In this document: positions 1 to 39,501 of the stretch, piece by piece
Layout: the number at the start of each line of letters is the position of its first letter
Numbering within the stretch: position 1 is the first letter of the stretch
Source of the DNA: Acetobacter sp. AN02
GTDB lineage: Bacteria > Pseudomonadota > Alphaproteobacteria > Acetobacterales > Acetobacteraceae
Assembly (NCBI RefSeq): GCF_029759835.1
Contig: NZ_JAJJND010000014.1
Location: 1-39,501 of the forward strand
Reading direction: 5' to 3'
Length of the DNA stretch: 39,501 bases
Program-made: the position numbers and the translations under genes
The notes under the pieces: model-generated
Database searches by the model: none
What the model was told of the DNA's origin: nothing
What the model saw: the letters and a program-made list of their open reading frames with translations, nothing else

Positions 1-83
1 AAACAGTCTGCACAGGAAGCCGGAAAGTACAACACTCACGGCACACGCGCAGCCCTTAACTGACGACACGCCGTAGGCAAGGA

Positions 84-869
84 TCAGATATACCGATCAG
101 AAATAATGCCTGCTTTCTTCTGCGCAGGCAGAATACGCATCAGCCTTCCGTCTTTCCGGAAAAACACGTGCCAGGCCGCGCCGCCGATATGCAGAGCCAG
201 CAGCAGATACAGCATCCACTGAGCCGTCGAATGCACTTGCCTCGCCATATCTCCCAGTGCATCACTGCCTGAAAAAGAGGGCAGGGGAATCACGTCAAAC
301 AGACGCAGCGACCTCCCGTTGGCCGCAAGAACATAGCCGCTCAGCGGCATCACCAGCAGCACGACGTAAAGCAGCAGATGCACAAACCCCGAAATCGCCG
401 GAAAAAAAACCGGTCCGTCCTTTGCAGAGGGCCGGGGTGAGGAAAACCGCACGCCGATCCGGACAAAGGTAAACGCCAGAACCAGCAGCCCGAATGATTT
501 GTGAAACATCATCAGGGTGCGGTGCGATGTGAAGCCGCCGGGATTCGCATCAGGCATCGTCGCCCCGACCCAGCCGAGGATGATCACCGCAATCACTAAA
601 GGCGCACTCAGCCAGTGCAGGGTAATCAGACCGGAAGAAAAACGCGTCACACCCGTTTCCGCTCCGGAAACACGGGCGAATCTCGGACGCCCGTCCACCT
701 CCTCAACCCACATCGACAGCGGACGCGCCCAGAGCGTTCCCTTTTCCTCACTGCGATAGGTAACGAGAGGCTCCTCCGTCTCGCTGTGCCGGACAACGGA
801 AATCAGCGTGTAGAAACCACCTTTATAATGCCGGTACAGACCCGGCGACGGCAGAGATGAATCAGTCAT
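84..869 (-). CDS. DUF1653-cytochrome b561 fusion protein
   Basis: The protein has 261 residues. Residues about 10-68 match the DUF1653 pattern (GLYRHYKGG, RHSETEEPLV, LWARPLSMW). Residues about 75-250 form a four-helix cytochrome b561 (CybB-type) membrane domain. Candidate haem-ligand histidines are H85 (LHW), H123 (HKS), H213 (VHS) and H227 (ALH). The family passes electrons between the quinol pool and periplasmic partners through two b haems. CybB proteins are usually about 180 residues, so the extra length is the DUF1653 part, which lies before the first helix and is probably cytoplasmic. Its function is unknown. The start codon lies in a tight divergent arrangement with the next gene. The domain calls are firm; the reason for the fusion is not known. 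Confidence 0.88.
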   Translation of the reverse strand: MTDSSLPSPGLYRHYKGGFYTLISVVRHSETEEPLVTYRSEEKGTLWARPLSMWVEEVDGRPRFARVSGAETGVTRFSSGLITLHWLSAPLVIAVIILGWVGATMPDANPGGFTSHRTLMMFHKSFGLLVLAFTFVRIGVRFSSPRPSAKDGPVFFPAISGFVHLLLYVVLLVMPLSGYVLAANGRSLRLFDVIPLPSFSGSDALGDMARQVHSTAQWMLYLLLALHIGGAAWHVFFRKDGRLMRILPAQKKAGIISDRYI

Positions 870-931
870 ATTTCGCTCCGGGCCATTCTCCGCCTATGAT
901 GCATCACATAACCAGTTCTGTGCAGCGGAGT

Positions 932-1555
932 ATGACGCGCGTGCGCTCTTTTTTTAAAAATTCAGCCTGGAAGAAAACCGGCGCGGCCGCGCTGGCAGCC
1001 GGCCTCATAGTCACGCTGTCCTCACCGGACGCCCTGGCAACGGTGAAGAAACACAGCAGTAAACACTCGTCGCACCACAAGGTGCACCCGAAGGTCGCCT
1101 CCGCGGCAAAGCCCGTGGTGCTCACACAGCGGCCGGGAACGGAACTGGACAAGGTCGCACGCAAGCTCAGCGCCGACGATATCGCAACCTCACGCCGCCA
1201 TCACGACGAACCGCTCGTCCTGATCGGCTCCGCGCAGATATCGGCAAAAGCGGGTGAGACCGGCCTCTTCGTGCAGCTCCAGTCCGCCTCGCTGTGCGGC
1301 TCGGCAGGCTGCTCGACGGATGTCTATCTCAACCAGAACGGAGACTGGCTGAAAGTCCTCGATTCCGTCAGCGGAGAGATCGCCATCCTCCCGACCGTGC
1401 ATAACGGCATGCACGATATCATGGTCGACGGCTCGGACCGCTGGCGCTGGAGCGGCGGAACATACCAGGACACGATCACCGCACCGTCTGCCGGGAATCT
1501 GAAAAAACAGATCCGCAGCTTCCAGAAAAAAAACCACGTCAAGGATCCGGGCTGA
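932..1555 (+). CDS. Secreted protein of unknown function, SH3-like region
   Basis: The frame is open from ATG 857, but starts at 857 or 896 would place about 12-25 residues ahead of an obvious signal peptide. ATG 932 begins it directly: basic MTRVRSFFKNSAWKK, a hydrophobic AALAAGLIVTL core and an ALA cleavage site. No start has a good Shine-Dalgarno sequence, so the choice rests on the signal peptide. The mature protein opens with a Lys/His/Ser-rich stretch. It then has a compact domain with a CGSAGCS cysteine pair and a VYLNQNGDWLKVLD segment that resembles the SH3-like repeats of cell-wall proteins. I do not recognise a named family. The gene ends 3 bp before the M3 peptidase, so the two are probably co-transcribed. 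Confidence 0.7.
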   Translation: MTRVRSFFKNSAWKKTGAAALAAGLIVTLSSPDALATVKKHSSKHSSHHKVHPKVASAAKPVVLTQRPGTELDKVARKLSADDIATSRRHHDEPLVLIGSAQISAKAGETGLFVQLQSASLCGSAGCSTDVYLNQNGDWLKVLDSVSGEIAILPTVHNGMHDIMVDGSDRWRWSGGTYQDTITAPSAGNLKKQIRSFQKKNHVKDPG

Positions 1556-1558
1556 CCC

Positions 1559-3232
1559 ATGACCCCGTCTTTCTCCTCGCTGTCCTTCCCCCGGCCTGAT
1601 GAGGCCGGAATGACCGCCGCCTTCGCAGCCGTGGACGCCCTGCTCGATGCCGGCAACCGCAAGGACGCCCTGAACCGCTTCGACCAGGTCCGGCGGGAGA
1701 TCGACAGCTGGGCCTCGCTGGCCCATCTCCGCTTCTCGCAGGATACAGGTTCCGCACAGGCCATCGCAGACCGGGACTACGCAGACCAGATCGCCCCCAA
1801 GGCCACGGCACATGAAGTCCGGATCAAGAAGCGCTTCCTGGCTGACCCGGACCGCGCCGGACTGACCGCACTCACCGGCGCGCACATGCTCCGCCTGTGG
1901 GAATGCGATATCGCCACCTTCGACGAACGCATCGAGGAGATGCTCGTCGAGGAATCGCGCCTTGCCGCGGAATACACCTCGCTCCTTGCCTCAGCCCGGA
2001 TCACGGTCCAGGGCGAGACAGTCAATCTCTCCGGCCTCGCCCCCTGGCAGGAAAACCCGGACAGAGCCATCCGTCACGAAGCCGAACAGGGCCGCTGGGT
2101 CTTTTTCGAGAAGAACGGAGACGCACTGGACCGCATCTATGACCGGCTGGTCCGCCTCCGCCACGAGATGGCCCGCACCCTCGGGCACGAAACCTACACC
2201 CCGCTGGGATATCAGCGGATGCGCCGCGTGGATTACGGTCCCGAAGACGTGGCCCGCTTCCGGGACCAGGTGGCGGAACACGTCACGCCGCTCGTCGCAG
2301 CTCTGCTCCGGGACAGACAGAAGGACATGGGCTGGGACACGGTCCGGAGCTGGGATGAAGGCTTCATCGACCCGCTCGGCAACCCGAAACCGGCAGGTGA
2401 TCACGACCTGCTCGTCAGCCGCGCGCAGGATATGTTCGACCGCATGGGCGGCGGCCTCCCGGCGTTCTACCGCATGATGAACGAGGGCGGCTATCTTGAT
2501 CTGAAAAACCGGGAAAGCAAGGCCGGAGGCGGCTTCTGCACCGCATTCCCCGCCGTCGGTGTCCCCTTCATCTTCGCAAATTTCAACGGCACGGCCCACG
2601 ACATCAACGTGTTCACACACGAGATGGGCCACGCCTGGCAGAACTGGGAAAGCCGCAATCTCCCGGGCATCGACCTGCTGTGGCCGACAATGGAAGCCGC
2701 GGAAATCAACTCGATGGGGCTGGAATTCCTGACTTGGCCCTATATCGACCTCCTGGTCGAGGACGGCGCGGCAGACCGCTTCCGCCGGATGCATCTGATC
2801 CAGTCGCTCTCATTCCTGCCATACGGCGTCTGCGTGGATCACTTCCAGCACGAAATCTACGCAAACCCCGACATGACACCGGCCGAACGCCACGCAACCT
2901 GGAAACGCCTCGAAAAGCACTACCTCCCGTGGCGGGACTACGGAGACCTCGCATATCCCGCAAAAGGCGGACGCTGGCAGGCACAGGGCCATATCTTCAG
3001 CTCGCCCTTCTATTACATCGACTACACGCTCGCCCTGGCCTGCGCCATGCAGCTCTGGCTCCGCTCCGGAAAGGATGAGGCCGGAACGATCAGGGATTAC
3101 GACAGACTCTGCGCCCTCGGCGGATCAGCGCCCTTTACGGAACTCGTCCGGGAAGGGAACCTGAAATCCCCCTTCGGCCCCGGAGCCCTCAGGGATGTCG
3201 TGCGCGAGGCCGCGGAAGTCCTCAGAACATAA
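1559..3232 (+). CDS. M3 family oligoendopeptidase
   Basis: This 557-residue protein is a zinc oligopeptidase of the M3 family, the PepF-like branch that is not PepF itself (the TIGR02289 type). The zinc motif is H354-E355-M-G-H358 in the context FTHEMGHAWQ. The third ligand is probably E382 in AAEINSMGLE, which has the E-x-x-S spacing of the family. There is no signal peptide, so it should act in the cytoplasm on short peptides. The length is normal for the family. The start lies 3 bp after the preceding stop codon, which suggests translational coupling. A GC-rich hairpin follows the stop codon. Confidence 0.92.
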   Translation: MTPSFSSLSFPRPDEAGMTAAFAAVDALLDAGNRKDALNRFDQVRREIDSWASLAHLRFSQDTGSAQAIADRDYADQIAPKATAHEVRIKKRFLADPDRAGLTALTGAHMLRLWECDIATFDERIEEMLVEESRLAAEYTSLLASARITVQGETVNLSGLAPWQENPDRAIRHEAEQGRWVFFEKNGDALDRIYDRLVRLRHEMARTLGHETYTPLGYQRMRRVDYGPEDVARFRDQVAEHVTPLVAALLRDRQKDMGWDTVRSWDEGFIDPLGNPKPAGDHDLLVSRAQDMFDRMGGGLPAFYRMMNEGGYLDLKNRESKAGGGFCTAFPAVGVPFIFANFNGTAHDINVFTHEMGHAWQNWESRNLPGIDLLWPTMEAAEINSMGLEFLTWPYIDLLVEDGAADRFRRMHLIQSLSFLPYGVCVDHFQHEIYANPDMTPAERHATWKRLEKHYLPWRDYGDLAYPAKGGRWQAQGHIFSSPFYYIDYTLALACAMQLWLRSGKDEAGTIRDYDRLCALGGSAPFTELVREGNLKSPFGPGALRDVVREAAEVLRT

Positions 3233-3268
3233 AAGCAGAAAACCTGCCGCACTCCGCAGTGCGGCAGG
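3230..3268 (-). terminator. Rho-independent terminator of the FNT channel gene
   Basis: A perfect 11-bp inverted repeat (3243-3253 with 3258-3268, loop CCGC) lies between two convergent genes. Read on the minus strand it is followed by a T-rich tract (TTTTCTGCTTTTA), so it terminates the minus-strand channel gene. On the plus strand no T run follows, so it would be a weaker stop for the peptidase. Confidence 0.8.
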
Positions 3269-3285
3269 CCCCTCAGTCCGGCTTC

Positions 3286-4146
3286 CTACCGGCCCCGACG
3301 CCACCGGCGCTGACGCAGAATCAACTGCCCGGCCACCTGCGCGTGATTCAGAATCGCCACCAGCGCAATACCACCAATGCAATTACCCAGAAGCGTCGGC
3401 GCAAAGAACCGCGTCAGGTAATCCATCATGGACGCATGACCGGTAAACACCAGATAAGCCGCCTCAGCCGACCCGGCGATCGCATGCGGCAACTGACACA
3501 TCGCAACCACACTCGTCAGAATGATGATCACCGCCGCCCGCGCCGTGTGCGCCGCAGGCAGCATCCACACCATCAGGGCAATCAGCCAGCCGGCAAACGC
3601 CGCCTGCTCACAGGTCGCGAAAAACGGCTGCGAGATCACATGAGACGCCAGCTTGACCATCGCTTCCCGCAAAGCCTCATCCCCCGGCGTGCCGATCGCC
3701 AGAAGAGCCGCCAGAAGAAACGTCCCCAGAATATTAGCCGCAAGAACCACGGACCACACCCGCGCCGTATCCGCCAGACGGCTACGGCCGCCAGGCGTCA
3801 GAACAGGAATCAGAGCCGTCAGCGTGGTCTCCGTAAACAGCTGCTGCTGCCCCAGAACCACAATCAGAAACCCGATGCTGTAGCCCGGAGCCGCCAGAAG
3901 ACGCGCCCAGGGCGCATCAGGCAGCCCCGCGGAAATGGACGACTCCGTCAGAAACGAAAACCCGATCGACAGACCCGCAGCAAGCCCGGACCACGCCAGA
4001 CTTCCCGTCGGACGCTTCAGCTCCTCCAGCCCCTGCTCCCGGACAATCTCATAAATAACCAGTGGTCCCGGAGCCGCACGCTCCTCAGCCTGCCGCTGCT
4101 CCCCCTCATCAAGAAAAAGAGACTCGGACCCCGCCGCATCAGTCAT
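3286..4146 (-). CDS. Formate/nitrite transporter (FNT) family channel
   Basis: The 286-residue protein belongs to the FNT family, in the YfdC-like branch with an N-terminal extension. About 48 hydrophilic residues are followed by six hydrophobic segments. Family signatures include GQQQLFTETT (100-109), the FATCEQAAFAGWLIALMVWM segment (176-195), and H221 in LPHAIAG at the place of the channel histidine of FocA. FNT proteins form pentameric inner-membrane channels for formate, nitrite, hydrosulphide or related small anions; the substrate cannot be read from the sequence. A good AGGAG lies 7 bases ahead of the start on the minus strand. A perfect 12-bp palindrome, CTGTCATGACAG (4156-4167), abuts it and could be an operator. 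Confidence 0.88.
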   Translation of the reverse strand: MTDAAGSESLFLDEGEQRQAEERAAPGPLVIYEIVREQGLEELKRPTGSLAWSGLAAGLSIGFSFLTESSISAGLPDAPWARLLAAPGYSIGFLIVVLGQQQLFTETTLTALIPVLTPGGRSRLADTARVWSVVLAANILGTFLLAALLAIGTPGDEALREAMVKLASHVISQPFFATCEQAAFAGWLIALMVWMLPAAHTARAAVIIILTSVVAMCQLPHAIAGSAEAAYLVFTGHASMMDYLTRFFAPTLLGNCIGGIALVAILNHAQVAGQLILRQRRWRRGR

Positions 4147-4314
4147 AGAAAACTCCTGTCATGACAGCCCGCAGCACGGAAAATCACCCGGAAAGGTCCG
4201 CACGCAGCCGGTGTAATAATCCGGAAAGAGGCAGGAAAGTTTCCTCAGGCCGTATCACAGGATGAGACTTCCGGGACTCCGGTAGATCGGGGGAGGAAAG
4301 CGGAAGGTCTGCTC

Positions 4315-4363
4315 TTGAAAATATTATAGAAAAACAGACTTTATAATCGAGATTATCAAGGAG
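4315..4363 (+). promoter_or_regulatory. Probable promoter and strong RBS of the AT-rich gene
   Basis: A perfect TATAAT (4342-4347) lies 24 bp ahead of the start codon. The nearest -35-like element is TTGAAA (4315-4320), but the 21-bp spacing is longer than ideal. AAGGAG (4358-4363) sits 8 bases before ATG 4372, the clearest Shine-Dalgarno sequence in this part of the window. The composition turns AT-rich here compared with the flanks. The rest of 4147-4371 shows no gene. Confidence 0.5.
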
Positions 4364-4371
4364 TAAATTTC

Positions 4372-5241
4372 ATGACAATGGAGACTGACCCGGCAGATTT
4401 AGAATTTCAGCGGGCGCTATATAATAATATGCGCCCTATTTTTGGAGATCAAATATCCGACGCGAGTATTGAAATATATGATACTGCAGGTTTTGAAATA
4501 TCCGAAGAAGGGGCCCGCCCTTTTGTAGATTTCGTTAGATGGATAAATACGCGACCTCAATTTATATCCGAATGGCGTTCAGAAACAAAAACAGAACAAA
4601 CACTCTATCCGAGATTTATGACAGTTACTCATGGAGTACGTTCGGCATATTCAGCTGTATGCTATCACTTGATGAGAATTAAAGAAATCGAGGCATCCGT
4701 CGATACCATTTTATCAAAATATGATTTTTCGAGTCAATTTAATCCAAATCAAATCGCTGCTTTTGGAAATATGCGGCAGCTTGATTTTGAATATCACGCG
4801 TTTGTAATAGCATACCGTCGTTGTTTGGATTATCTATCTTGGGGATTTTCAACTTATTTCAAACAATCGCAAAATTCTTATAAAAAATTCAAAAAAACTT
4901 TAGAAAGAGCCCAGCCACGTTCTGTTGCTGAAGCCCTCATGGCCGTCTACGAGAAGCACATAGAAAAATTCTCATTTGTCATTGGAACAGAACGGGGACA
5001 GTCTCTCAGAGATCGCATTGGTCATTCGGAGTTTGTGCCAGCTGCTACGATAAACGTAGGATCAAATGGACACAGGTTCGTCGGCGGAGGAGAAAATCTT
5101 CGGATATCTGATCCTAATGACGACCGTAAATTTTCAGTAATACTTGATGGAAAAGCGCATGATTTGCATAAGTGCATTTCAGATTTTCTATATCAGTTCA
5201 AAGATTCGGTAATTTCATTTGAGAATACTCATACTCGATGA
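4372..5241 (+). CDS. Foreign-looking hypothetical protein with HEPN-like motif
   Basis: This 289-residue protein is not one I recognise. Its codons are strikingly AT-rich (many Ile ATA, Asn AAT, Lys AAA) beside GC-rich neighbours, which points to recent horizontal transfer. It looks soluble and largely helical, with no signal peptide or membrane segment. Residues 211-220 read SLRDRIGHSE, in which R213-D214 and H218 fit the R-x4-6-H motif of HEPN proteins, a helical fold that includes many toxin and anti-phage RNases. The tail (about 223-289) looks more beta-rich. A stand-alone gene with its own promoter and strong RBS, flanked by AT-rich DNA, would suit a defence or toxin-type cargo gene. That is inference from one short motif and the context. 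Confidence 0.7.
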   Translation: MTMETDPADLEFQRALYNNMRPIFGDQISDASIEIYDTAGFEISEEGARPFVDFVRWINTRPQFISEWRSETKTEQTLYPRFMTVTHGVRSAYSAVCYHLMRIKEIEASVDTILSKYDFSSQFNPNQIAAFGNMRQLDFEYHAFVIAYRRCLDYLSWGFSTYFKQSQNSYKKFKKTLERAQPRSVAEALMAVYEKHIEKFSFVIGTERGQSLRDRIGHSEFVPAATINVGSNGHRFVGGGENLRISDPNDDRKFSVILDGKAHDLHKCISDFLYQFKDSVISFENTHTR

Positions 5242-5251
5242 AAATTTAACG

Positions 5252-5273
5252 GAATATTATCTACACAATATTC
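5252..5273 (+). terminator. Possible terminator hairpin after the AT-rich gene
   Basis: GAATATT (5252-5258) and AATATTC (5267-5273) pair perfectly around an 8-base loop, 11 bp after the stop codon, and are followed by TTATTATAA. The stem is AT-only and weak, so termination is possible but not certain. Confidence 0.3.
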
Positions 5274-5544
5274 TTATTATAACATAGACAATCGTATTTT
5301 TTACATAAATATAGAAAAATCATGGAATATTCTATAATATATATGCACATGTAATTTAAAAAATATTAAAATATAGTGATTGTGACACTACATTGATGCC
5401 AGTTGGTTAATATCCTCTACTCGAAATCTGATTGGCCATGCCATATGTCCTATATGAAGGCGCAAGCAGTCGCGCTCACAACCAACAATCTTCCATATCC
5501 ACTGCCACACCCGCACGAACTGCCAGCAGCACCAAAGCCACCCG

Positions 5545-5577
5545 TTGCACGCCATAAAAAAAGAACATAATATGAAC
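5545..5577 (+). promoter_or_regulatory. SOS promoter with LexA box
   Basis: GAAC-ATAATAT-GAAC (5563-5577) is a direct repeat with a 7-base spacer. It is the reverse complement of GTTC-N7-GTTC, the LexA operator of Alphaproteobacteria. It covers a possible -10 TAATAT (5568-5573), which lies 17 bp after a -35-like TTGCAC (5545-5550). A start of transcription 7 bases after the -10 would fall on or next to A of ATG 5580, so the message may be leaderless; no Shine-Dalgarno sequence is visible. LexA bound here would block RNA polymerase. The box is read directly. The promoter assignment and SOS control are inferred. Confidence 0.75.
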
Positions 5578-5579
5578 AA

Positions 5580-6821
5580 ATGTCATCCCTCAGTATCACC
5601 GAACGCTTGGAGATTCTGGCAGACGCCGCAAAATACGACGCCTCCTGCGCATCCTCAGGCACGGACAAAAGACACAGCCGCGACGGCAAAGGCATAGGCT
5701 CGACCCAGGGCTCAGGCATCTGCCACGCCTATGCCCCGGACGGCCGCTGCATCTCGCTGCTGAAAATCCTGCTGACAAACCACTGCATCTTCGACTGCCA
5801 TTACTGCGTAAATCGCAAAAGCTCCAACGTCAGACGCGCAAAATTTACACCCGAAGAGGTCGTGGATCTGACGCTGAGCTTCTACAGACGCAACTACATC
5901 GAAGGGCTATTCCTCTCTTCCGGAATCATAAAATCCTCAGACCACACAATGGAGCAGATGACGGAAGTCGCCCGCTCCCTGCGCGAGGATCACGGCTTCC
6001 GCGGCTATATCCACCTCAAGACCATCCCGGAGGCAGATCAGGACCTGATCGCCCGCGCAGGCCGCTGGGCAGACCGCGTTTCCATCAACGTCGAACTGCC
6101 CACGGAAAAAGGTCTGGCCGAACTGGCGCCCGACAAGAACGGCACCCGGATCGAAAACGCCATCGCCCATATCGGAAACGTCATAACAGAAGCAAAAGAT
6201 GCACGAAAACGCTTCAGACACGCCCCACGCTTCGCCCCGGGCGGACAGTCAACCCAGATGATCGTCGGAGCAGACGCGGCAAATGACAGCCAGATCATCG
6301 GCAGGGCAGGGCTACTGTACAGCCGCTACAGCCTCCGCCGCGTCTATTATTCCGCCTTCAGCCCCATATCCGAGGCCAGCGCGGTCCTCCCCCTGAAACG
6401 CCCGCCGCTCATCCGCGAACACAGGCTTTATCAGTCAGACTGGCTCGTCCGCTTCTACGGCTTTTCCGTCACAGACGTGCAGAACGCCACAGACGCCACA
6501 GGAATGCTGCCACTCGATATCGACCCCAAACTGGCCTGGGCCCTGCGCTACAGAGACAGCTTCCCCGTCGATATCAACGCGGCCCCGAAAGACATGCTGC
6601 TCCGCGTCCCCGGGCTCGGAACAAAAGCCGTCGGAGCCATCCTGCAGGCCAGACGCCACCACCGCCTCCGCCTTGACGATCTGAGCCGTCTCACACGTTC
6701 GATCGCAAAAATCCGCCCGTTCGTCATAACTGCAAACTGGAAACCAACCCTCCTGACAGACAGGATCGACCTGAAAAAACGCCTCACACCCCAGTCGGTC
6801 CAGACGGAACTGTTCACATGA
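5580..6821 (+). CDS. UDG-linked radical SAM protein, putative DNA repair/modification
   Basis: The 413-residue protein belongs to the radical SAM family that comparative genomics links to a UDG-like partner (the TIGR03916 type). The cluster motif is C69-IFD-C73-HY-C76. Family blocks include the N-terminal ILADAAKYDASCASSG, GICHAYAPDGRCISLLK, YIEGLFLSSG and GYIHLKTIP. Residues about 335-370 form a helix-hairpin-helix (LLRVPGLGTKAVGAIL), a non-specific DNA-binding element. The last residues, Q408-T-E-L-F412, resemble the QxxLF peptide by which repair proteins bind the sliding clamp DnaN. The family is expected to do radical chemistry on DNA or a DNA-linked substrate; the reaction is not known to me. 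The start fits the family N-terminus. The stop overlaps the next start by 4 bp (ATGA), so the two proteins should be made together. Confidence 0.9.
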   Translation: MSSLSITERLEILADAAKYDASCASSGTDKRHSRDGKGIGSTQGSGICHAYAPDGRCISLLKILLTNHCIFDCHYCVNRKSSNVRRAKFTPEEVVDLTLSFYRRNYIEGLFLSSGIIKSSDHTMEQMTEVARSLREDHGFRGYIHLKTIPEADQDLIARAGRWADRVSINVELPTEKGLAELAPDKNGTRIENAIAHIGNVITEAKDARKRFRHAPRFAPGGQSTQMIVGADAANDSQIIGRAGLLYSRYSLRRVYYSAFSPISEASAVLPLKRPPLIREHRLYQSDWLVRFYGFSVTDVQNATDATGMLPLDIDPKLAWALRYRDSFPVDINAAPKDMLLRVPGLGTKAVGAILQARRHHRLRLDDLSRLTRSIAKIRPFVITANWKPTLLTDRIDLKKRLTPQSVQTELFT

Positions 6822-8251
6822 CCCCCGAAGAGCCCCGGCACGACAGGCTGCACACCGTCACCATCACCTGTCCGGATGATCCTCAGGAATGGCGCGACAA
6901 GGCAAGACGCCTGGCCGCAGCAGAAATCCCGCCCGGGATGATCCGGTGGACGGAAACAGACGAAACCGCCACAGACCTGTTCGGAACATATTGCGAAACA
7001 ACGGATATCCCGCCCGCCCGAAGAACCGTCAGAGCCAGCCGGGCCTTCCTGCACCTCGCCGGAAGCGTCCTGCTGCACAGGGACAGAGCCCGCTTCCCCG
7101 CATTATATCGCCTGCTGTGGCGGTTGCAGGGCGCCCCACATCTCATGGAAAACCGGGGTGATCCGGACGTCCACCGGCTCATGATCATGGCCGGACAGGT
7201 CCGCCGCGATATCCACAAAATGCGCGCCTTCGTCCGCTTCCGCCATATCGGAACGCCGGACGGAGAGGAACGCTACATCGCATGGTTCGAACCGGATCAT
7301 CATATCGTCAGAGCCAACAGCAGCTTTTTCATAAACCGCTTCGCCAGCCAGAACTGGTCGATCCTGACGCCGGATCTCTGCCTGCACTGGAACGGAACCG
7401 AACTCAGCGAAACAGCCGGAGCCCGGAAATCAGACGCTCCTGCAGAAGACGCAACCGAAGAACTGTGGCAGCGATACTACGCATCGATCTTCAATCCGGC
7501 ACGCCTCAAGATTTCCATGATGGTCAGGGAAATGCCCCGTCGTTACTGGAAAAATCTCCCCGAAGCCCGTCTGATCCCGGAACTGATCGCCGGTGCCCAG
7601 GCGCGTGAGGCCGCAATGGTGGAGACAGGCGCAGACCCGTTCCCCGGACCGCCCCCCGAAACACTGCAGGAGATCGCGGCAGGCATCGCCACCTGCCGCG
7701 CCTGCCCGATCGGCTGCAACGGCACCGCCGCCGTCGCAGGGCAGGGGCCGGAAAAAGCCCGTCTGCTGATCGTCGATGAGCAGCCCGGAGAAGCAGAACT
7801 CAGTCAGGGATCACCCCAGACCGGACATGCCGCGCAGATACGCAGCCGACTGTTCCCGCACAGCCGCATCACCTACGCCATAAAACACTTCAAATTCACA
7901 CAGAACGGCAATTTCCGCCTGCCAAAACCCGCCGATGCCAGAGAAACCGATATCTGCCGCCGATGGCTGAATGCAGAACGCCGGATCATCCGCCCGGACA
8001 TCATCCTCGCACTCGGCCCCCGTGCAGGCCGCGCCATCCTCGGCCGCACGCCCTCCCTGGAACGGGAACGCGGGCAGTTCATTCCTCTGCCGGACGGCTC
8101 CCGGCTGATCCTCACCGCTCATCCCGCATCATTCAACGCCCTCAGCCCGGAATCCCGGCAGAAAGCAGAGGAAAAACTGCAGAACGACCTGGACCTGATC
8201 CCGCAGGACTGCCTTCAGCCAGCCCCCGAACCCGGACTTTCGGCTGAATAA
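6818..8251 (+). CDS. DUF4130-uracil-DNA glycosylase superfamily fusion
   Basis: The protein has 477 residues. Residues about 85-245 form the DUF4130 domain (RFPALYRLLWRLQGAPHLM, DIHKMRAFVRFR, WFEPDHHIV, FFINRF). Residues about 280-460 form a UDG-superfamily domain nearest to UdgX and the UDG-linked clade. C293, C296 and C380 fit an iron-sulphur cluster, with C300 nearby. The UDG motifs have drifted: the usual GEQPGD-type motif reads DEQPGEAEL (320-328), the following P-F-V-G-P-A-G block reads PQTGHAA (333-339) with Q334 in place of the Phe, and the KRRIH loop typical of UdgX reads NFRLP (365-369). IKHFKF (355-360) and HPAS (435-438) are kept. It may therefore bind lesions rather than excise uracil, or use another base. 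It is translationally coupled to the radical SAM gene and presumably shares its LexA control. Confidence 0.87.
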   Translation: MTPEEPRHDRLHTVTITCPDDPQEWRDKARRLAAAEIPPGMIRWTETDETATDLFGTYCETTDIPPARRTVRASRAFLHLAGSVLLHRDRARFPALYRLLWRLQGAPHLMENRGDPDVHRLMIMAGQVRRDIHKMRAFVRFRHIGTPDGEERYIAWFEPDHHIVRANSSFFINRFASQNWSILTPDLCLHWNGTELSETAGARKSDAPAEDATEELWQRYYASIFNPARLKISMMVREMPRRYWKNLPEARLIPELIAGAQAREAAMVETGADPFPGPPPETLQEIAAGIATCRACPIGCNGTAAVAGQGPEKARLLIVDEQPGEAELSQGSPQTGHAAQIRSRLFPHSRITYAIKHFKFTQNGNFRLPKPADARETDICRRWLNAERRIIRPDIILALGPRAGRAILGRTPSLERERGQFIPLPDGSRLILTAHPASFNALSPESRQKAEEKLQNDLDLIPQDCLQPAPEPGLSAE

Positions 8252-8283
8252 CCGGCGATCAGGCCCGAACCCCGCTCCTCAGG

Positions 8284-9546
8284 CTACTCCCGCACACGCT
8301 CAATCAGCGCACCACAGGCCGAAAGCTTCTTCTCCACAGCCTCATATCCCCGGTCCAGGTGATACACGCGGCTGAGGATCGTCTCCCCGTGCGCGGCAAG
8401 CCCGGCAAGAATCAGGGAGAAGGAAGCCCGCAGATCCGTCGCCATCACAGGCGCACCGGACAGACCATGCACCCCGCGTATGATCGCGGAAGACCCGTGA
8501 ACATTGATCCGCGCGCCCATACGGTTCAGCTCGGGAACATGCATGAAACGGTTTTCGAAAATCGTCTCCGTCACCATCGACGCCCCCTCGGCCACGGAAA
8601 GCAGCGCCATGAACTGCGCCTGCATGTCCGTAGGAAAACCGGGATAAGGCTCGGTCATGATATCAACACCGCGCAGCGCGCCCGTCCGGCGCACCCGGAT
8701 GCCTTCCGCGTCGGACGTGACCTCAACCCCGGCCTCCTCCAGCGTGCGAACCACGGCCCCCAGATCATCCACCCGACCGCCGCGCAGATAGAGATCACCC
8801 CCCGTGATCCCCGCCGCACAGGCATAGGTACCGCATTCGATACGGTCCGGCATGATCCGATGCTCCGCACCGTGCAGAGCCTCGACGCCGTCAATCACCA
8901 GCGTTCCGGTTCCGGCTCCGGAAATCCGGGCACCCATACGGTTCAGACACTCCACCAGATCGGAAATCTCCGGCTCCCGCGCCGCATTGACGATCTCCGT
9001 TCGCCCCTTGGCCAGCGTCGCGGCCATCAGAAGATTTTCTGTCGCCCCCACAGAGGCAAACGGCAGGACGATCCGGTCGCCCGTCAGCCCCTTCGGAGCC
9101 GTCGCATGAATATAGCCGCCCTCAAGCCGGATCTGCGCCCCCAGACCCTCCAGACCCTTCAGATGCAGATCAACCGGACGTGTCCCGATCGCGCACCCGC
9201 CAGGCAGCGACACCCGCGCCTCGCCACAGCGGGCAAGCAGCGGACCAAGCACCAGAATGGAGGCCCGCATCCTCGACACGATGTCATAAGGAGCCTCGGT
9301 CCCGGTGATGCTGCCGCCAATGGACAGCGTTCCGCCATCCCCCTTCACATCCTCCACGGCAACGCCATGCTGCAGCAGCAGGGCCCGCATCGTGTCCATG
9401 TCCGCAATCCGCGGCACATTGGTCAGAACCAGCCGCTCTTCCGTCAGAAGCCCGGCAACCATCAGCTTCAGCCCGGAATTTTTCGCACCGCCGATAGCGA
9501 TCTCGCCACGCAGAGGGCGGCCGCCGCGAATGATGAAACGATCCAT
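8284..9546 (-). CDS. murA: UDP-N-acetylglucosamine 1-carboxyvinyltransferase MurA
   Basis: MurA transfers enolpyruvate from PEP to UDP-GlcNAc, the first committed step of peptidoglycan synthesis in the cytoplasm. The 420-residue length is normal. K22-N23 ([10 protein letters not shown]) and the catalytic Cys C118 in [13 protein letters not shown] are present. C118 is also the residue attacked by fosfomycin, so the enzyme should be of the sensitive Cys type. AGGAG stands 12 bases ahead of the start. The gene is last in a minus-strand set after the small protein and dcd, and converges with the UDG-fusion gene across a 32-bp gap without a clear terminator. Confidence 0.97.
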
Positions 9547-9588
9547 GACTGCTGATAACTCCTGGTCAGTATCCGGAGAAAAGGAATT

Positions 9589-10143
9589 CTAAAGACGTGG
9601 CGTGGTGACGCCCGCCTGACGCATATATTTACCGGCCCGGTCGGCATAGCTGATCTCACAGGGCGACGCGCCCTGGAAAAACAGGAACTGACAGATCCCC
9701 TCATTGGCATAGATCCGCGCCGGAAGAGGCGTGGTGTTGCTGATCTCGATCGTCACCTGGCCCTCCCATTCGGGCTCCAGCGGCGTCACGTTCACAATGA
9801 TGCCGCAGCGCGCATAGGTTGATTTGCCAAGACAGACAACCAGCGTATCCCGGGGAATACGGAAATACTCAATCGTATGGGCCAGCACGAAACTGTTCGG
9901 CGGAATGATGCACACATCCGCTTTGCGGGAGACGAAACTGTCCTCCGTAAAGGCCTTCGGATCAACAATGGCATTGTTCACATCGGTAAAGATACGGAAC
10001 TCATCCGCCACGCGCGCATCATAGCCATAGGAAGACAGCCCATAGGAAATAACACCGTCACGCTTCTGATTTTCCACAAACGGCTCGATCATTCCGTCCC
10101 GGAGCGCACGTTCACGGATCCACGTGTCGGGCATTATCGGCAT
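9589..10143 (-). CDS. dcd: dCTP deaminase
   Basis: Dcd deaminates dCTP to dUTP, supplying dUMP for thymidylate synthesis. The 184-residue protein has the trimeric dUTPase-like fold signatures [10 protein letters not shown] (35-44), [10 protein letters not shown] (106-115) and the catalytic E133 in QVTIEISN, with EGICQFLFF near the end. There is no sign of a bifunctional deaminase-dUTPase. ATG 10143 was kept because AGAGG lies about 10 bases upstream. It overlaps the end of the small upstream gene by 10 bp, and murA follows after 42 bp. A dcd-murA neighbourhood recurs in Alphaproteobacteria. Confidence 0.96.
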
Positions 10144-10337
10144 GAAGGGTCTTTCCTCTCGTTCGCATCGCCCGCATCCCCCGAGCCAGTCTCAGCCCGC
10201 GCACGAGCCTGAGCCTTGCGACGAAGCAGATTGGCACGCAGCGCCGCCGCCTCTTTCTCCAGACGCTGCTGACGCGCGGCTTCGGCATCTGGTGTAAGGT
10301 TCGGCTTGTCGCCGCGCAGGGAAGAAGGGTCAGACAT
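10134..10337 (-). CDS. Small basic helical protein, function unknown
   Basis: This 67-residue protein starts [14 protein letters not shown] and is dominated by a charged helix, [24 protein letters not shown]. Short proteins ending in an LRxNLxRRKAQARxR-like helix are common in Alphaproteobacteria and have no assigned function that I know. A longer frame reaches 10397, but the extra 20 residues are hydrophobic and unlike the family, so the inner ATG 10337 was chosen; no good Shine-Dalgarno sequence is visible. It overlaps dcd by 10 bp and is probably in the same transcript. Confidence 0.6.
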
Positions 10338-10499
10338 AGGCCCGGAAAACTGAAAAATCAGGAAACAGGGACCGGACCCTAGCCCAAGTACAGGCATGAT
10401 GCCAGACGCGCGCGCAAGAAACAGCAGCCGGAGTGTTGCGTCTGATAGCCAGCAGCTTATCCTGCCTCAAAACAGCGGCGACAGAGACGGAGAACGCGG

Positions 10500-10925
10500 A
10501 TGAAAATGTCAGTGAATGGCCGGATGACAGGCCGGATATGGCTGTCAGGCCTGTCTTTCCTGGCGGTGGCCTCCGCATTCCCCGCTGTTGCGGCCTCGAA
10601 TCGTACAACACCCTCCACCCCGTCGCCTGAACAGGCCACCGGACCGGACCCGGCGACGGAACGCCTGAACGCAGCCCAGGAAGGCGCGAACTATCGCGGC
10701 CCGGTCTACTACCCCGGCCAGAAGGTTCAGCCCGCGAGCGCCGCCGTCGTTGCCGCACCGGTCTCTGCCCGTCAGACAGCCCTTCCCGTGGTAAAGGACC
10801 TCCCCGCGGACCCGGCCACGGAGCGCCTGAACGCAGCCCAGGAAGGCACGAACTACCGCGGCCCGGTCTACTACCCCGGACAGCAGATTCAGCCCGCCCG
10901 GAGCGCAGGAACAATCGCTCAGTAA
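10500..10925 (+). CDS. Small secreted protein with two 30-residue repeats
   Basis: The protein has 141 residues and starts with a clear signal peptide (IWLSGLSFLAVASAFPAVAA). Two near-identical 30-residue units follow, at residues 50-79 and 104-133. Each runs DPATERLNAAQEG, N-Y-R-G-P-V-Y-Y-P-G-Q, then xQPA. They are separated by an Ala/Val/Pro-rich linker. A cleaved, low-complexity, Tyr/Pro-rich periplasmic or outer-surface protein is likely. I do not recognise a family. GGAG lies about 8 bases before ATG 10500. It is transcribed away from the dcd cluster and is followed by inverted repeats. Confidence 0.72.
   Translation: MKMSVNGRMTGRIWLSGLSFLAVASAFPAVAASNRTTPSTPSPEQATGPDPATERLNAAQEGANYRGPVYYPGQKVQPASAAVVAAPVSARQTALPVVKDLPADPATERLNAAQEGTNYRGPVYYPGQQIQPARSAGTIAQ
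10647..10898 (+). repeat. Two 90-bp direct repeats within a secreted-protein gene
   Basis: The units are 10647-10736 and 10809-10898, in the same frame. They differ mainly at third positions and at a few residues (G-A-N against G-T-N; KV against QI). This indicates an internal duplication kept under protein-level selection. Confidence 0.85.
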
Positions 10926-10952
10926 GTTTTTCCGGATAATCACAAAAACAGC

Positions 10953-11050
10953 GCGTCGTTTTTCCTATTATTACCCGGGTAATAACGGGAGAACGACGCA
11001 CTTCAGGCCGATAATGCCCGAAGGCCGTTTTTTCGGGGAACTGAACGGCC
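10953..11050. repeat. Nested and alternative inverted repeats upstream of the antiporter
   Basis: TTATTACCCGGGTAATAA (10968-10985) is a perfect 18-bp palindrome. It is enclosed by GCGTCGTT (10953-10960) and AACGACGC (10992-10999), giving a two-stage stem. Downstream, CCCGAA (11017-11022) can pair with TTCGGG (11032-11037), while GGCCGTT (11023-11029) can pair with AACGGCC (11044-11050). These last two hairpins exclude each other. They may be terminators of the small secreted-protein gene, an operator, or a regulatory leader of the antiporter gene. The sequence does not decide between these. Confidence 0.6.
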
Positions 11051-11121
11051 CCGGGTGAGTAAATTACAGAACTGATAATAAACCGGCCCGGGTGGTCAGG
11101 AGCAGGGAAGAGACAGAACAT

Positions 11122-13737
11122 ATGGAGGTGACAGGGCTCGCGGCCGTGCTTCTGGCGACGGCGCTGCTGCTGGTGGTGGTGAGTGCGGTGCAGCCGGTGG
11201 CGCGCCGTCTGGAAGTGTCCGAAACCGTGCTTCTGGCGGTGGTCGGAATTATTATCGGTGTCGGAACAGACCTGGTCCTTACGCATATTCCCGCGCCGAG
11301 TGCCAACGGGGAACTGCTCAACGGAGCGGCGGCAACCGCGCTCAGCGGCATGGCCGAAACCTTCCGGGATCTTCCCGTAAGCGCTGAGGTCTTCCTTCTG
11401 GTCTTCCTGCCTGTCCTTGTGTTCCAGGGGGCGCTGGCCATCGACGTGCGCCGTCTTGCAGACGACGCCGCAACGGTCCTCCTGCTTGCCGTTGTCGCGG
11501 TCGTTGTCTCCACCGCGACGATCGGACTTGCGGTGTTCCCGTTCTCCACCATGCCGCTGATCGTCTGCCTGCTGCTCGGGGCGATCGTGGCAACCACGGA
11601 CCCGTCCGCGGTTGCGGGCATCTTCCGCGATATCGGCGCGGCGGAGCGTCTGACGCGGCTGGTGGAAGGGGAGGCACTGCTGAACGACGCGGCCGCCATC
11701 GCGATCTTCTCCATCCTGCTGGATGCGGTCACCTCACACCATCAGATTCATGTCGGGTTCGCAGCACTCGGGTTCTTTATCTCCTTCGGCGGAGCCATCA
11801 TCATCGGCATCATTTTCGCCCGGCTGATGCTTTATATGATTGCGGCACTGGGTAATGCGCCCGCAGCGGAGACAACGCTGACCGTGGCGCTGCCCTACAT
11901 CACCTACATCATCTGCGATGAGGTGATCGGCGTTTCCGGCGTGGTGGCAACGGCTGCCGCAGGTCTGACCATGTCGGTCTACGGTCCGTCCACTTTCCGC
12001 CCGCAGACATGGCGCTTCCTGAACGAGCTGTGGCAGCAGCTTGTCTTCTGGGCCGGCTCTCTCGTGTTCGTCATGGCGTCCATGCTCGTGCCCAAGCTGC
12101 TTCTGGGCGTGACCAAATGGGACATGGTGCTGGTTCTGATCGCCACTGCAGCAGGCCTTATCGCGCGTGCGGCCGTCGTGTTCGGACTGCTGCCGCTGCT
12201 CAGCCTGACGCGCCTCGCTCCTCCGGTTCCGATGCCCTACAAGGCGACGATGGTCTGGGGCGGACTGCGCGGTGCGATCACGCTGGCCCTGGCCCTTTCC
12301 GTGACCGAGAACTCCAGGGTCTCAACACCCGTCGCGCATTTTATCGGTATCATCGCCACCGGTTTCGTGCTGATCACGCTGCTGGTGAATGGCACGACCC
12401 TGCGGTCTCTGGTGCTGTTTTTCCGCCTGGATCAGCTGTCTCCGATCGATCAGGCCATGCGTCATCAGGTGCTGACGATCGCACTCAACCAGGTGCGGGA
12501 GCGGGCGAAGGAAACCTCGGAGGAGCTTGGATTTTCCTCCGATGCGACGCGCTCGGTCATCTCGGCCCTGGGACGCAGGGCACAGGAGGAAGGGTCCGCA
12601 AACGCCATCGACACGGCGCTGGGTGACAGGCAGCGCGTGACGCTGGCACTGATCACGATTGCCAATCAGGAACGCTCGATCCTGCTGGACCTGTTCCGTA
12701 TCCAGGGTCTGACCAGACGCGTGATGGAAACCATGCTGCGTACGGCAGAAGCCATGGTGGACGGCGCGCGTCTTGAGGGGCGGTTCGGCTATGTCCGCGC
12801 CCTCCGCCGTCGCCTGCGGCCCAGCCTGAGATTCCAGGCAGCAGAACTGATCCATCGCTGGTTCGGCTATGACCGGATGCTGATGGAGTGTCTTTCCGAA
12901 CGGTTTGAGATGCTGATGGTCACGCATCTGGTCTCAATCTCCCTGATGCGGTTCATGCGCGAGCGGATGAAGCCCACCATGGGAGCCCGTATCAGCGATA
13001 TCGTGGCTGAGGTCCTGCTGCGTCAGCGCAAGATGCTGGATGAGGTTCTGGCCAGTCTCCGCCTGCATTATCCCGGCTATTCCGAGGCTCTGGAGGAGCG
13101 GATTTTCCGCCAGATCGTGCTGCGGCTGGAAAGCGTCGAGTTCGATTCGATGCATTCCGAATCCATGATCAGCGACGAACTGCACCGCGAGCTGGTCAAG
13201 GAGGTTGAGCGCCATCGCCAGCGCCTGAACCAGCGGATGAAGTTCAGCCTGAAGAACAGTATTGAGCAGCGTCTGCGGGAGGCCGAGATTTTCAGGGAAC
13301 TGCCCGCGGCAGCCCTTCATGATCTGGCGATGTCCTCCGCGCTGTGTTTCCCGTCGCCGGGCCAGCGCCTGTATCGCCGGGGCAAGAAGGTGCGGTGGGT
13401 GTCCTTCATCAGCGCCGGTCTGGCGGAGATGCATATCACGGATCAGGAAATCCTTTTCGGAGCCGGGGATGTCGTCGGGGCGATCGAGGTGATGGAAGGG
13501 CGTCCGATGCCTGCCACCGTGCGGATGGTGCAGTTCGGGCATATCCTGATGATCCGCGCCGAGAAATTTCGTCAGATCATTGAGGATTACCCGAATATTC
13601 TCACGGGGCTGTCAGCGCTTCAAAACCGGCTGGAAGCAGCGGAAAAGGCACTGCCCGTTCCGGAACCTGCTCCGCTGCCGGAGAGTGCGGAGCCGCTGCG
13701 GATCTCGCATGATATGACGGAACCGGGAGAAGCCTGA
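11122..13737 (+). CDS. CPA1 Na+/H+ antiporter with C-terminal cNMP-binding domain
   Basis: The protein has 871 residues from ATG 11122. A GTG at 11092 would add ten charged residues ahead of the first membrane helix and is less likely. Residues about 1-425 are a sodium/proton exchanger of the CPA1 (NhaP/SOS1) type with about 12 membrane helices. They include the T-D160-P block and the N188-D189 pair in EALLNDAAA, the usual ion-site residues of this group. A long cytoplasmic helical region follows. Residues about 723-840 resemble a cyclic-nucleotide-binding domain (IFRELPAAALHDLA, PGQRLYRRGKK, ILFGAGDVVGAIEVMEGRPM). The layout recalls plant SOS1. It probably exports Na+ under control of a bound nucleotide or of autoinhibition; the ligand is unknown. 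Confidence 0.9.
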   Translation: MEVTGLAAVLLATALLLVVVSAVQPVARRLEVSETVLLAVVGIIIGVGTDLVLTHIPAPSANGELLNGAAATALSGMAETFRDLPVSAEVFLLVFLPVLVFQGALAIDVRRLADDAATVLLLAVVAVVVSTATIGLAVFPFSTMPLIVCLLLGAIVATTDPSAVAGIFRDIGAAERLTRLVEGEALLNDAAAIAIFSILLDAVTSHHQIHVGFAALGFFISFGGAIIIGIIFARLMLYMIAALGNAPAAETTLTVALPYITYIICDEVIGVSGVVATAAAGLTMSVYGPSTFRPQTWRFLNELWQQLVFWAGSLVFVMASMLVPKLLLGVTKWDMVLVLIATAAGLIARAAVVFGLLPLLSLTRLAPPVPMPYKATMVWGGLRGAITLALALSVTENSRVSTPVAHFIGIIATGFVLITLLVNGTTLRSLVLFFRLDQLSPIDQAMRHQVLTIALNQVRERAKETSEELGFSSDATRSVISALGRRAQEEGSANAIDTALGDRQRVTLALITIANQERSILLDLFRIQGLTRRVMETMLRTAEAMVDGARLEGRFGYVRALRRRLRPSLRFQAAELIHRWFGYDRMLMECLSERFEMLMVTHLVSISLMRFMRERMKPTMGARISDIVAEVLLRQRKMLDEVLASLRLHYPGYSEALEERIFRQIVLRLESVEFDSMHSESMISDELHRELVKEVERHRQRLNQRMKFSLKNSIEQRLREAEIFRELPAAALHDLAMSSALCFPSPGQRLYRRGKKVRWVSFISAGLAEMHITDQEILFGAGDVVGAIEVMEGRPMPATVRMVQFGHILMIRAEKFRQIIEDYPNILTGLSALQNRLEAAEKALPVPEPAPLPESAEPLRISHDMTEPGEA

Positions 13738-13764
13738 GCGGACCTACCGGTTGCGGGTTCTGAA

Positions 13765-13793
13765 TTGCGCTGCACGGATTTTGGCCTTATACT
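13765..13793 (+). promoter_or_regulatory. Promoter of the dusB-ntr operon
   Basis: TTGCGC (13765-13770) and TATACT (13788-13793) are separated by exactly 17 bp, a good housekeeping-sigma promoter. Transcription should start near 13800. That leaves a leader of about 36 bases before ATG 13836 but only about 12 before ATG 13812, which supports the later start for dusB. Confidence 0.6.
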
Positions 13794-13835
13794 GGCTAAA
13801 TCCTGTGCAATATGTGTAAAGAAAGAGCATCCTGT

Positions 13836-14927
13836 ATGCTGCTGGCCCCGATTGATCTTGGCGGCGTCGTGATTGAGCGTCCGGTGATTCTGGCGCCGAT
13901 GGCCGGAGTGACGGATCTGCCATTTCGTCGTCTCGCGCGTCGTCTGGGCGCGGGGCTGGTGGTGTCGGAGATGATCGCGTCCTGGGCCATGATCAGGGAA
14001 AACGAGAGCACGCTCCGTATGGCCGAGGTTGCGGATACGGAAGGGCCGAATTCCGTGCAGCTTGCCGGATGTGATCCGGACGCGATGGGAGAGGCGGCGC
14101 GGATCGCGGTCGGCAAGGGGGCCGGCATCATCGATATCAATTTCGGCTGTCCGGTGAAGAAGGTGGCGGTCGGGCAGATGGCCGGGTCCGCTCTCATGCG
14201 GGACGAGGCCATGGCCGGGCGTCTCCTGTCGGCGGTCGTGCGGGCCGTTGACGTGCCTGTCACGCTGAAGATGCGGATGGGCTGGGATCATGATCACCTC
14301 AACGCGCCCGTCCTTGCACGGATCGCGGAGGATGCGGGGATCCGGATGGTGACCGTGCACGGGCGCACGAGGCAGCAGTTCTATAACGGCATCGCCGACT
14401 GGGCCTTCGTGTCTCAGGTGAAGCGGGCCGTGGGGATCCCGGTGATCGTCAACGGAGACATTCTGACGGTGGATGATGCGCGGACGGCGCTGCGTCTGTC
14501 CGGAGCGGACGGGGTGATGATCGGTCGCGGCTGCTACGGGCGGCCGTGGTTTCCGGCGCAGGTCGCGCAGTCCCTGCTCAGCGGCGTTGACGTGCCCGAT
14601 CCGACCCTGGCGCAGGAACACGCCATCGTGCGGGAGCATTACGGCATGATGCTGGCGCATTTCGGTGAGGGGCCGGGCATGCGTCTCGCCCGCAAGCATG
14701 TGTCTTGGTATTCGGCGGGGCTCCCGGATTCTGCGGGCTTCCGTTCCGCGGTCAACCGCATGGACCGGGCGGAGGATGTGATGACGGCGGTTGATGCGTT
14801 CTACGAGCGGCAGATTGGGGCAGGAGCGGTACGTGAGCCGCGCCGTTCGCATCATGAGGCAGACAGGCAGACTGCGGATGCCGCCGCCGTTTCCGCGGTG
14901 CCTCAGTCCGCCCTGTGTGACGCATGA
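13836..14927 (+). CDS. dusB: tRNA-dihydrouridine synthase DusB (NifR3)
   Basis: DusB is an FMN enzyme that reduces uridines in the D-loop of tRNA. From ATG 13836 it has 363 residues beginning [10 protein letters not shown], the normal NifR3 N-terminus. A start at 13812 would add MCKERASC without a good RBS. Signatures are [24 protein letters not shown] with the catalytic Cys, [20 protein letters not shown] and [13 protein letters not shown]. The first gene of the ntr operon in Alphaproteobacteria is typically this one, hence the old name nifR3. The stop overlaps ntrB by 4 bp. A short C-terminal tail rich in Arg, His and Ala goes beyond the conserved domain. Confidence 0.95.
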
Positions 14928-16057
14928 GTGCTCCTGTCTGTGAGCGTGTAAGAAAAGTGACGGGAACCGAAACAGACAGCGAACTGGTGCTTGAGAATCT
15001 GCCTGCGCCGGTTGTGCTGGTCGATGGCAGGGACCGTATCCGCGTCGTCAATCACGCGGCGGAGAATTTCTTCGCCCGGTCGCGCACCCTCATCAGGGGG
15101 CGGTCCCTGAAGGAACTCGTGCCTGCCGATCATCCGCTGTTCCTTCTTCTTGAGCACGTGCGTTCCTCCGGCGGCGGGATGGCGGAGCACGGGGTGATGT
15201 TCACCTCTCCGCGCTTCCATCATGAAGGGGTCACGGTTCTGGGCACGCCCGTTCCGGAGCGGCCCGGTCAGGTTGTTCTGTCCTTCAGCAGCGAGAAGGC
15301 GGCGCGGACGCTGGACCGGCATCTGGCATTCCGCTCCGCAGCCCGCAGCGTGTCCGGCATGGCGGAGCTTCTGGCGCATGAGGTCAAGAATCCGCTTTCC
15401 GGCATCCGTGGCGCGGCGCAGCTTCTGGAAGCATCCGTGCCGCCTGAGGACAGGGAGCTGGCCGTTCTGATCCGGGACGAGGCAGACCGCATCCGTGCTC
15501 TGGTCGAGCGGATGGAGATGTTCGGAGAAAAGCCGGTCGGGCGGCGTCCCGTGAACATCCATAAGGTTCTCGAACATGTGCGGCTTCTGGCGGAGAAGGG
15601 ATTCGCCCGGGGGCTTACGATCACGGAGCGGTATGATCCGTCGCTTCCGCCCGTGTGGGGCAACCGGGATGAGCTGATCCAGGTTCTGCTCAATCTGATC
15701 AAGAATGCAGCCGAGGCGATCCGCGGAGAAGGCGGGCAGGGAGAGGGGGAGATCACGCTGCTGACGGCCTACCGTCCCGGCCTGCGCCTTGCCGTGCCCG
15801 GTTCCGGCAGAAAACATCATCTGCCTCTGGTCGTGACGGTTCGGGATACCGGGCCCGGCATCCCTGAGGCCGTGCGCCCTCATCTGTTCGAGCCTTTCCT
15901 GACGACCAAGGTTTCGGGGTCGGGTCTGGGGCTCGCACTGGCAGGAAAGATCATCAATGATCATGGCGGGGTGATTGAGGTGGAAAGCCGTTCCGGCTGT
16001 ACGGAATTCAGCCTTCATCTTCCTGTTGTTTCCGAGGATACCGGTCGCCCGGCGTGA
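14924..16057 (+). CDS. ntrB: Nitrogen regulation histidine kinase NtrB
   Basis: NtrB (GlnL) is the cytoplasmic kinase/phosphatase that sets the phosphorylation state of NtrC according to PII. The 377 residues comprise an N-terminal PAS domain (about 20-120), a dimerisation/phosphoacceptor domain with H152 in [15 protein letters not shown], and an ATP-binding domain with [17 protein letters not shown] and [12 protein letters not shown]. There are no membrane segments, as expected. The gene is coupled to dusB (4-bp overlap), and the ntrC frame also overlaps its end. Confidence 0.95.
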
Positions 16058-16095
16058 TCCCGCGGCCCAGACAGACGGAAAAGATTCTTCAGACT

Positions 16096-17553
16096 ATGGC
16101 GCTTCCCACAATCCTGATCGCGGATGATGACCGCTCAATACGCACGGTTCTCAGCCAGGCGCTCGGCCGGGCCGGGTATCAGGTGCGGACGACCGGCAGC
16201 GCCGCGACACTGTGGCAGTGGATTGAGGACGGGGAGGGAGATCTCGTCATCACGGATGTGGTGATGCCGGATGAGAACGGGCTGGAACTGATCCCGCGCA
16301 TCCGTCGCCTGCGTCCGGACCTGCGGATTCTGGTCATGAGCGCACAGTCCACACTGAGCACGGCCGTCAAGGCGACGCAGCGCGGAGCGTTCGAGTATCT
16401 GCCCAAGCCTTTCGATCTGACGGAGCTGCTGGAAGTTGTGGCGCGTGCGCTGTCCGCGCCTGTCGCGCAGCCTGGCTCTCATGCTCCGGTACAGAGGGAT
16501 CAGGCGCTGCGGCCCGAGGAGCGGATGCCGCTGATCGGCCGGTCCGTGGCGATGCAGGACATCTACCGGATCATCGCCCGGCTTACGACGTCCGATCTGA
16601 CCGTGATGATCCACGGGGAAAGCGGGACGGGCAAGGAACTGGTCGCGCGTGCCCTGCATGAATATGGCAGTCGCCGGACCGGACCGTTCGTTGCCGTCAA
16701 CATGGCCGCGGTTCCGCGTGACATGATCGAGGCGGAACTGTTCGGGCTGGAGCACGGCAGCTACGGAAGCGGAGGCCGGTATCCCGGACGGTTTGAGCAG
16801 GCTGCGGGCGGAACGCTGTTTCTGGACGAGATCGGGGACATGCCTCCGGAAACGCAGACGCGTCTGCTGCGCGTGCTGCAGGACGGCGAATATGTGACGG
16901 TTGGCGGTCGCCAGCCGATCCGCGCGGATGTGCGGATTATCGCCGCCACCCAGAGGGACCTGCACCAGGCCATCCGTGCAGGAACGTTCCGGGAGGATCT
17001 GTTCTACAGGCTGAACGTCGTTCCCGTGCGTCTTCCGCCCCTGCGGGAACGGTCTGAGGACATACCGCTTCTGGCCCGCCATTTTCTGGAGATGTGCGTC
17101 AGTCCGGACGGGGTGCAGCGCGTGCTGGCGGAAGATGCGGTGCCGCGGCTGCAGGCCTGGCGCTGGCCCGGAAATGTCCGTGAGCTTGAAAATCTGATCC
17201 GGCGGATCGTGGTGCTGCATCCTCAGCAGACGATCACGGGCAGCCTGATCGATCAGGAGCTGGCAGAGACGGTTCAGGAGGATGTCAGGGCGAAGGATGA
17301 GGGAAAGGCAGAGGCGCTGGTGGATGCCGTCACCAGGCATATCCGGAGATATTTTGCCGATGGCCAGCAGGATTCGATCCAGGATCTGTATGACCGGGTG
17401 ATTGCGGAGGTCGAACGCCCCCTGATCCGCATGACGCTGGCAGCCACACGGGGAAATCAGATCCGGGCCTCTGCCATCCTGGGGCTGAACAGAAACACGC
17501 TGCGTAAGAAAATCCGGGATCTTGATATCCCGGTCGTGCGCGGTGTCTGCTGA
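16096..17553 (+). CDS. ntrC: Nitrogen response regulator NtrC with altered GAFTGA loop
   Basis: The start ATG 16096 gives [12 protein letters not shown] and places the phosphorylated aspartate exactly at D54 ([13 protein letters not shown]), as in classical NtrC. An upstream ATG at 16054 would add 14 residues. The 485 residues form a receiver (1-120), an AAA+ domain with Walker A GESGTGKE (174-181) and Walker [10 protein letters not shown], and a Fis-type helix-turn-helix at the end ([16 protein letters not shown]). The sigma54-contact loop, normally GAFTGA, reads G-S-Y-G-S-G (16756-16773). The Phe and Thr needed to engage sigma54 are gone. As in Rhodobacter capsulatus NtrC, which also lacks GAFTGA and works with sigma70 polymerase, this protein may regulate without sigma54. 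Confidence 0.94.
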
Positions 17554-17594
17554 CGGCGGCGCAGTTGCGTAACCCGTCTCAGAAAAGGGGACTG

Positions 17595-19799
17595 ATGCGC
17601 GGGCTGCTCCGGACCCTGGAGATGCGCCGCGTCACCCTGGCCCTGATCGCCCTGGCGCTGGTCCTGGGTTTTGCGACCTTCATGGTGCTGTCCGGCGGCC
17701 GCGCCTTTGCGCATCATCCGGCCCTGCAGATCAGCGTGTTCATCCTGACAACTCTGGCGATCCTGCTGCTGGTCCTCGCCGTAAGCCGCAGGATCTACCG
17801 TCTGCTGACCGACCGGAGGCCCGTGGCCGGAACGCGGCTGCACGTGAGGCTTGTGGCACTGTTCAGCCTTGTGGCCGCAGCCCCGACGCTGCTTGTCGGC
17901 CTCTTCGCGACGCTGTTTTTCGATTACGGCATTCAGATATGGTTCTCGGATCGTGTGAACACCGCGCTGAGCGAGGCGCTTCTGGCGTCCCGGGGGTATC
18001 TGACCGAGCATAACGCCAATATCCGCACCGAGGCGTTCTCCCTGGCGAACTATATCGCAAGCGCGGAGAGCGAGCTTTCGGCAAACGGTACGGATCTGAT
18101 GCATGATCCGGACGCGCTGGGGCAGCTTCTGGACAGCCAGGCAACTGTCCGCGGGCTGACCGAGGCGGTTGTCTATGATCCGATATCGAACAGGGTGACG
18201 GCATCGGGCGGACTGCTGGCACGGGCGGGATATCAGGAGCAGCTTCCGCCTCCGGCCGCGACTATGATGGCCCGGACGAACGAGGTGGCGATTTTCGACA
18301 GCCCGGACGAGAAAACCGTGCGGGCCGTCGTGTCACTGGGCGAGACGCCTGAGCGGATGCTGGTGATCACCCGGCCGGTTGATCCCGAGATTCTGGGACA
18401 TATGCGCAAGACCGGCCAGGTGGTCGCGGATTACCGGCGTCTCAACCATAACCGCGCGAAGATCCAGGTCACCTTCGTGATGATTTTCGCGCTTGTCGCG
18501 CTGCTCGTCCTGGCTGCCGCGGCATTCATGGGGCTTGGCCTCGCCAACCAGATCGTCCGGCCTCTCGGGCTTCTCATGGTGGCGGCCCGGCGTGTGAGTG
18601 AGGGAGACCTTTCGGTCCGCGTGCCCGAAATCCGGCGCGATGACGAGGTGTCTGATCTGTCGCGAGCCTTCAATCTGATGACGGATGAACTGGCGAGCCA
18701 GCGGTCTCAGCTGATGGTCGCCTATGAGCAGATCAATGAGCGGCGGCGATTTACGGAGGCCGTGCTGTCAGGGGTGTCGGCCGGTGTGATCGGTCTGGAT
18801 GCGGAGCAGCGGATCGAGCTTCCGAACCGTGTGGCATCGGTGCTGCTGAATACGGATCTGATGGTGTTCACCGGGCAGCCGCTGGCGCAGGTGGTGACGG
18901 AATTCGCGCCGCTTCTGGCCGAGGTCAGCCTCGCACCGGACCGCGTCGTGACGCGTGAGATCCAGACGGGGCAGAGCGGTCTGAAGCGGATGCTGTTCGT
19001 GCGTGTGAGCGCGGAAATGCGCGGCAGTGTTCCCGAGGGCTATGTCGTCACGTTTGATGATATGACTGCGCTTCAGGTGGCACAGAGGAAAGCTGCCTGG
19101 GCGGACGTGGCCCGGCGGATCGCGCATGAGATCAAGAATCCCCTGACGCCGATCCAGCTTGCAGCGGAGCGCCTCAAACGCCGGTTCCTCAAGGAAATCA
19201 CCTCCGATCCGGACACATTCCGCCAGTGCGCCGATACTATCGTGCGTCAGGTGGGCGATATCGGCCGGATGGTTGACGAGTTTTCGGCTTTCGCACGTAT
19301 GCCGCAGCCGGTGATGGCATCGGAGGATCTGGGACGCCTCGTGCGTGAGAGCGTCGTGCTCCAGCGTGACGCCCATCCGGACATTGTCTATAATGTGATC
19401 GTGCCGGAAAAAGGTCCTCAACTGCAGTGTGACCGCCGCCAGATCGGTCAGGCACTGACGAATCTCCTGCAGAATGCGGCGGATGCGATTGCCATGACGG
19501 GGCGTAAGGAAGAAGATGGGGAAGGACATATCGGTACCGTCCGGCTCTGCGTTGAGGTGCGGGACGGTCTGGTGCTGGTGAGTGTGTCCGATGATGGTCT
19601 GGGCCTGCCGCAGGAGGACCGTGACCGGCTGACCGAGCCCTATGTCACCCATAAACCCAAGGGAACGGGGCTGGGGCTGGCCATTGTGAAGAAAATCATG
19701 GAAGATCATGATGGTGACTTCCAGATACGCGAACGCGCGGACGGACCGGGGACAGAGGCTTTGCTGATTTTGCCGTTTAGGGGAACTGATGGCGTATGA
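17595..19799 (+). CDS. ntrY: Membrane sensor histidine kinase NtrY
   Basis: NtrY is the membrane kinase of the second nitrogen/redox two-component pair of Alphaproteobacteria. The frame opens at TTG 17565, but ATG 17595 has AAGGGG 6 bases upstream and begins MRGLLRTLEMRRV, so it is preferred (734 residues). Several N-terminal hydrophobic segments, two close together at the start and one near residues 80-110, precede a periplasmic sensor part and a further segment near residue 300. These are followed by HAMP, PAS, a phosphoacceptor H511 in RRIAHEIKNPLTPIQ and an ATPase domain (NLLQNAADAI, DDGLGLP, GTGLGLAIVKKI). The gene overlaps ntrX by 11 bp. Confidence 0.94.
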   Translation: MRGLLRTLEMRRVTLALIALALVLGFATFMVLSGGRAFAHHPALQISVFILTTLAILLLVLAVSRRIYRLLTDRRPVAGTRLHVRLVALFSLVAAAPTLLVGLFATLFFDYGIQIWFSDRVNTALSEALLASRGYLTEHNANIRTEAFSLANYIASAESELSANGTDLMHDPDALGQLLDSQATVRGLTEAVVYDPISNRVTASGGLLARAGYQEQLPPPAATMMARTNEVAIFDSPDEKTVRAVVSLGETPERMLVITRPVDPEILGHMRKTGQVVADYRRLNHNRAKIQVTFVMIFALVALLVLAAAAFMGLGLANQIVRPLGLLMVAARRVSEGDLSVRVPEIRRDDEVSDLSRAFNLMTDELASQRSQLMVAYEQINERRRFTEAVLSGVSAGVIGLDAEQRIELPNRVASVLLNTDLMVFTGQPLAQVVTEFAPLLAEVSLAPDRVVTREIQTGQSGLKRMLFVRVSAEMRGSVPEGYVVTFDDMTALQVAQRKAAWADVARRIAHEIKNPLTPIQLAAERLKRRFLKEITSDPDTFRQCADTIVRQVGDIGRMVDEFSAFARMPQPVMASEDLGRLVRESVVLQRDAHPDIVYNVIVPEKGPQLQCDRRQIGQALTNLLQNAADAIAMTGRKEEDGEGHIGTVRLCVEVRDGLVLVSVSDDGLGLPQEDRDRLTEPYVTHKPKGTGLGLAIVKKIMEDHDGDFQIRERADGPGTEALLILPFRGTDGV

Positions 19800-21177
19800 A
19801 ATCCTGATCGTCGATGACGAGCCGGACATCCGTATGCTGATCGAGGGTATTCTGGTGGATGAAGGCTATGAGACCCGTGTGGCCGGTGATTCCGACGCCG
19901 CACTTGCTGCGTTCCGTGCGCGCCGTCCTGCCATGGTCATTCAGGATATCTGGCTTCAGGGCTCGAAGATGGACGGGCTCGATGTACTGAAGCAGATGAA
20001 GGCCGAAGAGCCCGATATTCCTGTCGTCATGATCTCGGGCCACGGAACCATCGAGACGGCGGTGTCCTCGCTGCGTTTCGGGGCCTATGACTTTATCGAG
20101 AAGCCGTTTCAGTCCGACCGTCTTCTCGTGATCGTCCAGCGTGCCCTGGAGGCGTCCCGCCTAGCGCGGGAAAACGCGGAACTGAGGCTGCGGGCCGGTC
20201 CTGAGAGCGTTCTGTTCGGCGAAAGTCCGGCCATATCGGCAGTACGCAATCAGGTTGAGCGTGTGGCTCCGACCGGGTCGCGCGTGCTGATTTCCGGCGC
20301 TCCGGGGACAGGCAAGGAGGTTGCCGCGCGCATGATCCATGCGCGGTCCCGCCGGACGGACGGGCCGTTCGTCGTTCTCAACTGCGCCACTCTGGAACCC
20401 GAACGGTTTGAGGAGGAGCTTTTTGGTCTGGAGGGCGCGGAGGACGTGCCGCGCCGGACCGGTGTTCTGGAGCGCGCCCACAGCGGCACGCTGTTGCTGG
20501 ATGAGGTTTCTGATATGCCGCTGCAGACGCAGGGCAAGATCGTGCGCGCGCTGCAGGACCAGAGTTTCGAGCGTCTGGGCGGATCGCAGCGCGTGCGGGT
20601 CGATATCCGCGTGCTCTCCACGACCAACCGTGATCTCGAGGCGGAAATCGCGGCAGGCCGCTTCCGCGAGGATCTGTATTACCGGCTTGCGGTCGTGCCG
20701 CTGCGAATCCCGGCGCTGCGCGAACGGCGTGAGGATATGCCCGGTCTGGCGCAGCTCTTTCTGCGCCGCACTTCCGAAGCTGCGGGCCTGCCCTGCCGTG
20801 AACTGGCAATCGATGCGATTGCCGCACTTCAGGCGTATGACTGGCCCGGAAATGTTCGGGAACTGCGGAACCTGATGGAACGTTTGATGATCATGATGCC
20901 TGGCGGCAGCAGTGATCCGATTCGTGCTGATATGCTGCCTCCGCAGATCAGCGAGGAGGCTCCCGCGCTGCTCCGGGTTGATGCGACGGCTGATGTAATG
21001 GGACTGCCTCTGAGAGAAGCGCGTGATCTTTTTGAGACGCAGTATCTCCAGGCGCAGCTTCTCCGATTTGGCGGGAATATCAGCCGCACTGCGGGATTTG
21101 TCGGAATGGAACGGAGCGCACTGCACAGAAAGCTCAAGCAGCTTGGCGTAACCTCTGAGGAGCGGGGGAGTATCTGA
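19789..21177 (+). CDS. ntrX: Response regulator NtrX
   Basis: NtrX is the partner of NtrY. Its 462 residues comprise a receiver with D53 (VIQDIWLQGSKMDG), an AAA+ domain with Walker A GAPGTGKE (170-177) and Walker B TLLLDEVSD, and a C-terminal Fis-like helix-turn-helix (RTAGFVGMERSALHRKLKQLG). At the place of GAFTGA the sequence is LEGAEDVPRRTG, so no sigma54-contact loop exists. This is usual for alphaproteobacterial NtrX proteins, which act mainly as repressors or sigma70 regulators. The start overlaps the end of ntrY, so the pair is translationally coupled. Confidence 0.94.
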   Translation: MAYEILIVDDEPDIRMLIEGILVDEGYETRVAGDSDAALAAFRARRPAMVIQDIWLQGSKMDGLDVLKQMKAEEPDIPVVMISGHGTIETAVSSLRFGAYDFIEKPFQSDRLLVIVQRALEASRLARENAELRLRAGPESVLFGESPAISAVRNQVERVAPTGSRVLISGAPGTGKEVAARMIHARSRRTDGPFVVLNCATLEPERFEEELFGLEGAEDVPRRTGVLERAHSGTLLLDEVSDMPLQTQGKIVRALQDQSFERLGGSQRVRVDIRVLSTTNRDLEAEIAAGRFREDLYYRLAVVPLRIPALRERREDMPGLAQLFLRRTSEAAGLPCRELAIDAIAALQAYDWPGNVRELRNLMERLMIMMPGGSSDPIRADMLPPQISEEAPALLRVDATADVMGLPLREARDLFETQYLQAQLLRFGGNISRTAGFVGMERSALHRKLKQLGVTSEERGSI

Positions 21178-21209
21178 TTACAGCAGGTCTGCCTTCTCTT
21201 CGGGACGGC

Positions 21210-21238
21210 TTGCCGTAAAAGCGCGGATCATAAATACT
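21210..21238 (+). promoter_or_regulatory. Possible hfq promoter
   Basis: TTGCCG (21210-21215) and AATACT (21233-21238) are 17 bp apart and each match the sigma70 consensus at four of six positions. Transcription would begin near 21245, giving a leader of about 70 bases before GTG 21315. Confidence 0.38.
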
Positions 21239-21269
21239 CAATCTGATCATATATTGCCGGATGGCGGCT

Positions 21270-21314
21270 GACCCGTTACGGGTCCAAAAACAAAAATATG
21301 CAGGATGCATTCAG
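21270..21314 (+). promoter_or_regulatory. hfq leader hairpin, A-rich tract and RBS
   Basis: GACCCG-TTA-CGGGTC (21270-21284) is a perfect 6-bp hairpin. It is followed by CAAAAACAAAAATATG (21285-21300) and AGGA (21302-21305), 9 bases before GTG 21315. Hfq binds A-rich (ARN)n RNA with its distal face, so a tract right before its own RBS could serve autoregulation. That role is inferred and depends on the GTG start being used. Confidence 0.4.
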
Positions 21315-21593
21315 GTGTCGAAAGAAACATTGCAGAGCGTTCAGGATCTTTTTCTGGGTCATCTCAGGCGTGCCCGGGCGCCGGTGACTATCTTTCTGGT
21401 CAACGGCGTGAAGCTGCAGGGCATTATCACCTGGTATGACGAGTCCTCGGTTCTTCTTCGCCGGGACGGCCATACCCAGCTTGTGTACAAACACGCGATC
21501 AGCACTGTAATGCCGCTGGCCCCAGTGGATATGCAGGGTGGCACCGGGACAGCGGAGAGTGACGGGCGCTTTGTCGACGATTTCTCCAGCTGA
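21315..21593 (+). CDS. hfq: RNA chaperone Hfq
   Basis: Hfq is the Sm-like hexameric RNA chaperone that pairs small RNAs with mRNAs. From GTG 21315 the protein reads [20 protein letters not shown] and has 92 residues, matching the normal N-terminus. An ATG at 21261 would add 18 residues ([18 protein letters not shown]) unlike the family and lacks an RBS. The Sm1 motif ([18 protein letters not shown]) and Sm2 ([12 protein letters not shown], with the YKHA proximal pocket) are intact. A short C-terminal tail follows. The end of the gene overlaps hflX. Confidence 0.95.
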
Positions 21594-22893
21594 GACGCAG
21601 AAAGCCCCGACGCGCGCGGCGGTTATTCTTCCATGGGAACGGCCTGAGCGGGATCAGGATGTCCGTGCGGCGGACGCACGGCTTGAGGAAGCTGTCGGTC
21701 TTACCGCATCGATAGGGCTGGTGATCGTGCGCAGCGCGGTGGTGCTCCTGCGTGCAAGGCGACCGGCCACACTTCTGGGAGCGGGCCAGGTGGAGGCCCT
21801 GCACGATCTCGTCGTGGCGGAGGAGATCGGGGTTGTCGTCGTGGATGCGAGGCTCTCGCCCGGGCAGCAGCGGAATCTGGAGAAGGCGCTCGGCTGCAAG
21901 GTGGTGGATCGGACCGGCCTGATTCTCGATATTTTCGGTGCACGCGCGGCAACGAAAGAGGGGTCGCTGCAGGTCGAGCTGGCGCATCTGGAATACCAGC
22001 GCTCCCGTCTCGTCCGCCTGTGGACCCATCTTGAACGGCAGAGGGGTGGCTTCGGCTTCCTTGGCGGTCCGGGTGAGACCCAGATCGAGGCTGACCGGCG
22101 GATGATCGGGGATCGCATCGTCCGGCTGAAGAAAGAGCTGGAACAGGTCCGCCGCACGCGTGGTCTGCATCGGAGTGCGAGAAAGCGGGTTCCGTTTCCC
22201 GTCGTGGCTCTGGTCGGCTACACCAATGCCGGAAAATCGACGCTGTTCAACGCTCTGACTGGAGCCGGCGTTTTTGCCCAGGATCAGCTTTTCGCCACTC
22301 TGGATCCGACGATGCGGGCGATCAGCCTGCCGTCAGCGCGCCGGGTGATCCTGTCCGATACCGTGGGATTTATCAGCGACCTTCCGACCGAACTGATTGC
22401 GGCCTTCCGCGCGACGCTGGAAGAGGTTGCGGAGGCCGATATCATTCTGCATGTGCGGGACATCGCACATCCGGATACGAATGCGCAGAAAGAGGATGTC
22501 CTGAGCGTCCTGTCCGGAATGGAGCAGGACGGGATGCTCGACTCCGGCTGGCACGGACGCATGATCGAGGTGCAGAACAAGGTGGATCTGATGGGCGGGC
22601 TTGCCGCGATGCCGAAAATGCCCGGTGTCGTCCCCCTGTCAGCCATGTCCGGAGAAGGTCTGCCGGATCTTCTGTCCGTTCTTGATGCGCGGCTTATTGC
22701 AGCCATGGAGATAGCGGAATATTGCCTTCCCGTGTCCTCGGGAGCGGCTCTGGCCTGGCTTTACCGTCATGGTGAAATGCTGGAACGGACGGATGACGAG
22801 AGTTCCGTTGCGGCGACTGTCCGGCTGATGCCGGCAGACCGTGCCCGGTTTGAGCTTCAGTTCTCGGAGGATCTGCAGTCCGGGGCTGCATGA
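21538..22893 (+). CDS. hflX: GTPase HflX
   Basis: HflX is a ribosome-associated GTPase that splits stalled ribosomes, notably after heat stress. The G domain has GYTNAGKST (P-loop from about residue 227), [11 protein letters not shown] (switch II) and QNKVD (G4-like). The N-terminal HflX domain includes the [16 protein letters not shown] segment. No start codon exists between the hfq stop and the conserved RAAVILPWE, so the start lies within hfq: GTG 21538, GTG 21559 or TTG 21571 are possible. The longest is given. hfq-hflX adjacency is conserved in many Proteobacteria. Confidence 0.94.
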
Positions 22894-22962
22894 GGTGTCG
22901 GTAGGGTCGGAAGACCGCGCACCGCTGTCCGGCGGGCGGGAGAAAACAGGAGCGGTCGGAAT

Positions 22963-23793
22963 ATGAAACACTGGCGCATGGAAAATCTGGACTGGGACAG
23001 TTTTGATCCCTCCAGGGTGGATCCCGGTCTGATTCCTGCCATCAGGGCGGCATCAGTGGTCGAACGCAACAGCGTGGACTATGCGATCTATCTGAACCAC
23101 GTGTTTTCCGATGATCCTGATTTTCAGGAAGCGGTTGATAACTGGGCCGTCGAGGAGGTCCAGCACGGGGACGCTCTCGGCCGCTGGGCAATGCTGGCCG
23201 ACAGTTCATGGAATTATCCCGAGGCATTTGAGCGCTACCGCGAGAAATTCAGGATCGACCTGGACACCACGGATTCCGTACGCGGATCACGTGCGGGCGA
23301 ACTGATTGCCCGATGTATGGTCGAGACCGGCACGTCTTCCTTCTACTCCGCCCTCGCTGATTCCACCGAGGAGCCCCTGCTCAAGGCAATCTGCCGCCAG
23401 ATCGCCGCAGATGAATACAGACATTTCAAGCTATTCTACGATCATATGCACCGCTATCTGAGGCGTGAGAAACTCGGAACGCTGACAAGAGCGCGTATCG
23501 CCATCGGCCGTGTGGCGGAAAGCGAGGATGACGAACTGGCCTCAGCCTACTACACAACCAACCTTCCGCCCTCCGTACCCTACGACCGCAAAAGCTGCAT
23601 TTCGGCCTATATGGCAAGCACGCTCAGCGTGTATCGCCGCAAGCATCTTGACCGCGCGACAGGCATGATTCTGAAGACGATCGGCCTGCGTCCGCATGGG
23701 CGTCTGCATGACTGGGCATGCTCCGTGGCGTATTTCCTGATCAGACGACGACTGCAGGTTTCTTTCAGACAGGTGGAGCACGCGCCAGTCTGA
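22963..23793 (+). CDS. Ferritin-like diiron protein
   Basis: The 276-residue protein has two helical pairs with diiron ligands at near-equal spacing: E34 and E65-VQ-H68, then E121 and E151-YR-H154. This is the ExxH pattern of the ferritin/acyl-ACP desaturase/rubrerythrin superfamily. It has no signal peptide. The C-terminal third is basic, with a hydrophobic segment (DWACSVAYFLI). An oxidase, desaturase or oxygen/peroxide-scavenging activity is possible, but the substrate is not readable. The gene follows hflX by 69 bp, with GGAG about 10 bases before the start. Confidence 0.75.
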   Translation: MKHWRMENLDWDSFDPSRVDPGLIPAIRAASVVERNSVDYAIYLNHVFSDDPDFQEAVDNWAVEEVQHGDALGRWAMLADSSWNYPEAFERYREKFRIDLDTTDSVRGSRAGELIARCMVETGTSSFYSALADSTEEPLLKAICRQIAADEYRHFKLFYDHMHRYLRREKLGTLTRARIAIGRVAESEDDELASAYYTTNLPPSVPYDRKSCISAYMASTLSVYRRKHLDRATGMILKTIGLRPHGRLHDWACSVAYFLIRRRLQVSFRQVEHAPV

Positions 23794-23844
23794 TGTAATC
23801 TGCGTGTTACAAATGTTTCCGTCCGTGCTGAACTGGATTCGCTG

Positions 23845-25944
23845 ATGCCCCTTTTTTCCTCCCGCCGCTCTCGCCTGCTCACCCTCCTTGCGTCTGTCTG
23901 CGCCGTATCCGCACCTGTTGCCGCAATGGCACAGACACAGCAGGTCGCAGCTCCGGGCAGCGCCGTCACAGCCCCGGATCACTACGGAGAGTGGGGCTTT
24001 GACCTTGCTGGCAGGGATACGTCGATCACGCCGGGTGATAATTTTTTCGGCTACGCAAACGGCAAGGCCGTAAAAAATCTGGTTATTCCGGCAGACAAGA
24101 CCAGCTACGGACCGTTCGAGCAGCTGCGTGAGCTGTCCCGTTCGCGGGTGAATGACATCCTCACCCAGGCATCGGCCTCCGTGCCGGATGCGCCGAAATC
24201 AGACTCTGACAAGCTTGGTGTGTTTTTCAAAAGCTTTATGGATGAGGCCGCAGTCGCAAAGCTCGGCAAAGCCCCGCTGGCACATGATATTGCCGCGATC
24301 CGGGGCGTGGACAGCCAGGCCGCATTCGCGCATCTGGTCGGCTCCTCCCAGTTTTCCTTCCAGTTTTCTCCGTTCGGGCTGGATATTCAGCCGGATGCGA
24401 AAGATCCGCGTAAATTCACGCTCAGCCTGGATCAGTCCGGCCTGGGGCTGCCTGACCGTGATTATTATCTGAAGCCGGAATTTGACTCCAAGAAGAAGGC
24501 CTATCGCGCATATATCGTTCACATGCTTGAGCTTACAGGCTGGAACGATGCCGAGAAGCAGGCCGATGCCATCGTTGCGTTTGAGACGGAACTGGCAAAA
24601 GTTCACTGGGCGCGCGAGGATCTCCGTAACCCGGACAAGATCTACAATCCGCGCACGGTGGCGGAACTGCAGAAGGAAGCCCCGGGTTTCGACTGGACAG
24701 CCTGGCTCAAGGGCGCCGGTATTCCCGACAAAATGGCCGAAAGCGGCACCGTGATCGTCGGAGAGCCCTCCGCCATTACAGGCGAGGCAAAAATCCTCGG
24801 AGAAACGCCGCTGCCGGTGCTGCAGGCCTGGCTCGCGTTCCACCTGACCGACAACGCGGCTCCCTATCTGTCCGAGCCGTTCGTTCAGGCATCCTGGGAA
24901 TTCAACAACCACACCCTGGCAGGGCAGCCGCAGCAGGAGCCGCGCTGGAAGCGCGCCGTTTCAGCGACCAGCCACGCCATGGGCTGGGCGATCGGAGAGG
25001 AATACGTAAAGCGCTATTTCCCTCAGGAAAGCCGGACGAAAATGGCGGCCCTGACCCGCAACCTCAAGGCTGCGTTCCATGCCCGCCTGGATCACAACTC
25101 CTGGATGTCTCCGGAGACGCGCAAAGCTGCCATCCGCAAGCTGGAAAAATTCGACATCCAGATCGGCTATCCGAAGAAATGGCGTGACTACACCTCCTAC
25201 GATGTGAAGCCGGGAGATGTGTACGGCAATGCGGCACGTGGCATCGCGTTTGAGTGGAACTACTCCCTGAGCCATCTGGGGCATCCGGTGGACAAGGATG
25301 AGTGGGACATGACGCCGCAGACGGTGAATGCCTACAACAATCCGCTGTTCAACGAGGTTGTCTTCCCCGCATCAATCCTCCAGCCGCCGTTTTTTGATCC
25401 GAAGGCAGACCCGGCCATCAATTACGGCGCGATCGGCGGCGTGATCGGTCATGAAATGACGCACGGCTTTGACGATGAAGGCCGGAAATTCGACGAGAAC
25501 GGCCGCCTGCATGACTGGTGGACGAAGGAGGATGCACGGCGGTTTGAGGAGCAGGCCTCCCGTCTGGGCAAGCAGTATGACGCGTTTGAGGTGCTGCCGG
25601 GCGTTCATCTGAACGGAAAGCTGACGATGGGCGAGAATATTGCCGATCTCGGCGGCCTTACCCTGGCGCTGGATGCCTATCATGCCTCCCTGAAAGGCAA
25701 GCCCGCACCGGTCGTCGATGGCCTGACCGGAGACCAGCGGGTGTTTCTCGGCTGGGCGCAGGTCTGGCGGATGAAGGTGCGTGATGACCGCGCCCGCCAG
25801 CTTGCCGTGATCGATCCGCATTCCGCACCGAAGGCGCGGGTCAACATCCCGATGCATAATATCGATCTGTGGTATAAGGCGTGGGACGTAAAGCCGGGAC
25901 AGTCGCTGTATCTTCTGCCTGATCAGCGCGTGACGATCTGGTGA
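23845..25944 (+). CDS. Secreted M13 family metallopeptidase (PepO/neprilysin-like)
   Basis: The 699-residue zinc endopeptidase has a signal peptide (basic start, LLTLLASVCAVSAPVAA, cleavage near AMA/QT), so it acts in the periplasm. The zinc site is H536-E537-M-T-H540, with E597 and D601 in ENIADLGG as third ligand and supporting acid. The N-terminal M13 domain starts at GNFDL-like DNFFGYANGKAV, and NAYNNPLFNEVVFPA is the substrate-binding block. The length is typical. M13 enzymes cut peptides up to a few tens of residues. A strong terminator follows. Confidence 0.93.
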   Translation: MPLFSSRRSRLLTLLASVCAVSAPVAAMAQTQQVAAPGSAVTAPDHYGEWGFDLAGRDTSITPGDNFFGYANGKAVKNLVIPADKTSYGPFEQLRELSRSRVNDILTQASASVPDAPKSDSDKLGVFFKSFMDEAAVAKLGKAPLAHDIAAIRGVDSQAAFAHLVGSSQFSFQFSPFGLDIQPDAKDPRKFTLSLDQSGLGLPDRDYYLKPEFDSKKKAYRAYIVHMLELTGWNDAEKQADAIVAFETELAKVHWAREDLRNPDKIYNPRTVAELQKEAPGFDWTAWLKGAGIPDKMAESGTVIVGEPSAITGEAKILGETPLPVLQAWLAFHLTDNAAPYLSEPFVQASWEFNNHTLAGQPQQEPRWKRAVSATSHAMGWAIGEEYVKRYFPQESRTKMAALTRNLKAAFHARLDHNSWMSPETRKAAIRKLEKFDIQIGYPKKWRDYTSYDVKPGDVYGNAARGIAFEWNYSLSHLGHPVDKDEWDMTPQTVNAYNNPLFNEVVFPASILQPPFFDPKADPAINYGAIGGVIGHEMTHGFDDEGRKFDENGRLHDWWTKEDARRFEEQASRLGKQYDAFEVLPGVHLNGKLTMGENIADLGGLTLALDAYHASLKGKPAPVVDGLTGDQRVFLGWAQVWRMKVRDDRARQLAVIDPHSAPKARVNIPMHNIDLWYKAWDVKPGQSLYLLPDQRVTIW

Positions 25945-25950
25945 TCTGTC

Positions 25951-25979
25951 TGCCGGGGAGCTGTCTCCCCGGCATTTTT
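25951..25979 (+). terminator. Rho-independent terminator after the M13 peptidase gene
   Basis: TGCCGGGGAG (25951-25960) pairs perfectly with CTCCCCGGCA (25965-25974) around a CTGT loop and is followed by five T. Confidence 0.92.
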
Positions 25980-26023
25980 CTGTGATGAATGCGGGTCTTT
26001 CCCGCCAAGGCGGGGAGTTTTCC

Positions 26024-26746
26024 GTGACCTATCTGACACTGGCCCATCCTGACACACCTCTTCATGCCGGAGTGGCTGCGGCCGTTGCGCGCGTGGTTGA
26101 GGCGCATGACATGGAGCCGGAATATGCAGCCGGTCCTGAAAGCAGTCTGCGGGCCATGCTGTCCTCGGGTGAAGCCGATCTCTTTGTCACGGCATGGGTG
26201 AAGGAAGGGGAGAAGGGCGATTTCATCGGAACGCTCTACCGTCCTCGCTTCGGCCTGTTCGTGCAGGACGGCTCTGCGGTGTCGTCCCTGACGGAACTGG
26301 CGGCATCAGGCGTGAACCGGGCGCTGATCACGCCTGAATCCGTCCTGCCGCATGTGCGCAGCGTCGTGTCCGCCTGCGGACTGACGGAAGCAGGCTTCAC
26401 CATTGAGGCGGAGCCGGACGAGCGCGCCTTTGCCCGGCTTGAGGAACTGGCGGGGCAGGGGGAGGATATCGTGTTTCCCCTGATGATGCCCGGCTGTCTG
26501 CATCACCGTCTGAAGCTCAATCTGCTGCAGGATCCTGAGGGCGTGACCGGCAGCGAGCTGGAGGCCCGGATCATGATCCGCCCCGGCCTGCGGGACGATG
26601 CGGACAGCGACATGCTGGACGAACTGGATGAGATGCTGCTCAGCAACAAGGTGGTCAGCGCACTGGATGACGCGATCCGTTACGGCGGGATGACGCCCGA
26701 TGATGCTGCGGAAGCCTGGCAGCGCGGGCGTCTGGTTCCGCGCTGA
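26024..26746 (+). CDS. Periplasmic-binding-fold (OpuAC-like) protein without signal peptide
   Basis: From GTG 26024 the protein has 240 residues. The GTG was chosen because GGGGAG (26012-26017) stands 6 bases upstream and the protein starts directly with a beta strand, VTYLTLAHPDTPLHAGVAAAVARVVEAHDMEPEY. A GTG at 25982 would sit against the terminator. The order of strands and the DLFVTAWVKEG and YRPRFGLFVQDGSAVSSLTEL blocks resemble the substrate-binding domain of glycine-betaine ABC systems (OpuAC). There is no signal peptide or lipobox and no transporter gene nearby. A cytoplasmic sensor or a divergent binding domain is possible. The family call is tentative. The gene is followed after 14 bp by the methyltransferase gene. 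Confidence 0.6.
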   Translation: MTYLTLAHPDTPLHAGVAAAVARVVEAHDMEPEYAAGPESSLRAMLSSGEADLFVTAWVKEGEKGDFIGTLYRPRFGLFVQDGSAVSSLTELAASGVNRALITPESVLPHVRSVVSACGLTEAGFTIEAEPDERAFARLEELAGQGEDIVFPLMMPGCLHHRLKLNLLQDPEGVTGSELEARIMIRPGLRDDADSDMLDELDEMLLSNKVVSALDDAIRYGGMTPDDAAEAWQRGRLVPR

Positions 26747-26760
26747 GGGGAGGAGCCGGG

Positions 26761-28020
26761 ATGAGCGCAGATCCTGCCGATACGGAACTCGCCGCGCAGT
26801 ATGAGGCCTATCCCTACCCCGCGCGTGACCCGCGGGAAGAGGCGAAGCGCCTGCTGATCGGAAGCCCGGGACACCTGCGGGAAATCGACTATTGGGTGTT
26901 CGGCGCCCGGCGGCCGGAGGATCGCTTTTTGCGGGTGCTGATCGCAGGATGCGGAACCGGCGACGGTGCAATCATGCTGGCGACGCATCTTGCGCGGGCC
27001 GGTCGCCCGGGTGAGGTGATCTGTCTCGACCGCTCCGGAGCAGCCCTGAATATCGCCCGCGAACGTGCGGCTGCCAGAGGACTGGAGAATATCCGGTTTG
27101 TCCAGGGATCGCTGCTTTCAGACCCGTTTCCGGTCGAAGGACAGTTCGACTACATCGACTGCTGCGGCGTGCTGCATCACCTGCCGGACCCGGATGCGAC
27201 ACTGGCCCGGCTGACGGAACGTCTGGCTCCGGGCGGGGGCATGGGGCTGATGGTCTATGCCCCGTACGGACGCACCGGCGTCTATATGCTGCAGGACGCG
27301 CTGTCATCCCTGGCTCCGCATGACCAGACACCGGCGGACCGGCTGGACATCGCCCGGCGCGTGATGCGCAATCTGCCTGCAACGGCATGGCTGAGGGCAA
27401 ACGGTAATTTCGGTGATCATCTCAGCGGCGGGGATGCCGGTCTCTACGATCTGCTGCTCAACCCCCGTGACCGGGCCTATGATGTCAGGGCGTTTCACAG
27501 ACTGATCGGAGGAGCCGGGCTGGAGATATCCTGCCTGATGGAGCCCGCACGCTACGATCCGTCCCTGTTCCTTCCCGATCCCCGGCTGAGGACACGGCTC
27601 GGAGAGCTCTCGCCGGTCGAACGGGCAGCGGTGGCCGAGGAACTGACCGGAAATATGGCCACTCATGTGGCCTATGTCGTCCGCAGCGGGGAACGTATCT
27701 CCCCGCCTGATCCGCTGGATGATGCCTCCGTGCCGGTCATGCGCGAAATTCCGGGGATAGAACTGGCACGGCAGATGACGCCGGATCATCGCCTGATGTT
27801 CGAGTTCGGCACGCTGGTCGTTCCCGTGCCGCTCCCGCCGCAGACACGCGGCCTTCTCCCTCTGATTGACGGAGAGCGCACGGTCGGGGAACTGGCGGCA
27901 GCACTTGAGGGGCGCGGCGTCGGCCGGTCGCAGTTCGACCGTGTGTGGGGAGAGGCATTCTCTGCCCTTGAAAGCCTGAACCGCGTCCTGCTGCGTGGTC
28001 CGCGGACGGCGGCAAAGTGA
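26761..28020 (+). CDS. Class I SAM-dependent methyltransferase with C-terminal domain
   Basis: The 419-residue protein has a Rossmann methyltransferase domain, with motif I VLIAGCGTGDGA (59-70), the acidic residue D90 after strand 2 (VICLDRSG), and FDYIDCCGVLHHLPDP (129-144). The last ~100 residues include LIDGERTVGELAAALEG, a small winged-helix-like segment seen at the end of other methyltransferases of this type. The N-terminal AAQYEAYPYPARDP resembles proteins annotated as tRNA or peptide-natural-product methyltransferases, but the substrate is not clear. GGGAGGAG precedes the start. The stop overlaps the next gene by 4 bp. Confidence 0.82.
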   Translation: MSADPADTELAAQYEAYPYPARDPREEAKRLLIGSPGHLREIDYWVFGARRPEDRFLRVLIAGCGTGDGAIMLATHLARAGRPGEVICLDRSGAALNIARERAAARGLENIRFVQGSLLSDPFPVEGQFDYIDCCGVLHHLPDPDATLARLTERLAPGGGMGLMVYAPYGRTGVYMLQDALSSLAPHDQTPADRLDIARRVMRNLPATAWLRANGNFGDHLSGGDAGLYDLLLNPRDRAYDVRAFHRLIGGAGLEISCLMEPARYDPSLFLPDPRLRTRLGELSPVERAAVAEELTGNMATHVAYVVRSGERISPPDPLDDASVPVMREIPGIELARQMTPDHRLMFEFGTLVVPVPLPPQTRGLLPLIDGERTVGELAAALEGRGVGRSQFDRVWGEAFSALESLNRVLLRGPRTAAK

Positions 28021-28535
28021 CTGCCGCAGGAGGGCTGCCGGTCATCGTTTTCGGTGCAGCCCTCAGACCTGACGGTCAGCCGTCGGACATCATGCAGGCA
28101 CGTGTTGCTGCCGCAGTACGATTTGCATCCTGCATTCCCGGGTCATGGTTCCTCGTGACCGGAGGAGCTGCCCGCAACGGTGTGACTGAGTCACAGGCCA
28201 TGCACCGGCTTCTGACGGATGCGGGGATTTTCCTGAACTGCATTACAGAGGAGACACGTGCGGAAGATACGTATCAATCCGTGCGTCTGTGCAGCGATAT
28301 CCTGAAACAGGAAGGATATGGGGGAGAGATTGCCGTGGTGACGAGCGATTTTCATCTCTTTCGCTGCTGCCTCCTCATGCGGCTTGCGGGATGGCGCGTT
28401 ATTCCCGTCTCCGCACCATCCGGCCCGCTGCTTTCATGGCGCGGGTTGCGTCTGCGGCTGCATGAGTTTCCTGCAACTCTGTGGGACGCAATTCTTGTCG
28501 TTTTGTGGCGATTGCGACACAAACACCGGAACTGA
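28017..28535 (+). CDS. YdcF/SanA-like DUF218 protein
   Basis: The 172-residue protein starts at GTG 28017, which overlaps the methyltransferase stop (GTGA). Conserved DUF218 blocks are VIVFGAALRPDGQPSDIMQAR, FLVTGGAA, RAEDTYQSVR (the E-x-x-S/T-x-x-N/S region) and AVVTSDFHLFRC. Members are linked to envelope barrier function (SanA, ElyC) or bind nucleotides such as SAM (YdcF). It has no clear membrane anchor. Coupling to the methyltransferase gene, together with the reported SAM binding of YdcF, suggests a shared role, which is inference. Confidence 0.83.
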   Translation: MTAAGGLPVIVFGAALRPDGQPSDIMQARVAAAVRFASCIPGSWFLVTGGAARNGVTESQAMHRLLTDAGIFLNCITEETRAEDTYQSVRLCSDILKQEGYGGEIAVVTSDFHLFRCCLLMRLAGWRVIPVSAPSGPLLSWRGLRLRLHEFPATLWDAILVVLWRLRHKHRN

Positions 28536-28609
28536 AGCGATTTCAGATAATAAACCATCCTGTCGCCGCAAATGGCGATCAGGGAGCGTGTGGATATTCA
28601 GGAGGCGGA

Positions 28610-29581
28610 ATGCCGGTTACAGCATTTATTTTCCCGGGGCAGGGCAGTCAGACAGTCGGAATGGGCGGGGATCTGGCCGATGCCTTTCCTGCGGCACGGG
28701 AAGTCTTTCAGGAAGTTGACGATGCCCTGGGAGAGAAACTCTCGAAGATTATTTTCGAGGGACCGGCAGAAACACTGACCAGCACGGAAAACACGCAGCC
28801 TGCGCTGATGGCCCTGTCCATGGCGGTCCTGCGCGTTCTGGAAACCGAGGGAAAATTCAGGATCCCGGACGTTGCCACGCTGCTGGCCGGTCATTCCCTG
28901 GGTGAATATTCCGCCCTCGCCGCAGGGGGGGCGCTGGGCCTGTCCGAGACGGCGCGCCTGCTGCGCGTGCGCGGTTCAGCCATGCAGAAGGCCGTTCCGG
29001 CGGGCGAGGGAGGAATGGCCGCCCTGATCGGAGTGACCCCCGAACAGGCGCAGGATATCTGCGACAAGGCTGCGATCGTTCAGATCGAAGGCCAGCCTGA
29101 GTGGCGCGAGATCATCGAGCTTGCAAACGATAATGGCGGCGGACAGATCGTGATTTCCGGCCAGATGGCAGCCATCGAACGAGCTGTCGTGATCGCAAAG
29201 GACTCAGGCGTGAAGCGTGCGGTGAAGCTGCCGGTCTCCGCACCGTTTCACTGCTCTCTGATGAAGCCTGCGGCAGACGTGATGGCTGAAGCTCTGGCGA
29301 AGGCAGAAGTGCGTGCTCCGGTTGTGCCGGTCGTAGCGAACGTGACGGCCGCGAAAGTAACGGAGCCGGACGAAATTCGCCGCCTCCTGACGGAGCAGGT
29401 CACGGGACAGGTCCGCTGGCGCGAGAGCGTTGCGGCCATGACGGCAATGGGCGTGACGCGATTTGTCGAGATCGGAGCGGGAAAGGTTCTCAGCGGTCTG
29501 GTGAAGCGGATCGCCCCGGATGCGGAGGGCGTGTCTGTCGGAACAGTCGCCGATATTGAATCGTTTCTGAAAACTCTCTGA
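28610..29581 (+). CDS. fabD: Malonyl-CoA:ACP transacylase FabD
   Basis: FabD loads malonyl groups onto ACP for fatty acid synthesis. ATG 28610 has a strong AGGAGG (28600-28605) and begins MPVTAFIFPGQGSQTVGMG, the family N-terminus; the frame is open from 28481, but that part is not conserved. The 323 residues include the nucleophile S96 in GHSLGEYSALAAGG and VSAPFHCSLM with the catalytic His. The gene is first of fabD-fabG-acpP-fabF, with fabG 20 bp downstream. Confidence 0.96.
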   Translation: MPVTAFIFPGQGSQTVGMGGDLADAFPAAREVFQEVDDALGEKLSKIIFEGPAETLTSTENTQPALMALSMAVLRVLETEGKFRIPDVATLLAGHSLGEYSALAAGGALGLSETARLLRVRGSAMQKAVPAGEGGMAALIGVTPEQAQDICDKAAIVQIEGQPEWREIIELANDNGGGQIVISGQMAAIERAVVIAKDSGVKRAVKLPVSAPFHCSLMKPAADVMAEALAKAEVRAPVVPVVANVTAAKVTEPDEIRRLLTEQVTGQVRWRESVAAMTAMGVTRFVEIGAGKVLSGLVKRIAPDAEGVSVGTVADIESFLKTL

Positions 29582-29601
29582 AAACAGCAGGAAGAAAAAA
29601 C

Positions 29602-30342
29602 ATGTTCAGTCTTGAAGGTAAGGCGGCGCTCGTAACGGGTGCCAGCGGCGGAATCGGTGCGGCGATTGCCCGGACCCTGCACCGGCAGGGAGCCGGAGTG
29701 GTGCTGTCCGGCACACGGCTTGGCGTTCTGGAAGAGCTGGCATCCGAACTCGGGGAGCGGGCCTGGGCCGTTGCAGCCGATCTCGGAAATCCGGAGGCCG
29801 CAGAGGCTCTGGTCGGGCAGGTCGAGGAAAAAGCCGGAAAACCCCTGGATATTCTGGTGAATAATGCCGGTCTGACACGCGATATGCTGGCAATCCGCAT
29901 GAAGGACGAGGACTGGAACAAGGTTCTCGATATCGATCTCAGCTCTCCGTTCCGCCTGTCGCGCGCGGCGCTGAAGGGCATGCTGCGCCGCAGGAGCGGG
30001 CGTATCGTCAATATCTCTTCCGTGGTGGGCACGACCGGAAACGCCGGTCAGGCGAACTACGCCGCAGCCAAGGCAGGTCTTGGCGGCATGACCCGTTCCC
30101 TGGCGCAGGAAGCAGGGTCGCGCGGCGTGACGGTCAATGTGGTGGCACCGGGATTCATCGCAACGGCGATGACGGACGTCCTGGCTGATGCGCAGAAGGA
30201 AAAACTCCTCGGCGCGATCCCGCTGGGACGCATGGGATCACCTGAGGATATCGCATCCGCCGTGCTTTATCTGGCATCTGACGAGGCCGCCTGGGTCACG
30301 GGAACGACACTGCACGTGAACGGCGGAATGGCCATGATCTGA
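29602..30342 (+). CDS. fabG: 3-oxoacyl-ACP reductase FabG
   Basis: FabG is the NADPH-dependent reductase of the elongation cycle. The 246 residues show the Rossmann TGASGGIG (12-19), NNAG (87-90) and the catalytic S139/S140, Y153 and K157 (NYAAAKAG). The C-terminal WVTGTTLHVNGGMAMI is typical of FabG rather than of other short-chain dehydrogenases. The position between fabD and acpP confirms the assignment. Confidence 0.96.
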   Translation: MFSLEGKAALVTGASGGIGAAIARTLHRQGAGVVLSGTRLGVLEELASELGERAWAVAADLGNPEAAEALVGQVEEKAGKPLDILVNNAGLTRDMLAIRMKDEDWNKVLDIDLSSPFRLSRAALKGMLRRRSGRIVNISSVVGTTGNAGQANYAAAKAGLGGMTRSLAQEAGSRGVTVNVVAPGFIATAMTDVLADAQKEKLLGAIPLGRMGSPEDIASAVLYLASDEAAWVTGTTLHVNGGMAMI

Positions 30343-30373
30343 CACTCCTGCAACGTTGTGTGAAGGAAGTGCC

Positions 30374-30401
30374 TTGGCGACGTGGCAGAAACCATGCTAA
30401 T
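30374..30401 (+). promoter_or_regulatory. Possible acpP promoter
   Basis: TTGGCG (30374-30379) and GCTAAT (30396-30401) are 16 bp apart in the 173-bp gap between fabG and acpP. A separate promoter would suit the high demand for ACP. GTCTCG and CGAGAC further downstream in the same gap could pair over a long loop. The rest of the gap shows nothing clear. Confidence 0.33.
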
Positions 30402-30515
30402 CGCCGCCACAGTCTCGTCACAGAATGCATGTCTGGTCCGCGTGGTCCGGGACAGGCGAGACGGGTGAATACTTATATCAGCCCGTAATTCCCGGGCAGA
30501 CAGGAAGCAGAACAG

Positions 30516-30755
30516 ATGAGCGAAATTTCTGATAAGGTTAAGAAGATCGTTGTCGAGCATCTTGGCGTCGAGGAAAGCAAGGTAACGCCGGAAGCGTCCT
30601 TCATCGACGACCTGGGCGCAGACAGCCTCGACACCGTCGAGCTGGTCATGGCCTTCGAAGAGGCTTTCAATGTCGAGATTCCGGAAGATGCGGCTGAGAA
30701 GATCGCCACCGTGAAGGACGCCATTGACTACATCGAGAAGCAGAAGGCTGCCTGA
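30516..30755 (+). CDS. acpP: Acyl carrier protein
   Basis: The 79-residue acidic protein has the phosphopantetheine attachment site S37 in [19 protein letters not shown]. The rest ([29 protein letters not shown]) is typical AcpP. It carries growing acyl chains in the cytoplasm. AGGAAG lies about 10 bases before the start. fabF follows. Confidence 0.98.
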
Positions 30756-30837
30756 TTAACTCAGGACGTCATTGCCGGGCCCGGTCTTCGTGCGGGTCCG
30801 TCATCTGAATATTTACGGTAAACAGGAGCGCACCGGG

Positions 30838-32118
30838 GTGCTGCAGTCAGCTGGATCAGGACGCAGGCGCGTCGTCGTGACGGGTATGGGCATGGTCAGC
30901 CCTCTGGGTCTCGGTGTCGAAAATATCTGGAAACGTCTGATTGCAGGAGAGAGCGGAATCGGCCGCATCCGTGCATTCGATGCGTCAGAACTTCCGGCCC
31001 AGGTCGCCGGGGAAGTTCCGCAGGGTCCGAAATCCGAGGGGCTCCTGGATATCAGTGAATGGATCCCCGTGAAGGATCAGAAAAAGATGGATCGTTTCAT
31101 CCATCTCGGCCTGATCGCCGCGGAGGAAGCCGTTGAGGATTCCGGCTGGAAACCTCAGAACGAGGAGGATCGCTGCGCGACCGGTGTCATGATCGGTTCG
31201 GGTATCGGCGGCCTCCAGACAATTTATGAGACATCCGTTGCGGTGCATGAGGGACGTGCGAGGCGTGTGTCTCCGTTCTTTATCCCGTCAGCCCTGATCA
31301 ATCTGGTCTCTGGGCATGTCTCCATCAAATACGGATTCAAGGGACCGAACCACGCTGTCGTGACGGCCTGTGCAACCGGCGTGCACGCAATCGGTGATGC
31401 GGCACGCATCATCATGCTGGGCGATGCGGATGTCATGGTCGCCGGCGGTGCGGAAGCAACGGTCTGCGCGCTCGGGATTGCAGGATTTTCTGCAGCCCGC
31501 GCGCTCTCCACGGGCTTTAACGACACGCCGGAGAAGGCCTCCCGTCCCTGGAGCAGGGACCGTGACGGCTTCGTGATGGGCGAAGGCGCCGGTGTGGTCG
31601 TTCTGGAAGAGTACGAGCACGCTAAAAAACGCGGTGCAAAGATTTACGGTGAGATCATCGGATACGGCATGTCCGGTGATGCCTACCATATCACCGCGCC
31701 TGCAGAGGGGCATGACGGTGCGTTCCGCGCCATGAAAGCCGCCCTGAAAAGCGCCGGGATCGAACCGTCCCAGATCGGCTATGTCAATGCGCATGGCACG
31801 TCCACCATGGCGGATGATCTCGAGCTGGAAGCCGTTGAGCGGCTGTTCGGGGATGCGGCGAAGAACGTTGCCATGTCGTCCACGAAATCGGCCATCGGCC
31901 ATCTCCTGGGAGCGGCAGGTGCGGTGGAGACCATGTTCTCCATGCTCGCCATCCGGGACGGTGTCGTCCCGCCGACACTGAATCTTGAAGATCCGTCAAA
32001 GGAAAGCGTGATCGATCGCGTGGCGAAAGAAGCCCAGCAGAGGAAAGTGGATATCGCCCTTTCCAACAGCTTCGGCTTTGGCGGAACAAATGCAAGCATT
32101 CTGGTCAGGCGTGTCTGA
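30838..32118 (+). CDS. fabF: 3-oxoacyl-ACP synthase II FabF
   Basis: FabF is the condensing enzyme of chain elongation. The frame opens at TTG 30772, but GTG 30838 has AGGAG 9 bases upstream and gives VLQSAGSGRRRVVVTGMGMVSPLG, close to the usual N-terminus (427 residues). The Cys-His-His site is present: C178 in VVTACATGVHAIGDAA, H in NAHGTSTMADDLE, and H in KSAIGHLLGAAGAVE. FGFGGTNAS closes the protein. It is the last gene of the fab cluster and is followed by a strong terminator. Confidence 0.96.
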   Translation: MLQSAGSGRRRVVVTGMGMVSPLGLGVENIWKRLIAGESGIGRIRAFDASELPAQVAGEVPQGPKSEGLLDISEWIPVKDQKKMDRFIHLGLIAAEEAVEDSGWKPQNEEDRCATGVMIGSGIGGLQTIYETSVAVHEGRARRVSPFFIPSALINLVSGHVSIKYGFKGPNHAVVTACATGVHAIGDAARIIMLGDADVMVAGGAEATVCALGIAGFSAARALSTGFNDTPEKASRPWSRDRDGFVMGEGAGVVVLEEYEHAKKRGAKIYGEIIGYGMSGDAYHITAPAEGHDGAFRAMKAALKSAGIEPSQIGYVNAHGTSTMADDLELEAVERLFGDAAKNVAMSSTKSAIGHLLGAAGAVETMFSMLAIRDGVVPPTLNLEDPSKESVIDRVAKEAQQRKVDIALSNSFGFGGTNASILVRRV

Positions 32119-32144
32119 ACCGCTCCGGAAAGGCTGAAAATGCC

Positions 32145-32178
32145 CCGCAGTTCCTCTCCGGGACTGCGGTTTTTTTTT
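32145..32178 (+). terminator. Rho-independent terminator after fabF
   Basis: A 10-bp stem (32145-32154 with 32160-32169, one G-T pair) with a 5-base loop is followed by nine T. It separates the fab cluster from the pheS-pheT-hisZ-purA set. No attenuator or T-box structure was seen in the remaining 96 bp before pheS. Confidence 0.92.
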
Positions 32179-32274
32179 GCGAATATCCCGGGCAGGGTTT
32201 TCTCAGCGCCCGGAAGAGGGTATCCGCCCTTGCTGTAAGTCTGTCCGTCATCCGTAGAACACTGCTGAGGCTTT

Positions 32275-33345
32275 ATGACCGAAGACACCGATCTCCTGCG
32301 CGAGGAATGTCAGTCCGCTCTGGCCGCTGCTGCCGATCAGAAGAGCTGGGACGCCGTGCGCGTGTCCTGGCTCGGGAAATCAGGGCGTCTGACGGGACTG
32401 CTCAAGCAGCTTGGCGGCATGGACCCGGACGCACGTAAAGCGCGTGGTGCGGAACTGAACCAGCTCCGTGACGAACTGTCCCGTGCAATTGCCGCGCGCG
32501 GAGAGGAGCTGGAAAATCAGGCTCTTGAGGCGCGCCTTCTGGCCGAAAGCGTGGATGTAAGCCTGCCGGTGCCGCGTGCCGCGCGCGGTATGCTGCACCC
32601 TGTCAGCCGGGCAATGGAAGAGATCACGGCGATCTTCGCGACGATGGGATTCTCCGTTGCCGAAGGGCCGGATATCGAAACGGACTGGCATAATTTCTCC
32701 GCACTCAACACACCGTCCCATCATCCGGCGCGCACGGACCAGGATACATTTTACCTTCCGCCGGAGGAGCCGGGGCAGTCTGACCGGGTGCTGAGAACCC
32801 AGACGTCCGGCGTGCAGATCCGCACGATGCTCGGGCAGAAGCCGCCGATCCGCATCATCGCGCCCGGCCGGACCTACCGCGCCGATCATGACGCGACACA
32901 CTCGCCGATGTTCCATCAGTGCGAGGGACTCGTGATCGACCGGGGGATCACACTCGGCCATCTCAAGGGCTGCCTTACGGAATTCCTGCGCGCGTTCTTC
33001 GGTAAGCCTGATCTGCCCGTGCGTTTCCGCGCCTCCTACTTCCCGTTCACGGAACCCTCGATGGAGGTCGATATCGGCTGGTCCCGGAAAACCGGTGAGA
33101 TCGGAGAGGGTGAGGACTGGCTTGAGGTGCTCGGTTCGGGAATGGTGCATCCCCGCGTTCTGGCAAACTGCGGTCTTGATCCGCACGAATGGCAGGGATT
33201 TGCGTTCGGTATGGGGATCGAGCGCCTGACGATGCTGAAAAACGGCATTCCGGATCTGCGCTCATTCTACGAAAGCGATGTCCGCTGGCTGACACATTTC
33301 GGCAGCGATCCCCTGTCTCCCGCACTCCTGCATGAGGGTCTGTGA
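32275..33345 (+). CDS. pheS: Phenylalanine-tRNA ligase alpha subunit
   Basis: PheS forms the catalytic half of the (alpha-beta)2 phenylalanyl-tRNA synthetase. The 356 residues consist of an N-terminal coiled coil that binds tRNA (about 1-85) and a class II catalytic core with HPVSRAMEEITAIF, PDIETDWHNFSALN, TSGVQIRTM, RTYRADHDATHSPMFHQ and FGMGIERLTML. TGAGG stands about 6 bases before the start. The pheT start follows 2 bp after the stop, so the subunits are translated together. rpmI-rplT, often upstream in other bacteria, are not here. Confidence 0.97.
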   Translation: MTEDTDLLREECQSALAAAADQKSWDAVRVSWLGKSGRLTGLLKQLGGMDPDARKARGAELNQLRDELSRAIAARGEELENQALEARLLAESVDVSLPVPRAARGMLHPVSRAMEEITAIFATMGFSVAEGPDIETDWHNFSALNTPSHHPARTDQDTFYLPPEEPGQSDRVLRTQTSGVQIRTMLGQKPPIRIIAPGRTYRADHDATHSPMFHQCEGLVIDRGITLGHLKGCLTEFLRAFFGKPDLPVRFRASYFPFTEPSMEVDIGWSRKTGEIGEGEDWLEVLGSGMVHPRVLANCGLDPHEWQGFAFGMGIERLTMLKNGIPDLRSFYESDVRWLTHFGSDPLSPALLHEGL

Positions 33346-33347
33346 CG

Positions 33348-35810
33348 ATGAAATTCACGCTTTCCTGGCTGCGTGAGCACCTCGATACGCAGGCTTCAAT
33401 GGATGAAATCTGCAGGACGCTGAACCGTATCGGCCTTGAGGTTGAGGACGTTACGGAACCGGGCGCAGCCCTGCAGCCGTTCCGCACGGCCCGCATACTG
33501 GAAGCGGTTCGGCACCCGGATGCCGACCGTCTCAGAGTGTGCCAGGTTAATGCGGGGCCGGAGATCGGGCAGGTTCAGGTGGTGTGCGGAGCCCCCAATG
33601 CACGCACAGGAATTGCCGTGATTTTTGCGCCTCCGGGAACATATATCCCGGGCAGCGATATCACGATCAAAGCCGGAAAAATCCGCGGCCAGCTGAGCGG
33701 CGGCATGCTCTGCTCCCTGCGTGAACTGGGCCTTGGAGAGGAATCCGACGGCATCGCGGAGCTGCCGGAGGACACTCTGCCGGGCCAGTCCTACGCAGAT
33801 TTTGCCAATATGGATGATCCGGTGATCGAGATTGCGATCACTCCGAACAGAGGCGATGCGCTGTCCGTACGCGGCATCGCCCGCGATCTTGCAGCAGCAG
33901 GTCTGGGGCAGCTGAAGCCGTTTCTCGCGGAAACCGTGGAAGGCACCTTCCCGTCGCCCGTATCATGGGAAGCAGAACGTCCGGAAGACTGTCCCTGGGT
34001 GCTCGGCCGGGCAGTCAGGGGCGTCCGGAACGGCCCTTCTCCGGACTGGCTGCGCAGGCGTCTTGAATCCATCGGCCTGAGATCCGTCTCAACCCTGGTG
34101 GATATCACCAATTTCTTCACATTCGATCTCGGAAGACCTCTCCATGTCTTTGATTCTGAAAAAATTTCAGGATCACGCCTGATCATCTGCCGGGGTAACG
34201 GAGAAACGCTCCGTGCCCTGAACGGGAAGGATTATGTCGCCACAGCCGAGGACTGCGTGATTGCGGACAGTGCGGGCGTTCAGTCCTTTGCCGGCATCAT
34301 GGGCGGGATGGAGACCGAGGTCTCGGACGAGACGACAGATGTCTTCATCGAATGTGCGCTGTTTGATCCGATCCGTACCGCACTGAGCGGACGGCGTCTG
34401 GGCATCCACTCCGATGCCCGCTACCGCTTCGAGCGCGGGCTGGATCAGGCCTTCCTTCCGGCTGCGCTGGAAGCGGCGACACGGATGATCCTCGATCTCT
34501 GCGGCGGAGAGGCCGGAGAGGTCGTCTCGGCCGGTGCCGAACCGGACTGGCGGCGGGAGGCAACCCTGCGCTTTTCCCGCATGGCGGAGCTTGGCGGTCT
34601 GGATGTCGCTTCTGACGAGGCCGTCACGATCCTGGAACATCTGGGCTTTGAGGTGAAAGCACGCGATTCCGCGCAGGTCACCGTCCATGTCCCGTCCTGG
34701 CGCAATGATGTCGCGCAGCCGGTCATTCTGGATCCGGCGCCCGGAATGGCAGGGGATGTTTTCCGCAAGGCAGAGGAAAGCGTAAGGCAGATCGAACCGG
34801 AATGCGATCTGATCGAAGAGGTTCTGCGGATCAGAGGCTTTGATTCCGTGCCGTCCGTCCTGCTGCCTCCGGTTACGGACCCGCTGCAGACGGCCTGCAC
34901 CTCCTCTCAGGTCCGCCGGGCTCTGGCCGGGCGCGTCCTTGCGGCGCGGGGACTGATGGAGACGATCGGTTTCTCCTTTGTTTCCCATGAACATGCGGAA
35001 GCGTTCGGCGGCGGCGCGGAAAATCTGCGGCTCCTGAATCCGATCGCGGCGGATCTGGATCAGATGCGCCCGACCCCCCTGATCAACCTTCTGCTTGCAG
35101 CCAGAAAGAATGCCGCACGCGGCTGGCCGGATATCGGCCTGTTCGAGACGGGTCCGGCCTTTCCGGATGGCCGTCAGGAGATGATCGTCGCCGGTGTCCG
35201 CGCAGGACATACGCCTCGTGAAGCCGGTGCTGCCGTAAGAGCCGTCAGCTTTATGGATGCGAAGGCCGATGCCTGGGACGTCCTGAGCACTCTCGGCGCG
35301 CCGATGGACGGCCTGATGACAACGGCGGATGCACCCTCCTGGTATCATCCTGGACGCTCGGGCGTTCTGCGCCAGGGGCCGAAACTGGTCCTGGCCCGGT
35401 TCGGAGAGATACACCCGCGCCTGCTGAACCGCTTCGGGTTCGAGCATCCGGTCGTGGCGTTCGAGGTTCTCCCCGATGCGATCCCCGGGCAGAAGCGCAG
35501 GCGCCGCACGGCGCTGAGCCTATCTCCGCTGCAGCCGGTAAGACGTGATTTCGCCTTCCTGACGGACAGGAGCACACCGGCAGAGGCCATCCTGCGTGCA
35601 GCACGGCGTGCGGAGCGCAATTTCATCACGGATGCAACGCTGTTCGATGTCTATGAAGGCGACCGACTGCCGGAAGGCAAGAAATCCGTCGCGATCGAGG
35701 TCGTGATCCAGCCCGGAGAAACCAGTCTCACGGATTCTCAGATTGAGGACATATCCGCAAAAATAGTTGCCGCCGTTGGCAAGGCAACCGATGCGGTGCT
35801 GAGAGGCTGA
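33348..35810 (+). CDS. pheT: Phenylalanine-tRNA ligase beta subunit
   Basis: ATG 33348 (MKFTLSWLREHLDT) is preferred over GTG 33342 because GAGGG lies 9 bases upstream of it. The 820 residues carry the EMAP-like tRNA-binding domain (about 40-150, HPDADRLRVCQVN), the B3/B4 editing domain, the B5 domain, the catalytic-like core and the C-terminal anticodon-binding FDX-ACB domain (about 725-820, QPVRRDFAFLTD, FDVYEGDRLPEGKKSVAIEV). All parts are in order and uninterrupted. hisZ starts 1 bp after the stop. Confidence 0.97.
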   Translation: MKFTLSWLREHLDTQASMDEICRTLNRIGLEVEDVTEPGAALQPFRTARILEAVRHPDADRLRVCQVNAGPEIGQVQVVCGAPNARTGIAVIFAPPGTYIPGSDITIKAGKIRGQLSGGMLCSLRELGLGEESDGIAELPEDTLPGQSYADFANMDDPVIEIAITPNRGDALSVRGIARDLAAAGLGQLKPFLAETVEGTFPSPVSWEAERPEDCPWVLGRAVRGVRNGPSPDWLRRRLESIGLRSVSTLVDITNFFTFDLGRPLHVFDSEKISGSRLIICRGNGETLRALNGKDYVATAEDCVIADSAGVQSFAGIMGGMETEVSDETTDVFIECALFDPIRTALSGRRLGIHSDARYRFERGLDQAFLPAALEAATRMILDLCGGEAGEVVSAGAEPDWRREATLRFSRMAELGGLDVASDEAVTILEHLGFEVKARDSAQVTVHVPSWRNDVAQPVILDPAPGMAGDVFRKAEESVRQIEPECDLIEEVLRIRGFDSVPSVLLPPVTDPLQTACTSSQVRRALAGRVLAARGLMETIGFSFVSHEHAEAFGGGAENLRLLNPIAADLDQMRPTPLINLLLAARKNAARGWPDIGLFETGPAFPDGRQEMIVAGVRAGHTPREAGAAVRAVSFMDAKADAWDVLSTLGAPMDGLMTTADAPSWYHPGRSGVLRQGPKLVLARFGEIHPRLLNRFGFEHPVVAFEVLPDAIPGQKRRRRTALSLSPLQPVRRDFAFLTDRSTPAEAILRAARRAERNFITDATLFDVYEGDRLPEGKKSVAIEVVIQPGETSLTDSQIEDISAKIVAAVGKATDAVLRG

Positions 35811-35811
35811 C

Positions 35812-36960
35812 ATGACGGACAGCCAGAGTTTCAATCTGGCGCTTCTCCCCGCAGGATTTACGGATCTCCTGCCCCGGGACGCGCAGGCCGAAGCGGACGG
35901 AACGGAAACCCTGATGTCCGTTTTTGCCAGCCACGGCTATGAGCGGGTGCGCCCGCCTCTGCTGGAGTTCGAGGAAACGCTGCTGAGCGGTTCCGGAGCC
36001 GCCGTTGCCGGTCAGGCATTCCGTATCATGGATCCGGATACGCGCCGGATGATGGTTCTGCGTCCCGATATCACACCGCAGATCGCACGGATCGCCTCCA
36101 CGCGCATGGCCGCCACGCCGCGCCCCCTGCGTCTGTCCTACGCCGGAATGAGCGTCCTGACGGGCGGCAGCGGCGCACGGGAAACCGGCCGCCAGATCGG
36201 TCAGACAGGGATCGAGCTGATCGGCCCGGACAGCGTGCAGGCAGATGCTGAAATCGTGGCGGTCACTGCCGAGGCCATCGCACGGCTTGGCGTGACGGAT
36301 GTCAGCTTCGATCTCACGATGCCGCTCCTCGCGCCCGCGATCATCAAGGCGTCGGGCCTCGGACAGGATGAGACACGGGCACTGATGCACGCTCTCGACC
36401 GCAAGGACGCGGCAGGCGTGGCTGCACCGGGCGGAGAGGTTGCGGAGATCCTGACCCGGCTGCTGCAGGCCGCAGGCCCTGCGGATCAGGTGCTGGCAGA
36501 ACTGGAACGCGCCGTGCTGCCTGATGAGGCACGGTCATACAGCACACGCCTGGCTGAGACGGTGCGCGAGATCCGCAGACGTCTGCCCGCATTGCGCCTG
36601 ACGATCGATCCGGTCGAATTCAGGGGCTGGAAATATCATACGGGCGTCTGCTTCTCAGTCTATGCTGCAGGCAGCCGTGAAGAGCTGGGCCGGGGCGGTC
36701 GCTATCTCTGCATGGATAATGAACCGGCCTGCGGCCTGACCCTGCGCCCGGATGCGCTCTTTCGCGTGGCGGTCCCGCGAAAGAAGCGGATGCGCGTATT
36801 CATTTCACCGGATGCCTCGGAGCAGGCGGCAGAACGCCTGCGCGAGGAAGGTTATGCAACGCTGGCCGCGCTGGAGCCGGTTGCGGATGTCAGGGCAGAG
36901 GCGCTGCGTCTTGCATGCTCTCATATTCTTCAGGGCGATAGTCTGAACCCCGTCGGCTGA
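35812..36960 (+). CDS. hisZ: ATP phosphoribosyltransferase regulatory subunit HisZ
   Basis: HisZ is a histidyl-tRNA-synthetase paralogue without aminoacylation activity that joins short-form HisG for the first step of histidine synthesis. The 382 residues keep the synthetase-like blocks [37 protein letters not shown] and a degenerate HisRS motif ([16 protein letters not shown]), but no anticodon-binding domain. The position directly before purA is the common alphaproteobacterial arrangement. GAGAGG precedes the start inside the end of pheT. It implies that the genome has a short-form hisG elsewhere. Confidence 0.9.
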
Positions 36961-36989
36961 ATGTCCGGGCGGTTATACAGGAGTCTGAT

Positions 36990-38279
36990 ATGTCGAACGT
37001 TACGGTCATCGGGACGCAGTGGGGCGACGAGGGCAAAGGCAAGATCGTTGACTGGCTCGCCAGCCGGGCCGACGTGGTCGTCCGCTTCCAGGGCGGGCAC
37101 AACGCCGGGCACACGCTCGTCGTCGGCGATCAGGTCTATAAACTGTCCCTGCTGCCTTCAGGGCTGGTCCGTGGAAAGGTCGGCGTGATCGGCAACGGCG
37201 TGGTTGTTGATCCTCAGGCGCTTCTGAGTGAGATAGACCGCGTTTCGGCGCAGGGACTGAAAGTCACGCCCGAAACACTCAGGATTGCGGAAAACGTACC
37301 GCTGATCCTTCCCGTGCACGGCGCCGTGGACCGCGCGCGCGAGGCCGCGCGGGGCGATCGCAAGATCGGGACGACGGGCCGCGGTATCGGCCCCGCCTAT
37401 GAGGACAAGGTCGCACGCCGGGCCATCCGCCTGTGCGATCTGACGGAGCCTGACACGTTGGACTGGAAGCTGGACGAACTCCTCCTGCATCACAACACGC
37501 TCCTGGCCGGGCTGGGAGCGCCGACCTTCACGAAAGAGGAGCTCAAGGCCTATCTCGCGGAGATCGCTCCGAAGGTGCTGCCGTTCATGGCACCGGTCTG
37601 GGAAATCCTGGAGGAGGAGCGCAGCCGCAAGAGCAAGATTCTGTTCGAGGGCGCGCAGGCCGTCATGCTGGATGTGGACCACGGCACCTATCCGTACGTC
37701 ACCAGTTCCAACACCGTTGCCTCCAACGCAGGCGTCGGCTCAGGCATGGGGCCTGCCGCAGCCGGATTCGTTCTGGGGATCGCAAAAGCCTACACGACGC
37801 GCGTGGGGGAGGGACCGTTCCCGAGCGAACTGCACGACGAGACAGGCCGCCTCCTGGGAGAGCGCGGACATGAATTCGGAACCGTGACAGGCCGCCCGCG
37901 TCGCTGCGGCTGGTTCGATGCGGCCCTCGTCCGCTATGCCGTACGCGTGGGCGGCGTGAGCGGAATTGCCCTGACCAAGCTGGACGTGCTGGACGGGCTG
38001 AAGGAAATCAGCATCTGCGTCGGCTATGAACTGGATGGCAAAACCATCACCCGCTTCCCCGCGGCACCCGGAGCGCAGAAGCGCGTCCGCCCGGTATTCG
38101 AGACCGTGGAAGGATGGGAGGGCTCCACACAGGGAGCCCGTCGCTGGGCCGATCTGCCGGCGGAAGCGATCAAATACGTGCGCCGGATCGAGGAGCTGAT
38201 CGGCGCACCCGTCACGCTGCTTTCGACCAGCCCGGAACGCGATGATACGATACTGATGAAAGATCCTTTCGATTCCTGA
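36990..38279 (+). CDS. purA: Adenylosuccinate synthetase
   Basis: PurA joins IMP and aspartate using GTP, the first dedicated step to AMP. The 429 residues include [12 protein letters not shown] with catalytic D13, GGHNAGH with H41, [13 protein letters not shown] and the C-terminal [12 protein letters not shown] and [17 protein letters not shown] lies 7 bases before the start. No convincing terminator follows; a short GCC/GGC hairpin at 38280-38287 is weak. Confidence 0.97.
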
Positions 38280-38343
38280 GCCGTAAGGCGCTTATTAATT
38301 TTCTGCTCCTACTCTCCGGTCAGAGTTCAGGAGAACACTGCCG

Positions 38344-38751
38344 GTGGCAATGGAGCAGGAAAACGACGATTTCGAGCTGGATGAGGACACCTCCGGCGAC
38401 AGCAGGATTACTGTCGCCGGACGCTATGTCGTCAGTCCGGACGTACCCGCAGGCTCGCTCGCAGGGTGTGCGGCGTTTGAGGTGCAGGATATCCACAGAC
38501 CCGGCGCACGTCTGCTGGGTCTCGCCCCTTCGGTTTTTCTTCAGCCGATCTGCTGTGAGCCGCTTTCATCTGCGATCTGTCCCCTTCAGCACGGGGGTAG
38601 GGCCGGATTGAGGATGACGTCTTTTTCCTCGCCGTTCTGGCGATAAGGCTGCTGACCGGTCGCCTGCCGGATTTTACCGGCGGAGACAGGGAGTTTCTGG
38701 AAAGACGTTTTCTGGAGGGCAGTCCGGCTGCCCTTACGGCAGGTCTGCAAG
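38344..38751 (+). pseudogene. Decayed kinase-like gene cut by an insertion sequence
   Basis: GTG 38344 has AGGAG 10 bases upstream and opens a plausible protein start (MEQENDDFELDEDTS, RYVVSPDVPAGSLAGCAAF). This frame closes at 38646 after an unconvincing end. A second frame (-1), open from 38601 on, reads EDDVFFLAVLAIRLLTGRLP, then DREFLERRFLEGSPAALTAG. From memory, the two parts resemble the start and a late segment of kinase-like proteins found in acetic acid bacteria (the latter like ADDVYxLGVLLLxLxxGRLP). The middle, which should hold the kinase core, is missing. I infer an internal deletion with frameshift near 38590-38605, then truncation by the IS at about 38752. The homology is recalled, not searched. 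Confidence 0.5.
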
Positions 38752-38821
38752 TGGTAATCCCCTCACAAAAAGAGTGGCTTTTGGATGAGAATTTTCTCAG
38801 CGTGAGGATGAGGAGATTCTG

Positions 38822-39085
38822 ATGAAGAGTGATCGCTTTACTGATGCCCAGATTATGGGTGTGATCCGCCAGGCTGAGGGCGGCGTCCCGGTTCCTGACC
38901 TGTGCCGGGAGCATGGGATCAGCAACGCCACATTTTACCGATGGCGCGCGAAATACGGCGGCATGGATGCGTCAATGATCAGTCAGATGAAGGCTTTGGA
39001 AGAAGAGAACCGTCGGCTGCAGCGGATGTATGCGGATCTGAGCATGCAGACGGATATCCTGAAGGAAGCCCTGGGAAAAAAATGA
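38822..39085 (+). CDS. IS3-family transposase OrfA
   Basis: The 87-residue protein has a helix-turn-helix (SDRFTDAQIMGVIRQAE, DLCREHGISNATFYRWRAKYGG) and a leucine-zipper-like coil (KALEEENRRLQRMYADL, ending LKEALGKK). This is the classical OrfA that binds the IS ends and multimerises. Its stop overlaps the orfB start (ATGA), directly after a run of seven A. Confidence 0.93.
   Translation: MKSDRFTDAQIMGVIRQAEGGVPVPDLCREHGISNATFYRWRAKYGGMDASMISQMKALEEENRRLQRMYADLSMQTDILKEALGKK
39076..39082 (+). other. Programmed -1 frameshift site of the IS
   Basis: A-AAA-AAA (39076-39082) is placed in the orfA frame as X-XXY-YYZ and is followed at once by the orfA TGA. Slipping back one base reads into orfB, giving the OrfAB fusion transposase used by IS3 elements. 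Confidence 0.75.
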
Positions 39086-39501
39086 AGCGGCCAGCCGAGC
39101 GCCGGGAACTGGCCGCACAGGCTGTGGCGCATCACGGGGTCGGCATTGCGCTGGCCTGTCGGATTTTTGGGATATCCGAGACCTGCTTTCGCTATTGTCC
39201 GCGACTGGCGGCGGAGAACGACAGGATTGCCGATCTTCTGGCGGGACTGATCCAGGCTCACAGGAGATGGGGATTTGGCCTGTGTTTTCTGTATCTGCGT
39301 AACGTGCAGGGACAGGTCTGGAATCATAAGCGGGTTTATCGGATTTATCGGGAACTGGAACTCAACCTGCGGATTAAACCCCGCAGGCGTCTGGTTCGCG
39401 AAAAGCCTGAAAAGCTGTCGGTTCCGGTCCTTCCCAACACGGTCTGGTCCATGGATTTTTGGGCGGACAGGCTTTTGGATGGACGCGCTTTTCGGCTCCT
39501 G
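39082..39501 (+). CDS. IS3-family transposase OrfB (partial, runs off the window)
   Basis: The frame from ATG 39082 is open to the window end (140 codons). It begins MKRPAERRELAAQAVAHHG and contains an IS3 OrfB N-terminal helix-turn-helix (LACRIFGISETCFRY), a typical helical segment (HRRWGFGLCFLYLR, KRVYRIYRELELNLR) and the first acidic residue of the DDE integrase core in NTVWSMDFWADRL. The rest of the catalytic domain lies beyond the window. No internal stop codon is present, so the element may be intact. Confidence 0.9.
   Translation, partial: MKRPAERRELAAQAVAHHGVGIALACRIFGISETCFRYCPRLAAENDRIADLLAGLIQAHRRWGFGLCFLYLRNVQGQVWNHKRVYRIYRELELNLRIKPRRRLVREKPEKLSVPVLPNTVWSMDFWADRLLDGRAFRLL

Follow-up and report, generated by a model that had tools for sequence, protein, structure and literature searches.

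The question posed by this locus is what a radical-SAM protein does together with a partner that joins DUF4130 to a UDG fold. The two genes lie in a 39,501-nt stretch of DNA from Acetobacter sp. AN02 (contig NZ_JAJJND010000014.1), henceforth called the window (Table 1).

The gene pair and its distribution

The two overlapping reading frames, including the ATGA that they share, were recovered just as the first-pass annotation had drawn them. The product of the first gene (protein 1) scored 560.5 bits against the NCBIfam model TIGR03916 (rSAM_link_UDG, curated cut-off 343.5), a family which we take to be the same as COG4277, and matched the Pfam Radical_SAM domain with an E-value of 7.2e-8, while its best alternative NCBIfam families, ThiH and MoaA, were weak (E 0.0028). 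The product of the second gene (protein 2) matched DUF4130 of Pfam at 140 bits (cut-off 27, E 7.6e-41), TIGR03915 at 212 bits (curated cut-off 112.25) and the Pfam UDG domain (E 2.1e-11), bearing out the claim that both domains are joined in one protein. The first-pass annotation had also held that the pairing is known and its reaction is not established, which agrees with NCBIfam, where TIGR03916 and TIGR03915 stand beside a UdgX-like domain and the chemistry is unsolved. Its wording "undescribed system" was nevertheless too strong, since NCBIfam already has the pairing and SOS control of a UDG/COG4277 operon is in print (PMC8565304). What we add is the conservation of the box, the co-occurrence counts, the imuAB/dnaE2 context, the reciprocal losses of UDG and DUF4130, and six invariant cysteines.

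Table 1. Positions of the gene pair, its upstream box and its sequence features in the window
Feature	Position	Strand	Basis
LexA-type box GAACATAATATGAAC, form GAACN7GAAC, ends 2 nt before start codon	5563..5577	+	Pattern search
Radical-SAM gene, TIGR03916 rSAM_link_UDG, 413 aa	5580..6821	+	ORF, Pfam and NCBIfam matches
Cys23, invariant, candidate second Fe-S cluster ligand	5646..5648	+	Alignment
Cys48, invariant, candidate second Fe-S cluster ligand	5721..5723	+	Alignment
Cys57, invariant, candidate second Fe-S cluster ligand	5748..5750	+	Alignment
CX3CX2C (Cys69, Cys73, Cys76; residues 69-76), radical-SAM cluster site	5784..5807	+	Translation, Pfam, alignment
Helix-hairpin-helix HHH_3, residues 329-361	6564..6662	+	Weak Pfam match, 20.2 bits, below cut-off 27
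ATGA shared by both genes (4-nt overlap)	6818..6821	+	ORF coordinates
DUF4130-UDG fusion gene, 477 aa	6818..8251	+	ORF, Pfam and NCBIfam matches
DUF4130 region (TIGR03915), 37/37 conserved positions kept	6866..7567	+	NCBIfam match, alignment
UDG-fold region, UdgX-like, predicted catalytically dead	7739..8191	+	Pfam match, residue comparison
UdgX F65 equivalent, Gln	7817..7819	+	Alignment to UdgX
UdgX N91 equivalent, Tyr	7874..7876	+	Alignment to UdgX
UdgX H109 equivalent (DNA cross-linking His; nucleophile in R-loop KRRIH), Pro	7922..7924	+	Alignment to UdgX
UdgX R184 equivalent, Ala	8138..8140	+	Alignment to UdgX

Related loci were compared in two sets, L001-L099 (set 1, in which L096 is the window itself) and the wider sample L188-L286 (set 2), which have at least two genomes in common (L081/L189 and L092/L207); L100 has no radical-SAM match. 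The 4-nt overlap of the two genes recurs at 51 of 97 loci in set 1 and at 32 of 83 in set 2. A phylogenetic profile of both families had been proposed as a check on the pairing, with partners found apart as often as together counting against it. In a phylum sample of 398 genomes, 87 carry either partner and 84 of these carry both, so the partners are far from being found apart that often, and in a class sample (289 genomes) both are present in 17 of the 19 carriers. The pair is thus real, and the two genes form a long-standing, obligate-looking partnership. In one genome (G504), DUF4130 retains 37 of 37 conserved positions and UdgX is intact, with no radical-SAM match, which indicates that DUF4130 is able to outlast its partner, at least temporarily. 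E. coli, among 14 control genomes, has no match to TIGR03916 or TIGR03915. The genome of a laboratory strain of Caulobacter crescentus matches both families.

The pair is not typical of phage: a viral scan with query P0002 matched a pattern in 10 stretches and yielded no relatives, and a scan with the radical-SAM alignment matched 102 stretches and yielded two. Ten records of a phage collection were matched, and four of them were inspected. The Acinetobacter "phage" H42 record was rejected as a phage carrier because it contains glyS and glyQ and resembles a bacterial chromosome; the remaining three inspected records are unverified faecal scaffolds.

A LexA-type box and neighbouring genes

Immediately upstream of the pair lies a LexA-type box, and the recA and lexA genes of the same genome carry the same box. 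The window has one such box against 1.04 expected per shuffle and the genome has 81 matches in total, so the case for SOS control is built on position and conservation. The box precedes the pair at 97 of the 99 related loci of set 1, and a box of the alpha or gamma/beta type was found at 71 of 83 loci of the wider sample (the CTGTN8ACAG form in 19 of the 83 rows). In the corresponding controls, resampling gave 0.37 on average and never more than 3, while 3 of 1574 random windows and none of the 83 regions upstream of DUF4130 had a box. An exact box is absent at the other 12 loci, five of which have one within one mismatch. A background check covered 917 other ATG-ORFs, some of them spurious, of which 31 had the box. 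By our own count, 26 of the 31 are plus-strand ORFs in the upstream region, the place of the imuA-like ORFs. As this control is not clean, the wider-sample controls were used instead. The promoter region holds a conserved box, a feature of LexA-regulon members, and the operon is probably under LexA control.

The genes around the pair point in the same direction. At 37 of 80 Sphingomonadales loci, imuA-, imuB- and/or dnaE2-like genes lie no more than 4 kb away, and at 32 of the 80 the pair sits between imuB and dnaE2, the family identity of imuB and of the polymerase being taken from L013. Boxes and neighbours together link the pair to DNA damage, in keeping with the damaged-base model suggested at first pass.

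The two proteins and rival accounts of their function

How the labour might be divided between the domains can be judged from their losses. Protein 2 scored 161.5 bits against TIGR03914 (UdgX), below the curated cut-off of 189.95, and carries the substitutions N91Y, F65Q, H109P and R184A at residues that matter in Mycobacterium smegmatis UdgX by mutagenesis (PMC10776899, PMC10359453). Given this score and these substitutions, neither uracil excision nor cross-linking is expected, and the window's UDG domain looks catalytically dead, a prediction from residue comparison. The pocket was lost separately in three lineages, the window copy, L189 and L252 (108 rows compared, with one in eight of L001-L080 taken and L284 and L205 left out). 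Changed columns number 10 of 22 in the active site versus 2 of 19 among other conserved columns in the window copy (Fisher p 0.016), 13 of 22 versus 3 of 19 in L189 (p 0.0052) and 10 of 22 versus 7 of 19 in L252 (p 0.41), where the columns were grouped by hand and are not independent and L284, L012 and L031 were left out; the L252 domain therefore resembles general decay. DUF4130 retains 37, 37 and 35 of 37 conserved residues in the three lineages. The reciprocal loss is seen in the three congeners examined (L199, L200 and L202; truncated congener rows left out), in which DUF4130 is degenerate, with 21, 17 and 15 of the 37 residues, and all five UdgX residues are intact. A fold search with DUF4130 gave no PDB match at E <= 0.001, so its weak matches yield no functional reading.

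These patterns bear on the first-pass model, in which the UDG fold finds a damaged or modified base for the radical-SAM protein to reverse or alter. Drawn as a single linear repair machine, it would have the UDG fold flip out or capture the damaged base, or an abasic site, before the radical-SAM protein acts. The fusion of UDG to DUF4130 at 59 of 83 radical-SAM-bearing loci of the wider sample agrees with such a machine, as does an intact UdgX pocket in 131 of the 137 UDG-bearing proteins other than the window's, which argues that UdgX activity is selected beside the pair in most carriers. However, the window copy, L189 and L252 lack the pocket yet have the radical-SAM protein and DUF4130, DUF4130 stands without a fused UDG domain at 24 of the 83 loci, and the congeners bear an intact UdgX on a degenerate DUF4130. 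We consider the linear machine unlikely, and the role of base finder given to the UDG fold is not supported for the window copy, which is without N91, F65, H109 and R184.

Turning to protein 1, we located both the cluster site and the helix-hairpin-helix reported at first pass, the latter as a weak, sub-cut-off match. The three cysteines of the CX3CX2C motif and Cys23, Cys48 and Cys57 are invariant in 163 of 163 alignment rows and in four of four more distant rows, and the latter trio is probably a second Fe-S cluster site. The predicted structure is poor (pLDDT 66.6, and below 50 for residues 19-59, which hold this trio). The three extra cysteines resemble the auxiliary clusters that insert sulphur or bind substrate in LipA, MiaB and MoaA; Foldseek searches with the poor model gave weak matches that include HydE and human LIAS, and the NCBIfam name of the pair leaves modification open. 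All this would suit an enzyme that makes or removes a DNA base modification, or repairs nucleotides, and does not act on a lesion, with UdgX guarding against side products; in the words of PMC3765255, the enzymes "might modify thymines". The damage-inducible type of promoter site and the imuAB/dnaE2-like neighbours suit repair better, however, and an unsystematic look beside the pair noticed no modification-enzyme or restriction gene, and this account seems to us improbable as well. That the pair is a spore-photoproduct-lyase (SPL)-like, SplB-like system for photoproduct reversal is very doubtful: its radical-SAM nature, DNA context and SOS link would fit, as would the term SplB-like used in PMC3765255 for associated enzymes of a photoproduct reversal system, but none of the 16 NCBIfam families hit at E <= 1 is an SPL family (HMMER filters drop weak matches), and SPL is missing from the best 50 PDB fold matches listed for the poor predicted structure.

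Proposed action and relation to known systems

In the reading that we favour, and hold to be fairly probable, the two genes encode a radical-SAM system of two subunits that is under SOS control and acts on damaged DNA, with the radical-SAM protein and DUF4130 as its core and UdgX as a detachable accessory. We infer that DNA is the substrate and that the two core components form a complex. Upon DNA damage, LexA levels would fall and the operon would open together with recA. DUF4130 and the helix-hairpin-helix may then position the radical-SAM active site at the lesion, with the SAM cluster on Cys69/73/76 and a probable second cluster on Cys23/48/57. A 5'-deoxyadenosyl radical would start a reaction that directly reverses the damage to the base or alters it, allowing replication to pass; direct reversal is our guess at the reaction. 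The UdgX-like domain behind DUF4130 would be a separate activity, and in the window genome at most a scaffold or binding surface. More tentatively, SOS-induced radical-SAM protein and DUF4130 may constitute a widespread two-cluster radical enzyme with a novel DNA-repairing or DNA-altering chemistry, to which an independent UdgX module has been added, lost or inactivated, the reciprocal decay of the fusion halves marking a functional boundary.

The pair is common (84 of 398 sampled proteobacterial genomes) and has an SOS site. The natural UDG-dead and DUF4130-degenerate fusions show which parts belong together and are ready-made controls. If there is a radical-SAM DNA-repair core with a second Fe-S cluster, it would place further radical chemistry on damaged DNA beside spore photoproduct lyase. 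The SOS response would then also gain a step that its usual model, E. coli, does not have.

Among known systems, the NCBIfam families TIGR03916 and TIGR03915 describe the same pairing, and the window proteins score far above their curated cut-offs; they have no biochemical function assigned, and the six-cysteine pattern and the UDG loss are absent from the model lines seen. The SOS-regulated COG1573-COG4277 two-gene operon of Bacteroidetes, for which Verrucomicrobia and Caulobacter are also cited, likewise consists of a UDG and another repair gene that share a LexA-type box (PMC8565304). It is described there as UDG-based base excision repair, whereas the window retains the box with a UDG predicted to be dead. 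The window's UDG domain is clearly homologous to M. smegmatis UdgX (E about 1e-25 to PDB chains) and keeps E52, Q53, R107, H178, K94, H95 and three cysteine columns; it differs in its sub-cut-off TIGR03914 score and the four substitutions given above. SplB is likewise of the radical-SAM type, with an action on DNA that is proposed or known; the pair has no NCBIfam match to its family and possesses a second invariant cysteine trio and a DUF4130 partner. Neither the six-cysteine pattern nor an obligate DUF4130 partner is known from spore photoproduct lyases. LipA, MiaB and MoaA are radical-SAM enzymes with a three-cysteine auxiliary cluster; unrelated to them at the family level, the window protein resembles them in combining CX3CX2C with three further invariant cysteines, its candidate second cluster.

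The gene pair and the partnership of its families

The two-gene layout proposed in the first-pass annotation is confirmed, the two ORFs sharing an ATGA overlap. By NCBIfam profile search, the 413-residue first product matches the radical-SAM family TIGR03916 at 560.5 bits (cut-off 343.5), while the 477-residue second product carries a DUF4130 part (TIGR03915, 212 bits, cut-off 112.25) and, C-terminal to it, a UDG domain scoring 161.5 bits, under the cut-off of 189.95 for the cross-linking uracil-DNA glycosylase UdgX. A helix-hairpin-helix had also been claimed for the first product; a match is present, but it is weak (20.2 bits, below the cut-off of 27). The gene after the pair lies on the opposite strand and, judged by its position, is presumably murA-like. 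The AT-rich stretch directly upstream of the pair is a possible island border; its 289-residue ORF gave no NCBIfam match at E <= 1 and one sub-cut-off Pfam match. Near the start of the window lies an unusual fusion, a single ORF with matches to DUF1653 and to cytochrome b561 (Ni_hydr_CYTB).

Positions of features in the window and in other loci
Feature	Record	Positions	Remark
Radical-SAM ORF	window	5580-6821	
DUF4130-UDG ORF	window	6818-8251	
AT-rich stretch	window	4372-5579	GC 37-45% in 1-kb windows, about 60% around
LexA-type box GAACATAATATGAAC	window	5563-5577	2 nt between box end and radical-SAM start codon
DUF1653-cytochrome b561 ORF	window	84-869	minus strand
Degenerate-DUF4130/intact-UdgX fusion	L199	3046-4323	beside a presumed MurJ-like gene
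Degenerate-DUF4130/intact-UdgX fusion	L200	2635-3897	as for L199
Degenerate-DUF4130/intact-UdgX fusion	L202	3007-4302	as for L199
LigD-type ligase domains	L001 (Novosphingobium silvae)	7758-9236	downstream of pair
Locus with pair	L293 (CAKLQH020000003.1)	89509-96558	Acinetobacter 'phage' record

Co-occurrence of the two families had been set as a test beforehand. Among 398 genomes of the phylum, 84 had the radical-SAM gene, 87 DUF4130 and 84 both, so that both partners are found in 84 of the 87 genomes with either, the exceptions (G504, G520 and G588) having DUF4130 alone. The corresponding counts in a class sample of 289 genomes, which shares genomes with the phylum sample, were 18, 18 and 17 at scores over the cut-off, one exception having a partial radical-SAM match and no more (G081), the other DUF4130 with a radical-SAM remnant of 65.6 bits (G218). 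The two genes overlap by 4 nt in 51 of the 97 loci of our first set with both genes, lie within 50 nt in 73 and are more than 300 nt apart in 20 (maximum 1495); the respective figures for 83 loci of a wider proteobacterial set are 32, 77 and 4 (maximum 2780). Thus, the earlier statement that the products are made together holds for most loci but not all.

Six cysteines of the radical-SAM protein (69, 73 and 76, together with 23, 48 and 57) are invariant in 163/163 aligned rows and in 4 more distant ones, from which we infer a putative second cluster. The model of this protein (pLDDT 66.6, residues 19-59 unusable) gave weak PDB fold matches to HydE and human LIAS; that of DUF4130 was good (pLDDT 86.1) and had no PDB fold match at E <= 0.001.

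LexA-type boxes and imuA/imuB-like neighbours

The pair is real, old and linked to DNA damage. The box in the window means little alone, because shuffles give as many (1 match in 39.5 kb, shuffle mean 1.04) and the window's own genome holds 81. Such a box lies within 150 bp upstream of the radical-SAM gene in 97 of 99 loci (80 belong to named genomes, the others being the window and its relatives), and the remaining two have sites differing by one or two letters. The only invariant columns in the 97 boxes are the two GAAC halves, invariant by construction, and a TA within the spacer. Within the wider proteobacterial set the motif varies, 55 rows having GAACN7GAAC or its reverse and 19 having CTGTN8ACAG (74/83). 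Counting just those boxes that end ahead of the start codon leaves 71/83; 200 resamplings averaged 0.37 (maximum 3), and random windows gave 3/1574. No box was found upstream of the DUF4130 start (0/83), nor any GAACN4GTTC upstream (0/83), in this set; L295, a faecal scaffold further removed, carries two GAACN4GTTC sites upstream. We take the three patterns to be LexA motifs of alphaproteobacteria, gamma/betaproteobacteria and Firmicutes, respectively. In the window's own genome, GAACACATAGTGAAC lies 19 nt ahead of the recA ORF as drawn, and GAACTAAAATAGAAC 42 nt past the end of the match to a LexA homologue (173.2 bits). Published work gives GTTCN7GTTC for Caulobacter and Alphaproteobacteria (PMC12700426, PMC8565304) and CTGT-N8-ACAG for most Betaproteobacteria (PMC6595937).

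The gene order at locus L013 is imuA-like (no Pfam match, named by place), imuB (IMS, DUF6504), radical-SAM, DUF4130-UDG and DNA polymerase III alpha. At least one imuA-, imuB- or polymerase-like gene lies within 4 kb in 37 of 80 Sphingomonadales loci, and both imuB and the polymerase in 32, loci cut by contig ends being scored as misses. Divergent imuA/imuB-like matches adjoin DUF4130 in three genomes lacking the radical-SAM gene (G588, G520 and G504; loci L203, L204 and L206, respectively), and in two of them a LexA-type box lies some 165 nt upstream. The pair in the window has no imuA, imuB or polymerase neighbours, and its genome is without DnaE2, since a single PolC-type match was found there. 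LigD-type ligase domains follow the pair in Novosphingobium silvae.

Decay of the UDG domain and of DUF4130

We aligned the window UDG domain with Mycobacterium smegmatis UdgX and 137 other UDG-bearing DUF4130 proteins, among which L284 matches poorly and two others, L012 and L031, are truncated. Positions E52, N91, H109, H178 and R184 read ENHHR in 131/137, EYPHA in the window, DTPAD in L189 (same genus) and GY-HW in L252 (same phylum, other class); the F65 column holds Gln in the window. According to a published mutant study, UdgX N91A and H178A are folded and inactive, F65A is unfolded and inactive, and H109A retains weak excision (PMC10776899); another report has H109 forming the cross-link and R184 taking part in substrate binding (PMC10359453). 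The window UDG domain is predicted to be catalytically dead. K94, H95 and three Cys columns, presumably holders of an iron-sulphur cluster, are retained in the window copy and L189. Losses cluster in the active site in these two, not in L252, and in a 108-row radical-SAM tree (quick search, SH-aLRT support) the three UDG-dead lineages represent three separate changes. Window and Novosphingobium L001 are 77% identical in radical-SAM, 58% in DUF4130 and 47% in UDG, compared with 82%, 67% and 70% between L001 and L212. In L035 the cross-linking His, H109, is replaced by Asn while the remaining pocket is intact, so that this locus supplies a naturally occurring single-site variant.

The converse is seen in three congeners, L199 and L200 (no radical-SAM gene) and L202 (with one), where ENHHR is fully intact (UdgX 262-289 bits, TIGR03915 57-59 bits) and 21, 17 and 15 of 37 conserved DUF4130 residues are retained; the 37 were picked from mostly partner-bearing rows, which score high by construction, and these three lie outside that set. 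A broken protein of this kind (L201) was left out of scoring. Of 25 same-genus genomes, own included, covered by both surveys, 12 have the radical-SAM gene; DUF4130 exceeds the cut-off in 11 of these, is in pieces in the twelfth (G010) and exceeds it in 0/13 genomes without the gene. Twelve of these 13 (all but G007), like 6/12 carriers, gave a DUF4130-like but distant match, about 430 residues long; the L199, L200 and L202 proteins are three of these. Against the rule, G504 retains 37/37 residues though it has no radical-SAM gene; G520 retains 31/37 and G588 33/37, the latter in a shortened protein. The best reading of these sequences is that the pair would split into a radical-SAM and DUF4130 core and a detachable UdgX; our best guess at the reaction is that a damaged base is processed directly.

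Origin of the window copy and relation to described systems

The window pair was likely acquired from a Sphingomonadales-like source, because its radical-SAM protein is closer to that of Novosphingobium than to the copies in 17 congeners (57-63% identical), in which DUF4130 mostly stands alone; the tree groups it with L001 and L212. The plasmid search gave 158 records; a Neokomagataea plasmid copy, 67.8% identical to that in the window, has an intact UdgX pocket. The pair in L293 lies beside glyS and glyQ, and this record looks like a bacterial chromosome filed as phage.

Searches of one open-licence library gave no prior account of dead UDG domains or reciprocal decay; the names DUF4130 and TIGR03914/5/6 appear in two of its papers. 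One source predicts that DUF4130 is an enzyme related to mutagenesis and links it with SplB-like photolyases and UDGs (PMC3765255), and another describes, for Bacteroidetes, a COG1573-COG4277 operon of SOS type, citing Verrucomicrobia and Alphaproteobacteria as well (PMC8565304).
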